Shown here in pieces: positions 1 through 64,000 of a stretch of DNA of 64,000 bases (positions are counted from its first letter, which is position 1; the number at the start of each line of letters is the position of its first letter). Under the pieces are notes generated by a model that had not been told where the DNA came from, ran no database searches, and was given only the letters and a program-made list of their open reading frames with translations. Origin of the DNA: Bacteroidetes bacterium SB0662_bin_6 (GTDB lineage: Bacteria; Bacteroidota; Rhodothermia; Rhodothermales; VXPQ01). The DNA lies in assembly GCA_009839485.1 (NCBI GenBank), contig VXPQ01000018.1:1-64000 (forward strand), read 5' to 3'. Both the position numbers and the translations under genes were made by a program.

Positions 1-30
1 TTGACGCCGTGCCTGACGGAACAGAGCATT

Positions 31-56
31 GCTGCATAGTGGTAACAGGCCCTAAA
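31..56 (+). repeat. 26-bp dispersed repeat, copy A
   Basis: This 26-bp sequence (core GTAACAGGCCCTAA) is identical, base for base, to positions 4467-4492. A 20-bp imperfect version lies at 50441-50460. Read on the opposite strand it begins TTTAGGGCCTGTTA, which would suit a transposon end, but no transposase is near any copy. Copies B and C each lie within about 15 bp of a gene start. Here the next ATG (59) opens only a 10-codon frame. Confidence 0.8.
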
Positions 57-69
57 CCATGCGCATGGG

Positions 70-95
70 CGGAAGGATCCTTCCGGCATAGCCGG
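70..95. repeat. Two short inverted repeats upstream of the TM2 gene
   Basis: Positions 70-85 form a perfect 16-bp palindrome centred on GGATCC. It is followed by a second inverted repeat at 83-95 (CCGGC, 3-nt loop, GCCGG). There is no T-tract, so a factor-independent terminator is not supported. The rest of 1-186 shows no credible gene. Confidence 0.5.
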
Positions 96-186
96 CATAC
101 ATCACTATTATGCTGGTTGCCGGTTCGTATAAAGATGGAAGTGGCAAAGTCGTCTGTTATCCTGGACAAAAACTCACATAGTACAT

Positions 187-411
187 ATGGACTACTTCGA
201 TATCAGTGACAAGGGCTTTGTGCCTACGATTTTGTTGTGCTTCTTGCTGGGCACGTTTGGGGTTCATCGTTTTTATGTGGGCAAGGTCGGTACCGGTCTC
301 CTGATGCTTTTTACCCTTGGAGGACTGGGTGTCTGGACACTGGTTGATTTGATCCTGATTATCTGCGGGAAATTTTCCGATGCGGACGGTGCATGGATTA
401 AAATGACCTGA
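187..411 (+). CDS. TM2 domain-containing membrane protein
   Basis: Small 74-residue inner-membrane protein made almost wholly of a TM2 domain. Two hydrophobic helices (about residues 10-30 and 35-60) flank a short turn with the diagnostic G-x-x-G-x-H-R-F-Y-x-G signature ([13 protein letters not shown]). An acidic residue (VDLILI) in the second helix is also typical of the family. The domain is widespread and its biochemical role is unknown. The gene stands alone ahead of a PHP phosphoesterase. The ATG follows an A-rich stretch without a clear Shine-Dalgarno sequence, as is common in Bacteroidota. Confidence 0.88.
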
Positions 412-475
412 ATGGGGCAGTAATCCGCATTGTGACCGCCTCACAATGCCGGTAGGTCAATTCTCATTCCGGGCC

Positions 476-1291
476 ATGCAGGTCGATTTGCACACACATA
501 CCACCTGTTCCGACGGGAAATGCACTCCTGCCGAACTGGTGCAAAAGCTGCAGGCATGCGGATTGCGCGGCCTGGCCATTACGGATCACGACACGATCGC
601 GGCGTGGCAGGAAGCCCGTCCCGTGGCGGATCGACTGGGAATCGAATTGATTCCCGGCGTTGAACTCAGCGTCAGCATGGGTCGTATGAGGATGCATGTG
701 CTGGGGTATTGTTTCGATCCGGCGAATGAGCGGCTGAACGAGCAATTCGCCACGTTGCAGAAGCAGCGGAAAGATCGCATGTTTGCGATACTTGATCGCC
801 TGAATGCACTGGGCGCGCCGCTCGATCCCGCGGACGTATTGAACCGGGCAGGTAATGGATCGGTGGGGCGTCCTCATGTGGCGCAGGCGCTTGCGGATGC
901 AGGCCATGTGACGTCGTACAGAGAGGCGTTCAGACGTTATTTGCATGATGAGGGTCCGGCGTATGTGCCGAAGCCGCCGTTTACGGCCCGGGAGGGCATT
1001 GCCTTGTTGCACGCCGCAGGCGGGGTAGCCGTCCTTGCGCATCCGGGGCTGGGCATACAGGTCGACATGATCACCAGGCTCGTGGAGCTTGGGCTGGACG
1101 GGATCGAGACCGTGCATCCTTGTCATACGCGCGTCATGACATTCGAGTATGAATATCTTGCCGAAAAACTTGGGCTCATTCAGACAGGAGGATCGGATTA
1201 TCATGGGTTGCACAAGGACGAAGCACGGAATTTGCTTCGGTACAGCGTTCCGTACGATCGGTTGGAGTCGATGCGCCGGGTGGCGGCGTAA
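476..1291 (+). CDS. PHP domain metal-dependent phosphoesterase
   Basis: A 271-residue PHP-fold protein of the YciV/RNase AM type. Members act on 3',5'-bisphosphonucleotides or the 5' ends of short RNAs with a trinuclear metal centre. Metal-ligand motifs are visible in order: HTHTTCSDG at residues 6-14, ITDHDTI, PGVELS, RPHVAQAL, LAHPG and GGSDYHG near the C terminus. An upstream in-frame ATG at 446 would add ten residues, but the second ATG puts the first metal motif at the usual position close to the N terminus. The substrate cannot be fixed from sequence. Confidence 0.85.
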   Translation: MQVDLHTHTTCSDGKCTPAELVQKLQACGLRGLAITDHDTIAAWQEARPVADRLGIELIPGVELSVSMGRMRMHVLGYCFDPANERLNEQFATLQKQRKDRMFAILDRLNALGAPLDPADVLNRAGNGSVGRPHVAQALADAGHVTSYREAFRRYLHDEGPAYVPKPPFTAREGIALLHAAGGVAVLAHPGLGIQVDMITRLVELGLDGIETVHPCHTRVMTFEYEYLAEKLGLIQTGGSDYHGLHKDEARNLLRYSVPYDRLESMRRVAA

Positions 1292-1376
1292 CATTAACAT
1301 TCCCCTTCCCATGCAGGATGGCGATTGCCGCGCACTCGCCTGCAGACGTTGACACTTCCTTTTTTCGAGAAAAGCC

Positions 1377-1850
1377 GTGCCCGAAATCCTTACAGGTTCG
1401 CATGATGCCGGGAAGGCCCGCTTCGGCGTAGTCGTCAGCCGTTTCAACGAACCGGTTACGGAGCGCCTGCTCGCGGGAGCGCTCGAGGCGCTTGAAGCCC
1501 ACGGAGCGGATATGGATCAGATTACCGTAGCGTGGTGCCCCGGAGCCGTGGAGATTCCACTCGTTGCCCGGAAATTGGCAGGAACCGGATCGTATGATGC
1601 GATTATTTGTATTGGGGCCGTCATTCGCGGTGAAACGCCCCATTTTGACGTCGTATGTCATGCGGCGTCGGATGGTACGGCGAGAATCGCGCTCGAAATG
1701 GGCCTGCCGATTATTTTCGGTGTGCTTACGACGGATACGGCCGAACAGGCGCTTGCACGATCCGGAGGGAACAAGGGAAACAAGGGTACCGACGCTGCTG
1801 TTGCGGCGATTGAAATGGTCAACCTGTTGCGCAAAATCGAGCGGCGATGA
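1377..1850 (+). CDS. ribH: 6,7-dimethyl-8-ribityllumazine synthase
   Basis: Penultimate enzyme of riboflavin synthesis. It condenses 5-amino-6-ribitylaminouracil with 3,4-dihydroxy-2-butanone 4-phosphate in the cytosol, usually as a 60-mer or pentamer. At 157 residues it has normal length. Family signatures are FGVVVSRFNEPVTERLL at the N terminus, GAVIRGETPHFDVV carrying the catalytic His, and GVLTTDTAEQALARSG near the C terminus. The start is GTG. No other rib genes are in the window, and no FMN-riboswitch-like structure was recognised upstream. Confidence 0.95.
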   Translation: MPEILTGSHDAGKARFGVVVSRFNEPVTERLLAGALEALEAHGADMDQITVAWCPGAVEIPLVARKLAGTGSYDAIICIGAVIRGETPHFDVVCHAASDGTARIALEMGLPIIFGVLTTDTAEQALARSGGNKGNKGTDAAVAAIEMVNLLRKIERR

Positions 1851-1951
1851 CCTTGCGCCGCCATTTTACCGATTATTGCGTTCAAACAGGCCGGCTTTTC
1901 GCGCGGCAGTGTGTCCTGTTTGGTTTCCTGTTTCCTGTTCGGGAGTTCGAC

Positions 1952-4288
1952 ATGCGTTGCTTTTTCTCTTTTTGCCTGGCGGCACTTCTGGCCGGTTCCG
2001 CGTCTGCACAGGATCACCGCTGGCAGGCGCACACATCTTTTCGGCAAGTTACGGACGTGGCATCGCATGGCGAAGCGGTGTGGGCCGCCACAACTGGGGG
2101 CGTATTCCGTTATGAAGTCAGATCCGGAGCGTTTTCGACGTATAGTCCCAGCGAAGGCCTCCACGGTGTGGAAGTACAGGCCATTACTGTAGATCCCCTG
2201 AATAATGTCATTTGGATCGGCTATCAGGACGGCGTACTGGACCGGCTGGACCCGGAGACAGGCGTCGTAAAAGCGTATTTCGACATTGCGCGCGCTGAGC
2301 AGTTTTCGTCGCGGCAGATCAACAAGGTTGTAGTGCGCGGGGATTCCGTGTTTGCAGCGACATCGTTTGGGGTCGTTGTTTTCGACCCGGTCCGGAACGA
2401 GGTGCGCGATACGTACAGCAAGCTGGGCTCGCTTGTGGCAGGTACGGAAGTGTTTGATCTGACCTTCGCCCCGGGGCAGGATGGCGAGCCGGCCATCTGG
2501 CTGGCTACGAACGCAGGAGTGGCGTACGCATCCCTGCAATCCTTCAACCTGAGCGATCCTGCCGAATGGACGGTTGAGGCAGCGGGGCTTCCGGTCAGGG
2601 AGTTGCGAGCGATCGCCTGGTTTGAAGGCGCGATATATGCCGGGACCACCCGGGACCTGACGCGCCGGTCGGACAGCGGCGTCTATGTTCCGCTCGGAGT
2701 AACCACCCATGGCATTCGGGATATGGAAGTTCTTTCGGATCGGATGGTGGGAGTAGGGCGATTCGCTCCGTTTGTCGTATCCGGCGAACAGGGTCGCAAG
2801 ATATCCATGGAAACGTATCAGGATCCGGTGAGCCTTGTTACAGGTCCGGACGGAAATGTATGGATCGGCGATACTCAGGGCGGCCTGATCGCCATGGCGC
2901 CCCCGGAGATTTCCGACCGGACCGCAGAGGTCATTCTGTCCGAAGTGTATCCTGACGGACCGCGCGACAACCTGTTTTCGGACCTGCAGGTGGATGGCGA
3001 CGGGAATCTCTGGGTGATTGGTTTTCGGGATAACGAGAGCGGCTTTTATCGCTTCGCCGCCGACGGCGATTGGACGAATTATGTGCGCCGGGTATTTCCC
3101 GAATTGTTTACCACGTACGATCGCCTGCATGTGGATGCTCGCGGACATGCCTGGATAGGTTCCTCCGGGAACAGTTTGGCGGAGGTGTCGGCTTCCGGGA
3201 CGATACGCCCCTGGGACGCCGGCAATTCGTCTTTACTGCCGGCTGCCGGCACGGACAATTATATCATTGTGGGCGGTATCGCCGACGACCAGGATGGCAG
3301 GGTATGGGTCACGAACCCGGCCTCTATTGCGCCGATACACTTCTACGAGCCGGAGAGCGAGACATGGACGGCCATTCCCCGTATACAGTGCGGGGGTTTC
3401 TCCACAGTCCGCGCGGCTTTTGATCGCATCTATATCGATACGTTCGACCAGCAATGGATCATCGTGATCGATCTCGCGAATCTGAGACGAGTGCTTGGGC
3501 TGCTTGTCCTGGACGTGAATGAAACTCCTGCCTCGATTAATGACGATACCTGCCGGTTCTTCAATGAGGAGGGGGGGCTCGGGCAGGGCCTGCCGGGTAC
3601 GACGGTGACTTCCGTCGTCGAGGGTCGGGACGGTATTGTGTGGATAGGTACGGACAAGGGACTTGCTTTCGTGATCAACAACGGGGTCGTGGCTGAAGAC
3701 GCCAATGCCGTGCCTGTTTGGCCGCAGTTCGCGGATCGTGCGGAGGGGACGTATGTGCTGAACGGTATTTTCGTGAACGACCTGGCGGTAGATCCGGCGG
3801 GTCGATTATGGGTGGCGACGAACGAAGGGGTCACGGTCATACGCCAGGCCGAAGGGGGCTATGAGGTGGTTGAACGTTTCTCCGCCGATAATTCGCCGCT
3901 TTTTTCGGACACGGTGGTTGCTCTTGCCATCGACCCGATATCAGGCAGAGTATATCTGGCTACCGATCAGGGTTTGATGAGTTATGAAGGGGGCGCCATT
4001 GCGCCTGTGGAACAGGTTGGGGAGATCAAGGTTTATCCGAACCCGGTTTATATGGAGTCGGATGCCGCCGTGTCGGTCTTCATAGAGGGACTTGTAGAGG
4101 CCACTGCACTGCGGGTCGTCACGCTCACCGGGGAAGTGGTGGCGCGTTTGCAAACGCGAGGAGGGCGGGTCAGGTGGGATGGCCGGGATATGCAGGGCCG
4201 TATGGTTCCGTCGGGTATGTATCTCGTCATTGCTGTTGGCGAGAGCGGCGAAGGGACGGCTTACGGAAAAATGGCCGTGATTCGCTGA
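1952..4288 (+). CDS. PorZ-like two-propeller protein with T9SS C-terminal domain
   Basis: A secreted 778-residue protein. The frame opens upstream at 1847, but the ATG at 1952 gives a clean signal peptide ([20 protein letters not shown]). The body has many beta-propeller repeats of the two-component-regulator type ([54 protein letters not shown]). The last ~85 residues (from IKVYPNPV) form a type A T9SS sorting domain. Layout and opening ([11 protein letters not shown]) resemble PorZ, which in Porphyromonas binds A-LPS and assists the T9SS sortase complex. The PorZ assignment is inference; no other T9SS machinery gene is nearby. Confidence 0.75.
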
Positions 4289-4295
4289 TACATAT

Positions 4296-4370
4296 GGTGA
4301 CCGTAGCTCAGTCGGTTAGAGCGCCAGGTTGTGGCCCTGGAGGTCGTGGGTTCAATTCCCATCGGTCACC
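4296..4370 (+). tRNA. tRNA-His (GTG anticodon)
   Basis: A full cloverleaf can be folded. The acceptor runs GTGACCG against CGGTCAC, the D-arm contains GCTCAGTCGGTTAGAGC, the anticodon stem-loop carries GTG, and the T-arm contains GTGGGTTCAATTCCCAT. An extra 5' G opposite C73 is the hallmark of tRNA-His. CCA is not encoded (CCG follows). It lies 14 bp upstream of tRNA-Glu and was probably transcribed with it. Confidence 0.95.
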
Positions 4371-4384
4371 CCGCATGAATATAT

Positions 4385-4460
4385 GCCGCGTTCGTCTAGG
4401 GGTCCAGGACGCCGGCCTTTCACGCCGGTAACACGGGTTCAAATCCCGTACGCGGTACCA
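4385..4460 (+). tRNA. tRNA-Glu (TTC anticodon)
   Basis: A 76-nt cloverleaf with encoded CCA. The anticodon loop is CTTTCAC and the T-arm contains ACACGGGTTCAAATCCCGT. The D-arm CGTCTAGGGG... is typical of tRNA-Glu. The first acceptor pair appears as G-U. The exact 26-bp repeat at 4467 starts six bases after the 3' end. Confidence 0.95.
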
Positions 4461-4466
4461 CGTCAC

Positions 4467-4492
4467 GCTGCATAGTGGTAACAGGCCCTAAA
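4467..4492 (+). repeat. 26-bp dispersed repeat, copy B
   Basis: Identical over 26 bp to positions 31-56. It sits between the tRNA-Glu 3' end (4460) and the PhyH start codon (4503). Direct repeats beside a tRNA recall attachment sites, but the 4.4 kb between copies A and B holds only ordinary genes and no integrase. Confidence 0.8.
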
Positions 4493-4502
4493 GGTTTTTG
4501 CC

Positions 4503-5372
4503 ATGTCGTTTAATGATCTGTCCCGCTTGCACACGGTCGTAAGCGACCTGTTTTCCGGCATGGATCCGGAGACGCACCGCCTGACCGCCGAGCAGGTCGC
4601 CGTTTTTAGCGAGAAGGGGTATGTGTCCGGAATTAGTCTTCTTAATGACGAACAGATCGAAGCGCTTCGGGCAGAATTACAGGAGTTTTTCGACCCGGGT
4701 CACGAGGGGCATGAGCTCTGGCACGAATACCATACCAACGAGTCCGGTGACCCGGACAACGTGTTGTTTCATGCCCTTGGCGCCTGGCGGATTCGCCCGG
4801 GATTTCATGACGCCTTGTGGAATCCGGCGTTTACCGTACCGGCGGCCCAGCTTCTTGCCGGTCCGGTCCGGTTCTGGCACGACCAGCTTTTTTGCAAACC
4901 CGCCCGACATGGCGGGGTGGTGGCATGGCATCAGGATTATTCGTATTGGACCCGCACACAGCCCCTGTCGCATCTCACCTGCTGGATCGGCCTCGACGAC
5001 GCCACGGTTGATAACGGATGCATCTGCTACATTCCGGGGAGCCACGAATGGGAACTGCTTCCGATCACGGGGCTGGCGAACGACATGGAAGCTATTTTTC
5101 AAGTCCTGACCGAGGAGCAGAAGGAAGCGTTCAATCCTGTTTCGATAGAACTCAAGGCCGGGGAGGCGACCTTTCATCATCCCCTGATGGTGCATGGTTC
5201 CCATGCGAACCGGACGGCTCGCCCTCGGCGCGCCATGGTCATCAATGTAGTTCGGGACGGAGTGCACTCTGCTACCGACGAGCCGCTTCTCGACGGCGTC
5301 CCGACTATTGGTAAAGGCAAGGCGCTGGACGGCCAATTCTTTCCCCTTTTGTACGATCCTTCCAACCCATGA
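4503..5372 (+). CDS. Phytanoyl-CoA dioxygenase (PhyH) family protein
   Basis: A 289-residue cytosolic Fe(II)/2-oxoglutarate-dependent dioxygenase. The H-x-D iron motif is seen in [11 protein letters not shown]. The distal His and the 2-oxoglutarate-binding Arg are in [20 protein letters not shown], and the double-stranded beta-helix core runs through [11 protein letters not shown]...[11 protein letters not shown]. PhyH proteins hydroxylate diverse small molecules, so the substrate is unknown. Its stop codon overlaps the next start by 4 bp (ATGA), tying it to a Gfo/Idh/MocA oxidoreductase. The pair probably acts on a sugar- or cyclitol-like compound (inference from context). Confidence 0.88.
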
Positions 5373-6472
5373 AACGCATCGTATCCGCATTGCTCGTCGC
5401 GCTTGCGGCGTTTATTTCGTTTGCTCCTGCCTATGGTCAGGAGGCCGCCCCGCTGCGGCTCGCCCTTGCCCGCCTTACGCAAGACCATGTGTCCTGGGTA
5501 TTCAATCGCCCCGACAAGACGGACATCGAAATTGTCGGCGCGTACGAGCCAAACGCCGCGTTGCGGGAGCGATTCATTGAGCGATACGATCTGGACCCGG
5601 GCCTTTTCTTTACGGACCTGGAGGACATGCTCGACGAGGCGGCTCCAGAAGCTGTTGCGGCTTTCGGTTCCATTGCCGAGCATGTAGAGGTGGTGGAGGC
5701 AGCGGCGCCGCGCGGCGTCCATGTCATGGTGGAGAAGCCGCTGGCGTTCGCCATGGAGGACGCGCTTCGCATGCGCGCCCTGGCCGAGCAGCACGACATT
5801 CATGTGATCACCAACTACGAAACGAGCTGGTATCCTTCCATGTACGCGGCGCAGGAAGCTATTGCGGACAGCGCGTTGGGCCCTGTTCGGAAAATGGTCA
5901 TTCGGGACGGACATCAGGGGCCCGCGGAGATTGGAGTGAGCGCAGAATTTCTGGAATGGCTCACCGATCCGGCGTATAACGGCGGCGGGGCGCTTATCGA
6001 TTTCGGGTGCTACGGGGCCAACCTTGCGACCTGGTTGATGGGGGGCGAACCGCCCCGGACGGTAACCGCCGTGACGCAACAGATCAAGCCGGACATCTAC
6101 CCGCAGGTGGACGACGAGGCCACGATCCTGTTGACCTGGCCGCATGCGCAGGCGATCATTCAGGCCTCCTGGAACTGGCCGTTCAACCGCAAGGATATGC
6201 ATGTCTACGGTCGAACGGGGTATCTTTTTGCGCCGCACGGGACGGAATTGCGCATCCGGCGGGAAGGCGACGCCGGGGAGCGCGTACATCGTCTGGAGCC
6301 GCGGCCCGCTCCGCTCGACGATCCGTTCAGCTATCTGGCCGCCGTGGTGCGCGGCGAGGTACAGGTTTCCGGCACCGACCTTTCTTCCCTGGAGAACAAT
6401 GTAACCGTGGTGCGCATTCTCGACGCCGCCCGCGAGTCCGCCCGTACGGGCCGAACGGTGGTGTTGGAGTAG
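5369..6472 (+). CDS. Exported Gfo/Idh/MocA family oxidoreductase
   Basis: A 367-residue NAD(P)-dependent sugar oxidoreductase-like protein. Family features are the VEKPLAF motif with its conserved Lys, the N-terminal Rossmann region ([17 protein letters not shown]) and the C-terminal [22 protein letters not shown] segment. Unusually it opens with a Sec-type signal peptide ([24 protein letters not shown]) rather than the twin-arginine signal usual for exported members, so a periplasmic site is predicted. The nucleotide-binding Gly motif near the N terminus is weak. It is translationally coupled to PhyH upstream and 12 bp from the sugar dehydrogenase downstream. Confidence 0.85.
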
Positions 6473-6484
6473 GGGAGGGTTACG

Positions 6485-7957
6485 ATGATGAGGGGGTGCT
6501 TCAGACTGCCTGTCTGTTTTTTTCTTCTGCTGCTCCTTGCTGCGCCTGTGCATGGGCAAGATCAGGCGGTCGAGTCATCGACTGGGGATAGCGCATTACA
6601 GCTTGAGGAGCCGTTTCCGGCCCTCCGCTTCACCCGCCCCGTGGATTTTCAGGCGCCGGGCGACGGTTCCGATCGGATCTTCGTGGTCGAGCAGGCCGGG
6701 GTCATAAAGGTTTTCGATAACAGTCCCGGTACCGCCTCCACCAAAGTTTTTCTGGATATAAGGGGCCGGGTTCGCGATCAGGGCAACGAAGAGGGGCTGC
6801 TGGGTCTTGCGTTTCACCCGGCATTCGCCGCGAACGGATATTTCTTCGTGGATTATACGGCGTCCAATCCCCGGCGGACCGTGGTGGCTCGTTACAGTGT
6901 GGATCCGAACGATCCCGATCGCGCGCTGCCGGGAAGCGAGGCGGTCATTCTCGAAGTAGCCCAGCCGTACAGCAATCATAATGCGGGGCAAATCGTGTTC
7001 GGCCCCGACGGGTATCTGTATGTAACCATGGGCGATGGCGGCAGCGGCGGCGATCCGCAAGAACACGGCGAAAACCCCGCCACCTTGCTGGGTTCCATTC
7101 TGCGCATCGATGTAGACGGAGGTTCGCCGTACGCCATTCCCTCGGACAATCCTTTTGCGGGCAACACGGAGGGCTATCGCGAGGAGATTTATGCGTATGG
7201 CCTGCGCAACCCCTGGCGGATCAGTTTCGACCCGTCGACCGGCCGTTTGTGGGCTGCCGATGTCGGGCAGAACCTGTACGAGGAAGTGAACATTATCGAG
7301 AAAGGGGCGAATTACGGATGGGATATCATGGAGGGGCTGCATTGTTATGAGCCGGCTACGGGTTGTGATCGGACAGGGCTGACATTGCCTGTATGGGAAT
7401 ACTCGCACGATCTCGGCATTTCGATCACGGGCGGTTTCGTATACCGGGGCACGTTGGTTTCCTCGCTGGAGGGCCGGTATGTGTTCGCCGACTACGGAAC
7501 GGGTCGTATCTGGGCGCTTGCCTGGGACGGCGCCACCGCACAGGTGGAGGAGATTATGGACACCAGCCTTGCCATCTCGTCTTTTGGGGTTGATGAGCAG
7601 CAGGAACTGTACGCACTGGCTTTCGACGGCAGGATATACCGGTTTGCGGAAATGTCTCTTCCGGGTACGAGCGCGGAAAGCGAGGAGTTGCCTGCCGAGG
7701 CAGTGCTTCTGGGCAACTATCCGAATCCGTTCAATCCGGAGACGACCATACGGTATGCATTGCCACGATCAGGCAAGGTGCGTCTCGCGGTGTACGATTT
7801 GCTCGGGCACGAAGTGGCGGTGCTTGTCGATACGGTGGAACCCGCAGGGCATCACGCAGTGCGTTTCGACGGCGACGATGTGCCAAGCGGTTCATACGTG
7901 TACCGTTTACGGGTCGGGGAGAAAGTCATTGCACGCACCATGACGCTGGTCAAGTGA
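6485..7957 (+). CDS. PQQ-type soluble sugar dehydrogenase with T9SS sorting domain
   Basis: A 490-residue secreted protein of the glucose/sorbosone dehydrogenase six-bladed propeller family, which oxidises aldoses with PQQ outside the cytosol. Signals are RIFVVEQAGVIKVFDN, GLLGLAFHPAFAANGYFFV (candidate catalytic His), NHNAGQIVFGPDGYLYVTMG and YAYGLRNPWRISFDPSTG. A signal peptide (MMRGCFRLPVCFFLLLLLA...HG) precedes it. The C-terminal ~85 residues (LLGNYPNPFNPETTIRY to MTLVK) are a T9SS sorting domain, implying display on the outer surface. ATG at 6488 is an equal start. The next gene is its close paralogue without this tail. PQQ use is a family inference. Confidence 0.92.
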   Translation: MMRGCFRLPVCFFLLLLLAAPVHGQDQAVESSTGDSALQLEEPFPALRFTRPVDFQAPGDGSDRIFVVEQAGVIKVFDNSPGTASTKVFLDIRGRVRDQGNEEGLLGLAFHPAFAANGYFFVDYTASNPRRTVVARYSVDPNDPDRALPGSEAVILEVAQPYSNHNAGQIVFGPDGYLYVTMGDGGSGGDPQEHGENPATLLGSILRIDVDGGSPYAIPSDNPFAGNTEGYREEIYAYGLRNPWRISFDPSTGRLWAADVGQNLYEEVNIIEKGANYGWDIMEGLHCYEPATGCDRTGLTLPVWEYSHDLGISITGGFVYRGTLVSSLEGRYVFADYGTGRIWALAWDGATAQVEEIMDTSLAISSFGVDEQQELYALAFDGRIYRFAEMSLPGTSAESEELPAEAVLLGNYPNPFNPETTIRYALPRSGKVRLAVYDLLGHEVAVLVDTVEPAGHHAVRFDGDDVPSGSYVYRLRVGEKVIARTMTLVK

Positions 7958-8077
7958 ATCGGTGTCCCGGTTCCGGGGTGAAAAGTCTCCTTGTAGCCGA
8001 AATTCTGCGTACCTTCAAGGTCTGTGCAGTTGTCCGGTCCATACATTGGGATACTCTGATCAAGACCACTTCGCTCA

Positions 8078-8103
8078 GCGCTTCACGTTTGTGCGTGAAG
8101 CGC
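8078..8103. other. Strong intergenic stem-loop
   Basis: GCGCTTCACG and CGTGAAGCGC form a perfect 10-bp stem around a 6-nt loop. It lies 120 bp after the T9SS sugar dehydrogenase stop and could cap or end its transcript. A T-run is lacking, so intrinsic termination is uncertain. Confidence 0.5.
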
Positions 8104-8177
8104 CCTTCGGGAGGCAGAGAGGGGCACGCTGGCCGCGTCATTCCTCATTATGTGGGGCCTGCCACACTGCTTCGTCA

Positions 8178-8237
8178 TTCCTTGCCAGCGCACCCCTTTC
8201 AGCCTCTGAGCTTTGCGGACTTAATCAGAGTATCCCA
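8178..8237 (+). repeat. Dispersed ~55-bp element, copy 1
   Basis: It shares TTCCTTGCCRGCG, the block CCTCTGAGCTTTGCG and a CTTRATCAG-rich end with 59498-59555. The reverse complement of 42650-42700 carries a related GAGCTTTGCG...CTTAAT.AGAGTAT block. Function is unknown. It doubles as the right end of the inverted-repeat structure described at 8047-8237. Confidence 0.65.
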
Positions 8238-8299
8238 TGGCCTCGACCCTGAAAATGTCTCTACATAACTCCGTCCATTCTTTCGTTTTGTGCTCCAGG

Positions 8300-9472
8300 A
8301 TGCCGATCTGCTGCCTTGTCTTGCTGTTTCTTGGCGCTTCCGCATGTGGCCTGGGTGAGTTCGCGGATCCGGAACCTGTACCAGAAGAAGGCGAACTACA
8401 GCTTGAGGAGCCGTTTCCGGCGCTCCGTTTCACCCGTCCTGTGGATTTCCAGATACCGGGGGACGGCTCCGGCCGTATCTTCGTGGTCGAGCAGGCGGGG
8501 GTCATCAAGGTTTTCGATAATCGCTCCGATATCGGTTCCGCTGACACCTTTCTCGATATAAAGGACCGGGTTCGCGACCAGGGCAACGAAGAGGGATTGC
8601 TGGGTCTTGCATTTCACCCGGAGTTCGCCACGAACGGCTATTTCTTCGTGGATTACACCGCTTCCGATCCCCGGCGGACCGTGGTGGCCCGTTACAGCGT
8701 GGACCCGAATGATCCCGATCGCGCGCTGCCGGGAAGCGAGACGGTCATTCTCGAGGTAGCCCAGCCGTACGGCAATCATAATGCGGGGCAGATCGTGTTC
8801 GGCCCCGGTGATGGATATCTCTATGTAACCCTCGGGGACGGCGGCAGCGCCGGAGATCCGCAAGACAACAGCCAGGACCCCACTACCTTGCTGGGGGCCA
8901 TCCTGCGCATCGATGTGGATGGGGAGTCGCCGTACGCGATTCCTCCGGACAATCCCTTTGCGGGCAACACGGAGGGCTATCGCGAGGAGATTTATGCGTA
9001 TGGGCTGCGCAATCCCTGGCGGATCAGTTTCGACCTGCCGACCGGCCGTTTGTGGGCTGCCGATGTCGGGCAGCACCGGTATGAGGAAGTGCACATCATT
9101 GAGGCGGGGAAGAATTACGGATGGGACATCATTGAGGGGATGCACTGTTATGAGCCGAGTACGGGCTGTGACCAGGAAGGGCTGGAGCCTCCCGTGTGGG
9201 AATACTCGCACGATTTCGGTATTTCGATCACGGGCGGTTTCGTGTACCACGGAGATCTGGCGCCCTCGCTGGCGGGCCGGTATGTGTTCGCCGACTATGG
9301 AACGGGGCGCATCTGGGCGCTTGCATGGGACGGCGCCGAGGCGGAGGTAGAGGAGATTATGAACACCAGCCTTGCTATCTCGTCCTTTGGAGTCGATGCG
9401 CAGCAGGAACTGTACGCACTGGCTTTCAACGGCAGGATATACCGGTTCACGGAGCAATCTCCCGATCCGTAA
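8300..9472 (+). CDS. PQQ-type soluble sugar dehydrogenase, lipoprotein paralogue
   Basis: A 390-residue lipoprotein form of the preceding enzyme. The ATG at 8300 gives a lipoprotein signal (MPICCLVLLFLGASAC), better than the in-frame ATG at 8237. From LQLEEPFPALRFTRPVDFQ onward it matches the upstream protein almost residue for residue, and much of the DNA is also shared, showing tandem duplication. It ends after the propeller (IYRFTEQSPDP) and has no T9SS tail. It is therefore expected to be membrane-anchored by lipid rather than T9SS-sorted. The sugar substrate is unknown; the ABC importer follows directly. Confidence 0.92.
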   Translation: MPICCLVLLFLGASACGLGEFADPEPVPEEGELQLEEPFPALRFTRPVDFQIPGDGSGRIFVVEQAGVIKVFDNRSDIGSADTFLDIKDRVRDQGNEEGLLGLAFHPEFATNGYFFVDYTASDPRRTVVARYSVDPNDPDRALPGSETVILEVAQPYGNHNAGQIVFGPGDGYLYVTLGDGGSAGDPQDNSQDPTTLLGAILRIDVDGESPYAIPPDNPFAGNTEGYREEIYAYGLRNPWRISFDLPTGRLWAADVGQHRYEEVHIIEAGKNYGWDIIEGMHCYEPSTGCDQEGLEPPVWEYSHDFGISITGGFVYHGDLAPSLAGRYVFADYGTGRIWALAWDGAEAEVEEIMNTSLAISSFGVDAQQELYALAFNGRIYRFTEQSPDP

Positions 9473-9482
9473 GTTGCACCTG

Positions 9483-9515
9483 TACGCATGTTGCCCGCCG
9501 AGCCGGGCATGCGTA
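9483..9515 (+). terminator. Imperfect hairpin after the second sugar dehydrogenase
   Basis: TACGCATG-TT-GCCCG pairs with CGGGCATGCGTA (two-base bulge) just after the stop at 9472. There is no U-rich tail, so it may be a transcript-end stabiliser or partial terminator ahead of the ABC transporter genes. Confidence 0.35.
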
Positions 9516-9549
9516 TTATGCAGGGCATGTATCCTTGAGGGCCAACGCC

Positions 9550-10572
9550 GTGACTTCCTATCGCCTTTTCCCCGTATCGCACACGCTTCGTCGAATTGCT
9601 CTTCTTGCGCTGATCCCCATCGTTTGGGGCTGCGGCTCTTCTTCCGAAGGGTCGGGGGAAGACGGTGCGACATCATCTCTCGAAATTGCTGTCGTGCCCA
9701 AGGGCACCACCCATGAGTTCTGGAAGGCCATCCATGCCGGCGCAGAGAAAGCGGCTGTCGAATTCGGCGTGGATGTGATCTGGCAGGGACCGCAGAAGGA
9801 AGACGATCGCCAATTGCAGATTCAGGTGGTCCAAAACTTGATCAGCCGGGGCGTGGATGCTATTGTGCTGGCGCCTCTCGATTCCCGCAGCATGGCGCGT
9901 CCGGTAGAGGCCGCCGTCGCCCGGGGCATTCCGGTGGTCGTCATTGATTCCGGACTGGAATCGGAAGCCCAATCCAGTTTCATTGCTTCGAACAACTACG
10001 AAGGGGGCAGGATAGGCGGGCAGTATCTTGCCGAAGCGATCGGCGGGGAAGGTAAAGTGGTGCTGTTGCGTTATCAGGAAGGGTCCGCAAGCACCACGAA
10101 CCGGGAGCGCGGCTTCCTCGACGCACTGAACGAGTATGCCCCGGACGCCGAGTTGCTTATCGATAACATGTATGCGGGCGCCACAATGGCCAAGGCGCTT
10201 CAGGTCTCCCAGAATATTCTCAACCGCTTCCCGGAAATCGACGCCATCTTTACTCCCAACGAATCCGCCACGCAAGGTATGCTGCGCGCACTGGAAACGT
10301 CGGGGCGCGCAGGCGAGGTGATGCTGGTAGGGTTCGATGTCAACCAGATCCTGCTGGACGCCATGCGGGACGGGAAGTTGCACGGACTGGTGGTGCAGGA
10401 CCCTGTAGGCATGGGGTACGAAGGCGTTAAGGCCGCGGTGTCCATTGTGCAGGGGGAAACCATCCCGGAACGGATGGATACGCGCACCATTCTTGTGACT
10501 CCCTACAACATAGACGACGCCGACATTCAGGAGTTGCTGCATCCCGACTTTGAACGCTGGCTCGGCAACTAA
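9550..10572 (+). CDS. Sugar ABC transporter substrate-binding lipoprotein (RbsB type)
   Basis: A 340-residue periplasmic binding protein of the ribose/galactose-type family (peripla_BP_4). The GTG start at 9550 follows a GAGG ribosome-binding site at 9537-9540. The signal ends in a lipobox (ALIPIVWGC), so it is a lipoprotein. Family segments are VVPKGTTHEFWKAIHAGAEKAA, ISRGVDAIVLAPLDS, GIPVVVIDSG, GGRIGGQYLAEAIGG, IDAIFTPNESATQGML and VGFDVNQILLDAMRDGKL. It heads a three-gene importer (binding protein, ATPase, permease). Ligand specificity cannot be read from sequence; the adjacent dehydrogenases make a monosaccharide likely. Confidence 0.92.
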   Translation: MTSYRLFPVSHTLRRIALLALIPIVWGCGSSSEGSGEDGATSSLEIAVVPKGTTHEFWKAIHAGAEKAAVEFGVDVIWQGPQKEDDRQLQIQVVQNLISRGVDAIVLAPLDSRSMARPVEAAVARGIPVVVIDSGLESEAQSSFIASNNYEGGRIGGQYLAEAIGGEGKVVLLRYQEGSASTTNRERGFLDALNEYAPDAELLIDNMYAGATMAKALQVSQNILNRFPEIDAIFTPNESATQGMLRALETSGRAGEVMLVGFDVNQILLDAMRDGKLHGLVVQDPVGMGYEGVKAAVSIVQGETIPERMDTRTILVTPYNIDDADIQELLHPDFERWLGN

Positions 10573-10591
10573 CCGCCTTCCGGCGTGCTCC

Positions 10592-12094
10592 ATGTCATCT
10601 CCCGTGCTTCGCCTTGAGGGCATCCGAAAATCGTTCGGCCCTGTGCATGCGCTCCGGGGCGTGGACCTGAACGTACGGGCGGGCGAAGTGCATGCGCTGG
10701 TAGGCGAGAACGGCGCCGGGAAAAGCACGCTCATGAAGATACTGAGCGGCGCATACCAGCCCGATGCGGGAAGCATGACCTTGTACGGCGAGCCGTATGC
10801 GCCGGCCAATCCGCTGGACGGGCGCGATGCCGGCATCAGCATGATTTACCAGGAACTCGTGCTGGCGCCGCATCTGACTGTCGAGGAGAATGTGACTCTG
10901 GGCGCCGAACATGCGCGCCGCGGATGGATTCGCCCCCGCACTCGTGAAGTAGAACAGGTCCTGAGAGATCTTGGACAGCAGGGGATTGCGCCCGATGTCA
11001 GGGTAAGCGATCTGAGCATAGGCAAGAAGCAACTGGTCGAAATTGCCCGGGCGCTGCTCTTCGATGCCCGTATCGTGGTCATGGACGAACCCACGAGTTC
11101 CCTGGCTGCCGATGACACGCAAGCGTTGTTCGAGGCCATTGGCCGGATGAAAGAGCAGGGACTCGCTGTCATTTACATCAGCCATTTCCTCGAAGAAGTG
11201 CAGGAGGTGTGCGATTGCTACACCGTGCTGCGCGACGGAGAAATGATTTCCACCGGACGGGTCGCCGACACGTCCATCCCCCGCATTATAGAAGATATGG
11301 TGGGGCGGTCGGTGGATGAACTTTTTCCCTCCAGCCACCACGAGATCGGCGATCCGCTGCTGGATGTCTCCGATTTGCAGGGGAGGCAGGGACTTCCCGA
11401 CGGGGTTCACTTTACGCTGCATCGCGGGGAAATCATGGGTATTTCCGGGTTGGTGGGCGCCGGGCGTTCCGAGATGGTGCGGACGCTTTTCGGGCTGGAG
11501 CCGGCCAGGGACGGCACGCTGTCCATCAGGGGCCATGATGCGCTGCGCGTTGCCTGGATGACTCCGCGGGCTGCGCTCGATCAGGGGTTGGACCTTTTGA
11601 GCGAAAACCGGAAGGAGGAGGGGCTGGCGCTCAATCTGTCCCTGGTTTTCAATCTGACCTTATCCGATCTGCGGCGCTACAGCCGGGCCGGGTTTCTGCA
11701 ACTGGCCAGGGAACGCCGCGACGGAGCGCACTGGATTGATGTCCTGCGCATCCGAACCGGCTCCATCGAGCAGCGGGCCGACGAACTTTCGGGCGGAAAC
11801 CAGCAGAAAGTGTGTCTGGCGCGCCTTCTGCAGCAGGACAATGATATTCTTTTCCTGGACGAACCGACCCGGGGTATCGATATCGGCAGCAAGGCCGAGA
11901 TATACAAGCTCGTCCACCGTCTTGCCGAGCAGGGCAAGGCCATCGTGATGATCAGTTCGTACCTGCCCGAACTGCTGGGCGTATGCGACACGCTGGGGGT
12001 CATGCACAAGGGGCGGCTCTCGACCGTGCGCCCTATCCATGAATGGACGGAACACCGTATTATGCAATTCGCCACATCCGGACACGACGCATGA
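10592..12094 (+). CDS. Sugar ABC transporter ATP-binding protein (RbsA/XylG type)
   Basis: A 500-residue tandem ATPase energising import through the membrane permease encoded next. The N-terminal ABC domain has Walker A GENGAGKST, signature LSIGKKQLVEIARAL and Walker B VVMDEPTSSL. The C-terminal domain has the degenerate GLVGAGRSEM P-loop normal for this family, then ELSGGNQQKVCLARLL and LFLDEPTRGIDIGSK. The start at 10592 was chosen over 10550 because it places the first beta strand (VLRLEGIRKSFGP) near the N terminus. The stop overlaps the permease start by 4 bp (ATGA). Confidence 0.95.
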   Translation: MSSPVLRLEGIRKSFGPVHALRGVDLNVRAGEVHALVGENGAGKSTLMKILSGAYQPDAGSMTLYGEPYAPANPLDGRDAGISMIYQELVLAPHLTVEENVTLGAEHARRGWIRPRTREVEQVLRDLGQQGIAPDVRVSDLSIGKKQLVEIARALLFDARIVVMDEPTSSLAADDTQALFEAIGRMKEQGLAVIYISHFLEEVQEVCDCYTVLRDGEMISTGRVADTSIPRIIEDMVGRSVDELFPSSHHEIGDPLLDVSDLQGRQGLPDGVHFTLHRGEIMGISGLVGAGRSEMVRTLFGLEPARDGTLSIRGHDALRVAWMTPRAALDQGLDLLSENRKEEGLALNLSLVFNLTLSDLRRYSRAGFLQLARERRDGAHWIDVLRIRTGSIEQRADELSGGNQQKVCLARLLQQDNDILFLDEPTRGIDIGSKAEIYKLVHRLAEQGKAIVMISSYLPELLGVCDTLGVMHKGRLSTVRPIHEWTEHRIMQFATSGHDA

Positions 12095-13077
12095 CGAAGA
12101 AACGGGATTACAAGGCCATGTTGTCGGAGCTCGGTCCCTTTCTCGGGCTGATCTTCGTATTCGTGTTGTTCACCATCCTGACGCCGTCCGCCTTCACGTC
12201 GTTCTATAATATCAAGACAATCCTGACGCAGAGCGTTATCATCGGGATTGCGGCGTACGGCACCACGTTCATTATCGTTTCGGAGGGCATCGATCTGAGC
12301 GTTGGTTCGCAGATTGCTCTGACGACGGTTATCGTGGCTACGGTGCTTAACCTGCCCGCGAGCGATCCGGGGCTTTTCTACCCGTTGCTGGCGCTGGCCG
12401 CCGGCGTGCTGGCCTGCACGGGAGTGGGCGCCTTCAACGGGTTCATCATCACGAAATTCCGCATCGTGCCCTTCATCGTCACGCTGGGAACGATGCAGAT
12501 CGTGCGCGGCCTGGCCAAGTGGATCGGCAAGGAACAGACCGTCGCCACGCCGTCCAACTGGCTGACGAACCTCATGTTGATCGACCCCTCGCCGTCGTGG
12601 CTCATCTTCGGGCCCGGGGTGTGGCTTACGCTTGTGTTGCTTTTCGTTTCGGCGGTCCTGTTGAAGTATACCGTCCTGGGGCGGTATACCTTCGCTATCG
12701 GGTCCAACGAGCAGACGGCCCGCCTCTGCGGCATCAAGGTGGATCGCATGAAGATCGTGATCTACGCGCTGGGCGGCCTGTTGACCGGCATTGCCGGCGT
12801 CATGCAGTACAGCTACCTCACGGTCGGGGACCCGACGACCGCCGTGGGGCTGGAACTGGATATCATTGCCGCCGTGGTCATCGGGGGCGGTTCCCTGAGC
12901 GGCGGGGAAGGAAGCGTAGTGGGGTCCATTTTCGGGGCGCTTATCATGGCTGTCCTGCGCAACGGAAGCAACATGCTGGGCTTGCCGAATTACGTGCAGG
13001 AGATCATTATCGGCACCATCATTGTCGGAGCCGTACTGGTCGACCAGCAGAAACACCGGTTGCGGGCCGCGGGGTAA
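12091..13077 (+). CDS. Sugar ABC transporter permease (RbsC type)
   Basis: A 328-residue polytopic inner-membrane permease (BPD_transp_2 family). Visible signatures are IISEGIDLS-like FIIVSEGIDLSVGSQIALT, GAFNGFIITKFRIVPFIVTLGTMQIVRGL, TFAIGSNEQTARLCGIKVDRMK and AAVVIGGGSLSGGEGSVVGSI, spread over about eight to ten hydrophobic segments. It is translationally coupled to the ATPase gene through an ATGA overlap. It converges on gpmI with only 9 bp between the two stop codons. Confidence 0.94.
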   Translation: MTKKRDYKAMLSELGPFLGLIFVFVLFTILTPSAFTSFYNIKTILTQSVIIGIAAYGTTFIIVSEGIDLSVGSQIALTTVIVATVLNLPASDPGLFYPLLALAAGVLACTGVGAFNGFIITKFRIVPFIVTLGTMQIVRGLAKWIGKEQTVATPSNWLTNLMLIDPSPSWLIFGPGVWLTLVLLFVSAVLLKYTVLGRYTFAIGSNEQTARLCGIKVDRMKIVIYALGGLLTGIAGVMQYSYLTVGDPTTAVGLELDIIAAVVIGGGSLSGGEGSVVGSIFGALIMAVLRNGSNMLGLPNYVQEIIIGTIIVGAVLVDQQKHRLRAAG

Positions 13078-13086
13078 GGTAGCCGC

Positions 13087-14616
13087 CTACACCAGCACTT
13101 CTCCCGTCATTTCCTCGGGTATCGGTTCGCCGAGGATGGCAAGGATGGTGGGGGCCACGTCGCCGAGTTTGCCGTCGCGGATGGGGCCGTCGAATCCCTC
13201 CCGGACGATAAGATGGGGCACGAGCGCCGTCGTGTGCGCCGTATGCGGGCTGCCGTCCGGGTTCCGCATCCGGTCGGCGTTCCCGTGATCGGCGATGACA
13301 CTCACCGAATAGCCGTGCGCGATCGCTGCTTCGATGACCACCCGCGCCGCGGCGTCCACCGCCTCGACCGCTTTGACCGCCGCCTCGAAATCCCCCGTGT
13401 GACCGACCATATCCGGATTGGCGAAATTCAGGCACACGAAGTTGTACTTCTCTTCGGCGAGCGCCTCGGCGGCCCGGCGGGCTATTCCAGCGGCACTCAT
13501 TTCCGGTTGCAGATCGTAGGTAGCCACCTTCGGGGAAGGCACCAGAATCCGGTCTTCTCCCTCGAAGGTTTCTTCGCGCCCTCCACTGAAGAAATAGGTG
13601 ACGTGCGCGTATTTCTCCGTTTCCGCAATGCGCAACTGGGCTCCTCCCTGCGCCGCAATGACTTCGCCAAGCGTACGGCGCAGATTCACTTTCGGAAAAG
13701 CGACCGGCAGGTCGAAGGTTTCGTCGTAGGGCGAGAACAGGGTAAAGCACAGGTCCGAAAGCGGCGCCCGGTCGAAGCCGTCGAATTCCGGATCGGTGAA
13801 GGCGCGGGTCATTTGCCGGGCCCGGTCGCCCCGGAAATTGTAGAAAATGACGGCATCGCCACTTTGCACGCGGGAAGGCGGCCCATCGCTCTGAATCAGC
13901 GAAACTTCCACGAATTCATCCGTGACCCCATCCTGGTAGCTGGCCTGCAGGGCCGATGCAGCGTCGGCGAATGCCTTGCCCTCTCCATGCACAAGCAGGT
14001 CGTATGCCTGTTTGATCCGTTCCCAGCGCCGGTCGCGGTCCATTGCATAGTAGCGCCCCACGACCGATGCGATCCGGCCCGCGCCGATTTCCCGCGCGTT
14101 TTCCTCGAAATCACGCGCGTACCCGAGGCCGCCGTGCGGGTCGGTGTCGCGGCCGTCCGTAAAGGCATGGACGCACACCCGGTCTCCGGTCAATCCCTGT
14201 TGCGCGGCAAGGCGCAGCAAGGCATACAGATGGCCCAGGGAGGAATGCACGCCGCCATCCGAAAACAGCCCCATAAGATGCAGCCGCGAATCCCTTTCGG
14301 CGGCATGGCGCACGGCTGCAAGCAAGGCCTCGTTTTCGAAGAAATCGCCGTCCTCGATCGCCTTGTCGATGCGCGTAATTTCCTGGTAGACCACCCGGCC
14401 CGCCCCGAGATTCATGTGACCCACTTCAGAGTTTCCCATCTGCCCGTCAGGTAGACCCACCGGCCTACCTGATGCTTCGAGACGGGCATGAGGCCATGCG
14501 GCGAAAAGCTCGTCAAGGAACGGTTTCCGGGCATGGTCGATAGCGCTCACCGAGGTGTCCTCGGCAATGCCGTAGCCATCCAGAATAACCAGTATGTGGC
14601 GCTTCCTGTGATCCAC
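13087..14616 (-). CDS. gpmI: 2,3-bisphosphoglycerate-independent phosphoglycerate mutase
   Basis: Glycolytic/gluconeogenic enzyme interconverting 3- and 2-phosphoglycerate in the cytosol with two Mn ions. It has 509 residues, the normal length. Metal and nucleophile motifs are present: LDGYG with Asp13, QMGNSEVGH with the phospho-Ser at residue 63, HAFTDGRD, SVVGRYYAMDRD, FFSGG and VIADHGNADRM with HTAHTTALVP at the C terminus. It is the only glycolytic gene in the window. The ATG at 14616 is 160 bp from a divergently placed neighbour's stop and looks monocistronic. Confidence 0.97.
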   Translation of the reverse strand: MDHRKRHILVILDGYGIAEDTSVSAIDHARKPFLDELFAAWPHARLEASGRPVGLPDGQMGNSEVGHMNLGAGRVVYQEITRIDKAIEDGDFFENEALLAAVRHAAERDSRLHLMGLFSDGGVHSSLGHLYALLRLAAQQGLTGDRVCVHAFTDGRDTDPHGGLGYARDFEENAREIGAGRIASVVGRYYAMDRDRRWERIKQAYDLLVHGEGKAFADAASALQASYQDGVTDEFVEVSLIQSDGPPSRVQSGDAVIFYNFRGDRARQMTRAFTDPEFDGFDRAPLSDLCFTLFSPYDETFDLPVAFPKVNLRRTLGEVIAAQGGAQLRIAETEKYAHVTYFFSGGREETFEGEDRILVPSPKVATYDLQPEMSAAGIARRAAEALAEEKYNFVCLNFANPDMVGHTGDFEAAVKAVEAVDAAARVVIEAAIAHGYSVSVIADHGNADRMRNPDGSPHTAHTTALVPHLIVREGFDGPIRDGKLGDVAPTILAILGEPIPEEMTGEVLV

Positions 14617-14636
14617 TTTGTTGTATACCCTGTTGT

Positions 14637-15476
14637 TTATACCCTGAAATCCCTGACTTTCCGGGCTGTAGCCCCTGTCTTACTGTAAAATACGTTCATA
14701 GAGCCGCAATGCGGGCAGCACAACTGCTCGGTTCCGTAGCGATCCGTTTGCAGATCGGGCTTGTCGAAGTAGCGGCGCCGCGTCTTGCAATAGTATTTCC
14801 CGCGCGCGGGATCCAGGCCGTCCAGCGGTCCGGGAAGCCGGCTTGTTTCCTCGAAGTAACGGCACGCGTCCGAAACCGCGCATGTATCGCAGGATGGGGC
14901 GCGGGCCGTACAGGTGTATCGGCCGTGGAGAATGAGCAGGTGATGGGCCTCGCCCCAGACCGATTCGGGGATGATCCGCTTCAGGCCCTGCTCGACCTTC
15001 AGCGGCGTATCCGCGTTATGTACGAGCCCGATCCGGTTGGCCACCCGAAACACATGCGTATCGACAGGCAGCGCGGCCCGGTCGAACGCCACGGAAGCCA
15101 CCACTTGCGCCGTCTTGCGGCCCACCCCTTGCAGGGTCATCAATTCGCCCACGGTGTTTGGAATGTGCCCATCGTAGGCTTCCACGACGCGGCGGGCCAT
15201 CGCCACGAGATGCTTCGCCTTGTTGTTCGGAAACGAAATGGACTGAATCACGGGAAACACTTCTTCGGGTTCGGCTTCGGCCATGCGGCGCACGTCCGGG
15301 AAGGCTTCGAACAGGGTGGGCGTTACCATATTAACACGCGCATCCGTACACTGAGCCGAAAGGATGACGGCCACAATGAGTTCGTAAGGATTCTCGTGCG
15401 ACAATTCCGTTTCGGGCCGCGCAATGACTTTGCGCAGTCCGGATAGGACACGATTGGCGCGTTCGGTGCGGTTCAT
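14637..15476 (-). CDS. nth: Endonuclease III with C-terminal Cys-rich extension
   Basis: A 279-residue bifunctional DNA glycosylase/AP lyase for oxidised pyrimidines. The helix-hairpin-helix LQGVGRKTAQVV holds catalytic Lys121, and VDTHVFR supplies Asp139. The iron-sulfur loop has Cys189, 196, 199 and 205 in the canonical C-x6-C-x2-C-x5-C spacing. Family members normally end soon after this. Here ~65 more residues follow, with Cys230 and a CCPHC motif (253-257) that resembles a zinc ribbon half-site. The start MNRTERANR was chosen for homology to Nth; the longer frame to 15833 overlaps the divergent gene. Confidence 0.93.
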   Translation of the reverse strand: MNRTERANRVLSGLRKVIARPETELSHENPYELIVAVILSAQCTDARVNMVTPTLFEAFPDVRRMAEAEPEEVFPVIQSISFPNNKAKHLVAMARRVVEAYDGHIPNTVGELMTLQGVGRKTAQVVASVAFDRAALPVDTHVFRVANRIGLVHNADTPLKVEQGLKRIIPESVWGEAHHLLILHGRYTCTARAPSCDTCAVSDACRYFEETSRLPGPLDGLDPARGKYYCKTRRRYFDKPDLQTDRYGTEQLCCPHCGSMNVFYSKTGATARKVRDFRV

Positions 15477-15600
15477 GAATCGGTTACAGAGACGTCCTAA
15501 AAACATCCGGCAGGAAAACAACCTGCCCGCAAGATCGTATCGGCGTTCGCCGGGCGTATTTCCTTTCCATGCGCGGAAACATACCTGTCCTTTCAGCCGG

Positions 15601-16875
15601 ATGCCACACTTCGCCGGAATTTTATGGCTTGCGGTCGCCTTTGCGGCGGCGTTTCCTGTCCGGGCTTTCCAGGAGCCCGCGCCCGGCGCCGATGCGCGCG
15701 GGGCGGCGCCTATCGCTGCCTCCCCGGATACCTTGCAGGAAGAAACCGGCGAACAGGGCATGCATGTGTCGCTCCTGACGATTCTGCCCGGCTCCGAGAT
15801 ATACTCGCTCTGGGGGCATAGCGCCCTGCGCATTACGGACCCGCTGTATGGCCTTGATTTTACCTACAACTATGGCACGTTCGATTTCGAGACCGGTAAT
15901 TTCGTGCTCAAATTCCTGCATGGCAATCTCGACTATACTCTTTCCATGCAGCGCTTCGAGGCGGTCCGCCGGGCGTACCGTGCCCAGGGGCGTCCCATCA
16001 TCGAGCAGATACTCGATCTCACGCCTTCTCAGCAGCGACGCCTCGTGGACCTGCTTGCCATCAACATGCGCCCGGAAAACCGGCGGTACCGCTACCATTT
16101 CCTGTTCGACAATTGCAGTACGCGCATCCGGGATGTGCTGGAAGCGGCGCTTGGGGATGAAACCCTGCATGCCGCGGAGCTTCCGGACGACGCCCAAACC
16201 TTCCGCGAACTTATCGAGCCGTATCAGCGCGCGGTTCCTTTTCTGGATGCAGGGGTCGATGTGCTGCTCGGCGCTCCCGTGGACCGGCCCGCGGACGGGC
16301 GCGAGATCATGTTTCTGCCCGAAGATCTCATGCATGCCTTCGACCGGGCGCGCATAGGGGCGGGAGAGGATACCCGTCCGCTTGTCGTTCGCACCGATAC
16401 GCTGTTGTGGATAGACGGATATGATACGGAAAGAGCGTCTTTCCCTTGGGAGGCGGTGGCAGCATGGCTGCTTTTTGCCGGAGGCCTGGCGCTGACGCTT
16501 CGACGCCCCGGCGTGATACGGGCGCTCGATGTACCGCTTTTTCTGGCGATAGGGGTGACAGGTCTGCTGATCGCCTATCTCTGGTTCGTTTCGCACCACG
16601 ACGTCACCAACGCGAACCGTCATCTCTTTTGGGCATGGCCCACGCATGTGCTGGCGGCAGGAATACTTCTTGTCCGCCCTGCGCCGTCCCGCGCTATCGC
16701 GGTATACCTCGCTGCAGCTGCGGCAGCGATAGGGATTTCGGTCCTGGTGTCCCCGTTTGTGGCGCAGCCGTTTTCTTCCGTATTCCTTCCGGTAGCGCTG
16801 CTTGCGGCGGTACGGGGGGGAGGGATTGCGTTGCCGGAACTCGCCGGCGGCTTACAGCGCGGCAGGAAGGGGTAA
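15601..16875 (+). CDS. DUF4105 (Lnb N-terminal periplasmic domain) membrane protein
   Basis: A 424-residue envelope protein. The ATG at 15601 gives a signal peptide (MPHFAGILWLAVAFAAAFPVRAF). The periplasmic DUF4105 domain shows LLTILPGSEIYSLWGHSALR with the conserved WGHS, NYGTFDF and FLFDNCSTRIRDVLEAAL, a Cys/His arrangement reminiscent of papain-like folds. From about residue 285 there are four to five hydrophobic segments, so the C-terminal half is in the membrane. The family is common in Bacteroidota and its reaction is not established. It diverges from nth and converges on sppA. Confidence 0.85.
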   Translation: MPHFAGILWLAVAFAAAFPVRAFQEPAPGADARGAAPIAASPDTLQEETGEQGMHVSLLTILPGSEIYSLWGHSALRITDPLYGLDFTYNYGTFDFETGNFVLKFLHGNLDYTLSMQRFEAVRRAYRAQGRPIIEQILDLTPSQQRRLVDLLAINMRPENRRYRYHFLFDNCSTRIRDVLEAALGDETLHAAELPDDAQTFRELIEPYQRAVPFLDAGVDVLLGAPVDRPADGREIMFLPEDLMHAFDRARIGAGEDTRPLVVRTDTLLWIDGYDTERASFPWEAVAAWLLFAGGLALTLRRPGVIRALDVPLFLAIGVTGLLIAYLWFVSHHDVTNANRHLFWAWPTHVLAAGILLVRPAPSRAIAVYLAAAAAAIGISVLVSPFVAQPFSSVFLPVALLAAVRGGGIALPELAGGLQRGRKG

Positions 16876-16880
16876 TGCTG

Positions 16881-16925
16881 CAACGGATCCGTTGGCAACA
16901 GATCCGCTGGCAACAGATCCATTGC
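16881..16925. repeat. Three tandem 15-bp repeats between convergent genes
   Basis: Three contiguous units at 16881, 16896 and 16911 follow the pattern CAACRGATCCRYTGG. Bases 16881-16894 of the first unit form a perfect 14-bp palindrome. The array begins 5 bp after the DUF4105 stop and 46 bp from the sppA stop, where a bidirectional transcript end is expected. No T-tracts flank it. Confidence 0.6.
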
Positions 16926-16971
16926 GAGCAGAATTCTCCGAGGTCATTCGGGCTACTCAGGCGCCTACTCC

Positions 16972-18774
16972 CTACCACACCTCTATCTCAACGGGCATTT
17001 TCGCCTGTACCGTACCGGCGTCGCGGGCGTGCGTGGCCAGAGCGCGGGCATGTTCCATCAGTTCCCGCTCGGCGGGAGATCGGGTCCATTGCAACCATGC
17101 CGCCCTGCTTTTGACGAGCAGCAGATCGTTGAACGCCTCGAAAGGCGTTTTCGGACGCGGCAGAATGCGCAACCGCCAGGGGCCTTCGCCCAGTTCCGTT
17201 TTTCCAGCCGCGACCGCAATCGCGTCTTTCAACGTACCCAGCGAATCCACCAGACCAATATCCAGCGCATCCTCGCCGGACCACACGCGGCCCTCTGCAA
17301 TCTCCCGCACCGCGGCCTCGTCCAGCCCGCGATTCGTCGCCACGAGGTCGATGAACGCATCGTACAGATCGTCCACCCAGACCTGCATCATTTCCCGTTC
17401 CCGGGGACTGAACGGCCGGACCCCGGACAGCATGTCCGCATACGGACTCGTTTGCACGCCGTCCGTCGTGATGCCCAGTTTGTTTTCGAACGTGTTCCCA
17501 AGATTGAGGAACATCGCGAAGACGCCGATGGAGCCGGTCACGGTGATCGGATCGGCCAGGATGGTTTCGCCCGCCGTCGCGATCCAGTAGCCTCCCGAAG
17601 CCGCCACATTGCCCATGGAGATAACCACCGGTTTTTCTTCTGCCGTACGATGAATAGCCTGCCACATGGTCTCGGACGCCGACGCGGATCCGCCGGGAGA
17701 ATTGATACGCACGACCACGGCCTTCACGAAGTCGCTTTCCCTCGCTTCACGCATGTCGCGCGCGAAGCTTTCCGATCCGAGGACGGTTCCACTGAAGGGA
17801 TTGCCCGGAATGCTTTTCCCGTTCAGGATCACCCCCTCGGCGTACACGACGGCTATTTCGCCCTCGCTGTTTGTTGAAAGGCCCGCTTCGGAATTCGGAG
17901 TCGATGCATACGATCCGAGCGACATCGTTTGCAGGTCCTCCTCCGCGTCATGGCCAAGGCGTTGCTTGATGAGTTCCACGACCTCGTCGTGGTAGAGCAG
18001 TCCGTCGAGCAGTCCGGCCTCATGGGCCTCCTTCGCCGAGAAGATAGCTTTCCGGTTTACGAGTTCGTCGAGCGCTTCGAAAGTGGTACCCCGGCTTTCG
18101 GCTACCGCATTCAGAAACGTCTCGTTGTAGGAGTTCAGCAGTGCGGTAAGCTGCTCTTCGTTTTCAGGCGAGAGGTCCCGGCGCATGTACGGCTCGACGG
18201 CGGATTTGAACGTGCCTGCCCGGACGATTTGCGGCTCGACATCGAGTTTTTCATACAGCCCGGTATAGAAGTACGTCTTCATCGAAAAGCCATTGAATTC
18301 GAACATGGCTTCCTGCGAGGCGAAGACGCTGTCGGCGGCGGACACCAGATAGTAGGTCGATTCGGACATCATGTAATCGTTGCTCGAAGCGAAAATCGGT
18401 TTGCCGCTTTCCCGGAATCGCAGCAGAGCCTTACGCACCTCTTGTGAGCTGGCGCTCAGCCCCGAAAATCCCTTGACCCGGATCCACAGGGCGTCGATAC
18501 GTTCGTCGCCGGCCGCTTTGTCGATCGCATCCGTGATATCCATCAGGTTGTAATTCGATTGGTTGCCGACGAGCTGATCTATCGGATTCGTGGAGGAGGT
18601 TTCGGGGATGGAACCGGTAAGATCGAATGTGAGCACCGTGCCGGTGCGGACACTCGGCGTGGTGCCGGACATCGTCGAAACGGCGAGCAGAAAGAACATG
18701 CCGATCACGAAGAGCAGGCCGCTGGCGACCAGCATGCCCAGTGCGGCGGCAGCCATGTTGGAAAGGAAGCGCAT
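16972..18774 (-). CDS. sppA: Signal peptide peptidase SppA, 67K type
   Basis: A 600-residue membrane-anchored serine protease of the S49 family that degrades cleaved signal peptides. An N-terminal transmembrane segment (about residues 7-32) precedes two tandem SppA domains. The first carries the candidate catalytic Lys in RAGTFKSAVEPYMRRDLS; the second carries the Ser in GNVAASGGYWIATAG, after VVVRINSPGGSASASE. This Lys/Ser split across the domains matches the bacterial 67K form. The gene is convergent with DUF4105, and its upstream region holds the inverted 16-bp repeats at 18903-18961. Confidence 0.95.
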   Translation of the reverse strand: MRFLSNMAAAALGMLVASGLLFVIGMFFLLAVSTMSGTTPSVRTGTVLTFDLTGSIPETSSTNPIDQLVGNQSNYNLMDITDAIDKAAGDERIDALWIRVKGFSGLSASSQEVRKALLRFRESGKPIFASSNDYMMSESTYYLVSAADSVFASQEAMFEFNGFSMKTYFYTGLYEKLDVEPQIVRAGTFKSAVEPYMRRDLSPENEEQLTALLNSYNETFLNAVAESRGTTFEALDELVNRKAIFSAKEAHEAGLLDGLLYHDEVVELIKQRLGHDAEEDLQTMSLGSYASTPNSEAGLSTNSEGEIAVVYAEGVILNGKSIPGNPFSGTVLGSESFARDMREARESDFVKAVVVRINSPGGSASASETMWQAIHRTAEEKPVVISMGNVAASGGYWIATAGETILADPITVTGSIGVFAMFLNLGNTFENKLGITTDGVQTSPYADMLSGVRPFSPREREMMQVWVDDLYDAFIDLVATNRGLDEAAVREIAEGRVWSGEDALDIGLVDSLGTLKDAIAVAAGKTELGEGPWRLRILPRPKTPFEAFNDLLLVKSRAAWLQWTRSPAERELMEHARALATHARDAGTVQAKMPVEIEVW

Positions 18775-18902
18775 AGCGAATCGGAAGAATGACAGGGTCA
18801 GGAAAGAATGGGGACAGGAATATTTCCGAAAAATACGACGGCGCGGGTTGTTTTATACCCATTTATGCCCGGTAGCGTCGAAAGATGCCGGTTTATTCCG
18901 TA

Positions 18903-18961
18903 TAGGAGTTTTTGAAATGTCTTCGACCGGTACAGGTCCCGGAAATAGGAGTTTTTGAAAT
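18903..18961 (-). repeat. Two intergenic copies of the 16-bp unit also found in menD
   Basis: TAGGAGTTTTTGAAAT occurs at 18903-18918 and 18946-18961 (start-to-start 43 bp). It is the exact reverse complement of the unit found three times in menD at 38165-38264. The intervening 27 bp, reverse-complemented, also resemble the menD spacers (TCCGGG and ACCGG-CG blocks). The pair lies ~130 bp upstream of sppA and ~105 bp upstream of the DUF2231 gene. Confidence 0.85.
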
Positions 18962-19067
18962 ATCTGCGATCAATCAGGCCCGCCACCGCTACTCCTTATC
19001 CTGCCGGACCGTGTTTCCGTTCTGTCCGATTGCGGATGGAAAGAGCACTTTGTATTCTGCGTGAATT

Positions 19068-19550
19068 ATGGATACCGTTTTCCGATACCATATCCCGGAA
19101 CTGCATCCGCTTGCCGTCCACTTTCCCATAGCACTCCTGGCCGCGGCGGCGCTGGCGGCGCTTGTCTGGATGGGGTGGGGCGCTCCCTTTTGGCGCCGCG
19201 TCACATGGTTGCTCACCACGCTGGGCATGGCGGGCGCCCTTTTCGCTTGGTTTACGGGCGATTCCATGCAGGAGCAGGCGGAAGGCGTTCCTATCGTGGA
19301 CGAATTGGTAGGCCTCCACGAACAGATGGCGTTGTATGCGCTGATCGCAGCCATTCTGGCCTCCGGGGCGTTGGGATTACTGACCTGGATGGGACGCGCG
19401 GGCCAATTCGAAGGCAGCCGTTTTGCGGGCATGAACCCGGATCGTCTTTCGTACCGCCTCGGAGCGGGTTTTCTGGTGCTTGCTGCGGCGGCGCTGGTTG
19501 CCTGGGCCGGTCACATTGGCGCAACCATGGTGTGGGGCGTTTCCGGGTAA
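19068..19550 (+). CDS. DUF2231 four-helix membrane protein
   Basis: A 160-residue inner-membrane protein with four hydrophobic segments (about residues 17-35, 44-62, 87-106 and 128-155). The opening HPLAVHFPIALL and the WFTGDSM segment after helix two are typical of DUF2231, which is often near cytochrome or copper proteins. Conserved His residues in HPLAVHFP and LHEQMALYA could bind haem or metal (inference). No biochemical function is assigned. It lies alone, upstream of grpE by 195 bp. Confidence 0.8.
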   Translation: MDTVFRYHIPELHPLAVHFPIALLAAAALAALVWMGWGAPFWRRVTWLLTTLGMAGALFAWFTGDSMQEQAEGVPIVDELVGLHEQMALYALIAAILASGALGLLTWMGRAGQFEGSRFAGMNPDRLSYRLGAGFLVLAAAALVAWAGHIGATMVWGVSG

Positions 19551-19745
19551 TTGTCGGGTTGATCGCCTGGCGCCACCCACTATCCATTGCCCGCTTTTCT
19601 CTGTCGCCCGCTGTGCAGTGTATTCTGACTGCTGTCTGTCCGCCCATCCCAAATCAGGGCTTCGCAAACATCCTTTTCCCTTTTGCGTTCCTATATGCTT
19701 TGTGTCCAAGCAAGAGAACCCTGAAAAAAGCGGTCGCAATACGCC

Positions 19746-20363
19746 TTGAACCAGAACAGCAAACATACCGTGGAGGAACCGGCGGGAGACGGCGGTTTGC
19801 CGCCCGAAACGGAAGGATCCGGCGAGGCCGGAGAAGCATCCGTGGAAGAAATACCTGCCACGGAGGAAGAAACCCCTGAAGCGCTTGCCGCCACCGTCGA
19901 AGCCTTGCGCGGGCGCCTCGAAGCCGCAGAAGATCGGTTTTTGCGCAAGGAAGCCGAATTCAGGAATTACCGGCGCCGGACCGAGGAAGAAAAAGTCATC
20001 CTGACGGGTCTTGGAAAACGCCTCGTGATCCAGCGGTTTCTGGATGTACTGGATGATTTCGGACGTTCTCTGGAAGCCGCTGAACAGGTGGAGGCGCAGC
20101 AGGAGGAAAAACCCGGCCCGGTATACTATGCGCTGAAGGAAGGATTCGAGCTGGTGCACCGGAAGATCATGGACGAATTGGCGAAAGAACAGGTCGAGCC
20201 CATCGAGGCGCTTGGGCAACCGTTCGACGAGGAGTTGCACGAGGCGGTGATGCAGCAGGAAGTCGAAGGGACGGCGCCCGGTATCGTCGTGGGCGAAGCG
20301 CAGAAAGGGTATCGCATGGGCGACCACATTCTTCGTCACAGCAAGGTCGTGGTGTCCGCCTGA
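19746..20363 (+). CDS. grpE: Nucleotide exchange factor GrpE
   Basis: A 205-residue cytosolic co-chaperone that releases ADP from DnaK. An acidic, low-complexity N terminus (residues 1-40) leads into a long coiled-coil helix (LAATVEALRGRLEAAEDRFLRKEAEFRNYRRR). The C-terminal beta domain ends with the family signature around EVEGTAPGIVVGEAQKGYRMGDHILRHSKVVVS. The start is TTG, without a convincing ribosome-binding site. dnaJ follows after a 346-bp gap; dnaK and hrcA are not in the window. Confidence 0.95.
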   Translation: MNQNSKHTVEEPAGDGGLPPETEGSGEAGEASVEEIPATEEETPEALAATVEALRGRLEAAEDRFLRKEAEFRNYRRRTEEEKVILTGLGKRLVIQRFLDVLDDFGRSLEAAEQVEAQQEEKPGPVYYALKEGFELVHRKIMDELAKEQVEPIEALGQPFDEELHEAVMQQEVEGTAPGIVVGEAQKGYRMGDHILRHSKVVVSA

Positions 20364-20709
20364 ACGCGTGACGGGCGGCGGCTCCCCGGGTTTCGGCTAC
20401 CCGCTGCATCGTCTTTCCATCGTCTTTTGCGTACCCTGTTCTTGCCCCGCCAATCCGCCGCGCCCGCTACATACTGTTCGTCCCTGTCAACTGCCTCCGC
20501 TCGTTTTCCTGTGTTTACCCCGTTTTATTCTGCCACCTTGACAGATTTGCCCGTTTTTTGAAGATGCGGCAGGATTTTTGCGGGTCCCTTTTGCACGACG
20601 AGCAGGAACATGCCGGCATAACGTCCTGTCCGTTTTTTGCACCCCCTTTCCTGTTTCACGGTATATACTTCACGATACTCCGCCCGCGTCCGATCCCTGA
20701 TCCCTTCCC
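20364..20709. other. 346-bp intergenic region between grpE and dnaJ
   Basis: No gene or RNA gene is supported. It is pyrimidine-rich on this strand and holds two copies of CCGTTTTTTG (about 20551 and 20630) and a TTGACA hexamer near 20540 that might be a -35 element. No CIRCE inverted repeat (TTAGCACTC-N9-GAGTGCTAA) was found. dnaJ therefore probably has its own promoter here, with regulation unclear. Confidence 0.4.
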
Positions 20710-21867
20710 ATGACCGATTACTACGAAATACTCGGCGTCGATCGCAACGCGGATACGGAAACCCTGAAGCGGGCCTTCCGGGATCAGGCGCTCAAGTACC
20801 ATCCCGACCGGAACCCCGACAATCCCGAGGCCGAACAGAAGTTCAAGGAAGTAGCCCAGGCCTACGAGGTATTGTCCGATCCCCAGAAACGCGGGCAGTA
20901 CGACCGGTTCGGCCATGCGGGCGTACGTGGAAACGGGGGTGCCGGCGCCACCGGTTTTCATGACGTCAACGACATATTCAGCGCGTTCAGCGACATTTTC
21001 GGCGGATCGGGGACGATTTTCGATGAAATGTTCACCGGACAGCGCCGGGATCGGAGACGGCACAGCGGGCGCGCAGGAAGTGATCTGCGTATCACGCTTC
21101 CCCTTACGCTTGAGGAAATCAGTGAGGGGACCGAGAAAAAAATCAAGGTGCGCAAGTTTCTTGCTTGCGAACCGTGCAGCGGCACAGGCGCCGAGGAGGG
21201 CGAGGCGGGCTATGCCACCTGCTCCACATGCAGGGGCGCCGGGGAAATCCGGCAGGTCTCCCGCTCCGTGTTCGGACAGTTCATAAATGTCCAACCCTGT
21301 CCGGCCTGTCGGGGCGAAGGACGGGTGGTGCGTACCCCTTGTACGGCGTGCAGCGGCGAAGGCCGCCTGAAAGGGGAGGAAACCATTTCCATCAATGTGC
21401 CGCAGGGCGTACTCGAGGGAAATTACCTGACGTTGCGCGGGGTGGGCAATGCAGGAATACGAGGAGGTCCGGCGGGCGCGTTGCGCGTCGAGATCAAGGA
21501 AACGCCCCATGAGCATTTCACGCGGGATGGTCTGGATCTTTTCCATGATCTCTATATCTCGTTTCCCGAGGCCGCGCTCGGCACCACGGTGGATGTGCCC
21601 ACGTTAACGGGACGGGCGCGTCTTCAGATCGACCCCGGTATCCAGTCGGGCAGGATCCTGCGCATGCGGGGGAAAGGGTTGCCCGAGTTGCAGAGTACGC
21701 GGCGCGGCGACGAAATGGTGCGGGTGCATGTATGGACGCCGCAACACCTCACGGACGAAGAGCAGGCCATGTTGGGCGGGCTGCTCGGCGCAGAATCGTT
21801 CCGCCCCCGGCCCGACAAGCAGGACAGGAAATCCTTCTTCAGCAAGGTCAAGGACGTCTTTACGTGA
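20710..21867 (+). CDS. dnaJ: Chaperone protein DnaJ
   Basis: A 385-residue Hsp40 co-chaperone stimulating DnaK ATPase. The J domain is at residues 1-70 with HPD at 31-33. A Gly/Phe-rich linker ([15 protein letters not shown]) follows, then four zinc-binding repeats ([32 protein letters not shown]). The C-terminal substrate-binding domain includes [20 protein letters not shown]. Length and order are canonical for class I DnaJ. The stop overlaps the flavin reductase start by one base (TGATG). Confidence 0.97.
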
Positions 21868-22469
21868 TGACGGACCGGGTTGATCAAGGCGATCGGGCGG
21901 ATCAGGGAGTGAAACGGGATATAACCGGAGCGCAGGATGAAAACGGGGAAGCACTGCGCTGGATCATGCGCCAGGTGCCGTCCCCGGTGTCCGTCGTAAC
22001 GGCGTCCGATGGCAAGGGAGAAATACGCGGCATTACGATCGGTTCGTTTACGAGCGCCTCACTGCGGCCGCCGCTCCTTTCGTTCAATATCAGCCGGGAT
22101 GCAGGAATCTATGATTTCCTGACCCGTGCCGATCATTTTGCACTACATGTGCTGCACGAAGGTCAGGCGCATCTTTCGGATCGTTTCGCCACGCCGGACA
22201 TGCCGGGCGACGAGCAATTCCACGCCGTGGATTACGAGGTCGATGCACATGGCACCCCCGTGCTCGCGGGAGTCATGACGGTGCTGCTGTGTACTCGCCA
22301 TGCGGTGTATGACGCCGGCGACCATTCCATCGTATTAGGGCTCGTTACGGATATCCGGAAAACCGATACGGACAGCCGCCCTCTTGTTTATTTCGACCGT
22401 TCGTACCGCCGGGTCGGCAAGGAGACGCAGCCTGCATCCTTCGATCCGATCCGTCCGGTCCGGTATTGA
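21867..22469 (+). CDS. Flavin reductase family protein (FMN-binding split barrel)
   Basis: A 200-residue cytosolic flavin-binding protein of the flavin reductase/DIM6 family, which reduces FMN or FAD with NAD(P)H, often for a partner oxygenase. Family segments are MRQVPSPVSVVTA, GITIGSFTSASLRPPLLSFNI, FALHVLHEGQAHLSDRFA and the C-terminal PLVYFDRSYRRVG. Residues 1-28 are a charged, poorly conserved lead-in, and the ATG at 21867 overlaps the dnaJ stop. No partner monooxygenase is adjacent; the electron acceptor is unknown. Confidence 0.88.
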   Translation: MTDRVDQGDRADQGVKRDITGAQDENGEALRWIMRQVPSPVSVVTASDGKGEIRGITIGSFTSASLRPPLLSFNISRDAGIYDFLTRADHFALHVLHEGQAHLSDRFATPDMPGDEQFHAVDYEVDAHGTPVLAGVMTVLLCTRHAVYDAGDHSIVLGLVTDIRKTDTDSRPLVYFDRSYRRVGKETQPASFDPIRPVRY

Positions 22470-22536
22470 CACTCGCCGCTCCCGGGCATTGCACGTTCTA
22501 CCCGCTTTTCCGCATCGTCCCAAGGTCCTCGCCCAT

Positions 22537-22559
22537 GTGGATTTAATCAGAGGTTCCCA
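22537..22559 (+). repeat. Partial copy of the dispersed element
   Basis: GTGGATTTAATCAGAGGTTCCCA resembles the right end of copy 1 (GCGGACTTAATCAGAGTATCCCA) at about 19 of 23 positions. It lies just outside the 3' end of the dehydratase gene. Only the terminal part is recognisable, so it may be chance or a decayed copy. Confidence 0.35.
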
Positions 22560-22566
22560 AACCGAC

Positions 22567-23544
22567 TCACTCCAACCCGAATTCCTCGAAAAGCCGGACT
22601 GCGGCAGCAAGTTCGACGTTCCCTCCGCTCACGATGATACCGACGCGTTCGGGCAACGCCGGACGATCTTCCTCGAAAAGCCAGGCTACAGCGAGAGCAC
22701 CGGTGGGCTCGACGACCAGCTTCATGCGTTGCCACAGAAAATGCATGGCGCGCACGATGGAAACCTCCCGGACCGTATACATGGCATCCACATACGTGCG
22801 TACAAGCGGGAACGTCGTGGCGCCGAGCGAGGGGGTTCGGGCGCCGTCGGCGATCGTATCCGGGTTGTGCATCGTATGCAGCGTGCCGGTCCGGAAGGAA
22901 CGGGTCGCATCGTCCGCATTCGCCGGTTCCACGCCGGCTACGCGGCATGCGGGTTGCAAGGTCTTTGCGGAGATGGCCGACCCCGACAGCAATCCCCCTC
23001 CTCCGCAACTTGCAAGGAGCAGATCGAGGTCGTCGATTTCCTCCATCAACTCCCGGGCGCTCGTTCCCTGTCCGGCCACAATATGGGGATGATCGTACGG
23101 GGGAATGATCGCCAGTCCCCGGTCCTCGGCAATCTCCGAAGCAAGCGCCTCCCTCGTGGTTTCTTCCCGGTCGTACAGGACGATCTCGGCCCCATAGCCG
23201 CGCGTGGCCTCCAGCTTGATCCGGGGCGCATCGGACGGCATGACGACCGTAATGGGCACACTCAGGAGGCGGCCTGCAAGGGCCAGCGCCTGGGCATGGT
23301 TACCTGACGAGTAGGTTAGCGCCCCCCGGGCTTTTTCATCCGCCGGAAGGAGGGACAGGGCATTGCAGGCGCCGCGGAACTTGAAGGAGCCGGTGCGCTG
23401 GAATTGTTCGCACTTGAAAAAGAAGCGCCCCCCGAATCGTTCGTCGAACGTGGAGGACATATGGACCGGCGTGCGGCGCGCAATGTTGGCAATGCGCTGC
23501 GCCGCCGCTTCGATATCCGGATACGTAACGAGGCGTTCCGACAC
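22567..23544 (-). CDS. PLP-dependent threonine/serine dehydratase-like enzyme
   Basis: A 325-residue fold-type II PLP enzyme. The cofactor Lys is in RTGSFKFRGA, the substrate-binding SSGNHAQALA loop follows, and the phosphate-binding glycine loop is LLLASCGGGGLLSG. It opens with RIANIARRTPVHMSSTFDERFG, typical of catabolic threonine dehydratase and serine racemase. There is no C-terminal ACT domain, so feedback control by isoleucine as in biosynthetic IlvA is unlikely. Dehydration of Thr/Ser, or racemisation of Ser, are both possible. A partial dispersed repeat abuts its 3' end (22537-22559). Confidence 0.88.
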   Translation of the reverse strand: MSERLVTYPDIEAAAQRIANIARRTPVHMSSTFDERFGGRFFFKCEQFQRTGSFKFRGACNALSLLPADEKARGALTYSSGNHAQALALAGRLLSVPITVVMPSDAPRIKLEATRGYGAEIVLYDREETTREALASEIAEDRGLAIIPPYDHPHIVAGQGTSARELMEEIDDLDLLLASCGGGGLLSGSAISAKTLQPACRVAGVEPANADDATRSFRTGTLHTMHNPDTIADGARTPSLGATTFPLVRTYVDAMYTVREVSIVRAMHFLWQRMKLVVEPTGALAVAWLFEEDRPALPERVGIIVSGGNVELAAAVRLFEEFGLE

Positions 23545-23622
23545 GGGAAAGGCGCACGGAAATAGGGAAGGTGCGAAATTGATCCCTGCCGTTACGATGG
23601 CCGCCGCGAGACGTTTCGCGGG

Positions 23623-23952
23623 TCAGGCGTCGTCCGTCTCCGCTACGGCTTCCTCCTCGCTTTCCTCGACGGGTTCGGTCTCCCGCCGTTCTATGACGAC
23701 CTGGATATCGCTGACGAGCGATGCGAAAGCGCCGATGGCTGCGAGCGTAGGCGCGATCATGATGGCCGCCGCAGCGCCTCCGACGCCGAATACCAGCGGG
23801 AATTCCATAACGGTTCGGTTGTCCTTTTGCACCAGGATGCGCCGTGCGTTTCCTTCCTCGATGACCTCGCGGACCCTGTCAATCAGCTGATTGCCCTTGA
23901 TCCTGATTTTTTCGAGCGTTTCTCTCGAAAGTTCGTTCAGATCGTTCTGCAT
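23623..23952 (-). CDS. DUF4342 domain-containing protein
   Basis: A 109-residue protein. The N-terminal helix (LNELSRETLEKIRIKGNQLIDRVREVIEEGNARRILVQKD) and the strand NRTVMEFPLVFGVGG match DUF4342. A hydrophobic segment follows (AAAAIMIAPTLAAIGAFASLV) and then a very acidic tail (EPVEESEEEAVAETDD). It probably sits at the membrane, but no function is known for the family. It is monocistronic between the dehydratase and the divergent acyltransferase gene. Confidence 0.75.
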   Translation of the reverse strand: MQNDLNELSRETLEKIRIKGNQLIDRVREVIEEGNARRILVQKDNRTVMEFPLVFGVGGAAAAIMIAPTLAAIGAFASLVSDIQVVIERRETEPVEESEEEAVAETDDA

Positions 23953-24021
23953 GTCGTTGCGTTTGCGATAGTATGAAAAAATACCCCCCTGTTACGTGTC
24001 CTATACGTATGGAAATACCGT

Positions 24022-24828
24022 ATGTTACAGCCCCTGTCGCGCAATTCCCGAAATACCATGAGCCGGCAAACGCCCGTAGGATCCGCCTCGGAAAGCAGGT
24101 TTGCGACGCTGGTCGCCCGCCTGCATTTCGTCTGGTTTATCATCGTGGCGGCGCTTTGGACCATTGTCATGGCTTTTGTGCAACTTCTCACGCATCTGAT
24201 CTATCCCACGGCGCGTAATTTCAAACGGAATGCCCGGGTGTGGGGGGGCGTCATCCTCGGATTGAGCGGCATTCGGGTGCATGTTACGGACCGGGCCGGG
24301 ATCGACAGGGACGCCCCGACCGTATTCATAAGCAATCATCAGAATTTGCTGGATATTCTTGCATTGAGCGCAGCGCTTCCATATTCCTTCGGGTTTCTTG
24401 CCAAGACGGAATTGGCCCGGGTGCCCTTTTTGGGTTTCGCTATACGAAACTCGGCGTCGGTCTTTATCGACCGGAGCAATCCGAGGAGCGCCTTGCGGAG
24501 CCTGCGTAAAGCCGGAGAACGTATTCGCAGCGGCAATTCGGTCCTGGTGTTTGCCGAGGGAACCCGGTCGCACGGGGCGCATCTTCAACCGCTCCTGAAG
24601 GGCGGGTTTGCCCTGGGGGTAGAGGCGGGTGTGCCGATGGTGCCCGTAGTCATCGTCGATGGCTACAAGCTGCTGCACGAAAGCAGGCGGCTCCTGCGCG
24701 GCGGAGTCCTGCACATGGTCGTAGGGGAGCCGATTTCTCTCGAAGGGAGGACGCGCCGGGACATTCCTGCTCTTATGGAGTATGTGCGCGAGCGCCTTGC
24801 CGAATCGCTTGCCGCCGTTTCCGAGTAA
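24022..24828 (+). CDS. plsC: 1-acyl-sn-glycerol-3-phosphate acyltransferase
   Basis: A 268-residue inner-membrane enzyme that makes phosphatidic acid by acylating lysophosphatidate. Catalytic block I is reduced to SNHQNLLD (usually NHxxxxD), and block III is FAEGTRSHGA. The acyl-acceptor region AVVIVDGYKLL-like VPVVIVDGYKL and a C-terminal GEPISLEG follow. A hydrophobic N-terminal segment (LHFVWFIIVAALWTIVMAFVQ) anchors it. An alternative ATG at 24058 would remove twelve residues. The gatC start lies 26 bp after its stop, suggesting a shared transcript. Confidence 0.92.
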   Translation: MLQPLSRNSRNTMSRQTPVGSASESRFATLVARLHFVWFIIVAALWTIVMAFVQLLTHLIYPTARNFKRNARVWGGVILGLSGIRVHVTDRAGIDRDAPTVFISNHQNLLDILALSAALPYSFGFLAKTELARVPFLGFAIRNSASVFIDRSNPRSALRSLRKAGERIRSGNSVLVFAEGTRSHGAHLQPLLKGGFALGVEAGVPMVPVVIVDGYKLLHESRRLLRGGVLHMVVGEPISLEGRTRRDIPALMEYVRERLAESLAAVSE

Positions 24829-24853
24829 TACTTTATTCGACCCCGTCCGATAT

Positions 24854-25141
24854 ATGGCTGTTACCGTAGAACAGGTACGATACATTGCTTCGCTTGCCCG
24901 GCTTCGCTTTACCGAAGAAGAGGAAGTACGGCTTGCCAAAGAAATGAGCGAGGTGCTCGATTACGTAGCGAAGCTGGAGGAACTCGACACCGACGGCGTT
25001 CCGACAATGTCGCATGTGCTGGATATGCGTAATGTGTTCCGGGAAGACAAGGAGATAGCGCGGATCACGCACGAGGAGGCGCTCAAGGGAGCCCCCGAGG
25101 CGGACGCCGCATATTTTCGCGTTCCCAAAGTCATCGAATAG
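24854..25141 (+). CDS. gatC: Glutamyl-tRNA(Gln)/aspartyl-tRNA(Asn) amidotransferase subunit C
   Basis: A 95-residue small subunit of the GatCAB amidotransferase that converts mischarged Glu-tRNA-Gln (or Asp-tRNA-Asn). Family signatures are VTVEQVRYIASLARLRFTEEE, a central MSEVLDYVAKLEELDTDGVPTMSHV and the terminal FRVPKVIE. The longer frame from 24782 overlaps plsC and was rejected. gatA and gatB are not in the window, which is common because the subunits are often scattered. Confidence 0.95.
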   Translation: MAVTVEQVRYIASLARLRFTEEEEVRLAKEMSEVLDYVAKLEELDTDGVPTMSHVLDMRNVFREDKEIARITHEEALKGAPEADAAYFRVPKVIE

Positions 25142-25212
25142 CGTATCCGAAAGGGGTTTTTCAGCCGGGTACGAACGCTCTTTTACAGTTATCGAGGAAC
25201 ACATCCGAAACT

Positions 25213-27762
25213 ATGGCGCGAGCGCGAGGCAGAAAAAAAGCCACTCCGGCGCGAGGCTCCTCTTCCGCGAACACCCGGGACCGGAACAAGACAGGACTCT
25301 GGGGCCGTCTCGACGGGCGCACCCGGCATATCGTGTGTATCGGCATGCTGCTTGTCGTCGCCTTCGGGTTTTTCGCCCCCGCCGTGTTCTCGGACCGCTC
25401 TCTGATCGGGGACGATACGGTGCGGTGGCGCGCCATGGCGGAGTACATGCTCGATTACAAGGAAGAGACGGGCCGGCAGGCGCTCTGGGCCCCGAACGCC
25501 TTCGGCGGGATGCCCGGATACATGATCGCCTACGCCGAGCAGGTGCCCCAACTCGACGATATCCCGGCGCTGCTCCGAAAAGTGATCTGGCCGGTTTCTC
25601 ATTTTCTCGTGTTGCTGTTAGGCGCCTATTTTCTTGCCTTCTTTCTGACGAAGGACCGCTTTGTCGGGGCACTGGCTGCTGTGGCCTATGGCCTGACCAC
25701 CTACATGACCTTCATTCTGATCGCAGGGCACAATTCGCGGTTTATCACGCTGTGCTTCGCGCCCTGGCTTGTGCTGGCGTTCGTTGCCGCGCTCCGGCGC
25801 CCGGGCTTGTTGACCGCGCTCCTTTTTTCGATAGCGCTGGGCGTGAATTTGCGGGGCGGGCATGTGCAGATGACCTACTACATAGCGTTTCTGTTGGGCG
25901 TCTGGTGGGTGGTCGAGGCTGTATACGCCGGCATGCGGAAAGACTGGAAGCCGTTTGGCGTGGCCACGGTCTGGTTGGTGCTGGGCGGCGTGCTGGGCTT
26001 GCTGCTGGTGGCGCAGCCCTATCTGCTCCATTTCGAGTACAAGACCTTTACCATTCGGGGGGCTGTGGATGCGGCGCTTTCCGGCCTGGACTGGGACTAT
26101 GCCATGGGATGGAGCCAGGGCAGGGGAGAACTGGTTACGCTGCTTGCGGCGGATGCGTACGGCGGCGCCAGTCCGACCTATTGGGGGCCGAAGCCGTTCA
26201 CGTCAGGGCCGCACTATGTGGGCCCGATCGTGTTGTTGCTGGCGGTGTTTGCAGTGAGGCAATGGAGAAACCGGAGCGTGCTTGTGCTTTCCCTCATGGC
26301 GTTGTTCGCGACGCTGTTTTCTCTGGGGTCGCATTTTGCGTTGCTTAATCGCTTCATGTACGAGCATTTCCCCCTGTTCAATGCCTTTCGCGTGCCCGAG
26401 AGCTGGCTGGCGCTTACCGCGTTTGCCCTGGCGCTTCTGGCCGCGTTCGGGCTGCGCGGAGTGGGCAGAGATACGGGGCCCGACGGCGATCCTGCCGCCC
26501 GGCGTACGTTCCGGTGGCTATTCGGGGGCGTTTCCGGGGTGCTGCTCGTGCTCATGCTTTTGCCCGGCGTCTTCTACGATTTCGAGCGAGCCGGCGAGGA
26601 AGCGCAGGTCATGCAGGCGCTGCTGGCGGAGAGACCGGATATTGCTCCGAACGATCCGCGTGTGGCGCCCGCCGTACGCAGTTACCTTGACGAGCAGCAC
26701 GCCCTTCGGAAAGAGACATTCCGGTCCGAGATGCGGCGGTCGTTGTTCTTTCTGCTGCTTGCGGGCGGCATGATTCTTCTTTTTCAGAGGGGTAAAGCGC
26801 CCCGATGGGCGTTGCAGGCCGTCCTCGTGTTGCTTGTGGTGGTGGACTTGTGGGGCGTCGGGAGGCGGTATTTCAACAAGGACGATCTGGTTCGGGCGGA
26901 TGCTGTCGAGGAGCAGATTCTCACCTACGACGTGGACCGCTACATCCTCGGACAGCAGGAAGCCGCCGGTGGTTCGGGGCGTTTCCGCGTGCTTTCCCTG
27001 GAAGCGGGAAGCCCATTTCAGAATGCCCGTCCATCCTACCATTATGAATCCGTCGGGGGGTACCACGGGGCGAAACTTCGTCTGGCGCAGGACTATATCG
27101 ACGAGTTGTATGCAGATCCGGCCACGCGCTTGCCGAACGCGAACGCGCTGGATCTGCTCGGGGTCCGCTACGTGATTTCCCCGTCCCCGCTTCCCGGCCT
27201 GAATGTGGTGCACCAGGGCGCACAGACCGGTCTTTTTGTGCTTGAAAACATGGACGTTCCGCCCCGGGCCTGGCTGGTCGGCGAGACGGAGGTGGCGAGC
27301 GATCCGCCCGCGGCATGGGCGCGTTTGCGGGATCCGGCGTTCGACCTGCGCCGAACGGCCCTCCTGTACGAGCCGCTCGATGTGGACCCGGTTCCTGTCG
27401 ATTCGATAAGCGTGGCGAACGTCCGCATGCAATCCTGGTCTCTGCACGAGATTGTGCTGGATGTGGCGACGGACGCCCCCCGGTTGCTCGTGCTCGGCGA
27501 AGTGTTCTATCCGGCAGGGTGGGAGGCTACGGTCGGCGGCGAGGAGGCCCCCATTTTGCAGGTCGATCATATGTTGCGCGGCGTGCCGGTTCCGGCGGGC
27601 GCGCATCAGGTGGTCCTGCGTTTCGACCCGCCCCGGCACCGTATCGGCGTGGCGGTCGGCGCCGGTTCGACCGTGCTGGTGTACGGCGGCGTGGTGATGC
27701 TGCTGGCCGCGGGATGGCGGCGCAGACGCCGGCAGACCCACTCCTCTGCATCGGAGGCATGA
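25213..27762 (+). CDS. YfhO family multi-pass membrane protein
   Basis: An 849-residue inner-membrane protein with about 12 hydrophobic segments and a soluble C-terminal region. Motifs are DDTVRWRAMAEYMLDYKEETG, NAFGGMPGYM, GLTTYMTFILIAGHNSRF and FRVPESWLALTAFAL, which recall the GT-C fold with acidic residues in the first loop. In Firmicutes YfhO glycosylates lipoteichoic acid; in Bacteroidota the acceptor is unknown. It overlaps the next glycosyltransferase by 4 bp (ATGA) and starts the envelope-glycan cluster. A final transmembrane helix (STVLVYGGVVMLLAAGW) precedes a basic tail. Confidence 0.88.
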   Translation: MARARGRKKATPARGSSSANTRDRNKTGLWGRLDGRTRHIVCIGMLLVVAFGFFAPAVFSDRSLIGDDTVRWRAMAEYMLDYKEETGRQALWAPNAFGGMPGYMIAYAEQVPQLDDIPALLRKVIWPVSHFLVLLLGAYFLAFFLTKDRFVGALAAVAYGLTTYMTFILIAGHNSRFITLCFAPWLVLAFVAALRRPGLLTALLFSIALGVNLRGGHVQMTYYIAFLLGVWWVVEAVYAGMRKDWKPFGVATVWLVLGGVLGLLLVAQPYLLHFEYKTFTIRGAVDAALSGLDWDYAMGWSQGRGELVTLLAADAYGGASPTYWGPKPFTSGPHYVGPIVLLLAVFAVRQWRNRSVLVLSLMALFATLFSLGSHFALLNRFMYEHFPLFNAFRVPESWLALTAFALALLAAFGLRGVGRDTGPDGDPAARRTFRWLFGGVSGVLLVLMLLPGVFYDFERAGEEAQVMQALLAERPDIAPNDPRVAPAVRSYLDEQHALRKETFRSEMRRSLFFLLLAGGMILLFQRGKAPRWALQAVLVLLVVVDLWGVGRRYFNKDDLVRADAVEEQILTYDVDRYILGQQEAAGGSGRFRVLSLEAGSPFQNARPSYHYESVGGYHGAKLRLAQDYIDELYADPATRLPNANALDLLGVRYVISPSPLPGLNVVHQGAQTGLFVLENMDVPPRAWLVGETEVASDPPAAWARLRDPAFDLRRTALLYEPLDVDPVPVDSISVANVRMQSWSLHEIVLDVATDAPRLLVLGEVFYPAGWEATVGGEEAPILQVDHMLRGVPVPAGAHQVVLRFDPPRHRIGVAVGAGSTVLVYGGVVMLLAAGWRRRRRQTHSSASEA

Positions 27763-29069
27763 AGCGGCTCCTCTTCGTCACATACTACTTTCCGCCGTCG
27801 GGCGGGCCGGGTGTGCAACGCAGCCTTAAGTTCGTGAAGTATCTGCCCGAATTCGGATGGCGCCCCACCGTGCTTACCGTACGTCCGGAGAGCGCTTCCT
27901 GGCCCGATCCCGATCCGGATTCGGTGGCCGAAATTCCGGAAGGGACCCTGGTGGAACGCACCGGAGCATGGGATCCCTATGCCCTGTATGCCCGCCTGAA
28001 AGGCCGGAAAAAACAGGAGGTCATATCGGTCGGGTTTACCGGAGAGGACGGAGCGGTTCCCCACCGCCGGTTCGCGCGGTGGATCCGGGCGAACCTGTTT
28101 CTGCCGGATGCACGGGTCGGATGGGTTCCGTTCGCCACGGCGCGCGCACGAGCGCTGATGCGGCAGCAATACGATGCGGTGCTTACTACGGGACCGCCGC
28201 ATTCCACCCATTTCGCCGGGCTGGCCCTGCGCCGTACGCACGGTACGCCCTGGCTCGTCGACTTTCGGGACCCCTGGACAGAGATCGATTATCATGCCGA
28301 CCTGCCGATGACCGGCCCTGCCCGGGCGCTGGATGCCTTGCTTGAACGGCAGGTGCTGCGGAAAGCCGACGGATTTTCCGTCGTGAGTGCGTCCATGCAG
28401 CGCCGGTTTGCTCAGCGGGGGTATGCGTCGGAGGTGATCGAAAACGGGTTCGATCCGGCCGATTTCGAGGAATCCGCATCCTCTTCCACGGTTTCCGGCG
28501 ACGCGTTTGTGGTAGCCCATGTGGGAAATATGAACCGGACCCGGAATCCGGAGGCGCTCTGGAAGGCGCTCTCCGCTCCGGAAACCGCCTCGGATTGGTC
28601 CGACCTGCAATGCCGGTTCACAGGGCACGTCGATTCCTCTGTGCTCGCTTCTGCGTCGGCCTTCTGTCCCGGGGTACGTCTCGATACATTGCCGTATGTT
28701 CCCCATCGGACAGCCATTGACCGGATGCGTGAAGCCGCGTTGCTATTGCTTTGCATCAACCGGGTAGAAGGAGCGGAGGGCATTGCGACCGGCAAGCTGT
28801 ATGAATACCTTGCATCGGGTCGTCCTGTGCTGGCGTTGGGTCCTGTGAACGGAGACGCCGCGCGTATTTTACAGGAAACCGGTGCCGGGCGCATGTTCGA
28901 TTTCGATGATACGGATGGAGTGCGCGCTTTCCTGCGTACGCACTACGAAGCGTGGCGCGCGGGTTCTCCCCTGCAAGGAGCGCCTCCGGACCGGATCGCC
29001 CGGTACAGCCGCCGGGAGCAGGCCCGGCAGCTTGCCGCATTGCTTTCCGGTCTTTCCGAAGGCTCATAG
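27759..29069 (+). CDS. Glycosyltransferase (GT4-like, GT-B fold)
   Basis: A 436-residue cytosolic glycosyltransferase-like protein. It starts MKRLLFVTYYFPPSGGPGVQRSLK, typical of GT4 donors with a Gly-rich loop. It continues with AVLTTGPPHSTHFAGLALRR and LVDFRDPWTE, and a C-terminal nucleotide-sugar region around EGIATGKLYEYLASGRPVLAL. The internal start was chosen because the upstream frame lies inside yfhO. Its 4-bp overlap with yfhO and the following UDP-GlcNAc epimerase suggest surface polysaccharide or glycolipid assembly. Donor and acceptor are unknown. Confidence 0.88.
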   Translation: MKRLLFVTYYFPPSGGPGVQRSLKFVKYLPEFGWRPTVLTVRPESASWPDPDPDSVAEIPEGTLVERTGAWDPYALYARLKGRKKQEVISVGFTGEDGAVPHRRFARWIRANLFLPDARVGWVPFATARARALMRQQYDAVLTTGPPHSTHFAGLALRRTHGTPWLVDFRDPWTEIDYHADLPMTGPARALDALLERQVLRKADGFSVVSASMQRRFAQRGYASEVIENGFDPADFEESASSSTVSGDAFVVAHVGNMNRTRNPEALWKALSAPETASDWSDLQCRFTGHVDSSVLASASAFCPGVRLDTLPYVPHRTAIDRMREAALLLLCINRVEGAEGIATGKLYEYLASGRPVLALGPVNGDAARILQETGAGRMFDFDDTDGVRAFLRTHYEAWRAGSPLQGAPPDRIARYSRREQARQLAALLSGLSEGS

Positions 29070-29102
29070 ATAAACCTGTCCTGTGCGTATAGCCCGCCTG
29101 CC

Positions 29103-30152
29103 ATGCATATTGTAACCGTCGTCGGCGCCCGCCCCCAGTTCGTCAAGGCAGCTCCCTTGCGCCGCGCCCTTATGGATGCCGGCATTCGGGAAACGCTGGT
29201 GCATACCGGGCAGCACTATGATCCGGAGATGAGCGCCGTTTTTTTTGAGGAACTGGGGTTGCCCGATCCCGATGCGAACCTTGGAACGGGGTCCGGCACC
29301 CACGCCGTACAGACCGGCGAGACGATGATGCGGCTCGAAGCCCTGCTGATGCAGGGGCCGCTGCCGGATGGGCTGATCGTGTACGGCGATACGAACGGCA
29401 CGCTGGCTGGCGCCCTGGTGGCCGCCAAACTGGGTATTCCGCTCATTCATGTGGAAGCCGGGTTGCGTTCCTTCAACCGGCGCATGCCGGAGGAAATCAA
29501 CCGGGTCGTGACCGATCGGCTGGCCTCTCTGCTTTGTTGTCCGACGGTAACGTCGGTCCGTAACCTTGCTGCCGAAGGGATCATGGAGGGCGTACACCTG
29601 ACGGGTGACGTCATGCTGGACGCCACGCGTTTTTTTGCAGAGGCCGCCGGACGGCGGGCGCCGCTGACGTCCGTGACGAAACATGGACCGGGCGCGTATT
29701 ATGCGGCCACGGTGCATCGGGCGGGGAATACCGACGATCCCGAACGGCTGGCGGGTATTTTCGAAGGACTGGGGCGGCTGGATGCTCCTGTCGTGGTTCC
29801 GCTGCATCCGAGGACGCAAGCCCGTCTTTCCGGGATTTCCGTTCCGGAGAATGTGGAGATTACAGATCCCCAGAGCTACCTGCGCATGCTCACGCTCGTA
29901 CGTTGCGCCCGTGCTGTGCTGACCGATTCAGGAGGGCTGCAAAAAGAGGCGATATGGCTGGGCGTACCGTGCATCACCCTGCGCGAAGAAACCGAGTGGG
30001 TGGAAACGCTGGAAGGGGGCTGGAACCGGCTGGCCGGCGCTGATCCGGCCCGCATTGCGGAATCTGCCCTGATCCGTCCGGCAACACCCGCCCCCGAGGC
30101 GGGGAAACCGGGCGCCGCCGCCCGGATCGCCGCGTTGCTTGCGAACCGGTAA
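29103..30152 (+). CDS. wecB: UDP-N-acetylglucosamine 2-epimerase (non-hydrolysing)
   Basis: A 349-residue cytosolic enzyme interconverting UDP-GlcNAc and UDP-ManNAc for surface polysaccharide. The signature opening VVGARPQFVKAAPLRRAL and HTGQHYDPEMS are present, followed by VYGDTNGTLAGALVAAKLGIPLIHVEAGLRS and EEINRVVTDRLA. The C-terminal DSGGLQKEAIWLGVPCITLREETEW completes the active site. All key residues recognisable to me are retained. The symbol is by homology; no wecC-type dehydrogenase is in the window. Confidence 0.94.
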   Translation: MHIVTVVGARPQFVKAAPLRRALMDAGIRETLVHTGQHYDPEMSAVFFEELGLPDPDANLGTGSGTHAVQTGETMMRLEALLMQGPLPDGLIVYGDTNGTLAGALVAAKLGIPLIHVEAGLRSFNRRMPEEINRVVTDRLASLLCCPTVTSVRNLAAEGIMEGVHLTGDVMLDATRFFAEAAGRRAPLTSVTKHGPGAYYAATVHRAGNTDDPERLAGIFEGLGRLDAPVVVPLHPRTQARLSGISVPENVEITDPQSYLRMLTLVRCARAVLTDSGGLQKEAIWLGVPCITLREETEWVETLEGGWNRLAGADPARIAESALIRPATPAPEAGKPGAAARIAALLANR

Positions 30153-30175
30153 CGCCGCACCCTGTGCTGCACGTC

Positions 30176-31264
30176 ATGCTACCGAAATTGCTTTTCGTCT
30201 ATATCCATCCCGCCTCGTTTGTCCGAGAGGATATACGCTTGCTCGAAGAAGCGTACGAGGTGGTATCGTTCCGGTTCGGAGGTGCGCAAAAGCCGGGCCT
30301 GTTCGCGTTTGCAGGGTTGTTTTGCAAACAACTCTTCTGGTTGCTCCGGGAGCTTCCCGGGGCAGTGGCCGTCTACGGCTGGTTCGTCGACTATCACATG
30401 GTCCTGCCGGTTGCGGCGGCCCGCTGTTTTCGGAAACCCGTGCTGGCCGTGGTAGGGGGCTTCGATGCGGTCTCCTTGCCTTCGTTGGGGCATGGCGTGG
30501 CGCTGACCGGCTGGCGCCGCCGGCTGGCCCGCATGGTGTTTCGCCGGGCGGATGCACTGCTTCCCGTGTCGCCGTCGCTGGTTCGGTCGAAGAACCGTTT
30601 TTCGGAAGGGCCGGAAGCACGGGAATACGGTTTCCGGATGCTTGCGCCGGATACGCCCGCTGCTGTTCTTGTCGTTCCTACGGGCTACGATCCGGGGGCG
30701 TGGCCTGCGGGTCCCGACGACCGGGCTCCGGTAGTGGGAACAGTCGGGTTCATCGACGAGGGACGGACTTTCCGGATCAAAGGGATTGATTTGTTTTTGG
30801 ACGCGGCCCGTCTCATGCCGGATGTTCGTTTCCGGATCGTAGGCGTGCGGAATCGGGAAGCGATCGCGGCGCGATACGATCCGCCGCCGAACGTCGAGAT
30901 GATTCCGCCCGTGCCGCGCGAGCAGTTGCCGGCGCAGTATCACGAAATGTCCGTGTATGTGCAGTTGTCGAGAGCGGAGGGCTTCCCGAACGTATTGTGC
31001 GAGGCGATGCTGTGCGGATGCGTGCCGGTGGGGAGCCGGGTGTTCGGCATTCCGGATTGTATTGGCGAGGCCGGTTTCCTGGTGGACGAGTCGCACGCTT
31101 CCGCGGTATGCGAGGCGATTCGGGCGGCGTTGCGCGCAGCGGATCCGGTCTTGCGCACGGCAGCCCGTGCGCGTATCGAGCGTTTTTTTCACCGGGATCG
31201 GCGCCGGGAGAAGTTGCTGACCATTTTAGCCGGATTCACAGGGGGAGGGCGTCATGTCCGCTGA
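30176..31264 (+). CDS. Glycosyltransferase family 4 protein
   Basis: A 362-residue GT-B glycosyltransferase. A short N-terminal Rossmann region (LLFVYIHPASFVREDIRLLEE) is followed by VLAVVGGFDAVSLPS. The C-terminal donor domain contains VGTVGFIDEGRTFRIKGIDLFLDAARLMPD, then VYVQLSRAEGFPNVLCEAMLCGCVPVGSRVFGIPDCIG with the family E-x7-E. The ATG at 30176 is preferred over the GTG at 30164. Its last 11 bp overlap the HprK-like gene, so the two are likely co-translated. Substrates are unknown. Confidence 0.9.
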   Translation: MLPKLLFVYIHPASFVREDIRLLEEAYEVVSFRFGGAQKPGLFAFAGLFCKQLFWLLRELPGAVAVYGWFVDYHMVLPVAAARCFRKPVLAVVGGFDAVSLPSLGHGVALTGWRRRLARMVFRRADALLPVSPSLVRSKNRFSEGPEAREYGFRMLAPDTPAAVLVVPTGYDPGAWPAGPDDRAPVVGTVGFIDEGRTFRIKGIDLFLDAARLMPDVRFRIVGVRNREAIAARYDPPPNVEMIPPVPREQLPAQYHEMSVYVQLSRAEGFPNVLCEAMLCGCVPVGSRVFGIPDCIGEAGFLVDESHASAVCEAIRAALRAADPVLRTAARARIERFFHRDRRREKLLTILAGFTGGGRHVR

Positions 31265-32372
31265 GCGAGTGTGCGCATATCGCATGATGGGGCGGAATGT
31301 GGAGGTTCGCTGCGACGCTTCGAAGGGCGCGGCCATCCTGCAGGAAGAGCTGGCGGCCTATCCTCCTGCGGTTGCGACAGCCCCCCCGGACCTTGTTGTC
31401 CGGTATGCGCCGGTCGAATACGCCGGGCTGCGATTCGCCAATCCTTCCGTTCACTGTGAGATGGAGGACGGTTTCGTTATAAAGGGTCGCATGGCGACCG
31501 TGCGTTTTCGTCTTGAAGAGGATCGTCTCCTCGGCGTCGATTTTTATCCGGTTTCCGCAAAGTCTTCCCTGATGCGGGGATTGCGCCGCATGGCGGATAT
31601 ACAGTATACCTCTCGCGAGGAACGCGCCGGGGTTATTTTTCACGAGTGGGTGGCCGGACCTGCAGCCTACTGGGCGCCGGACCTGGCGCTTGTGCATGCC
31701 TCTTCCTTCTCGGATGCGCGCGGCGTAACCCTGATCGGGGGCACGGGCGGCACGGGCAAGACGTCGCTGGCGCTGGAGTTGTGCCGCCGGCACGGCTTCC
31801 GGTTCGTAGCCGACGACATTTCCTTCGTAGGGGGGAATGGGCATGTGTGGCCTAATCTGGCCTCGCCCAAGATATATGCCTACAACATTGAAGGCGATTC
31901 GGAACTGGCCGGTCGTTTGCTGGGCGGGCGCACGGCGGCAGACCGCTTGCACTGGGCATTGCATCGTCGCCGGGGGCCTGCTTTCGTTCGCCGCCGGATG
32001 GCTCCTGCCGCCCTGTACGATAGCTTCGACAGGGAAGGCGGTCCTTTATACCGGTATGTCATCCTGGTCCGGGAGGACCGGCCGGACCTCCATATTTCCG
32101 ACATTTCTCCGGCCCGCGCAGCGGAGATAAGCGTACGCGTGATGCAGGCGGAATATGCCGGGTTTCACAATCATCTCCACTGGCATGCGGTGAATCGGGC
32201 GGCAGACGATCTTCCGCCGATTGTTTCCGTGACCGAGGTGCTCCACAGGTGGCGGGAGATGCTGGCCCGCGTGCTGGGTCAGGCATCCTGCCAGCTCGCC
32301 CGGATTCCCCGCTCGATGGAACACGGCGCATTTCGGTGCCGGATGGCCGGGTTGCTGGCGGATGCGGGTTAG
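31254..32372 (+). CDS. HPr kinase-like P-loop ATPase
   Basis: A 372-residue protein whose central part matches HprK-related kinases. The Walker A is GGTGGTGKT at residues 162-170, followed by LALELCRRHGFRFVADDISFV, as in HprK where an acidic pair follows the P-loop. It is neither a standard Gram-positive HprK (no usual N-terminal domain) nor near ptsH. The first 150 residues and the last 150 are not recognised. Its 11-bp overlap with a glycosyltransferase places it in the glycan cluster, perhaps phosphorylating a sugar, lipid or carrier (inference). Confidence 0.72.
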   Translation: MSAERVCAYRMMGRNVEVRCDASKGAAILQEELAAYPPAVATAPPDLVVRYAPVEYAGLRFANPSVHCEMEDGFVIKGRMATVRFRLEEDRLLGVDFYPVSAKSSLMRGLRRMADIQYTSREERAGVIFHEWVAGPAAYWAPDLALVHASSFSDARGVTLIGGTGGTGKTSLALELCRRHGFRFVADDISFVGGNGHVWPNLASPKIYAYNIEGDSELAGRLLGGRTAADRLHWALHRRRGPAFVRRRMAPAALYDSFDREGGPLYRYVILVREDRPDLHISDISPARAAEISVRVMQAEYAGFHNHLHWHAVNRAADDLPPIVSVTEVLHRWREMLARVLGQASCQLARIPRSMEHGAFRCRMAGLLADAG

Positions 32373-32634
32373 TCGAGGGAGAGACTGTCTAACTTTCCTG
32401 GACCATTTCTCTGAAACACTGGCGGTCTGAGAAAAACAGACATATCTGTTCAGGAGGTTTGACTTCGGGCATGAGGTTTATGTGTAATTTTTTAAATTTA
32501 TGATGTTTCGCGGGCAATCGCTCCTGTGATCATTTTCATGGATTTTAGGGAATGCATTGTGATCGCAAAACATACAGGCGTATCGTCATCCGGAAGACCC
32601 CCATTTTCATTTCAAAAGACGGTAGACGAGGACA
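32373..32634. other. AT-rich 262-bp gap before the WD40 gene
   Basis: Clearly more AT-rich than the surrounding DNA (for example TAATTTTTTAAATTTATGATG near 32485). TTTG at 32458 and TAATTTTT at 32485 loosely resemble a Bacteroidota promoter, but the 23-bp spacing is long. No gene is supported. The base composition shift continues into the WD40 gene. Confidence 0.4.
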
Positions 32635-34890
32635 ATGTACTCTCCATTTCGTTTTTGCGGGCTGCAATCGATTCGTGCAGGTTGCTTTTGCGCCAGACAG
32701 CATAAGCGTCATCCGGTTTTTCCTGTCTCATGGATTGGCAGGCATGTGGTTGTTGGTCTTTTGTTGGCGTCTGCGCCGTTTCTACACGGAAAGAGCTTCG
32801 GTCAACTGGTAAGGAGTTGGCCGCATAGTTCTACTCTCGGGCATACGGCTTGGGTTTTTTCGGTCGCCTTTTCGCCCGATGGCAGTACCGTGGCATCCGC
32901 GTCCGATGACAGAACCATCAGGTTGTGGGATGTGGCTACGGGAGAAAGCATCCAAACGCTTGTGCATACACATCGGGTCACTTCGGTGGCCTTTTCGCCC
33001 CATGGAAACATGCTGGCCTCGGGAAGCGCCGACGGAATCGTCAGGCTGTGGGATGTGGCTACGGGATCCAACACCGCAACGCTCTCGCATGGACATTTTG
33101 TTCATTCGGTGGCCTTTTCGCTCGATGGAAAATCACTGGCTTCGGGAAGTGCTGACGGAACCGCCAGACTTTGGGATGTGGCTACGGGATTCAGTAAAAC
33201 GTTCGGGACGCATGCCGGGGATGTCCGTTCGGTAGTTTTTTCGCCCGATGACAGTACTCTTGCATCTGCATCCGATGACGGAACCGTCAGGCTGTGGGAT
33301 GTGGCTACGGGAGAAAGCCCCCAAACATTTGTGCATACACATTGGGTCACTTCGGCAGCCTTTTCGCCCGATGGAAACATGCTGGCTTCGGGAGCCTTTG
33401 ACGGAGCCGTCAGGCTGTGGGATGTGGCTACGGGATACAGCACCGCAACGCTACCGGGCCATGCCAGGCCCGTCTATTCGGTAGCCTTTTCGCCCGATGG
33501 TAGTATTGTGGCATCTGCGTCCGGAGACAATGTCATCAGGCTTTGGGATGTGGCTACGGGATCCATCACCGCATTCCTCGCGGGGCATACGCATCCGGTT
33601 CGAGGGGTAGCCTTTTCGCCCGATGGCAGTACCCTTGCATCTGCGTCCTATGACGGAACCATCAGGCTATGGGATGTGATTTCGGGAAGTCTTGCCTCTA
33701 CGTTTGGACCCGGAAGCAGACCCCTGACGGTTGTTTATTCGCCTGATGGTAGCATGCTGGCCTCGGGGGGGTGGCACGGAACCATCGGGCTTTGGGATGC
33801 AGCTACGGGATCCAATATCAGAATGCTCAGGGGGCACACGGGGTATATCAGGGTTATCTATTCGGTCGCCTTTTCACCTGATGGTAACATGCTGGCGTCT
33901 GGGGGTCTTGACGGAACCGTCAGACTGTGGGATGTGGCTACGGGAGCCAACACCGCAACGCTATTGAGAAATGCCGGGCGCGCCTATTCGGTAGCCTTTG
34001 CACCCGATGGAAACATAGTGGCCTCGGGAGGCAATGACGGGATCATCAGGCTGTGGGATGTGGCTACGGGGTCCGATATCGGAACGTTCAGGGAGGATTT
34101 GGATTTGGGGATTATCTATTCGGTCGCCTTTTCGCCCGATGGAAAATTACTGGCTTCGGGAAGCGCTAACGGAATCGTCCGGCTGTGGGACGTGGCTACG
34201 GGATTCATTAAAACGCTCGGGAGGCATGACCGAAATGTCAATTTGGTAACCTTTTCGCCTGATGGAAAATTACTGGCTTCGGGAAGCGCTGACGGAACCG
34301 CCAAGCTGTGGGATGTGGCTACGGGATTCAATAAAACGTTGGCGGTGCATTACAGGAATGTCAATTCGGTAGCCTTTTCACCCGATGGAAAATTCCTGGC
34401 TTCGGGAGGCGATGACAATGCCGTCCGGCTGTGGGATGTGGCTACCGGATTCAATGTCAAAACGCTATCGGGACATACGTTTTGGATTACTTCGGTAGCC
34501 TTTTCGCCCGATGGTAACATGCTGGCGTCGGGAGCGTGGGATGGCTTCATCAAGCTGTGGGACGTATCGGATATCGTAACCCATGCGTTCGATGCCGAAG
34601 GCGAGGTTCCAACAGCTTTCCAGTTGCACGGCAATTATCCCAATCCGTTCAATCCCTCGACGCGCGTGGTATTCGACCTGCCGTCGGCGGCCGAAGTGAC
34701 GGTGCATGTCTTTGACGTTCTGGGAAGGAACGTGATCGTCACAAGCCCCGTGTCCTTATCGAGCGGCTGGGGCCATTCGCTTGAAATGAACGCCTCCTCG
34801 TTGCCCTCGGGCGTGTATGTCTATCAGATAAGGGCGCAGGCGGGCTCGGAGATGCTGGTCCAGTCAGGGCGCATGACCCTCGCGAAATGA
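32635..34890 (+). CDS. Fourteen-repeat WD40 protein with T9SS sorting domain
   Basis: A 751-residue predicted secreted protein. A hydrophobic segment (HVVVGLLLASAPFLHGKSFGQ, about residues 37-57) is a likely late signal peptide; the true start is uncertain. Fourteen WD repeats follow, each ending near RLWDVATG, enough for two seven-bladed propellers. Repeats are nearly identical in DNA as well as protein, pointing to recent internal duplication or conversion. The last ~95 residues (from FQLHGNYPNPFNPSTRVVFDL) are a type A T9SS sorting domain, so it should be surface-exposed. Repeat proteins like this usually bind other molecules; ligand unknown. Confidence 0.88.
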   Translation: MYSPFRFCGLQSIRAGCFCARQHKRHPVFPVSWIGRHVVVGLLLASAPFLHGKSFGQLVRSWPHSSTLGHTAWVFSVAFSPDGSTVASASDDRTIRLWDVATGESIQTLVHTHRVTSVAFSPHGNMLASGSADGIVRLWDVATGSNTATLSHGHFVHSVAFSLDGKSLASGSADGTARLWDVATGFSKTFGTHAGDVRSVVFSPDDSTLASASDDGTVRLWDVATGESPQTFVHTHWVTSAAFSPDGNMLASGAFDGAVRLWDVATGYSTATLPGHARPVYSVAFSPDGSIVASASGDNVIRLWDVATGSITAFLAGHTHPVRGVAFSPDGSTLASASYDGTIRLWDVISGSLASTFGPGSRPLTVVYSPDGSMLASGGWHGTIGLWDAATGSNIRMLRGHTGYIRVIYSVAFSPDGNMLASGGLDGTVRLWDVATGANTATLLRNAGRAYSVAFAPDGNIVASGGNDGIIRLWDVATGSDIGTFREDLDLGIIYSVAFSPDGKLLASGSANGIVRLWDVATGFIKTLGRHDRNVNLVTFSPDGKLLASGSADGTAKLWDVATGFNKTLAVHYRNVNSVAFSPDGKFLASGGDDNAVRLWDVATGFNVKTLSGHTFWITSVAFSPDGNMLASGAWDGFIKLWDVSDIVTHAFDAEGEVPTAFQLHGNYPNPFNPSTRVVFDLPSAAEVTVHVFDVLGRNVIVTSPVSLSSGWGHSLEMNASSLPSGVYVYQIRAQAGSEMLVQSGRMTLAK

Positions 34891-34979
34891 CGTAGGGAAC
34901 GTAGCGGGGGTTTCGGCGGCGATGAACAAACCTGGCGGCGCGCGCGTCTAATGCCGGACCTTTCATTTCGCTATCTGCC

Positions 34980-36008
34980 GTGTCTCCAATCGATTCGGAA
35001 TCGGGCAGGAAATCCCTGCAAACCACGCTCCGGCAGCGTCTGCGTCAGGCGCTGGGAGCCCGTCCGTTGCTGACGCGCCCTTCCGACCGGAATGCGGAAA
35101 CGGGCTCGAACCGCCGCACCGTGGAAATCGTTCTGGCGATTCTCCTGTCGACACTCCTCTGGTTCACGTTCACCATGCGCGAGACGCATACGAGAACCAT
35201 CGAATTGCCCGTTGAGGTAGTCAATGTACCCGAAGATCAGGCGCTTTCGCAGTATCCCCCGGAAATAGTGCATGTGCAGGCCGCCGGCGAAGGGTGGACC
35301 CTGCTCAGGCTCGGACTGCGTTCCCCGGTCGTTCCCATTGACGCTTCCCAGTCGCAGGTGCAGGTCATTGACGCCGTTTCGGAGTTTCTGCCGGAAGTGC
35401 AGGTGCAGTCCGTCACGCCTGCGGTCGCCAATTTGTTCAAGGAACGGCGGATGGTGCGCGTCGTCCCCATCCGGCCAAATGTAACACTCGAAACGCCCGC
35501 TACGTATGATTTGCTTGCGCCGCCGGAGGTGTTTCCGGATTCCGTGATTGTGGCGGGGGCCGTTTCTGTCGTGAGCGGCCTGACCGAGTGGCCCACAGTT
35601 CCGCAAGCGTTCCAGGCGGTGCGCGATACGTTCGAGGTGCGTCTGGCGCTTGTGGATACGCTGGGGGGGCTTGTGGAGAAGGATGTAGAGGATGTGCTGT
35701 TTCGGGCGATTTCCCGGGAGTTTACGGAGGATACCCGCGAAATCGTCGTGACGGTGCAAGGGCAACCGTCCACGCGCCAACTCGTATCGCTTGAGCCTGC
35801 GGCGGTAGAAATACGCTACCGGGTCATGTTGTCGCAGTACCAGGCCGCGCAACAGGCCATGGATTTTTTTGCAACGGTTTCCTGGGACGATATCCGCAGG
35901 GACACCACCGGTTATGTGGAACCGCATCTGGAGGTGCCGGACGGTATCGAGCTTCGGGATGTGGAAATGATTCCGCAGCGCCTTGCGTATTACCAACGCA
36001 TCGATTGA
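34980..36008 (+). CDS. YbbR-like domain protein
   Basis: A 342-residue membrane-anchored protein. A cytosolic basic N terminus (residues 1-45) precedes one transmembrane helix (VEIVLAILLSTLLWFTFTM), then extracytoplasmic YbbR domains beginning TRTIELPVEVVNVPEDQAL and ending near EIRYRVMLSQYQ. YbbR (CdaR) proteins regulate diadenylate cyclase in Firmicutes; no cdaA is present here, so that role is not supported. The start is GTG. It sits 21 bp upstream of menF, and may head the menaquinone operon for purely positional reasons. Confidence 0.72.
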   Translation: MSPIDSESGRKSLQTTLRQRLRQALGARPLLTRPSDRNAETGSNRRTVEIVLAILLSTLLWFTFTMRETHTRTIELPVEVVNVPEDQALSQYPPEIVHVQAAGEGWTLLRLGLRSPVVPIDASQSQVQVIDAVSEFLPEVQVQSVTPAVANLFKERRMVRVVPIRPNVTLETPATYDLLAPPEVFPDSVIVAGAVSVVSGLTEWPTVPQAFQAVRDTFEVRLALVDTLGGLVEKDVEDVLFRAISREFTEDTREIVVTVQGQPSTRQLVSLEPAAVEIRYRVMLSQYQAAQQAMDFFATVSWDDIRRDTTGYVEPHLEVPDGIELRDVEMIPQRLAYYQRID

Positions 36009-36029
36009 GGCGGCCGATACGGCGCACGC

Positions 36030-37445
36030 ATGCTTGACGAACAAGACATTCTTGTTTCCGACGAGACCCTCGACGATCCCGGCCATGTACAACATGTGCT
36101 TGCGCGCCGGGTGGAGGAGATCTTGCATCAGGCAGGAGACATTGACGGGGAGCGGCGCATTGTGCGCCTGATCGTCCCGATGGCGCCGCTCGATGCGCCC
36201 GCGTGGCTTGCGGCGCAGACCCTGCTTCCGAAAATATACTGGCACGGGCGCCGGGACAGCATGGTAACGGCGGCGGTCGGCGAGGCGGACCGGTGCATGG
36301 GCGGCCCGGATGCAGGGTATGGTACGCTACGCGCGCAGCTCGATGCCGTATTGCCGAAAAGCGATGCCCGGGCGCGCTACTTCGGAGGATTCCGGTTCGA
36401 TCCGAGCGCTTCCGACGACGAGGTCTGGCAGGGTTTTCCGACGTTTCTGTTCACGCTCCCCCGGTTTGCGTATCTGCGGAACGAAGACCGCGGCGTATTA
36501 GCGTGTAATCTTATTCTGCCCCGCGACCTGTCCCGCAAGGACGCTATTCTGTCCGATATCGAGCGGCTCCGGTTCCCGGATCATTTTGCCGGTGCGGCAT
36601 TCGGCGCGCACATGCCGCTTCTGCTTTCACGGACGGATAAGCCGGACCAGGCGGGTTGGGGGCGGGGCGTCGGATGGGCGCTGGACGCGTTCGCGCAGAG
36701 CCGCCGACATCTCGAAAAAGTGGTGCTCGCCCGCCGCACGCTCCTGACCTTTTCTGAATCGCTCGACGCCTTCGCCTTGCTGAAGAAGCTTCAAGGGGCC
36801 ACCCCGAGTTGTTTTCATTACGGATTTCAGTTCGAGCCGGGCGCTGCCCTTGTGGGAGCTACGCCGGAGCGCCTTTTCCATCGCAGCGGACGGTACATAC
36901 GCACGGAGGCTGTAGCCGGCACCTGCGTGCGGGGCGATACGGAGGCCGAAGACGCCGGGGCGCTGGCCTCGTTGCTTGCCAGCGCCAAGGACCAGCGCGA
37001 GCATGCGTACGTACGGGAAAGCATTCGTACTGCGCTCGATCCATTGTGTCAGGAATTTCGAATAGACGAAGAGGCGTCCGGGTTGCAGCAGGCCCGGAGG
37101 TGGCATCTCGTTTCGCGCAGCAGCGGTCTGTTGAAGCGAGATATACACGGAAGCGATGTCATGGCGGCGCTTCATCCTACCCCTGCCGTGGGCGGGTATC
37201 CTGTCGAGCCTGCGCTGGCGGCCATCCGCGATCTGGAAGGATTCGACCGGGGCTGGTATGCGGGGCCGGTAGGGTGGATAGGTCCTCAGGGGGCGGAGTT
37301 TGCGGTGGCGCTCCGGTGCGGTCTCGTCCGGGATCGCACTCTGTTTCTGTTTGCCGGCGCCGGGATTGTCGAGGGATCCGATCCGATGGCGGAATGGAAT
37401 GAAATCGAACAGAAGATCAGCGATATCCTGGGGGTGCTGGAGTGA
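36030..37445 (+). CDS. menF: Isochorismate synthase
   Basis: A 471-residue Mg-dependent enzyme converting chorismate to isochorismate, the first committed step to menaquinone. The chorismate-utilising domain is seen from AFAQSRRHLEKVVLARRTLL. It continues through ALVGATPERLFHRSGRYIRTEAVAGTC, DQREHAYVRESI and AALHPTPAVGGYP to LFAGAGIVEGSDPMAEWNE, all normal for MenF/EntC-type synthases. The N-terminal ~150 residues are the usual poorly conserved part. Its neighbour menD uses the product. The symbol follows from the adjacent menD, menB, menA and menE. Confidence 0.93.
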   Translation: MLDEQDILVSDETLDDPGHVQHVLARRVEEILHQAGDIDGERRIVRLIVPMAPLDAPAWLAAQTLLPKIYWHGRRDSMVTAAVGEADRCMGGPDAGYGTLRAQLDAVLPKSDARARYFGGFRFDPSASDDEVWQGFPTFLFTLPRFAYLRNEDRGVLACNLILPRDLSRKDAILSDIERLRFPDHFAGAAFGAHMPLLLSRTDKPDQAGWGRGVGWALDAFAQSRRHLEKVVLARRTLLTFSESLDAFALLKKLQGATPSCFHYGFQFEPGAALVGATPERLFHRSGRYIRTEAVAGTCVRGDTEAEDAGALASLLASAKDQREHAYVRESIRTALDPLCQEFRIDEEASGLQQARRWHLVSRSSGLLKRDIHGSDVMAALHPTPAVGGYPVEPALAAIRDLEGFDRGWYAGPVGWIGPQGAEFAVALRCGLVRDRTLFLFAGAGIVEGSDPMAEWNEIEQKISDILGVLE

Positions 37446-37522
37446 GGGCATGGGATTTTTACCGGGTGCGCCGACCCGACCCGTGCTTTATATTTTCAGG
37501 CAGGTGAAATGCAGCGAGGCAC

Positions 37523-39478
37523 ATGACCACTCCCGAACCGTCCGGCATCAACCAGATATGGGCCGATCTTCTCGTGGAAGAGTTGATTCGCGCCGGCGTC
37601 GGCCTGTTCTGTCTTGCGCCGGGCTCCCGGAGCGCTCCGCTGGCGCTTGCCGTGGCGGCCCATCCCCGCGCGGAGTGTGTGATGCACTATGATGAGCGGG
37701 GCACGGCGTTTTGCGCCCTCGGGTACGGGCGCGCCGCGCGGCGGCCTGCCGCATGGATTACGACTTCCGGGACGGCGGTTGCGAACGGCATGCCTGCCGT
37801 GGTGGAGGCATCGATGGACGGTGTGCCGATGCTTCTCGTGACGGCGGATCGCCCTCCGGAACTGCGGGCTGCCGGCGCCAATCAGACCATTGATCAGGTA
37901 AAGATTTTCGGAAACTACGTGCGGTGGCAATTCGACCTGCCCGCCCCGGATCCGGCGATCGACCCGGCGGTCGTGCTCACCACGGCGGATCAGGCGGTGT
38001 ACCGGGCGAGACGAATGCCCGCCGGTCCGGTGCATCTCAATGTGATGTATCGCGAGCCCCTGTTTTCCAATCCCGATAGAAGTCGCTATGCAGCGTATCT
38101 CGATGGATTGCGGGCGTGGCAGGATTCGGAGAAACCGTATACCCGGTACGGCTCGGGCCTGGACATTTCAAAAACTCCTACGGCCGGGTCCGAATCGGCC
38201 GCAGGCATTTCAAAAACTCCTAAATCCGGGCATGATCCGGCCGCGGATATTTCAAAAACTCCTATAACATATTCCTTCGATGCGCCTCGATTCGAGTCCC
38301 TGATGCATGCCCTGCGCCGGGCGAAGCGCGGGTTGGTCGTGGCCGGGCGCTTCCATACCCGGACCCAGGCCGATGCGGTCCGGCGGCTGGCGAGCGAACT
38401 CGGCTGGCCGCTACTGCCCGATGTGTGTTCGCAACTCCGATTTTCGGGTGCATCGCCTGCGGACTGGCATACTGACGGGGTTGCGGAAGGCGGCGCGACG
38501 GCTTCGCGGTACGATCTGGCGCTGGCGAGCGAAGCGTTTCGGGTGTCCCATGCGCCGGACGCCGTATTGTATTTCGGCGGGGCAGCCGTGTCGAAGCGGC
38601 TGAATGCCTGGCTGGCCGATGTGCGTCCCGCCTTGTTTGCGGTCGTGCGCGAATCTCCCGACCGGATGGATCCCGGCCACTGCGTGACAGAATATATCGA
38701 GACCGGTATTGCGCCTTTCTCCCGGTCCGTTATGGATCATCTGAAAACGGGACAAGGAGCGAGCGAGGGGACCGGTAATAAGGATTGGACAGCAAGTTGG
38801 GCGGCAGCCTCCGACACCGTAGCCCGCACGATGGACGAGCACATGCCGGACGGCCTTTCCGAGCCTGCCGTGGCCCGGTTGCTTTCGCGGCATACGCCCG
38901 ACGAGGCCACGCTTGTGCTTGCCAGCAGTATGCCGATCCGGGACATGGATATGTTCGGGGATGCTGCCGGCAGGGCGCCGTTCGTAGCCGCCAATCGTGG
39001 CGCTTCCGGTATCGACGGCAGTGTGGCTACGGCGGTCGGACTGGCGTACGGGCGCCGCGCGCCGGCCATTCTCGTGGCGGGCGATCTCGCGTTGCTGCAC
39101 GACCTGAACAGTCTGGCGCTGGCGGCTTCTGCGCCGGAGCCGGTTATTATTGTGGCAATCAACAACCACGGCGGAGGTATTTTTTCGTTTCTTCCCGTAG
39201 CTCGTTGCGGCGAGGCGTTCGAACCGATGTTCGGCACGCCGCACCCGTATCGTTTCGAGCAGGCCGCCCGCATGTTCGGTCTCGGCTACGACCATGTTCA
39301 TGACATGGATACTCTGTCGGAAGCGTACGCAAGCGCACTTTCGTCCGGCGAAAGCCGGATCATTGAAGTCACGACCGATCGCGCCGAAAATCTGGAACTG
39401 CACCGGCGGCTGGAAACCATGATTTGTGAGCAGTTTGCAGACACCGTTCCCGTTTTTACCAACAACCCTGACCCATGA
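37523..39478 (+). CDS. menD: SEPHCHC synthase with in-frame repeat insert
   Basis: A 651-residue ThDP enzyme joining isochorismate and 2-oxoglutarate to make SEPHCHC. Typical segments are [59 protein letters not shown] and [15 protein letters not shown], with the ThDP-binding [12 protein letters not shown] region. MenD is usually ~550-580 residues, so this one is long. Residues 214-250 contain three in-frame copies of a DISKTP-type 14-residue unit, located between the N-terminal ThDP domain and the central domain. The insert sits where a linker is expected, so the enzyme may tolerate it. It overlaps menB by 4 bp. Confidence 0.95.
38165..38264 (+). repeat. In-frame 42-bp tandem repeat in menD
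   Basis: The 16-mer ATTTCAAAAACTCCTA occurs at 38165, 38207 and 38249, exactly 42 bp apart. The repeated peptide is ISKTP followed by a variable Gly/Ala-rich spacer ([16 protein letters not shown]). The same unit in reverse complement occurs twice at 18903-18961, 19 kb away. A 42-bp period keeps the reading frame. Confidence 0.95.
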
Positions 39479-40302
39479 CTCCTGCATTAGACTGGCAAGA
39501 AGCGAAATCCTACCGGGATATCACGTATCACAAGGCGGAAGGGATCGCCAAAATCACCATCAATCGCCCCGAAGTACGCAATGCCTTCCGACCTATTACC
39601 GTTACGGAGATGCGCGACGCGCTCCAGGATGCGCGCGACGATCACGAGATCGGCGTGATTATTCTTACCGGAGAGGGCCCGGAAGCTTTCTGTTCCGGCG
39701 GAGACCAGAAGATTCGCGGAGACGCCGGGTATACGGAAGAAGGCACGGGCGTCATGCGGCTGAATGTGCTTGATTTTCAGCGGGAGATACGAAGTTGTCC
39801 GAAGCCGGTTATCGCCATGGTGGCCGGCTGGGCTGTGGGCGGCGGCCATGTGCTGCATGTGATGTGCGATCTTACCATTGCCGCCGAGAACGCCCGGTTC
39901 ATGCAGACGGGGCCCAAGGTGGGATCGTTTGACGGGGGCTACGGGTCCTCGTATCTTGCCCGCATCGTGGGCCAGAAAAAAGCCCGCGAGATATGGTTTC
40001 TGTGTCGTCCCTACGATGCCCGTCAGGCGCTGGAGATGGGCCTGGTGAATACCGTCGTGCCCCTGGAGAAGCTGGAAGAGGAAACCGTGAGCTGGTGCCG
40101 GGATATTCTGCGGAATTCGCAAATGGCCATCCGCTGCCTGAAAGCCGGACTGAACGCCGATTGCGACGGGCAGGCGGGCCTGCAGGAACTGGCAGGGAAC
40201 GCTACGCTGCTTTTCTATATGACCGAGGAAGGGCAGGAAGGGCGCAATGCCTTCAATGAGAAGCGCAAGCCGGACTTCTCGCAGTTCCCGTATCGTCCTT
40301 GA
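39475..40302 (+). CDS. menB: 1,4-dihydroxy-2-naphthoyl-CoA synthase
   Basis: A 275-residue crotonase-fold enzyme that cyclises o-succinylbenzoyl-CoA in menaquinone synthesis. Recognisable parts are [15 protein letters not shown], the oxyanion-hole region [25 protein letters not shown] and [23 protein letters not shown], which contains the conserved catalytic DGGYG. The [15 protein letters not shown] motif is also usual. Length is normal. It is translationally coupled to menD by an ATGA overlap and to menA downstream by a possible TTGA overlap. Confidence 0.97.
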
Positions 40303-40343
40303 ACGCGCCCCCGACATCTGATTCCATCGCCGGAAAGTCTCCC

Positions 40344-41237
40344 ATGCCATCGAAAGAGGAGCGTCCGAATTGGACGATCTGGATCCGGGCGGCCCGTCCG
40401 AAGACGCTGTGGGCCGCAGTGGCGCCGGTGCTCCTCGGGACGGCCTTTGCGTTCGGAGACGATGCCTTTCATGCGCTTTCCGCGTGTTGCGCATTCCTCG
40501 TTGCCGTGTTCATTCAGGTGGGCACGAATTATGCAAACGATTACCAGGATTTCGCGCAGGGCGCCGATACGGCGGACCGCAAGGGGCCCCTGCGCATCAC
40601 CCAAGCGGGTCTGGCCAGTCCCCGGGCGGTCCGCACCGCAGCGGCTATTGCTTTTCTGATCGCTTTTCTGGCCGGTCTGTATCTGGTTGTACGCGGAGGG
40701 TGGTTTCTCCTGTTCGTCGGGCTGGTGTCCATTTTGTGCGGGGCCATCTATTCGGCGGGGCGCTATTCGCTGGCGTACCTCGGCGTTGCCGATCTTTTCG
40801 TGCTGGTGTTTTTCGGTCCAGTGGCCGTAGCCGGGACGCACTATGTGCAGGCGCTGGCGTTTTCCTGGCCGGTTGTGCTGGCTGGGTTGGGACCGGGGTT
40901 TCTCGCTACCGCCATTCTGCTCGTGAACAATACGCGAGACATCGAGGAGGACCGGGCCGCCGGGAAGAAAACGCTGGTGGTGCGATGGGGGCGCAGTGCA
41001 GGCGTAGCGCTCTACGGCGTATGCATGGCAGGCGCGGTTGTGGTGGTTGCGGCGTCGGCGATGCTTGCCGGCAATGGGTGGATGCTTATTGCGTTGCTTG
41101 CAACGCCCTGGGGTCTGGCCAACCTGCGAACATTGGGCGCCACAAGCGATCCCGCGGTATTGAACCCGCTCCTGGGTTCCACCTCGCGGTTTCTGCTCGC
41201 GTATTGCCTGCTTTTCGGCCTTGGACGGATCATGTAA
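40344..41237 (+). CDS. menA: 1,4-dihydroxy-2-naphthoate polyprenyltransferase
   Basis: A 297-residue polytopic inner-membrane prenyltransferase of the UbiA superfamily that attaches the isoprenoid tail in menaquinone synthesis. The first Asp-rich motif is NYANDYQDFAQGAD, with KGPLRITQAGLASP after it. The second is NNTRDIEEDRAAGKKTLVVRWG. Eight or nine hydrophobic helices are visible. The ATG at 40344 has a GGAAAG nine bases upstream; a TTG at 40299, overlapping the menB stop, is the alternative and adds 15 residues. menE follows after 17 bp. Confidence 0.95.
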   Translation: MPSKEERPNWTIWIRAARPKTLWAAVAPVLLGTAFAFGDDAFHALSACCAFLVAVFIQVGTNYANDYQDFAQGADTADRKGPLRITQAGLASPRAVRTAAAIAFLIAFLAGLYLVVRGGWFLLFVGLVSILCGAIYSAGRYSLAYLGVADLFVLVFFGPVAVAGTHYVQALAFSWPVVLAGLGPGFLATAILLVNNTRDIEEDRAAGKKTLVVRWGRSAGVALYGVCMAGAVVVVAASAMLAGNGWMLIALLATPWGLANLRTLGATSDPAVLNPLLGSTSRFLLAYCLLFGLGRIM

Positions 41238-41254
41238 CCGGTTGTCCTGACCCC

Positions 41255-42643
41255 ATGGACATTCCCTGTCTGCTTTCGACGGCGGCGCTCCGGGCGCCTC
41301 TTGAAACGGCGCTATCGGGTCCCGGCGTCGAGGTGCCGTATGGGGAACTCGACCGTCTTGTCTCGGGGGCGGCCCGCCGCATGGCGGAAAAGGGAGTGGG
41401 CAGGGGAGATCGCATAGCGCTCATCATGGACCGGAGCGTGGAAGCGGTGATCCTGCTTCTTGCGGCAATGAGGGCAGGGGCCGTTGCCTGTCCGATTTCC
41501 ATGCGCCTTCCCGAGGCTACGGTAGCCGGGCGATGCCGCAATCTGGGCGTATCGCTTACGGTCGGCGACCGTCCGCTCGAAGCGGCGGTGGCGGCGAAAG
41601 ATCTGATCGAACGGGGCAGAGGGAATGTGCCGCCGTTTTCCGAGGATGCACCCGCCACCATCGTGTTCACCTCCGGGTCGTCCGGTGCGGCCCGCCCTGC
41701 GCTCCATACGTACGGGAATCATTATTTCAGTGCGCTGGGCGCGCAGGACAACATGCCACTGGCTTGCGGCGATCGTTGGCTCCTGTCGTTGCCGCTCTGG
41801 CATGTGGGGGGGCTTGCGATTCTTTTTCGGTGTCTGCTTGCCGCAGCCACGGTGATACTGCCCGATCCGGCGGACTCCCTTGCTGCATCCGTCCGGAAGG
41901 TGACCCATGCTTCCATGGTGTCCACCCAACTCCGGCGGCTGTTGCGCGAAGCGGAATCCGGTGCGGTGCACCCGGAGAAGGCGCTGTTGCTCGGAGGCGG
42001 CGCCGTGTCACCGGTCCTGATTGACGAGGCCGTACGGCGCGGCCTGCCCGTACATACCAGCTACGGCCTCACGGAGATGGCTTCGCAGGTGACGGCTACG
42101 CCTCCCGGCGCGGGGCCGGTGGCCTTGCGTACGTCGGGCCGGGTGCTGCCCTGGCGGGAGCTCCGATGCGACGAAGCAGGGCAGATCATGGTGCGGGGGC
42201 GCACATGCTTTGCCGGATATATCGAAGGAGATCGGCTTGCGCGTCCTTTTGACGAGGAAGGATGGTTTGCAACCGGAGACATGGGCAGGCTGGATGCTTC
42301 CGGGCGGCTGATTGTACGTGGGCGTATGGATCACCTCCTGATATCGGGCGGAGAGAATATTCTGCCCGAAGAGATCGAGGTGGTTCTGGCAGGTGTGGAA
42401 GGGGTCGAGCGCGTGGTTGTTGTGGGCGTGCAGGACGAGGAATACGGCCAGCGCCCGGTGGCTTTTGTCGGGACGGCGGACGGAGAAATCGATGCATCCC
42501 GCCTGCGCGCCGCCGTGGAAGCGGTACTTCCCCGATTCATGACGCCGGACGCCTTCTATCCGTGGCCGACCGATCTTGCCGGAGAGGGGCTCAAGCCGGA
42601 CCGCAGTCTGCTCCGGCAGCGGGCCGAGGCGCTCCAGGCTTAG
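41255..42643 (+). CDS. menE: o-succinylbenzoate-CoA ligase
   Basis: A 462-residue ANL-superfamily enzyme activating o-succinylbenzoate with ATP and CoA. Motifs are the phosphate loop TSGSSGAARPALHTYGN, the adenine-binding TSYGLTEMASQVT, GWFATGDMGRLDASGRLIVRGRMDHL and ISGGENILPEEIEV. The lysine of the C-terminal LKPDRSLLR is placed as expected. The longer frame from 40370 runs through menA and was rejected. menC, which makes the substrate, and menH are missing between menA and menE, where many Bacteroidota keep menC. An inverted dispersed element follows the stop. Confidence 0.94.
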   Translation: MDIPCLLSTAALRAPLETALSGPGVEVPYGELDRLVSGAARRMAEKGVGRGDRIALIMDRSVEAVILLLAAMRAGAVACPISMRLPEATVAGRCRNLGVSLTVGDRPLEAAVAAKDLIERGRGNVPPFSEDAPATIVFTSGSSGAARPALHTYGNHYFSALGAQDNMPLACGDRWLLSLPLWHVGGLAILFRCLLAAATVILPDPADSLAASVRKVTHASMVSTQLRRLLREAESGAVHPEKALLLGGGAVSPVLIDEAVRRGLPVHTSYGLTEMASQVTATPPGAGPVALRTSGRVLPWRELRCDEAGQIMVRGRTCFAGYIEGDRLARPFDEEGWFATGDMGRLDASGRLIVRGRMDHLLISGGENILPEEIEVVLAGVEGVERVVVVGVQDEEYGQRPVAFVGTADGEIDASRLRAAVEAVLPRFMTPDAFYPWPTDLAGEGLKPDRSLLRQRAEALQA

Positions 42644-42649
42644 GGTATC

Positions 42650-42700
42650 TCGGTATACTCTTATTAAGTTCGCAAAGCTCGCAGGCGCCGCAAGGATGGT
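42650..42700 (-). repeat. Dispersed ~55-bp element, copy 2 (inverted)
   Basis: The reverse complement reads CCTTGCGGCGCCTGCGAGC, then TTTGCGAACTTAATAAGAGT and ATACC. This aligns with copies at 8178 and 59498 in the blocks CCTTGC.GGCG, GAGCTTTGCG and CTTAAT.AGAGTAT. It lies between the menE stop and the lptC start, in the opposite orientation to the other two copies. Confidence 0.55.
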
Positions 42701-42799
42701 GTCTGCGAGACAATGCGCACGAACCCATCTTCCCGGCGCGCGTAAAGCATGGTCCAATTCTTCCGGATCGCTTCCCCTTTCCTGACGACGCGCCTTGCC

Positions 42800-43384
42800 A
42801 TGCGTTGCAGTCTGAATCTCGTGCTGTTCCTGTGTGTGGGCATGCTTGCAGCCTGCGGCCGCACCACCGCTCCTCCGGCTGCCATGGAAGACATTCGCTC
42901 CGAGGCGGATCCCGTGCAGGAAAGCTGGGGCGCCGAGTATTATGTGACGGAAACGATTCCCGGAGAGGCCTCCTCGCGTCCGCGTCTGAAGATGCGCGCG
43001 GATCATATGGCGACGTTCGAAGAAGGGGACAGCACCTGGACCGTCTTGCAGAGCGACTCGATCGGAGGACGCGTGACGGTTCTGTTGTACGATGAAACCG
43101 GAGATTCCTCCGCTACGGTCTTCGCGGATCGGGTTACGCTTCTCGACAATAGAAAGCGATTCGAGGCGATAGGGAATGTCGAAGTCCGTGCGCAGGGCGA
43201 CAAGGCGCTGTGGAGCGAGCATCTGGTCTGGTTCGAGCGCGAGCAGGCTCTTCGAACGCCCGGGTTTGTCCGCATTTCGACGCCGGACGAACAGGTTCAG
43301 GGGTATTCGCTGGAAGCGGACGAGCGTCTCGACGAGTATACGTTGCGCAGCATGACCGGCCGGGTAACCGTGCGCGAAGAATGA
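42800..43384 (+). CDS. lptC: LPS export protein LptC (lipoprotein-type)
   Basis: A 194-residue envelope protein of the lipopolysaccharide transport bridge linking the LptB2FG transporter to LptA. The ATG at 42800 gives a lipoprotein signal (MRCSLNLVLFLCVGMLAAC); an upstream ATG at 42749 gives a longer n-region. The body has the beta-jellyroll repeats of LptC (WTVLQSDSIGGRVTVLLYDETG, ATVFADRVTLLDNRKRFEAIG, NVEVRAQGDKALWSEHLVWF). Bacteroidota LptC are commonly predicted lipoproteins. It overlaps lptA by 4 bp and is followed by lptB, which supports the assignment strongly. Confidence 0.85.
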   Translation: MRCSLNLVLFLCVGMLAACGRTTAPPAAMEDIRSEADPVQESWGAEYYVTETIPGEASSRPRLKMRADHMATFEEGDSTWTVLQSDSIGGRVTVLLYDETGDSSATVFADRVTLLDNRKRFEAIGNVEVRAQGDKALWSEHLVWFEREQALRTPGFVRISTPDEQVQGYSLEADERLDEYTLRSMTGRVTVREE

Positions 43385-44886
43385 AATACGTCGCCCGAAG
43401 CATGGTATGTCGTCTTGTAGTGGGTCTGTGCATTGGTGCGGGTGCGTCCCTGCCGATCTATGCGCAGGACGCCGACACCACCGGGGTGCAGGAAGTGGAT
43501 GTCCGCGCCGATTTGCTGGAAGGCGCAGAAGAAGCGGGCGAGCGCATCCGGCGTCTCATCGGAAATGTGCGCTTGCAGCAGGAGGATACACGCTTGCGGG
43601 CGCGTCGGGCTGTCCAATACCCGGAACGCCGCGAGATCCTTTTCACGGGAGATGTGCTGGTGATCGAGCGCGGCGATACCCTGCGCGCCGATACGGTGCT
43701 GTACAACAGCCGCGACAAGACGGGCCATGCGCGCGGCGGCATAAGCCTTTCCGACGGAGACGTTTTGCTGGAAGCGCCGTCGGGTTTGTATTTCACCCGC
43801 TCGAAACGCGCCCGTTTTTCGGAGGGCGTCACATTGACCGACCGCGCCGCGGTGCTGACCAGTCTGGCCGGGGAATACCTTTCGGACGAGAAGCGGGCCG
43901 ATTTCTACGGGGACGTGGTGCTGGTGGAAGACAATGCATCGCTGCGGGCGGATACGGTGACCTATCATCGGGAAACGGATATATCGCTTGCCCGCGGCAA
44001 CGTGTTCGTCGAACGCGTCGATACGACCGGACAGGCCGATGCCAAACGACAACTCGTCCGGTCGCTTCTTTTCGGGGACCGGGCGTATAACGAGGACAGC
44101 ACCGGCTACAGCCGCATGGAAGGCGATCCTCTGTTGCTGCGGATCCGGGAGGATTCGACCGGCGCCGACACGGATACGTTGATGGTGCGCGCCCGTGTCC
44201 TCGAATCGTCCCGGCGGGATTCGCTGGAGCGGCTCGTGGCCGTCGACTCGGTACGTATCCTGCATGGTAACCTTACGGCCGTTGCGGACTCGGTGGTCTA
44301 TGACAGGATAACCACCGTGGGCGAAGACGGGGCGGACATTCAGCGCACCACTGCCTGGTTTTTCGATAATCCCCTGGCCTGGTTCCAGGACAATCAGGTA
44401 AGCGGAGATACGTTGCAGGTCGAGGGAAGCGGCGAAGAAGCGGAAACCCTGCTTGTGCTGGGAAGCGCCTTTGCGGCCCGTCCGGATTCGGTGACGAACC
44501 GGATCCATCAGTTGCGCGGCAAACGGATCGAAGCGGCGTTCGAACAGGATTCCCTGCGTACGCTTTCGGCGGGGCCGCAAGCCGAAGCCATTCATTTCAG
44601 AACCGGTGAGGATGGTTCGCCCGAGGGCGCTGTCCATATGTCCGCAGACCAGGTTCTGCTCCATTTCCTCGAGGGAGACATCGATCGCCTCGAAGCGATC
44701 CGCGATACGGAAGGCGTATATTATTCGGAGGAAATTCTTCCCGATTCGCTCTCGCTCGAGGGATTCGTATGGCGACCCGAGCGCCGTCCGTGGAAACGGG
44801 AATTTCTCCAGCGCGTCGAATGGCAGGGGCGCAATGGTTTCCAACCTTCCGGCGTCCCCGATCCGCTTCCGGAACCAATGGATTGA
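43381..44886 (+). CDS. lptA: LptA/OstA-like periplasmic LPS transport protein
   Basis: A 501-residue secreted protein with a signal peptide ([29 protein letters not shown]). OstA beta-jellyroll repeats run throughout: [62 protein letters not shown]. It is about 2.5 times longer than E. coli LptA (185 residues), as usual for Bacteroidota OstA-like proteins, and could span more of the periplasm. It is coupled to lptC (ATGA) and lies 5 bp from the lptB start. Symbol is by context as much as by similarity. Confidence 0.85.
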
Positions 44887-44891
44887 CCCGT

Positions 44892-45716
44892 ATGGCGTTT
44901 TCCGGCGACGCAGTTTCTCCCGCTACGCTCCCTGATGCTCCCGCTATGCTCCCTGTTGCTCCCGCTGCGCTCCCTGTTGCCCCCGTGACGCTCCGCGCCG
45001 AGCGTCTCACGAAGCGGTACAAGAATCGCGACGTGGTGGACGATGTGAGCATCCACGTATCGCAGGGGGAAATTGTAGGTCTGCTCGGCCCGAACGGCGC
45101 CGGGAAAACGACTACGTTTCATATGATTGTCGGAATGGTTCGGCCCAACGCAGGGCGGATTTTTTTGGGAGAGCAGGACATTACGTCCATGCCGATGTAC
45201 AAACGGGCCCGTCTGGGTCTCGGCTACCTTGCCCAGGAAGCGTCCATTTTTTCGAAACTCTCCGTAGAGGACAACCTGCATGCGGTGCTTGAATTTCAGG
45301 GCATCGGGCGGGATGAGCGCCATGCCCGCGTCGATGGGCTGATTGCCGAATTCGGCCTCGAGCGCGTACGCCGCTCGAAAGGGTACGCCTTGTCGGGCGG
45401 CGAGCGGCGGCGCACCGAAATTATCCGCGCCATGGCCATCGAGCCGAAATTCTTTTTGCTGGATGAACCCTTTGCCGGCGTGGACCCCATCGCCGTGGAA
45501 GATATCCAGGCGGTGGTGGCCGGGCTGAAGGCGCGCGGCATCGGCGTACTCATTACCGATCATAATGTGCATGAGACGCTGGCTATTACGGATCGCGCCT
45601 GCCTGCTTTACGAGGGGCATATTCTGAAACAGGGCACTTCCGAGGCGCTTGCTCACGACCCGGAAGTACGTGAACGGTACCTCGGAGAGAAATTCACACT
45701 CGAACGGTACCAGTGA
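44892..45716 (+). CDS. lptB: LPS export ABC transporter ATP-binding protein LptB
   Basis: A 274-residue ATPase driving LPS extraction from the inner membrane. Walker A is [19 protein letters not shown]; the Q-loop region [12 protein letters not shown], signature [15 protein letters not shown] and Walker [16 protein letters not shown] complete the ABC domain, with the LptB-typical switch [10 protein letters not shown]. If the ATG at 44892 is used, residues 10-31 form a 7-residue tandem repeat of Pro/Ala/Leu ([21 protein letters not shown]). A GTG at 44985 gives 243 residues, the usual family size, and may be the true start. Confidence 0.92.
44926..44988 (+). repeat. Three tandem 21-bp repeats at the lptB N terminus
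   Basis: Three 21-bp units, each beginning GCTCCCTG (44926, 44947, 44968), with a partial unit upstream. Each unit is itself two ~10-bp half-repeats (CTCCCTGNTG and CTCCCGCT). The period is a multiple of three and no stop is created, so the array can be read as seven-residue repeats or can sit in an untranslated leader of lptB. Confidence 0.8.
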
Positions 45717-45723
45717 AAGTACC

Positions 45724-45753
45724 TTGCCATCCGAATCGTATCCTGTAATTTGC
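45724..45753 (+). promoter_or_regulatory. Possible Bacteroidota-type promoter for aroF
   Basis: TTG at 45724 and TAATTTG at about 45747 are separated by roughly 19 bp, resembling the Bacteroidota primary-sigma pattern (TTG/TTTG and TAnnTTTG) with one base missing in the latter. It lies in the 201-bp gap upstream of the DAHP synthase ATG at 45918. Weak, pattern-based only. Confidence 0.3.
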
Positions 45754-45917
45754 CTGGGAACAGGCCGCTATATGAAACCGGGGATACGCCATACGGCGTT
45801 TATAGCGTACAGCGGGTTGTCTGTTGAATAAAAACGGAAACTACAGACCGTGCGGTGCGCCGCATTCGCTTACCCGGTTTTTCTGTCACACGCTTACCAA
45901 CCATTCCATTCCTTCCC

Positions 45918-46952
45918 ATGATCGTAGTTTTTCGGCCAGGCGCGGAAGAAAGCCGGATTCAGGACGTGATCGAGCGTCTGAACGAATACGGATTCGACGT
46001 ACACCGTTCCAGCGGAGTGAACCAGACGGTAGTGGGCGCCATTGGCGTGAAGCCCGAATTCGATCCCCGGAATATCCGGGTCATGGAGGGCGTGGCGGAG
46101 GTGTACCGGGTCACCGAGCCGTACAAGTTCGCCAGCCGGTCCTGGAAGAAAGAGAACACGGTGATCGACGTGGGGGGCGTACCCATAGGCGGCGAAGAAC
46201 TTATGGTGATGGCCGGCCCCTGTTCGGTCGAGGACGAACGGCAGATCGAAGATACGGCAGCGCATGTATCCGCCTGTGGGGCGGCGTTTTTACGCGGCGG
46301 CGCATTCAAGCCTCGGACTTCTCCCTATTCTTTTCAGGGCCTGGGGGAAGAGGGGTTGAAATTGCTGCGCGCCGCTGCCGACAGACATGGCCTCAAGACC
46401 ATTACCGAAGTGATGGAGGTTAGTCATATCGAACTGGTCGCCCGATATGCGGATATTTTGCAGATCGGCGCGCGCAACATGCAGAATTTTCCGCTTCTGA
46501 AAGAGGTCGGGAAACTGCGGAAGCCTGTTTTTCTGAAACGCGGTCCTGCGGCGACGATCAACGACTGGCTGATGAGCGCCGAGTATGTGCTTTCGGAAGG
46601 CAATCCGTACGTAATGCTGTGCGAGCGCGGTATCCGCACGTTCGAAACGTATACGCGCAATACGCTGGATCTGTCCGCAGTGCCGGTGATCAAAAAGAAC
46701 AGCCATCTTCCGATCATTGTCGACCCGAGCCATGGCACGGGCATACGAGGGAAAGTCATCCCGATGGCGCGCGCAGCGGTGGCTGCCGGGGCCGATGGGA
46801 TCATGGTAGAGGTGCATCCGAATCCCGATATGGCGAAAAGCGATGGTCCTCAGTCGCTCTATTTCGAGCAATTCGTTGAACTGATGGCGCAGGTCCGGCT
46901 CATTGCCCAGGCGATCGGACGAGGGGTTCGTGATGCGCCGGCTTTGGCCTGA
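45918..46952 (+). CDS. aroF: 3-deoxy-7-phosphoheptulonate (DAHP) synthase, class I-beta
   Basis: A 344-residue cytosolic enzyme starting the shikimate pathway from phosphoenolpyruvate and erythrose 4-phosphate. Residues 1-65 are a ferredoxin-like regulatory domain (MIVVFRPGAEESRIQDVIERL), as in Thermotoga-type enzymes. The barrel has VMAGPCSVED, RGGAFKPRTSPYSFQG, ILQIGARNMQNFPLLKEVG, PVFLKRGPAATI and DPSHGTGIRGKV, holding metal and phosphate ligands. The ATG at 45918 was chosen because upstream sequence to 45855 is not conserved in type. Symbol assignment between aroF and aroG is conventional. prfA follows after 15 bp. Confidence 0.94.
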   Translation: MIVVFRPGAEESRIQDVIERLNEYGFDVHRSSGVNQTVVGAIGVKPEFDPRNIRVMEGVAEVYRVTEPYKFASRSWKKENTVIDVGGVPIGGEELMVMAGPCSVEDERQIEDTAAHVSACGAAFLRGGAFKPRTSPYSFQGLGEEGLKLLRAAADRHGLKTITEVMEVSHIELVARYADILQIGARNMQNFPLLKEVGKLRKPVFLKRGPAATINDWLMSAEYVLSEGNPYVMLCERGIRTFETYTRNTLDLSAVPVIKKNSHLPIIVDPSHGTGIRGKVIPMARAAVAAGADGIMVEVHPNPDMAKSDGPQSLYFEQFVELMAQVRLIAQAIGRGVRDAPALA

Positions 46953-46967
46953 GGCGCCGCAGGGGCC

Positions 46968-48056
46968 ATGATTCGTCTGGATGCACTTCAGGAGATTAAA
47001 GATCGGTTCGAGGAGATCAACCGGCTGATGGCCCAGGGGGATGTGGCCACCGATCCACAGCGCCTCCGGGAATTGGGCCGGGAACGCACCACACTCGAAG
47101 GGATTGTCCAGGCCATCGACGCCTACGAGCGAACGACTTCGGAGCGGGACGATTTACGCGTCATACTGGCGGAGGAGCCGGATGCCGAACTGACGGATAT
47201 GGCCCGTACCGAATTGGAAACCATTGAGGCCAGACTACCCGCCATCGAGGCCGATCTGCGCCTGAAGATGATTCCCAAAGATCCGGAAGACGCCCGGGAT
47301 GCGATCCTCGAAATTCGTGCGGGAACCGGCGGGGACGAGGCCGGGCTTTTCGCCGGCGATCTGTACCGCATGTATCAGAAATTCGCCGAGGGCCGGGGGT
47401 GGAAGGTCGAAGCAATGAATGTGTCTCCGGGCGCAAAGGGTGGATTCAAAGAGATCGTGCTGTCGATTCGGGGGGAAGACGCATTTGGTTTTATGAAGTT
47501 CGAGAGCGGCGTGCATCGCGTGCAGCGCGTGCCGGTTACGGAATCTTCCGGGCGTCTGCATACGTCCGCCGCCACGGTGGCCGTGCTGCCGGAAGGGGAA
47601 GATATTGACGTACGCCTCGATCCCAACGAAATCAAGGTGGATGTGTATCGTTCGAGCGGTCCCGGCGGGCAGTCGGTCAATACGACGGATTCGGCGGTCC
47701 GCCTCACGCATGTGCCTACCGGTCTTGTCGTGACGTGCCAGGACGAAAAAAGCCAACACAAAAACAAGGAGAAGGCGCTTCGGGTACTGCGTTCTCGTCT
47801 CTACGAGCAGGAAATGGAAAAACGCCGGGCGGAGCGCAGCGAAGTCCGCCGGTCCATGGTGGGGTCCGGTGACCGTTCGGCCAAGATACGAACCTATAAT
47901 TTTCCCCAGGACCGCGTCACCGATCACCGCCTGGAGGGCGACGACAAGAATCATCCGCTCCACAAAGTGATGGACGGGGCGCTCGAGCAGATTATTACTG
48001 CGCTGCAAACCGCGGACAATATGGAGCAGTTGGCCGATTTAGCTTCCGGATCGTAA
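46968..48056 (+). CDS. prfA: Peptide chain release factor 1
   Basis: A 362-residue translation termination factor recognising UAA and UAG. The GGQ motif is in SSGPGGQSVNTTDSAVRLTH, and the anticodon-mimicking P-x-T tripeptide is PVT in RVQRVPVTESSGRLHTSAATV, which identifies RF1 rather than RF2. No frameshift is needed to read it, again unlike prfB. The usual neighbour prmC is not present; a GNAT gene follows after 138 bp. Confidence 0.97.
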   Translation: MIRLDALQEIKDRFEEINRLMAQGDVATDPQRLRELGRERTTLEGIVQAIDAYERTTSERDDLRVILAEEPDAELTDMARTELETIEARLPAIEADLRLKMIPKDPEDARDAILEIRAGTGGDEAGLFAGDLYRMYQKFAEGRGWKVEAMNVSPGAKGGFKEIVLSIRGEDAFGFMKFESGVHRVQRVPVTESSGRLHTSAATVAVLPEGEDIDVRLDPNEIKVDVYRSSGPGGQSVNTTDSAVRLTHVPTGLVVTCQDEKSQHKNKEKALRVLRSRLYEQEMEKRRAERSEVRRSMVGSGDRSAKIRTYNFPQDRVTDHRLEGDDKNHPLHKVMDGALEQIITALQTADNMEQLADLASGS

Positions 48057-48066
48057 CGGTACAGTT

Positions 48067-48107
48067 CCAGTGACTATCGGCCGGCCCAGTGACCTTATCC
48101 AGGTGAC
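48067..48107. repeat. Short direct repeats between prfA and the GNAT gene
   Basis: CCAGTGAC at 48067 and 48086 and CCAGGTGAC at 48099 are three near-copies in 41 bp. GACTAT (about 48072) and ATAGTC (about 48107) add a possible inverted repeat. They could be operator half-sites, but no regulator is known. The remainder of the 138-bp gap shows nothing else. Confidence 0.3.
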
Positions 48108-48194
48108 ATAGTCCGGCACAGGATCAATCAGGCGCTTTTCTCGTTTCTTTCGGTTCTGTCCGTTGCGAAAACGTCATTTCGAACGATACAATCC

Positions 48195-48785
48195 ATGCCC
48201 TTACCGGAACCTGCGCCGATACAGGACATCGATGTGATGGAGGAGGTGGTCATCATGGCGGCCCGGGACGAGCATGTCCGCTATGCGCCTGCGGTCAGTC
48301 GCCTTATCGAAGAGGCGGCGGCGGCCAGGGGGACCGGTATTGCCCAGCGCGCCCCGGAATATGTGCAGGCAAGGATTGAAGAAGGGAAGGCGGTCATTGC
48401 GCTGGCCGGCGACCGTCTGGCCGGATTTTGCTACATCGAGAGCTGGGATCACGGGAAGTATGTGGCTCATTCCGGGCTGATCGTGGCGCCGGATTTTCGC
48501 AAGATGGGGTTGGCGAAGAAAATAAAGCGACGGATTTTCGAGTTGTCGCGCGAAAAATACCCGGAGGCCCGGGTTTTCGGCATCACGACGAGTCTGGCCG
48601 TGATGAAGATAAACTCCGACCTCGGGTACAAGCCGGTGACGTTTTCCGAGTTGACGGACGACGACGTGTTCTGGGAAGGGTGCCGGAGTTGTCCCAACTA
48701 CGATGTGCTCACGCGCACCGAGCGCAAAATGTGTCTTTGCACCGGCATGTTGTACGATCCGAAGGAAGACAAGGGCAACGAGTAG
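48195..48785 (+). CDS. GNAT family N-acetyltransferase
   Basis: A 196-residue acetyltransferase. The acetyl-CoA region shows GLIVAPDFRKMGLAKKIKRRI. The C-terminal SCPNYDVLTRTERKMCLCTGMLYDP motif is characteristic of a Bacteroidota subgroup often found by arginine-biosynthesis genes and thought to act as N-acetylglutamate synthase. No arg genes are present here, so that role is inference. Cys residues in CRSCPNY and MCLCTGM could bind metal. The start at 48195 is ATG. It lies between prfA and the ribosomal protein operon without overlap. Confidence 0.75.
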   Translation: MPLPEPAPIQDIDVMEEVVIMAARDEHVRYAPAVSRLIEEAAAARGTGIAQRAPEYVQARIEEGKAVIALAGDRLAGFCYIESWDHGKYVAHSGLIVAPDFRKMGLAKKIKRRIFELSREKYPEARVFGITTSLAVMKINSDLGYKPVTFSELTDDDVFWEGCRSCPNYDVLTRTERKMCLCTGMLYDPKEDKGNE

Positions 48786-48954
48786 AAAGACGCCGGCAGT
48801 CCGGGAACGTCGTTTCGTTCCGGTCGTATGACGCCACGCATTTTTATGCCGGTTTCCGTAACCGTATGTCTTTTGGGTTCGTTTGTGCGCTGTAATTCAC
48901 AGTGTAATCCGAACAATGGAGCGCAGAACGGCAGCGGGAGTCGGCGCCATCCCT

Positions 48955-48976
48955 GCTCGCCGCAAGTGCGGCGGGC
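48955..48976 (+). promoter_or_regulatory. Strong hairpin in the rpsF leader
   Basis: GCTCGCCGC and GCGGCGGGC pair over 9 bp (one G-U) around the loop AAGT, 23 bp upstream of the rpsF start. Leaders of rpsF operons are known to bind the S6:S18 complex for autoregulation, and this GC-rich hairpin is a candidate. Whether the conserved S6:S18-binding motif is present could not be judged by eye. Confidence 0.4.
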
Positions 48977-48999
48977 GTGATTTTATTCCACAGGGAACT

Positions 49000-49683
49000 A
49001 TGTCTGAAAACACGTACGAAATTACGTATATCGTCAACAGCGTCCTCAGCGACGATCAGATCAGGAATCTGGTCGGTCGGGTTACGAAATTTATCGAGAA
49101 AGAGGGCGGCAATATCGTTGAAGTGGATGAGTGGGGGGCGCAGCGTCTTGCCTATCCCATCGACAAAAAGCGTACAGGGTACTATGTGAATGCCTATTTC
49201 GAGGCGGGAGGCGAACTGATCGCTCGTCTCGAACGTGCGTTGACCCTTGAGGACGATATTCTTCGCTTCCTCACGCTGAAAATGGATGCGGTCATGCTCC
49301 GTCACTATGAGGAGCGCAAGGAAGAAAGAGCGCGTGAGAAGGCGGAAGGCGCGAAAGAATCCGCCCCGGACAAGGAGGCGCAGGTTTCTGTTGCCCAGGA
49401 ACAGACGGAATCCCCGTCCGCTCCGAAGGAGGAAACGAAAACCGCCGAAGTATCTCCTGAGGAAACGAAAGCGGAGGCGCCTGCCGAGGAGAAGAAAGTC
49501 GAGGCATCCGCCAAGGAGGCAAAAGCTGGAGCAACCGCTGAGGAAACAAAAGTGGAGGCGCCCGCTGAGGAGAATAAAACCGAGGCATCTGCCAAGCAAG
49601 CGAAGGCTGAGACGCCTGCCTCGAAGGAAGAGGCTGAGGCCGAACCGTCCGCTGAGGACGCGAAAGCCTCCGATAAGGCATAA
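49000..49683 (+). CDS. rpsF: Small ribosomal subunit protein bS6 with long acidic tail
   Basis: A 227-residue 30S subunit protein. Residues 1-105 are a normal bS6 (YEITYIVNSVLSDDQIRNLV, WGAQRLAYPIDKKRTGYYV, LERALTLEDDILRFLTLKM). The remaining ~120 residues are a low-complexity Glu/Lys/Ala tail with imperfect repeats (EETKAEAPAEEKKVEASAKE), far longer than the short acidic tail of E. coli bS6. The frame opens at 48883, but the ATG at 49000 begins the conserved core. Operon order rpsF-rpsR-rplI is standard. The tail is probably disordered. Confidence 0.95.
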   Translation: MSENTYEITYIVNSVLSDDQIRNLVGRVTKFIEKEGGNIVEVDEWGAQRLAYPIDKKRTGYYVNAYFEAGGELIARLERALTLEDDILRFLTLKMDAVMLRHYEERKEERAREKAEGAKESAPDKEAQVSVAQEQTESPSAPKEETKTAEVSPEETKAEAPAEEKKVEASAKEAKAGATAEETKVEAPAEENKTEASAKQAKAETPASKEEAEAEPSAEDAKASDKA

Positions 49684-49725
49684 ATTCTCCGGGAAGCAGC
49701 TATCAGCATATTGACAGGATATTCC

Positions 49726-49935
49726 ATGACCGAAACCCGTTTCGATCCCGAAAACATCGATTTCGTCGATTACAAGGATATTGAGCTCCTGAAGCGCTAT
49801 CTCAACGAGCAGGGCAAGATTTTGCCCCGGCGTATCACGGGAGTGCCTCAGAAATTTCAGCGCAAGCTTACCCGGGCGGTAAAGCGCGCCCGTCACCTTG
49901 CCATGCTGCCGTTTGTGGCGGATAATGTTCGATAG
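49726..49935 (+). CDS. rpsR: Small ribosomal subunit protein bS18
   Basis: A 69-residue 30S protein that pairs with bS6. The core is [20 protein letters not shown] followed by [30 protein letters not shown], the universal bS18 signature. The ATG at 49726 was preferred to the TTG at 49711. It lies 42 bp after rpsF and 15 bp before rplI. No zinc-binding Cys are seen. Confidence 0.97.
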
Positions 49936-49950
49936 GAGGGAACTACCGCG

Positions 49951-50403
49951 ATGAAGCTTTTATTGCTAAAGGACGTGGAAAACCTCGGGCACGAGGGAGA
50001 CATCGTGACGGTTCGGGACGGCTATGGCCGAAATTACCTGATTCCGGGCCGTATGGCGGTGATTGCTTCGGATTCCGTGGTTCGTCATCAACAAGAACTC
50101 GCACGCCAACGCGCAAGGAAAATTGCCCAGGAAGTTGAGGATGCGGCGCGCGTAAAGGAGCAACTGGAGGCTGCGAAAGTAGTCATTGCCGCGAAAGTCG
50201 GAAAGGAAAACCGGATTTTCGGGACAGTCACCCCGACGCAGATCGCGGAAGCGCTCGGTCAGCAGGGGTTCCGGATCGACCGCAGACATATCGAGCCCGA
50301 CGAAGACATTCGCATGCTCGGCGTCTATACGGCTACCGTGAAGGTACATAAGGAAGTCTCGGCAACACTCAAGGTCGAGGTGGTCCCTGAAACGGAAGCG
50401 TAG
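49951..50403 (+). CDS. rplI: Large ribosomal subunit protein bL9
   Basis: A 150-residue 50S protein. The N-terminal domain starts MKLLLLKDVENLGHEGDIVTV and continues with RDGYGRNYLIPGRMA. A long connecting helix (VVRHQQELARQRARKIAQEVEDAARV) leads to the C-terminal domain with FGTVTPTQIAEAL. Length and order are canonical. A GGAGG-type ribosome-binding site (TAGGAGGGAACTACCGCG) precedes the ATG, one of the few clear ones here. Confidence 0.97.
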   Translation: MKLLLLKDVENLGHEGDIVTVRDGYGRNYLIPGRMAVIASDSVVRHQQELARQRARKIAQEVEDAARVKEQLEAAKVVIAAKVGKENRIFGTVTPTQIAEALGQQGFRIDRRHIEPDEDIRMLGVYTATVKVHKEVSATLKVEVVPETEA

Positions 50404-50440
50404 ACGCGGCGGAATACGCCGGCGCCCGTCCCGCGTCCGG

Positions 50441-50460
50441 CATCGTGTTAACAGGCCCTA
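50441..50460 (+). repeat. Dispersed repeat, imperfect copy C
   Basis: CATCGTGTTAACAGGCCCTA matches the corresponding 20 bases of copies A and B at 18 positions. It ends 13 bp before the DsbD start codon, similar to the placement of copy B before PhyH. Confidence 0.65.
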
Positions 50461-50473
50461 GCCCACCACGATT

Positions 50474-52510
50474 TTGCGCCACTACGTTTTTGGATTTGTG
50501 CAGTGTCTCGCCCGCATAGGCTGGCTGGCTGCGCTTGTCCTGTGTACCGGGTTTGTGGGTGCGCAAGCGTTTGCGCAGGATTTCCTGTCTGCCACGGACT
50601 ATGTGACCTGGAACGTGTCGGTGGCCCCCGAAGAAGTTGCTTCCGGGGAAGCGTTCGAGGCGGTGATCGAAGCGGACATCTCGGAAGGCTGGAAGATGTA
50701 CGCGCTCGATTCGCCGCGTCCGAGTTTTGCCGTTGAGTTCACGTGGGAAGAAGAGGGTCTGTTGCCCGCAGGCCCCATGCGCCAGAGTACGCCCGTCGAG
50801 GCGCATGATCCCTGGTTTGACGCCACGGTGCGCTACTTCACCGGGCAGGCCCGGTTTACCGCCCCGTTCCGGATTGGAGAGGATGCCCCCGCGGGAAATC
50901 GCCCGCTCAACGGCGTCGTGCAGTTCATGATTTGCACCGAAGAGGTGTGTCTGCCCCCCACACCGGCGCCGCTCGAGGCCGTAGTACATGTTATCGGGGG
51001 TGGACTTGCCGTTCAGGGCTCCGTATCCGGCGCCGGGGCGGTGGTCGGGGACGAGGGGAACGACTCGCTTCGTTCCGTGCCCGATCTGGCCGGAGACAGC
51101 GCTCCCCTGGTCTTGTCTCCTGATTCGGCCACCGAAGACGACGGCGATGCGCACGCCGGCGGTCTGTGGCGCTTTATTCTGCTGGCGATCGGGGCCGGGC
51201 TTGCCTCGCTCCTGACACCCTGCGTGTTTCCGATGATTCCGCTGACCGTTTCCTGGTTTTCGAGGCATGCTTCGAAGCGTTCCGAATCGGTTCGTATGGC
51301 GCTGGCCTTCGGGGCGGCGATTGTCCTTACCTTCACGACGCTCGGCTTGCTGGCCGCTTCCCTGCTCGGCGCGGCCGGGGCGCATACCATTGCGGCCAAT
51401 CCATGGATCAATCTTTTCATCGCAGGGATATTCGCCGTGTTTGCGTTTTCGCTGCTCGGCATGTTCGAATTGACACTGCCGGGCCGTTTCGTCAATTACT
51501 TCAATCGTCAGGGGAACGAGCGGTCGGGGTATGCAGGCACATTTTTTATGGGGTTGACCCTGACGCTGGTGCATTTTTCCTGTACCGTTCCGTTTGTGGG
51601 GGGGCTGCTCGCGCTTGCCACAGCGACCGGCGAGTGGGTGTATCCCGTCATCGGTATGGTGGTCTTTTCGGCTACGTTTGCGGTGCCGTTCGTAGCATTC
51701 GCCCTGTTCCCGAAAGCGCTGCAATCATTGCCCGGAGCAGGATCCTGGATCCACCGCATTCAGGTTACACTGGGTTTCGTGGAGCTTGCCGCCGCCCTCA
51801 AGTTTTTGTCGAATGCCGACCTTGTTATGGGGTGGGGGCTGATTTCGCGGCCTGTGGCCATCGCCCTCGCCATGGTGATTTTCGGACTTGCCGGGTTTTA
51901 TCTGCTTGGCAAAATCCGGATGCCTCATGAGCCGGCAGCCCAACCTGTCGGAGCCGGACGGCTGCTTTTTGCCTCGGCTTTCCTGGGGATTTCCCTGTAT
52001 ATGCTGCCAGGTCTTTTTGGGGCGCCGTTGCCCGGGATCGATGCCTGGCTTCCTCCGGCGTCAGCAACGCAGACCGGATCCGGCGTGTTTTCGGGGCGCG
52101 CAGACGATGAGCCGGTCTGGAGTGAAGATATAGATGCGGCGTTCGAACAGGCGCAAAGCGCAGGCAAACCCGTGTTCATCGATTTCACGGGGTATACCTG
52201 TGCAAATTGCCGCCAGATGGAAACCAGTGTGTTTCGCGAGGAACCCGTGGCATCTCTGCTCCGGAACGATTTCGTGCTGCTGCGCCTCTATACCGACGCG
52301 CGCGATACCGGTCCGGCATTGCAGCAGTATCAGATTGCGTTGGCGGGTACCGTAGCGCTTCCGACCTATGTTATTGCGGATCCGTATTCCGGTATCCTTC
52401 TACACAGGCACACAGGAATCGCATCGGTTTCGGAATTCGCCGAATTTCTCCGGCAGGGCGCCGCCTTCGAGGCGGATGCGCCTGCGGCCTTTTTGCCCGG
52501 TTCTTCGTAA
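50474..52510 (+). CDS. dsbD: Thiol:disulfide interchange protein DsbD
   Basis: A 678-residue inner-membrane reductase passing electrons from cytosolic thioredoxin to the periplasm. A signal peptide (residues 1-35) is followed by a DsbD-alpha domain with MICTEEVCLPP. The membrane domain has about eight helices, with Cys in LASLLTPCVFPMIPLTVSW and VHFSCTVPFVGG. A C-terminal thioredoxin domain has CxxC in GYTCANCRQMETSVF. All three modules and their Cys pairs are recognisable. The start is TTG. Regulation is unknown; repeat copy C is immediately upstream. Confidence 0.94.
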   Translation: MRHYVFGFVQCLARIGWLAALVLCTGFVGAQAFAQDFLSATDYVTWNVSVAPEEVASGEAFEAVIEADISEGWKMYALDSPRPSFAVEFTWEEEGLLPAGPMRQSTPVEAHDPWFDATVRYFTGQARFTAPFRIGEDAPAGNRPLNGVVQFMICTEEVCLPPTPAPLEAVVHVIGGGLAVQGSVSGAGAVVGDEGNDSLRSVPDLAGDSAPLVLSPDSATEDDGDAHAGGLWRFILLAIGAGLASLLTPCVFPMIPLTVSWFSRHASKRSESVRMALAFGAAIVLTFTTLGLLAASLLGAAGAHTIAANPWINLFIAGIFAVFAFSLLGMFELTLPGRFVNYFNRQGNERSGYAGTFFMGLTLTLVHFSCTVPFVGGLLALATATGEWVYPVIGMVVFSATFAVPFVAFALFPKALQSLPGAGSWIHRIQVTLGFVELAAALKFLSNADLVMGWGLISRPVAIALAMVIFGLAGFYLLGKIRMPHEPAAQPVGAGRLLFASAFLGISLYMLPGLFGAPLPGIDAWLPPASATQTGSGVFSGRADDEPVWSEDIDAAFEQAQSAGKPVFIDFTGYTCANCRQMETSVFREEPVASLLRNDFVLLRLYTDARDTGPALQQYQIALAGTVALPTYVIADPYSGILLHRHTGIASVSEFAEFLRQGAAFEADAPAAFLPGSS

Positions 52511-52521
52511 GGTATCAGGTC

Positions 52522-52944
52522 ATGTTCCAGCGCGATCTGATCATGCGGGAGATCGAGCAGGCCATTCGGGTACTGCTCCATGTACTGGCGCAAACGTTTC
52601 GACTGAAGTCCGAAGAACGGTACGAAGAAGCCCTTGCGTACCTGCGTGAGGCATTCGGAGAAGCCGACCTTTCTCCCCGCCCGGTAGGCGAACTGTCGCC
52701 CCGTGAATTGGTCGCGCTTTGCCGGTATCCGCGCGGATTCGAGTACGGTCTTGCGCTTGCCATCGCCGATTTGCTGTGCGAGGAAGCCGATCTGCTGACG
52801 CAACTTGGATCGCTGCCGGAAGCCCGCGCCCGCGCTGCCGGGGCCCGGGCATTGTATGAGGAAGCGCTGGCTACGGAAGGGGCCGCGCTCCCGTTGGACA
52901 TTGCGCAGAGACTGGCGCGCGCCGAACGACTCGCAGAGGAATAA
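52522..52944 (+). CDS. Small helical protein of unknown function
   Basis: A 140-residue, probably all-helical cytosolic protein. It opens MFQRDLIMREIEQAIRVLLHVL, a pattern seen in the DUF6483 family of Firmicutes, so distant kinship is possible but unproven. It contains two or three TPR-like helices around RYEEALAYLREAFGEADLS and PEARARAAGARALYEEALATEG. It is 11 bp after dsbD and 2 bp before the DNA glycosylase, so it is almost certainly co-transcribed with both. No catalytic motif is seen. Confidence 0.65.
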   Translation: MFQRDLIMREIEQAIRVLLHVLAQTFRLKSEERYEEALAYLREAFGEADLSPRPVGELSPRELVALCRYPRGFEYGLALAIADLLCEEADLLTQLGSLPEARARAAGARALYEEALATEGAALPLDIAQRLARAERLAEE

Positions 52945-52946
52945 AT

Positions 52947-53924
52947 ATGCTCTCCTCTGATTCTGTACTGACCATCGAGTGCCCCCCTTCGTTTCGTTTC
53001 CGGTCGACGCTTCTGAGTCATGGCTGGATCGAACTGGCGCCATTCAGCCACGACGAAGAATATGCGCGGCTTCGCCGCATCGAATCTCTCCCGGACGGGC
53101 GCATTGTACGCCTTGCATTTACGGCGGATATGGACGGAGCCGGGGGCGTGTCCCGCGGCGAAAGATTGCATGTGCATATCGAGGAGACGCTGGCACATGG
53201 GTCCGGTGCGGCGGAGCATGCCGCGAACGCCCTGCTTTCTCCCCCGGTCCATGCACATCTCCGGGAGGTGGCCCGGCGCATTTTCAACCTGGAGATGGAC
53301 CTGGAACCGTTTTATACCTTGCTTGCGAGTGTCCCGCGCTATGCCTGGGTGTTGGCGCACAGGGCCGGGCGACTGCTGCGTGCGCCCACGGTTTGGGAAG
53401 ATTTGGCGAAAACGCTATTGACGACCAACACGACCTGGGCCATGACGCGGCAGATGACGCAGCGGTTGAACGACCTGGGGCAGGCCGGCGCCTTCCCTTC
53501 TCCCGGGACCGTTGCGGATCTGTCTTTGGACATGTTTTCCGATCATGTGCGGGCCGGATACCGGAATGCATACCTTCACGAACTGGCCTGCCGTATTGCG
53601 GAGGAAAAGATAGACGTAGAGGGATGGCTATATACCGAAATGTCTTCTGCCGACCTGTTTGCCGAGATACGTTCCCTGAGCGGGTTCGGCCCGTACGCTG
53701 CCGGTGCTGTCATGAAATTGCTGGGCCGGTTCGATTACCTTGCGCTCGACTCTTCGGCCCGGTCGATGTTTTCCCGGAAATTCGGAGGAGGTACGGATAC
53801 CGACATTCGCCGCCACTACGCGCCCTGTGGCTCATGGCAGGGACTGGCGATATGGATGGATGTAATGCAGGACTGGTTTTTGCAGAACAGTGATCCCGGG
53901 GTCGTCCCGGACGCTTCGATGTGA
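52947..53924 (+). CDS. HhH-GPD superfamily DNA glycosylase-like protein
   Basis: A 325-residue protein of the AlkA/OGG1 type. An N-terminal beta-rich domain (SFRFRSTLLSHGWIELAPFSHDE) precedes the helical HhH-GPD domain. The hairpin is LSGFGPYAAGAVMKLLGRFD, followed by LALDSSAR holding the probable catalytic Asp. The Lys of OGG1-type lyases is not at its usual place, so a monofunctional glycosylase for alkylated bases is the better guess. There is no iron-sulfur cluster. It begins 2 bp after the small helical protein gene. Confidence 0.8.
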   Translation: MLSSDSVLTIECPPSFRFRSTLLSHGWIELAPFSHDEEYARLRRIESLPDGRIVRLAFTADMDGAGGVSRGERLHVHIEETLAHGSGAAEHAANALLSPPVHAHLREVARRIFNLEMDLEPFYTLLASVPRYAWVLAHRAGRLLRAPTVWEDLAKTLLTTNTTWAMTRQMTQRLNDLGQAGAFPSPGTVADLSLDMFSDHVRAGYRNAYLHELACRIAEEKIDVEGWLYTEMSSADLFAEIRSLSGFGPYAAGAVMKLLGRFDYLALDSSARSMFSRKFGGGTDTDIRRHYAPCGSWQGLAIWMDVMQDWFLQNSDPGVVPDASM

Positions 53925-54062
53925 GTGTTATTCGGTTGTCCGGGAAACCCATATCCTTTAACGGGGTACACAGGGGGTCATTTTACCTTGCCGCCTATGC
54001 TGTATTGCGCGTAACGCGTTGAAATACGCAGGTCGCGGCGCCATTAGAACACAGGAAAGAAC

Positions 54063-54275
54063 ATGCCTCGGGGAAGAGTAAAGTGGTTCAGTGTGGATAA
54101 AGGCTTTGGCTTTATCGCGCCGGACGACGGTAGCAAGGACGTATTTGTCCATCGTAACAACATACCCGGTCTTGGATACGACGAAGGATTGCGGGACGGC
54201 GAAGAAGTGGAATATGATGTGGAGCAGACGCCCAAAGGCCTCAGCGCCATGAACGTAGAGCGTGTGGGCGGCTAA
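54063..54275 (+). CDS. Cold-shock domain protein
   Basis: A 70-residue single-domain nucleic-acid chaperone of the CspA family. RNP1 (KGFGFI, residues 13-18) and RNP2 (VFVH, 27-30) are intact. It binds single-stranded RNA/DNA in the cytosol. The ~135-bp gap upstream may hold a 5' leader, as cold-shock mRNAs often have, but no recognised structure was found. AGGAAAG at 54052 is a plausible ribosome-binding site. Confidence 0.95.
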   Translation: MPRGRVKWFSVDKGFGFIAPDDGSKDVFVHRNNIPGLGYDEGLRDGEEVEYDVEQTPKGLSAMNVERVGG

Positions 54276-54456
54276 TCCGCTATAAGGCATTTCAGAACGG
54301 TTGACAGCGTCTGCCTGTCGGTCGGATATTTTCCTGTTTCTTTTGGGCGTGCATCCGGACGGGGCATGCTGCATATTGTCGGGAAATATTCAGATTCCTG
54401 TATGGGTCGGCGTCCATTCGTGGACAAGCCGGGTGCGTAAATACCGTCCGCATCGC

Positions 54457-56499
54457 ATGATGGGTACCATGTCTTCCGTTCGATGCTGGCTGGCGGCTGT
54501 TTGCCTGTTTCCGGGGATTGCTATTGCCCAGGATACGTTGTCGGTGCCGGTTCTTCCAGGTCAGACACTTCCGGAATTGACGGTTGAGGCGGTGCGGGGC
54601 GCCGCGAACGCAGCATCGGCTCCATACGCCCTTGCGGTCGAGACGCATTCCCCGGACGGGTTGCCTCGCCCCGTACTTTCCATGGAACGCGTGCTGCGTT
54701 CGCTACCCGGTGCGTGGATTAATGACCGCGGTCATTTCGCGCTTGGAGAGCGGATCTCCGTGCGCGGCATGGGCGCGCGGGCTCCATTCGGCGTGCGGGG
54801 CATGCAGGTTATGCTGGATGGCATTCCGCTCACGATGCCGGATGGACAGACGGTGCTCGACGTAGTGGAATCTTCCGTCCTGCGCCGCACGGAACTCTTG
54901 CGTAGTCCCGCCTCCCTGTTTTGGGGAAACGGTTCCGGGGCCGTGCTTTTCCTGTCGAGTGATGCCACTCTGGAAGATGCTCGCCCTGCTTCCCGTTTGC
55001 GTGCGCAGGCGCTCGCCGGTTCCTTTGGGCAGCGGAGGATCCTTATCGATGGGTGGGCGCCGTTCGGTGCGCATTCCGTACAATTTTACGTGTCAAATCA
55101 GACACAGGACGGGTATCGGAACTATTCTTCCGGCGTTCGTCGCCGTGCAGGGGCCTCTGCCCGGTTTCGCACAGGTTCCTCTTCGCATCTTCGTATCCTG
55201 ACCGCCATTGCCTTACAGGATACCGAGCATCCCGGTTCGCTGACGCGTGAACAGTTCGAGGCGGATCCCTCCATGGCTCGTCCGGCCTTTGAAGAAGCCC
55301 GCGCCGGCAAGGAGAGTCTTCATGTCCAGGCTGGCGCCGCGTTCGGGCAGGAGGCCGATCTCGGGACGCTCCGCATAACCGGGTACGGCGTACGCCGGCA
55401 GCTCGATAATCCTTTATCCTTTGCGTATATCGATCTGGACCGGACGGCCGGAGGAATGCGGGCGGCGCTGCGGCGGGACAGGGAACGGATCCGGTGGGGT
55501 GTGGGAGCCGATGGGGCGCTGCAACATGATATCCGCAAAAATTTCAATAACGCCCAAGGCGTTCCCGGTGACGAAATTCGGCTGGATCAGGTCGAGGATG
55601 TGGCTTCCCTGGGCGCCTTTGCCTATGGGGGCTTCCAGCCTGTTCGAGCCATGCAGGTGCTGGCCGGACTGCGCTATGGCACGGTGCGATTTGAAATGGA
55701 CGATCACCTGTTTGCCAATGGCGATCAATCCGGCAACCGGCTTTTTAGCGCCTGGAGCCCCATGTTGGGCGTATCCTGGCGGGGAAGCGGATGGCTGCTT
55801 TTTGCGAACTATGGCACGGCTTTCGAGACGCCTACGACCACGGAACTCGTCAATCGCCCGGACCTGACAGGTGGATTCAACCCTTCGCTCGATCCGCAGA
55901 TTGCCAGAGGCGTGGAGGTGGGTCTGCGCGGCGCGCTGGGCGCGCATCTGTTCGTGGATGCGGCTGTTTTTTTCATGAACGTGGACGGGCGATTGATTTC
56001 CTTCGAAAACGAACTCGGCCGGGATTTTTTCCGAAATGCGGGCAAGAATACGCATCGGGGCATTGAGGGAGCAGTGCAATGGGTTCCTCATCCTCGCTGG
56101 GAAGCGGCTTTTGTCGCTACCGTGAGCCGTTTTGTTTTCCAGGAGGCGGACTTGAAGGGCAACCTTTTGCCCGGCGTTCCCGAACAGCGTCTTTTCGGGC
56201 GGGTACGGACAGATCAGGGGGGCTTTCGGATCACAGTGGAAGCAGAAGCTGTAAGCGAGTATTTTACGAACGACGCCAATACGGCCGTGAACGATGGATA
56301 TGTTGTTTTCGACGCGTCACTCGGGCACGAGGGATTTGCCGCCGGTTCGGTGCGTATTGCGCCGTTTGTCGAAGTGCGCAATATGCTGAATACCCGATAC
56401 AGTGGTTCCGTGTCGATCAATGCATTCGGAGGCCGTTACTATGAACCCGCACCCGGTCGGGCGTTCCTGGCCGGAATCCAATTCCATATACTTCCTTGA
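54457..56499 (+). CDS. TonB-dependent outer-membrane receptor
   Basis: A ~680-residue outer-membrane receptor. The ATG at 54457 (alternatives 54460, 54469) gives a signal peptide ending around GIAIAQ. The plug domain shows MERVLRSLPGAWINDRGHFALGE, ISVRGMGARAPFGVRG and DGIPLTMPDGQTVLDVVE. A 22-strand-type barrel follows, ending at the aromatic C terminus FLAGIQFHILP. No CarboxypepD-type N-terminal domain is present and no SusD partner is adjacent. Ligand unknown; a carbohydrate hydrolase-like gene follows at once. Confidence 0.9.
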   Translation: MMGTMSSVRCWLAAVCLFPGIAIAQDTLSVPVLPGQTLPELTVEAVRGAANAASAPYALAVETHSPDGLPRPVLSMERVLRSLPGAWINDRGHFALGERISVRGMGARAPFGVRGMQVMLDGIPLTMPDGQTVLDVVESSVLRRTELLRSPASLFWGNGSGAVLFLSSDATLEDARPASRLRAQALAGSFGQRRILIDGWAPFGAHSVQFYVSNQTQDGYRNYSSGVRRRAGASARFRTGSSSHLRILTAIALQDTEHPGSLTREQFEADPSMARPAFEEARAGKESLHVQAGAAFGQEADLGTLRITGYGVRRQLDNPLSFAYIDLDRTAGGMRAALRRDRERIRWGVGADGALQHDIRKNFNNAQGVPGDEIRLDQVEDVASLGAFAYGGFQPVRAMQVLAGLRYGTVRFEMDDHLFANGDQSGNRLFSAWSPMLGVSWRGSGWLLFANYGTAFETPTTTELVNRPDLTGGFNPSLDPQIARGVEVGLRGALGAHLFVDAAVFFMNVDGRLISFENELGRDFFRNAGKNTHRGIEGAVQWVPHPRWEAAFVATVSRFVFQEADLKGNLLPGVPEQRLFGRVRTDQGGFRITVEAEAVSEYFTNDANTAVNDGYVVFDASLGHEGFAAGSVRIAPFVEVRNMLNTRYSGSVSINAFGGRYYEPAPGRAFLAGIQFHILP

Positions 56500-56501
56500 C
56501 C

Positions 56502-57293
56502 ATGACACGCATTATGCCTTTTATCGCTGCCGTTCTTTTCGCTGCTTCTCCGGCGCTTGGCCAGGACTCCGAAGGACAAGGCAGCCGCACTCCGTCAGAC
56601 TGGGATGTTCATGACCGGGAGCGGCCCCGGCCCATGGTGGTCTCCCCAGCGACGCCAAGCACAGATCAGGCGGCCGGACAGGCTCCTTCCGACGCCATCG
56701 TTCTTTTCGCGGGCGGGTCTTCGGAAGAATTGTCCGCTTGGGAGCGCCCCAACGGCGATCCGGCGCCCTGGAAGGTGACCGACGGTTATTTTGAGGTCGT
56801 GCCCCGCACCGGGGGCATTCAAACGAAGCAGGGCTTCGGTGACGTGCAGTTGCACATCGAGTGGTCTGCCCCCATGCCGCCCGAGGGCGAGGATCAGGAT
56901 CGCGGCAACAGCGGCGTATTCCTGATGAATACCTACGAAGTGCAGGTGCTGGACTCCTACGAGAACGACACCTACCCCGACGGACAGGCCGCGGCGCTGT
57001 ACGGCCAGTATCCGCCGCTCGTCAACGCGATGAGTGCACCGGGCGAATGGAATGTCTATGACATCGTGTTTCGCCGCCCCCGTTTCGACGAAGACGGCAC
57101 CCTCGTTTCTCCGGCCTACGTGACCGTTTTCCACAACGGCGTGCTGGTGCAGAACCACGAGGAAATGACGGGGCCTTCAGGCCATCGGTCGCGCCCGCCG
57201 TACGAGGCCCATGCCGATCGGCTTCCGATTTCCCTGCAGGATCACGACCACCCGGTACGCTTCCGGAATGTCTGGGTCAGGGAACTGGAGTAG
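56502..57293 (+). CDS. Secreted DUF1080 (3-keto-disaccharide hydrolase-like) protein
   Basis: A 263-residue exported protein with a signal peptide (MTRIMPFIAAVLFAASPALG). The DUF1080 jellyroll contains WKVTDGYFEVVPRTGGIQT, DVQLHIEWSAP, RGNSGVFLMNTYEVQVLDSY and LQDHDHPVRFRNVWVREL. Some members hydrolyse 3-keto-glucosides; others are only lectin-like. It starts 2 bp after the TonB receptor stop, so the pair likely takes up and trims a saccharide. The TTG at 56496 is an alternative start. Confidence 0.88.
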   Translation: MTRIMPFIAAVLFAASPALGQDSEGQGSRTPSDWDVHDRERPRPMVVSPATPSTDQAAGQAPSDAIVLFAGGSSEELSAWERPNGDPAPWKVTDGYFEVVPRTGGIQTKQGFGDVQLHIEWSAPMPPEGEDQDRGNSGVFLMNTYEVQVLDSYENDTYPDGQAAALYGQYPPLVNAMSAPGEWNVYDIVFRRPRFDEDGTLVSPAYVTVFHNGVLVQNHEEMTGPSGHRSRPPYEAHADRLPISLQDHDHPVRFRNVWVRELE

Positions 57294-57318
57294 GCAAGGG
57301 GATACACCCTGAGTTGCT

Positions 57319-58347
57319 ATGAAAACGGTTACGTTCGGTGAGGTCATGCTCCGGCTGTCGCCTCCGGGGCATGGGCGTTTTGTGCAAACGCCCTCCCTCG
57401 ATGTGTCCTTCGGGGGCGGGGAGGCCAATGTGGCCGTGGCGCTGGCCGGCTTCGGATTCGACAGTTTTTTCCTGTCCAAAATTCCCCGGCACGAGATCGG
57501 ACAGGCGTGCGTCAACGAGTTGCGGCGCTACGGCGTATCCGACCGGTTTATCGTACGCGGGGGTGATCGTCTCGGTGTCTATTTCCTCGAAACGGGTGCG
57601 AGCCAGCGAGGGTCCAAGGTCATCTACGACCGCGCGGGGAGCTCCGTAACGACACTTGCGCCCGAAGAGGTCGATCTGGAGGCCGTATTCGACGGTGCCG
57701 CATGGTTCCACTGGACCGGCATTACCCCGGCGCTCGGCGAGGTTCCTCGTCGGATGCTTGAGGAAGCCTGCCGGGCCGCCCGCCGCGCCGGGGCATCCAT
57801 AAGCTGCGATCTGAACTTTCGGGCCAAGTTGTGGACGGAAAAAGAAGCGCAGGCCGTGATGCGCCCCCTCATGCAGTATGTGGACATATGCATTGCTAAC
57901 GAGGAGGATGCGGAGCGCAGCCTCGGCTTCAGGGCAGGCGCGTCCGATGTGGAAGCGGCCGAACTGGATGAGGAGGCGTATTTCGGTCTTGCCCGGCAAC
58001 TCAAAAAAGAGTACGGATTTCGCGCCGTGGCGATTACGCTGCGAGAGAGTTTCTCGGCGTCCATGAATGGTTGGAGCGCCCTGTTGCATGACGACGGGGC
58101 ATGCGTCGAGCCGCAGCGTTCAACCCGCTACGAGATCCGGCTTGTGGATCGCGTAGGCGGCGGCGATGCGTTTGCGGCGGGCCTGATTGCCGGTCTGCTT
58201 ACGAAGGATAATTCCCGGGAAGCCCTTGAGTTCGCGGTGGCGGCTTCCTGCCTCAAGCAGACGATCCCGGGCGATTTCAACTTGGTCTCGGTGCAGGAAG
58301 TTGAAAATCTGGCGAAGGGGTCCGGTTCGGGACGCGTGGAGCGGTAG
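57319..58347 (+). CDS. kdgK: PfkB family sugar kinase, probably 2-keto-3-deoxygluconate kinase
   Basis: A 342-residue ribokinase-fold kinase. The substrate-binding opening TFGEVMLRLSPPG is typical of KDG kinases; SFGGGEANVAVALAGFG and the ATP-binding DRVGGGDAFAAGLIAGLL with the catalytic Asp complete the family signature. It would phosphorylate 2-keto-3-deoxygluconate, a product of uronate breakdown. No eda-type aldolase is next to it. It follows DUF1080 by 25 bp in the same direction. The exact sugar is inference. Confidence 0.85.
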   Translation: MKTVTFGEVMLRLSPPGHGRFVQTPSLDVSFGGGEANVAVALAGFGFDSFFLSKIPRHEIGQACVNELRRYGVSDRFIVRGGDRLGVYFLETGASQRGSKVIYDRAGSSVTTLAPEEVDLEAVFDGAAWFHWTGITPALGEVPRRMLEEACRAARRAGASISCDLNFRAKLWTEKEAQAVMRPLMQYVDICIANEEDAERSLGFRAGASDVEAAELDEEAYFGLARQLKKEYGFRAVAITLRESFSASMNGWSALLHDDGACVEPQRSTRYEIRLVDRVGGGDAFAAGLIAGLLTKDNSREALEFAVAASCLKQTIPGDFNLVSVQEVENLAKGSGSGRVER

Positions 58348-58467
58348 ATAAGTGTGCGTGTTTCGGCGCGTCCTTGATACGAGCGGTCATTCCCCCTGAT
58401 CGACGACGCGTGGCGAGCCTTGCCGGGCTTTCGGGGTTTTGTCTGCCGGCCGTGCCTGTTTCACAGG

Positions 58468-59418
58468 TCATCTGCGCCGGTATGCGGCGGCGATGTCCGA
58501 GAGGGTTTCGAATTCCGGGCCTTCTTCCGGAATGGCGACGCCGAACACTTCAGCGATGATGCTGGTCCACCCGTACAGAAAATAGGTCCAGCCATCCACC
58601 GTCCTGACCCCGCGGCGGCATTGCTCCGCCTGTTTCAGGAAGAGGAAATCGCCCCGGTAATTGTAATCCCAGGCATAGCCGTTCTCAGGAAAGACAGCCT
58701 GGTCGGATACCGGTGATCCCGGACGATCCTTGCCCATACCCGTACCGTTTATAACCACCGAGCGTGCAGGGAGGGTCTGCATCGCCGCATCGTTTCCTGC
58801 AGCGTCCCGGACGAGGAGATACTGTACGTTTGCATCGTGCTCCACCCGGTTGTGCACGGCCTGGATACTGCGTATCCGGCCAGGATCCACATCCGTCACC
58901 GTGATTCGTGCCGGTTGATCGTCGCTCTGGGCAGTCAGAAGCAGACTCGTGGTTGCTACGGTAGCGCCGCCGGCTCCCAGAAAAAGCACCTCGGCGCCGG
59001 TTTCTTTCCAGTATCCGTCCGGAAGAAACGCATTGAGCGCCCGGCGGCCTGTCACAGCGTCTTTCGCGTGGCCGACAAGCTGTTCACCCTGCTTCGAAAT
59101 GCAGGAAATTTCTCCGAGCAGGTGCGCATACGGGTCCAGTTCGTCGAACAGGTCCCGGCTCGCCGCGAGAAGGTCGATTTTGTGCGTGGTGATCAGGGCG
59201 CCTTTCGAGAGCGGGTCGTTCTTTATGAAGCGCACGATGTCCCGGTAGGTATCCGGGCTTGCGCCGATCGGAACGTCCACGCCGACGAGCCGCGCATTGT
59301 TCAGGTCAAGGTGTCCGGCCCATTTCGGGAAGATGGGCACAATGGAAGATTGCTTTGTGGTTACCCCGATGAAATACAGGGTCGGGGCGGTTGCCGGCCG
59401 GAAGGGTGCCGAGGACAT
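58468..59418 (-). CDS. Shikimate dehydrogenase-like oxidoreductase
   Basis: A 316-residue protein of the shikimate/quinate dehydrogenase family. The catalytic Lys is likely in ALITTHKIDLL and the Asp in GHAKDAVTGRRAL (normally VTVPHK and NTDG). The NAD(P)-binding loop LFLGAGGATVATTSLLL is intact. The sequence differs from housekeeping AroE in both active-site motifs, so the substrate may be another hydroxy-acid or sugar. It stands alone on the minus strand between the sugar kinase and a lipoprotein gene. Confidence 0.75.
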   Translation of the reverse strand: MSSAPFRPATAPTLYFIGVTTKQSSIVPIFPKWAGHLDLNNARLVGVDVPIGASPDTYRDIVRFIKNDPLSKGALITTHKIDLLAASRDLFDELDPYAHLLGEISCISKQGEQLVGHAKDAVTGRRALNAFLPDGYWKETGAEVLFLGAGGATVATTSLLLTAQSDDQPARITVTDVDPGRIRSIQAVHNRVEHDANVQYLLVRDAAGNDAAMQTLPARSVVINGTGMGKDRPGSPVSDQAVFPENGYAWDYNYRGDFLFLKQAEQCRRGVRTVDGWTYFLYGWTSIIAEVFGVAIPEEGPEFETLSDIAAAYRRR

Positions 59419-59497
59419 GTTGACCGGTGGTCGAAGGGAAGGAGGCCCTAATATACCGAAGCTTTCGCGGAGTTTCTTCAGGATATCCCAATCAAAA

Positions 59498-59555
59498 TTC
59501 CTTGCCGGCGGGCGCCTCTCGGCCTCTGAGCTTTGCGGGCTTGATCAGCGTGTCC
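59498..59555 (+). repeat. Dispersed ~55-bp element, copy 3
   Basis: It shares TTCCTTGCCRGCG and GCCTCTGAGCTTTGCG plus CTTRATCAG with 8178-8237. It lies ~100 bp upstream of a lipoprotein gene, in the same relation as copy 1 to the lipoprotein sugar dehydrogenase. No left-end inverted partner was found nearby. Confidence 0.65.
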
Positions 59556-59652
59556 TTAAGCGGGTTGCGATGCGATGGAAGGATTTATGGCACAGTATTT
59601 GCCTTAATTCTTTACACACCGGATCATACACCTTAATCTGTGGAGGTTCGCC

Positions 59653-60402
59653 ATGTTATCCCGTTACGTAGTATTCGCTTGTATACTTTTTTTGTGTTCG
59701 GCGCTCACCGCCTGCGACAGCATGGAAGAAACCGAAGACATGCTGACAAGGCAGGAGGTGGATGCGCTTTTGACGGCCATTGGTACCGGTTTCCAGGCGC
59801 TGAGCACGGATTCCGTGGTGAATGACGTGATATCCGGCGCCATTCCGGAAGAAGATGACACACTAACTCCGGAAGATCTGCTTGCAGGCATCCCGGTGGA
59901 TACGACCTACGCGTGTTCCGAGGGAGGTTCGATGAACCTGCAAGGTAGGGTCACGCTTGGCACTTCGGATGGCGGGGGGTTGGTCCCCAATTACGATTTT
60001 TCGTTTGCTCCATCGGGATGCGTGGTGACCGTTGAGAACACCACCTTCACGCTCGATAGCCAGTCGGGCATGCGCGAGCAAGGCATGATATCCTTTGAGG
60101 GGCCCGAGAGCGACAATGCGGTGACGATTACCATTACACAAACCAGCACTTCGACGGGCATGGTGGATTGGGAACTGGATGATCGTTCCGGTATGTGCGA
60201 TATAGATCTGTCTACCGATATTACGGTCAGTTTAACTCTGGGGGCCGACCCGGATGCGGATATACCTATTTTCGTCGACACTGATGTGGAGGGGGGTACT
60301 TCAGGTACCCTGTGCGATATCGAAGTGAATCGTCCCGCCGAGGTACCGGAGAATCCGGAAGATCTTCTGGGGCCCGCGACGGAGGAGCCCGCGGCGCAAT
60401 GA
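59653..60402 (+). CDS. Lipoprotein of unknown function
   Basis: A 249-residue acidic exported protein with a lipobox (CSALTAC) after MLSRYVVFACILFL. A GGAGG ribosome-binding site (59642) precedes the ATG. The mature part has Asp/Thr-rich, probably beta-structured sequence (FTLDSQSGMREQGMISFEG, SDNAVTITITQTSTSTGM) and ends in a Pro/Glu-rich tail. No domain is recognised. It is monocistronic, ended by the terminator at 60522. Confidence 0.75.
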   Translation: MLSRYVVFACILFLCSALTACDSMEETEDMLTRQEVDALLTAIGTGFQALSTDSVVNDVISGAIPEEDDTLTPEDLLAGIPVDTTYACSEGGSMNLQGRVTLGTSDGGGLVPNYDFSFAPSGCVVTVENTTFTLDSQSGMREQGMISFEGPESDNAVTITITQTSTSTGMVDWELDDRSGMCDIDLSTDITVSLTLGADPDADIPIFVDTDVEGGTSGTLCDIEVNRPAEVPENPEDLLGPATEEPAAQ

Positions 60403-60760
60403 ATCGTGCGCCCGTTTGCGCTGTCGCGTTGCGGATACGCTGCTGTCGTGTGTCCGACTCGTTGCCGGTAGCCGATTGACCGCCTACCGCTTTTCCAACC
60501 CACCAACGATACTTTAAGACCGCGAGGCGTGCTTTTGCGCGCCTCGCATCTTTTTGTGCGTTATTTCGATATACACGCAGGCAACAAGACGGTCTGCGGC
60601 GGCGTTTCAAAAAAGCCGGCGGCGTTCATGGAATGAATTTTCCGTTCTGCAGGTCTTATACGTGTGCTCCTTGCATCTCCTTGCCGGAAACTTCGGGCTA
60701 CAGACGTGGTCCGGCGTTTCTTTGCGCAAATTCATCACACCCTGAAAGGATATCGCTGTC
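60403..60760. other. 358-bp intergenic region before the second TonB receptor
   Basis: No gene is supported. It holds one intrinsic terminator (60522-60555) for the lipoprotein gene and presumably the promoter of the receptor gene. GAAAGGATATCGC just before 60761 contains a weak AAGGA-type ribosome-binding site. Confidence 0.5.
60522..60555 (+). terminator. Intrinsic terminator after the lipoprotein gene
   Basis: GCGAGGCG and CGCCTCGC form a perfect 8-bp GC-rich stem with a 10-nt loop, followed by ATCTTTTT. This is the clearest factor-independent terminator in the window. Confidence 0.85.
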
Positions 60761-63286
60761 ATGCTACGATCCACGATGTTCATTGCTGTCGGCCTGCTGT
60801 TTGCCGTTGCTCCCATCCAGTCGGCTTATGCCCAGCAGTTCGGTAACCGGGGGGAAGGGGGAAGGCCCGGGGGACAGATGCCCTCGACGCAAATTTCCGG
60901 AAGCGTGGTTGACGCGGAGACGGGCGAATCCATTCCATCCGCTTCCGTAGCCGTGTGGAGCGTACGGGACTCTTCGCTTACCACCGGGGCAATCAGCGAC
61001 TCCGAAGGGGCTTTTCTGATCGAAGGGCTGCGCCCGGGAAGATATTATGTGCAGGTCCACTTTGTAGGGTATCTCACGGAGGTGATTTCGGATATCGCTC
61101 TCCGTCCGGGGGCATGGACCGCCGATCTCGGTATCATCGAATTGAAGACCGATGTAGAGATGCTGGATGAAGTGATTGTCGAGGAGCGTCGGGAGTTTAT
61201 GGAGGTCGGCATTGACCGGACCGTGTACAACACCAGGGACCAGCTGGTGTCCGCCGGGGGCGACGCAAGCCAGGTGCTGGAGGAAATTCCGTCGGTGGAA
61301 GTGGATATCGACGGCAATATCAGTCTGCGGGGCAACCAGAACGTGGCCATTCTTCTCAATGGCCGTCCTACGTCCATGACCGGGGAAGCGCTTATCACCT
61401 TCCTGCAGGGGTTACCGGCAACTTCGGTCGACCGGGTAGAGGTCATACCCAATCCGTCCGCCAAGTACGAACCCGACGGCATGTCCGGTATCCTGAACAT
61501 CGTATTGCGCAAGGATCAGGATCTCGGTTTCGGTGGAAGCCTTACGGCCGGAGGCGGTACGCAGGAGAGTTACAATGCCGGAGGCTCTCTCAATTTTATA
61601 CAGGGCAAGTTCTCGTCGTTCGTGAACTACGGATTCCGTCACGGCGTGCGTAACTCGACAGGGGATCGTTGGCAGGAAAATCGCGTAGCCGATCCGCTCT
61701 TTGTGATCGACGAAGATGATCGGGGCGAGCGCGGCGGCGATTCGCATAACTTCAGCACCAGCATCGATTACAACATGAGTGACAAGAACGTGCTGTCGCT
61801 GGCTACGAGGCTGAGTGTGCGCGGGGGAGATCAGGACGGACTGAATGTCTATCGTATTCTTGATGCGAATCAGGTGGAGATGAACAGCTACGACCGGACA
61901 CGCCTTGGAGACCGGACGGACCTGAACCAGGATTATCGCCTCACGTTTTCCCGAATTGTTGCGCCGGGGACCCATGAGCTACAGGCCGAGGTGCGGTACG
62001 AAAAAGAGAAAGAGGAAGACGAGAACAGCTATGCGCTGGATGGGCTTCGTCTCGGGGAGGTTGTTCCCGGTGTGGGGACGGATTCGTTCCAGCAGCGTTC
62101 GACGCAGGAGGAAAACACGGGCGAAGGTTCACTTCAACTGGATTACACCCGCCCGTTGGGCAACGGCAAACTGGAGGCGGGATACAGGGGGTCCATCGAT
62201 TTGCTGGACAGCCGGTTCGGAGTTGAGACGTTCGATTATGACCTGAATACGTATCTGACGGATGTTCGCAGGACGAACACATTCGACTACCGGCAGAATA
62301 TCCAGGCCGCGTACGGCATCGTGCAGCAGGAGTTCGGGCCTATTGCCGCGCAGGTGGGTTTGCGTTACGAGCAGGCGCGGACGACGTTCGACCTGACCAC
62401 GGCGGACGAGCGGTACGAAAACGATTACAACAGTCTCTTCCCGAGTGCATTCCTGACCTGGGAATTGTCCCGGTCCGAAACGAGTTGGAAGCAGCTCAAG
62501 TTCAGCTACAGCAAACGCATCAGTCGCCCAAGCACCTGGCGGCTGAATCCCTTCAACGACAACCTGGATCCGTATTCCCGTCGCGAGGGAAATCCGTATC
62601 TCGAACCGGAATACACGCATGCGGTGGAGGGCAGCTACATTCACTTTGCCGGTTCTGTTTCCATCACGCTCACTCCGTATTACCGCCAGACGAACAACCG
62701 AATCCAGTGGTACGAATTCATTAACGATCGAGGGGTGTCGATCACGACGTTCCGCAACTTCGATTCAAGCAGTTCCTGGGGTTTCGAGTCCATCGGTACG
62801 CTGCGGCTGACGGACCGGTTGAATGCGTTCGGCAGTTTCAACGCCTTTCGGATGCAGACAGACGGATCCAACGTGGAGAGCGGACTCGGCAACGATGCCT
62901 GGGGCTGGTCGACCCGCGCGAATGCCACGCTCAGTGTTCGAGAGGGGTTGTCCGTCCAACTCTCCTGGTTTTACCGGGCGCCTATGGACATTGAAAACGG
63001 CCGTATCGGTGCGTTTTCGAGGGTAAGTATCGGGGCGCGCCAGCAGTTGCTCAACGAACGGGCTACTCTAAGCCTGCAGATCCGCGATCCGTTTGACATG
63101 ATGCAGTTCAACATCACGCGCGACACGCCCCGGTTCTACCAGGAGAGCGTCCGCAGTTTCAATGCCCGCCAGGCCAATCTTTCCCTGACGTACAATTTCG
63201 GGCGGCAACGGCAGCAGCGACGGCGCGGGAACTACGAGAGAGGAGACGGCATGGATCAGGAAGTACAGCAGGAAGTGCAGATGTAG
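60761..63286 (+). CDS. TonB-dependent receptor with CarboxypepD-like domain (OMP_b-brl_3 type)
   Basis: An 841-residue outer-membrane protein. A signal peptide ends at SAYAQ, followed by a Gly-rich linker (NRGEGGRPGGQ) and a carboxypeptidase-regulatory-like domain (ISGSVVDAETGESIPSASVAVW to VHFVGYLTEV). The plug has DASQVLEEIPSVEVDIDGNISLRGNQNVAILLNGRP. A large barrel follows (SYSKRISRPSTWRLNPF, PYLEPEYTHAVEGSY) and ends in a basic Gln/Arg-rich tail, as in the family. Ligand unknown; no SusD follows. Confidence 0.92.
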   Translation: MLRSTMFIAVGLLFAVAPIQSAYAQQFGNRGEGGRPGGQMPSTQISGSVVDAETGESIPSASVAVWSVRDSSLTTGAISDSEGAFLIEGLRPGRYYVQVHFVGYLTEVISDIALRPGAWTADLGIIELKTDVEMLDEVIVEERREFMEVGIDRTVYNTRDQLVSAGGDASQVLEEIPSVEVDIDGNISLRGNQNVAILLNGRPTSMTGEALITFLQGLPATSVDRVEVIPNPSAKYEPDGMSGILNIVLRKDQDLGFGGSLTAGGGTQESYNAGGSLNFIQGKFSSFVNYGFRHGVRNSTGDRWQENRVADPLFVIDEDDRGERGGDSHNFSTSIDYNMSDKNVLSLATRLSVRGGDQDGLNVYRILDANQVEMNSYDRTRLGDRTDLNQDYRLTFSRIVAPGTHELQAEVRYEKEKEEDENSYALDGLRLGEVVPGVGTDSFQQRSTQEENTGEGSLQLDYTRPLGNGKLEAGYRGSIDLLDSRFGVETFDYDLNTYLTDVRRTNTFDYRQNIQAAYGIVQQEFGPIAAQVGLRYEQARTTFDLTTADERYENDYNSLFPSAFLTWELSRSETSWKQLKFSYSKRISRPSTWRLNPFNDNLDPYSRREGNPYLEPEYTHAVEGSYIHFAGSVSITLTPYYRQTNNRIQWYEFINDRGVSITTFRNFDSSSSWGFESIGTLRLTDRLNAFGSFNAFRMQTDGSNVESGLGNDAWGWSTRANATLSVREGLSVQLSWFYRAPMDIENGRIGAFSRVSIGARQQLLNERATLSLQIRDPFDMMQFNITRDTPRFYQESVRSFNARQANLSLTYNFGRQRQQRRRGNYERGDGMDQEVQQEVQM

Positions 63287-63373
63287 GCCCTGCGTCCTGG
63301 ATTGTCTGACAAGGTGCGTTGCCTGTCACCAATACGGGGGAACTGAATCCGTAAGCCGGCGGCCGTATCCCCG

Positions 63374-64000
63374 CTACACGCCGCTGAATGCGCCGAAGCC
63401 TCCATCCACGGGCACGACCACGCCGGTCACGAATCGTGAGGCGTCGCTGCACAGCCAGACGAGTGTTCCCGCGAGTTCGTCCACTTCGCCAAAGCGTCCC
63501 ATGGGCGTATGGTCGATGATTTGCCGGCCCCGCTCGGTCAGTGAGTCGTCTTCGTTCAGGAGCAGGCTCCGGTTCTGTTCTCCGATGAAGAACCCCGGTG
63601 CTATGGCGTTCACGCGGAGTCCGTCGCCGAATATCCGGGCAAGCTCCACGGCCATCCACCGGGTGAAATTCTCCACGGAGGCCTTGGCTGCGGAATAGCC
63701 CACGACCCGGGTGAGCGCACGGCCCGCCGCCATGGAAGAGACGTTGACGATGGCGCCGGCGCGCGGAGTTTCCGTTTTTTCTTCTCCGGCGTTTTTTCTT
63801 GCCGCTCCCATCACTTCTCCAAAAACCTGCGTGGGCAGTACGGTTCCGATCAGGTTGAGGTCAAACACTTGCCGGAAGGCGGTTTCCGGCATGTCGAAAA
63901 TGCTGTCCCCGGGCTTGAGCGTGGCGGACTTGATGTTGCCTCCGGCGGCGTTCACGAGAATATCCACCTGTCCGAAGCGTTCAAGGATGAGGTCGCGGGC
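63374..64000 (-). CDS. SDR family oxidoreductase (partial, runs off the window)
   Basis: The C-terminal ~208 residues of a classical short-chain dehydrogenase; the 5' end lies beyond 64000. Visible parts are the NAAG motif (DILVNAAGGN), the catalytic Ser in AIVNVSSMAAGRAL, YSAAKASVENF with Tyr and Lys, RVNAIAPGFF, and the C-terminal VTGVVVPVDGGFGAFSGV. The N-terminal nucleotide-binding glycines are outside. The NAAGGN variant recalls D-mannonate/fructuronate reductases, which would fit the KDG kinase nearby (inference). Confidence 0.88.
   Translation of the reverse strand, partial: ARDLILERFGQVDILVNAAGGNIKSATLKPGDSIFDMPETAFRQVFDLNLIGTVLPTQVFGEVMGAARKNAGEEKTETPRAGAIVNVSSMAAGRALTRVVGYSAAKASVENFTRWMAVELARIFGDGLRVNAIAPGFFIGEQNRSLLLNEDDSLTERGRQIIDHTPMGRFGEVDELAGTLVWLCSDASRFVTGVVVPVDGGFGAFSGV

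Follow-up and report, generated by a model that had tools for sequence, protein, structure and literature searches.

What is a 26-base sequence that occurs twice, letter for letter, in one stretch of bacterial DNA, and once directly in front of a gene? We asked this of a window of 64,000 nucleotides, the start of contig 18 in the draft genome of its host (G000; 2.92 Mb, 69 contigs). As the initial annotation had reported, the sequence at positions 31-56 is identical, base for base, to that at 4467-4492, and a close third copy lies near 50441-50460, where we found a 16-base core with one mismatch (50445-50460). Searching with GTGGTAACAGGCCCTA and allowing up to three mismatches gave three matches in the window against 0.22 expected, a number reached in none of 100 shuffles. 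Recent spread or functional constraint had been proposed, together with a role at the two downstream genes and a likeness to insertion sequence (IS) ends.

The repeat and the element it ends

Two copies stand before genes, at exactly the spacings first described. Copy B (4467..4490, plus strand; the 26-mer as first described extends to 4492) retains 24 bp in the gap between a tRNA-Glu (TTC) gene at 4385..4460 (plus strand; ARAGORN, Rfam) and a PhyH-family dioxygenase gene at 4503..5372 (plus strand; ORF, Pfam PF05721), with 6 bp between the end of the tRNA at 4460 and the repeat and 10 bp between the 26-mer and the ATG at 4503. Copy C (50440..50460, plus strand; core match) lies downstream of the gene for ribosomal protein L9 and 13 bp upstream of a TTG-start ORF encoding a DsbD-like protein (50474..52510, plus strand; Pfam DsbD domains); its left part, GCATC, is target sequence. 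Copy A (1..54, minus strand) is the end of a longer element and not a solo repeat. It matches positions 1-54 of that element at 100%, and the remainder is missing because the contig starts at window base 1. An Rfam scan of the window returned two tRNAs only.

The longer element emerged from the host genome as a whole, in which the exact 12-mer TAACAGGCCCTA occurs 46 times, compared with two occurrences of the reversed control. When the matches were aligned, the repeat proved to be the final portion of a longer one, and some motif pairs faced each other 265 bp apart, from GGGCC to GGCCC. With the TA at both ends (TA-GGGCC...GGCCC-TA), the full unit is 269 bp long and has imperfect terminal inverted repeats (TIRs) of about 33 bp; the 26-base repeat is the tip of such a TIR. 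Its length and palindromic make-up suggest that it is non-coding. Used as a query, it matched 95 stretches of the host genome, seven of them near full-length (95-100% identity) and many partial. Most copies are flanked by TA on both sides, and some have a changed flank. The element is thus a non-autonomous mini-transposon (MITE): it is short, has TIRs in common with an autonomous element, is bordered by a target-site duplication, and occurs as dispersed, polymorphic copies. We recognized no description of it in the literature, where none of the papers listed as matching the TIR letters was relevant by title. In kind, the feature in the window is ordinary, consisting of MITE tips and their relics. 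Numerous host contigs start or stop within the element, window base 1 included, which explains why so many contigs of the draft break where they do.

We cataloged TIR ends in host loci, allowing up to three mismatches. The 77 rows comprised 14 from the seven full copies, 19 cut by contig ends, and 44 others, of which 43 keep 17-206 bp; the remaining row (L187, minus strand) is a poor alignment to the second tip of a short copy. Partial copies keep one tip, and their orientation and context vary, with many unrelated contexts. Retained lengths of 41 bp (seven rows), 40 bp (two), and 43 bp (one) suggested a mobile mini-element of 42 bp. Eight of these ten rows have the left edge (T)AGGSCC (L020, L188, L192, L195, L196, L202, L203, and L027). 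As such edges are best explained by deletion from TAGGGCC in the left tip to TAGGCCC at the base of the second hairpin, we rejected a mobile 42-bp unit. L187 and L189 have other joins.

A probable partner insertion sequence and the spread of the element

By scanning fetched loci for facing tips that flank an ORF, we found a candidate partner in a proteobacterial MAG (L092). In this 804-bp unit (808 bp with TA), facing tips surround two overlapping ORFs, the first with a DUF4096 domain and the second with DDE_Tnp_1 (PF13340 and PF01609), and a run of seven A lies within the overlap. The IS5-family NCBIfam model transpos_IS5_3 scored ORF2 above its cut-off and ORF1 just below. Searching the host genus with the second ORF gave three matches in G001, four in G002, and one in G003. 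The G002 copy (L239) is 858 bp with TA and has the tips TAGGGCCTGTTAACACTA...TAGTGTTAACAGGCCCTA; the G003 copy (L237) has one base changed in each tip. Thus, an IS5-family IS with the tips TAGGGCCTGTTAACACTA...TAGTGTTAACAGGCCCTA exists in a congener of the host and in Proteobacteria, with sizes of 808, 857, and 858 bp including TA and an A7 or A9 run in the overlap. Because the same search found no such transposase in the host (G000), G004, or G005, mobilization in the host is what we infer. A multi-copy IS can drop out of a 69-contig draft.

The MITE and the IS have only the tips in common, about 18-20 bp each, which means that the MITE did not arise by simple deletion from the IS copies seen. 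The exact 20-mer is present in at least 138 copies at no fewer than 120 loci, and among the 120 loci listed, of at least that number in existence, seven have this transposase beside the tip: L092 and six further loci. Six of the seven are truncated where the contig or the examined stretch ends.

By resemblance, we assign the partner IS to the IS427 group, and frameshifting between its ORFs is predicted from the sequence. In the parts of the group's description drawn on here, members of this IS5-family group, which include elements from Paracoccus, are mostly 832-865 bp long and mostly have direct repeats of 2 bp; in some, two ORFs overlap and a frameshift motif is present (PMC3281130). On these points, the partner IS agrees: it is 808-858 bp long, its two ORFs overlap at a run of 7-9 A, its domains are DUF4096 and DDE_Tnp_1, and its target is TA; L092 is a little shorter than the size range given there (PMC3281130). 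The element in the window differs from the group in lacking an ORF, and has only the tips in common with the partner IS.

A scan of genome contigs with CATAGTGNTAACAGGCCCTA located at least 120 loci in at least about 49 assemblies, counted by accession prefix. Among the loci listed, most were in Gammaproteobacteria, followed by Betaproteobacteria (among them Polaromonas, Variovorax, and Acidovorax), with a few in Alphaproteobacteria and Desulfovibrio; the Rhodothermales MAG was also represented. In many of the listed loci, the facing tips are 264-267 bp apart, and in others 45-47, 66-86, 160-195, or 246-345 bp. A plasmid search with one proteobacterial copy as query found none, and viral contigs held no exact match.

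Two further observations concern these copies. In three proteobacterial copies of 333 bp (L124:5648-5980, L128:3630-3962, and L131:7366-7698), one hairpin is enlarged by about 66 bp. The added sequence is similar in all three and has a palindrome of its own (AAAAACGC/GCGTTTTT), as though a further small element had landed in the hairpin. In two Escarpia endosymbiont genomes, the MITE occupies the same site, full in one (L138:696-960) and without both hairpins in the other (L103:6544-6609, 66 bp left), which is the same kind of decay as in the host, in another phylum.

Origin of the solo tips

The sites of the solo tips could be compared among relatives. Of 60 genomes searched, host counted, only two contained the 19-mer CATAGTGNTAACAGGCCCT, G000 with 39 copies and G005 with 36; the reversed control gave none. 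At the site of copy B, G003 has CACGCTGTGGTATGGTATCCTAAAG where the window reads CACGCTGCATAGTGGTAACAGGCCCTAAAG and is TIR-free, and G004 has a different insert. In G005, a long CT dinucleotide run lies within 400 bp upstream of the PhyH start (L178), and the tRNA neighborhood is not conserved. The site of copy C (site 2) is TIR-free in G003 and G004, and G005 has a longer remnant whose right junction is identical. The TIR-free state of the orthologous sites in congeners marks copies B and C as lineage-specific relics.

These comparisons divide what had been proposed for the repeat. Spread holds in part, as spread by transposition, and constraint is not supported, since the genes stay while the congener sites lack the repeat. 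A role at PhyH or dsbD fares no better: the repeat is missing with the genes in place, and its copies lie in many unrelated contexts. The likeness to IS ends was borne out by the IS5-family IS with matching ends in a congener and in Proteobacteria; none turned up in the host assembly, in which the mobile unit is the MITE. The initial annotation had named unrelated contexts, the lack of an IS with matching ends, and no effect on transcription, taken together, as the outcome that would speak against its reading; since such an IS exists, the result favors the IS reading.

For 18 sites with solo or short copies, we searched the element-deleted flanks in G003, G004, and G005. A spanning alignment was obtained at 15 of the 18, and a clearly alignable TIR-free orthologue at 13; sites 1, 4, and 17 (no spanning alignment), 13 (too diverged), and 10 (G005 only, with tip) were unusable. 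Locus L231 was used at site 8 only, as it aligned elsewhere solely through another copy. Flank and element share 2-7 bp at the junction at nine of the 13 sites and 0-1 bp at four. With empty-site strings trimmed by hand, mean junction microhomology was 2.62 bp over the 13 sites compared with 1.02 bp for random junctions, and two of 20,000 simulations were as high. Often the target has lost its bases from the microhomology to the insertion point, which is what a deletion running from the flank into the element would produce.

The relatives also preserve different states of the same insertions. At site 6, remnants in G000 and G005 are of unequal length, and at site 8 G000 has one tip and G005 the opposite one. 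In a second set of ten sites, site 52 has a full copy and site 22 a 42-bp copy in G000, and both are an empty TA in G003 and G004. Site 45 is full in G000 and reduced to the 8-bp TAGGGCCT in G005. Sites 23 and 55 have a footprint in G005 and are empty in G003/G004. At site 24, a short remnant is left in G005, and G003/G004 carry another MITE. At sites 44, 47, and 49, the relatives lack the element less cleanly, and site 47 may be either empty or a deletion; site 43 gave no spanning match. The best reading of the compared sites is that insertion preceded deletion.

Our best explanation, to which we give a probability of roughly 0.88, is that the MITE was moved in trans by an IS5-family transposase and that many copies were then trimmed by one-sided microhomology deletion. 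Full MITEs would insert at TA in the host lineage, where insertion itself is seen at the compared sites; the putative enzyme acting on this gene-free element would be an IS5-family transposase of the type that carries the same tips. Deletion on one side, between a few matching bases in flank and element, would then leave a short tip such as copy B or C. Such deletions may be of the slippage type, independent of transposase, and the two internal hairpins probably ease them.

One-ended transposition, in which the transposase joins one TIR at TA, copying into the element ends prematurely, and the free end is rejoined to the target at a microhomology, would yield like products: one precise tip, a variable other end, and microhomology. 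We favored it at first, as partial copies keep one end, and demoted it once the same insertions were seen to have left different remnants in G005. Sites 11 and 16, which are empty in G005, fit it. Together with sites 7, 14, and 15, where G000 and G005 have the same remnant, and site 10, where they agree within 2 bp, these sites show no full-length stage and are therefore compatible with either decay or one-ended insertion. At sites 2, 6, and 8, however, what the sister genome G005 retains at the same position is another part of the element, at site 8 the opposite tip, and at site 45 a full copy stands opposite the footprint. One-ended events would need repeated hits at one base, whereas a single full insertion gives both states, and we consider one-ended transposition unlikely.

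It is far less probable still that selection keeps the 26-mer near gene starts as a regulatory or promoter motif of the host. Its identical copies, its enrichment (46 versus two), and the positions of copies B and C 10 and 13 bp before genes would suit such a motif. However, the sequence is the tip of a full element, varies in orientation and context, and is absent from 58 of the 60 genomes searched. The corresponding sites in G003 lack it, as does that of copy C in G004, and a simple promoter scan found no promoter at copy B. Equally hard to credit is an integron attC-like or REP/REPIN-like hairpin recognized by a tyrosine recombinase or RAYT, for although the internal hairpins, with a GC/TT mismatch beside GGCG/CGCC, recall REP stems, the element ends in long TIRs at TA that it has in common with a DDE transposase IS. 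The searches made, which had other targets, brought up neither an integron array nor a RAYT.

A covarying fold and comparison with known systems

We aligned 15 of 38 full-length matches (<90% identity; 270 columns, with L108 turned by hand). Eight aligned copies, folded singly, each formed a terminal stem and two long hairpins with a small loop stem (CCCGAAGGG or close) between them. The consensus fold has 92 pairs, 60 of which have changes on both sides. Pairing held in 91.9% of cells compared with 75.3% in shuffles, and double changes occupied 193 cells compared with 54.5 when shuffled and at most 72 when slid; deriving the consensus structure from the same alignment favors the fold somewhat, and the margin is large. 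Full copies from Rhodothermales and Proteobacteria thus have a four-stem clover-leaf in common, with strong covariation. To our knowledge, it is unusual for a MITE to have a covarying fold that several proteobacterial groups share with Rhodothermales. An Rfam search found no known RNA family at E≤0.1 in six sources. The pairs may be kept matched either by selection or by palindrome-correcting (template-switch) repair.

The host genus contains a second MITE family, whose tip AAGGATACTCTGAT occurs in 21-110 exact copies per genome in six genomes of the genus and not at all in controls. We located it at congener loci L262, L263, and L266 and at L188, L189, L197, and L026 in the host's own genome. 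Copies at three loci, 188-255 bp long, have the same clover-leaf layout with CCCGAAGGG or CCCAAAGGG at the center and little sequence similarity to the first family, and at several loci first-family copies lie inside a second-family element. One genus therefore holds two MITEs with unrelated tips (TAGGGCCTGTTA and AAGGATACTCTGAT) and one four-stem layout. A tentative idea, which we think rather less probable than not, is a class of bacterial mini-transposons in which selection acts, across phyla, on the clover-leaf core (hairpin, CCCGAAGGG loop, hairpin) itself, as folded DNA or RNA, and which swap tips to join different transposases.

What began as a repeat has become a readable record of insertion and decay, in which sites are empty, full, one-tip, or an 8-bp footprint in sister species. 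Because these states can be read across species, nature offers a setting in which to study how microhomology deletion removes palindromic mini-transposons. The covarying fold makes it testable whether selection maintains such a structure or whether template-switch repair of palindromes alone does. Worth following are this fold, which recurs in different phyla, and the decay series that can be read from the sites.

Nearly precise excision of Tn5-type inverted repeats, reportedly described by Collins in 1982, is said to proceed by deletion between short direct repeats around a palindrome, independently of transposase. Here, in contrast, such a process is read from natural remnants. In the features covered by the part of the account of prokaryotic MITEs used here, the element resembles others in being short, non-coding, and dispersed, with TIRs, an IS partner, and strong predicted folding (PMC10969869). 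Set against that part of the account, it differs in its covarying four-stem fold and near-constant 264-267 bp, both retained from Proteobacteria to Rhodothermales, and in its copies in the host, which are mostly one-tip relics (PMC10969869).

Follow-up and report, generated by a model that had tools for sequence, protein, structure and literature searches.

A genus-specific tandem-repeat family with an AT-rich core, shared by menD and non-coding DNA in Rhodothermales

The region between sppA and a DUF2231 gene in Bacteroidetes bacterium SB0662_bin_6 carries a short repeat that also occurs, inverted, within the coding sequence of menD, which raises the question of what kind of element is shared by intergenic DNA and an enzyme gene. 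We analyzed the 64,000-nucleotide stretch of contig VXPQ01000018.1 that contains both loci (the window), the whole genome to which it belongs (G000), and a genus sample of six Rhodothermales genomes (G000–G005) in which G005 is the closest relative.

Repeat copies in the window and the genome

Two exact copies of the 16-mer TAGGAGTTTTTGAAAT were found on the + strand at 18903–18918 and 18946–18961, 43 bp apart and separated by a GC-rich spacer of 27 bp (18919–18945). They lie between sppA on the left (signal peptide peptidase, Peptidase_S49, Pfam PF01343; 16972–18774, − strand) and the gene of a DUF2231 membrane protein on the right (PF09990; 19068–19550, + strand). The same 16-mer occurs three times without mismatch on the − strand within menD (37523–39478, + strand), at 38165–38180, 38207–38222, and 38249–38264, with a period of 42 bp. 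The original prediction of an inverted pair was confirmed, as both sppA copies are exact and opposite in orientation to the menD reading direction, and the periods that it gave for the two loci, 43 and 42 bp, were correct. The window contained five matches to the 16-mer with at most 2 mismatches against 0.01 expected, and none of 100 shuffled sequences reached as many. A genome-wide count, which had been proposed as a check, revealed further copies: 11 matches were obtained with at most 1 mismatch and none with the reversed control pattern. The searches of the window and the genome, together with a profile search of the genus, show that coding and non-coding copies belong to one repeat family, as had been assumed. 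Insertion-sequence ends were rejected because the ORFs beside isolated core copies on contigs C3 and C56 encode no transposase.

Other repeats are present in the window. An exact 26-bp direct repeat lies at 31–56 and 4467–4492, the latter copy 10 bp after a tRNA pair (4297–4457) and the former 4.4 kb upstream; this repeat could be attachment-site-like. Stretches of at least 300 bp are duplicated ~1.8 kb apart with 84–86% identity within 6591–9109. A gene at 32635–34890 contains 14 WD40-like repeats with a period of 123–135 bp and encodes a C-terminal GNYPNPFNPSTR segment reminiscent of type IX sorting domains; at 7712 there is coding sequence for a comparable one.

Distribution of the family over three loci

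A sequence profile was built from 17 units and run on the six genus genomes. Strong matches were obtained at three loci only: menD, in all five genomes having this gene; the 3′ side of a TonB-dependent-receptor-like gene, in three genomes; and the sppA–DUF2231 region, in G000 only. The flanks of the three loci are unrelated, and what they have in common is the units alone. Other genera of Rhodothermales showed no such arrays, just scattered single core matches. When the exact tandem pattern was searched in ~85,000 genomes, it was found in the sister genome G005 alone, plus six single matches in unrelated genomes; a match on contig C615 of G005 lies inside a coding gene and was set aside as chance. 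The arrays form a small genus-specific tandem-repeat family of three loci, whose 42–43-bp units consist of an AT-rich 16-bp core and a fast-changing GC-rich spacer. Among the papers searched, none connects Rhodothermales with tandem repeats.

In menD, Pfam domains and an alignment of MenD from the genus and the order assigned the 42-bp repeats, which keep the reading frame, to the linker that joins the N-terminal to the middle TPP domain. They form an insertion of 36–50 residues, of 3 or 4 units depending on the species, directly after the conserved PYTRY motif. Aligned MenD proteins of other Rhodothermales lack this insertion, and menD itself was not found in the fragmented assembly of G005. 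In G000, the core encodes ISKTP on the + strand (as at 38165–38180), and the codons are identical in all three copies (ATT TCA AAA ACT CCT) in spite of the GC-rich composition of the gene. When compared in register, the native PYTRYGS codons are similar to the spacer (p about 5e-4); without a fixed register this likeness is not significant. Together with the array being most widespread in menD, the in-register similarity suggests that the array arose there and was then copied outward to the other loci.

The TonB array sits on contig C35 just past the stop codon of the receptor-like gene, which was identified by eye and not through a family search. It has two cores in G000 (43 bp apart), four in G005 (43, 42, and 43 bp), and two degenerate ones in G003 (42 bp). 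Cores are absent from this locus in G001 and G002, and G004 has a different insertion of 2.2 kb there. The ~240 bp downstream of the array (L081) are 86–93% conserved across the genus with no Rfam match, and are possibly an RNA or a leader.

The sppA–DUF2231 array is absent in G005 and G004. The stretch missing from G005 (18899–19022; 124 bp) is flanked by TTC on both sides, though besides the array it includes old flank sequence, namely ~60 bp to the right that could be aligned to G003 (score of 39 against a shuffled maximum of 28). Since this missing right flank is alignable to G003, the absence in G005 is probably due to a deletion rather than to an insertion in G000, and an insertion with TTC duplication was dropped as an explanation. 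No sigma-70-like promoter was found beside the array. The same intergenic region in G003 has insertions flanked by a dispersed, MITE-like repeat, GCTTTGCGGACTTAATCAGAGTATCC, of which G000 contains 38 copies with at most 3 mismatches (reversed control, 0), including those in the window at 8210–8235, 42653–42678, and about 59497–59555.

The sppA spacers had also been said to match those of menD. This holds weakly: the identity of sppA spacer 1 to every menD spacer is 63% (shuffle p of 0.07–0.08), whereas it reaches 78% with a spacer of the TonB array in G005 (p < 0.001). A second proposal was that selection for the reading frame keeps coding copies at 42 bp and leaves non-coding copies at 43 bp. 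In the five genomes with menD, each of the 11 coding spacings measured 42 bp, which fits such selection; the non-coding part did not hold, as the spacing is 43 bp at sppA and either 43 or 42 bp at the TonB locus. There is only one coding array, so the rule that coding spacing is invariably divisible by three has a single locus behind it, present since the ancestor of the genus. The core is more important than the period.

Core conservation and a candidate AraC-type regulon

Core identity in G000 and G005 is 96%, against 63% for the spacers (column-permutation p of 5e-5), and this applies to coding and non-coding copies alike. In G003 and G004 the values are 75% for the cores, which are degenerate, and 67% for the spacers (p of 0.14). 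The contrast between core and spacer, together with the fixed ISKTP codons, points, in one lineage, either to a constraint at the DNA level or to a core that was homogenised recently.

A search with AGGAGTTNTTGA gave 26 matches in the genus and none with the reversed pattern. Its matches outside genes were members of the 42–43-bp family, members of a second family with 54–56-bp spacing (arrays or single sites), or a site on contig C47, the start of which resembles a second copy of the region upstream of the AraC-type gene on C14. An array with 31-bp spacing and a variant core is also present. Several core-like sites lie upstream of small secreted-peptide genes, of which the four tested had no Pfam match, and others upstream of AraC-type HTH_18 genes, on C14 of G000 and in G003. 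The species of G003 and G004 possess the peptide-gene sites despite their degenerate array cores. Candidate regulon sites with TTTAGGAGTTATTGACAAC, arranged in 54–56-bp or 31-bp arrays or single, were observed in L069 (282–843 and 2189–2762), L144, L127, L137, L170, and L200; they precede genes of small secreted, often Cys-containing peptides and of AraC-type HTH_18 regulators, and certain of them are followed by sigma-70-like TTGACA–TATAAT promoters.

To compare the array cores with these sites, scoring matrices were built from sites that had initially been spotted through their likeness to the core. With a matrix from 20 sites, leaving out the 42–43-bp and 31-bp families, the array cores of G000 scored 18–29 bits, and the maximum in ~158,000 positions of DNA from outside the genus was 8.7. 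A matrix from 24 sites outside the 42–43-bp family ranked the five cores of the window first. With a stricter matrix the cores scored 12.6–19.5 bits, above nearly all background, one in 128,000 background positions scoring as high. These scores link the core to the motif at the promoters of the regulator and its predicted targets. A site in the window, at 55539–55560 (− strand) and apparently inside a gene, scored like the operator motif and equal to the cores. Cross-matches between whole models of the families were near chance (E of 0.09–0.8). The spacings of 21, 31, 42–43, and 54–56 bp favour whole helical turns (p of 0.006–0.09).

Origin and possible role of the arrays

We tentatively favour the reading that the arrays are rows of predicted binding sites for an AraC-type regulator and that the menD array came first. 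The core would be a candidate DNA-binding site as used by an AraC-type regulator of the genus, similar cores lying upstream of genes for AraC-type regulators and secreted peptides with spacings of about 2, 3, 4, and 5 helical turns. The 42–43-bp arrays would present candidate sites in a row on one face of the DNA, and the array between the divergent sppA and DUF2231 genes would be one such row. The menD array would have seeded the other loci, and may have persisted in this gene owing to a unit length divisible by three and a position in a linker between domains. Read in this way from sequence, the core may be a protein-binding site and the arrays clusters of such sites, one of them now within an enzyme gene without breaking it. 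AraC-family operators contain directly repeated sites at whole-helical-turn spacing, for which 42–43 bp would be unusual. The present arrays resemble them in the helical-turn spacing and in the HTH_18 gene that adjoins similar sites in the genus, but the menD and TonB arrays are not at promoters. The lack of a sigma-70-like promoter by the sppA array, the near-chance cross-matches between families, the choice of comparison sites by their likeness to the core, and the background position that equals the cores under the stricter matrix also weigh against this reading. Two of the three arrays lie inside a gene or just past one, away from gene starts, which argues against a simple operator role, as does the degeneration of the cores in G003 and G004.

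That degeneration would be expected of a functionless minisatellite, which we consider almost as likely. Part of the menD linker codons, along with an AT-rich stretch, would have undergone an in-frame duplication in the ancestor of the genus, slippage or recombination would have changed the number of units, illegitimate recombination would have produced the two intergenic copies, and the likeness of the core to other motifs would be chance. The wide distribution in menD, the in-register likeness of the PYTRYGS codons, and the differences in unit number between species agree with such an origin. Uniform decay, however, fails to explain the gap in G000 and G005 between core and spacer identity, the agreement with independently placed sites would have to be put down to coincidence, and the native menD likeness depends on the fixed register. 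It is rather unlikely that the family is a non-autonomous mobile repeat, comparable to BOX, REP, or Rickettsia palindromic elements and capable of insertion between genes and, in frame, within them. Such an element would account for the same unit in both coding and non-coding DNA, at three sites that are unlinked or inverted, and for the empty TonB locus in G001 and G002; it is difficult to reconcile with three loci instead of many copies, with the lack of a consensus fold and of a clear target duplication, and with the seemingly empty sppA site, which a deletion explains better. BOX elements of Streptococcus pneumoniae are interspersed, mostly intergenic repeats with a variable number of tandem boxB modules that can form coding sequence; they are bounded by boxA and boxC, are predicted to form stem-loops, and are widespread in the chromosome (PMC3049150). 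The present family shares the variation in tandem module number between species, but is without boxA or boxC end modules or a consensus fold and occupies three loci. Rickettsia palindromic elements, of about 150 bp, occur at dozens of places and in frame in genes (PMC10969869). Like them, the present family combines non-coding copies with in-frame copies in the gene of a metabolic enzyme, menD; unlike them and unlike REP or MITE sequences, it is a 42–43-bp tandem repeat with no palindrome or terminal inverted repeats of conserved fold. RNAalifold found no pairs, single units folded no better than shuffled ones, and hairpin support was weak; with no Rfam match near the arrays, an RNA element was rejected.

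More doubtful still is a combined scenario, in which a candidate binding site of a genus-specific regulator became a self-spreading tandem module that colonised genes and intergenic DNA, its helically phased sites controlling a secreted-peptide regulon and, in menD, encoding an added 14-residue repeat as well. A CRISPR-like array is hardly credible: invariant repeats are indeed separated by spacers that differ in sequence and hardly vary in length, but these spacers are mutually related (about 63% identical), unlike those of CRISPR, and there are only 2–4 units with a 16-bp repeat, one array lying within a conserved enzyme gene.

The favoured reading, binding-site arrays of an AraC-type regulator, would make this family a small, testable case in which one DNA motif is both a probable regulatory site and an in-frame protein repeat. 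The conservation of the core against the drift of the spacer, in coding and non-coding copies, separates constraint at the DNA level from constraint at the protein level. The sites described here also suggest an undescribed candidate regulon in Rhodothermales, comprising AraC-type regulators and small secreted peptides.
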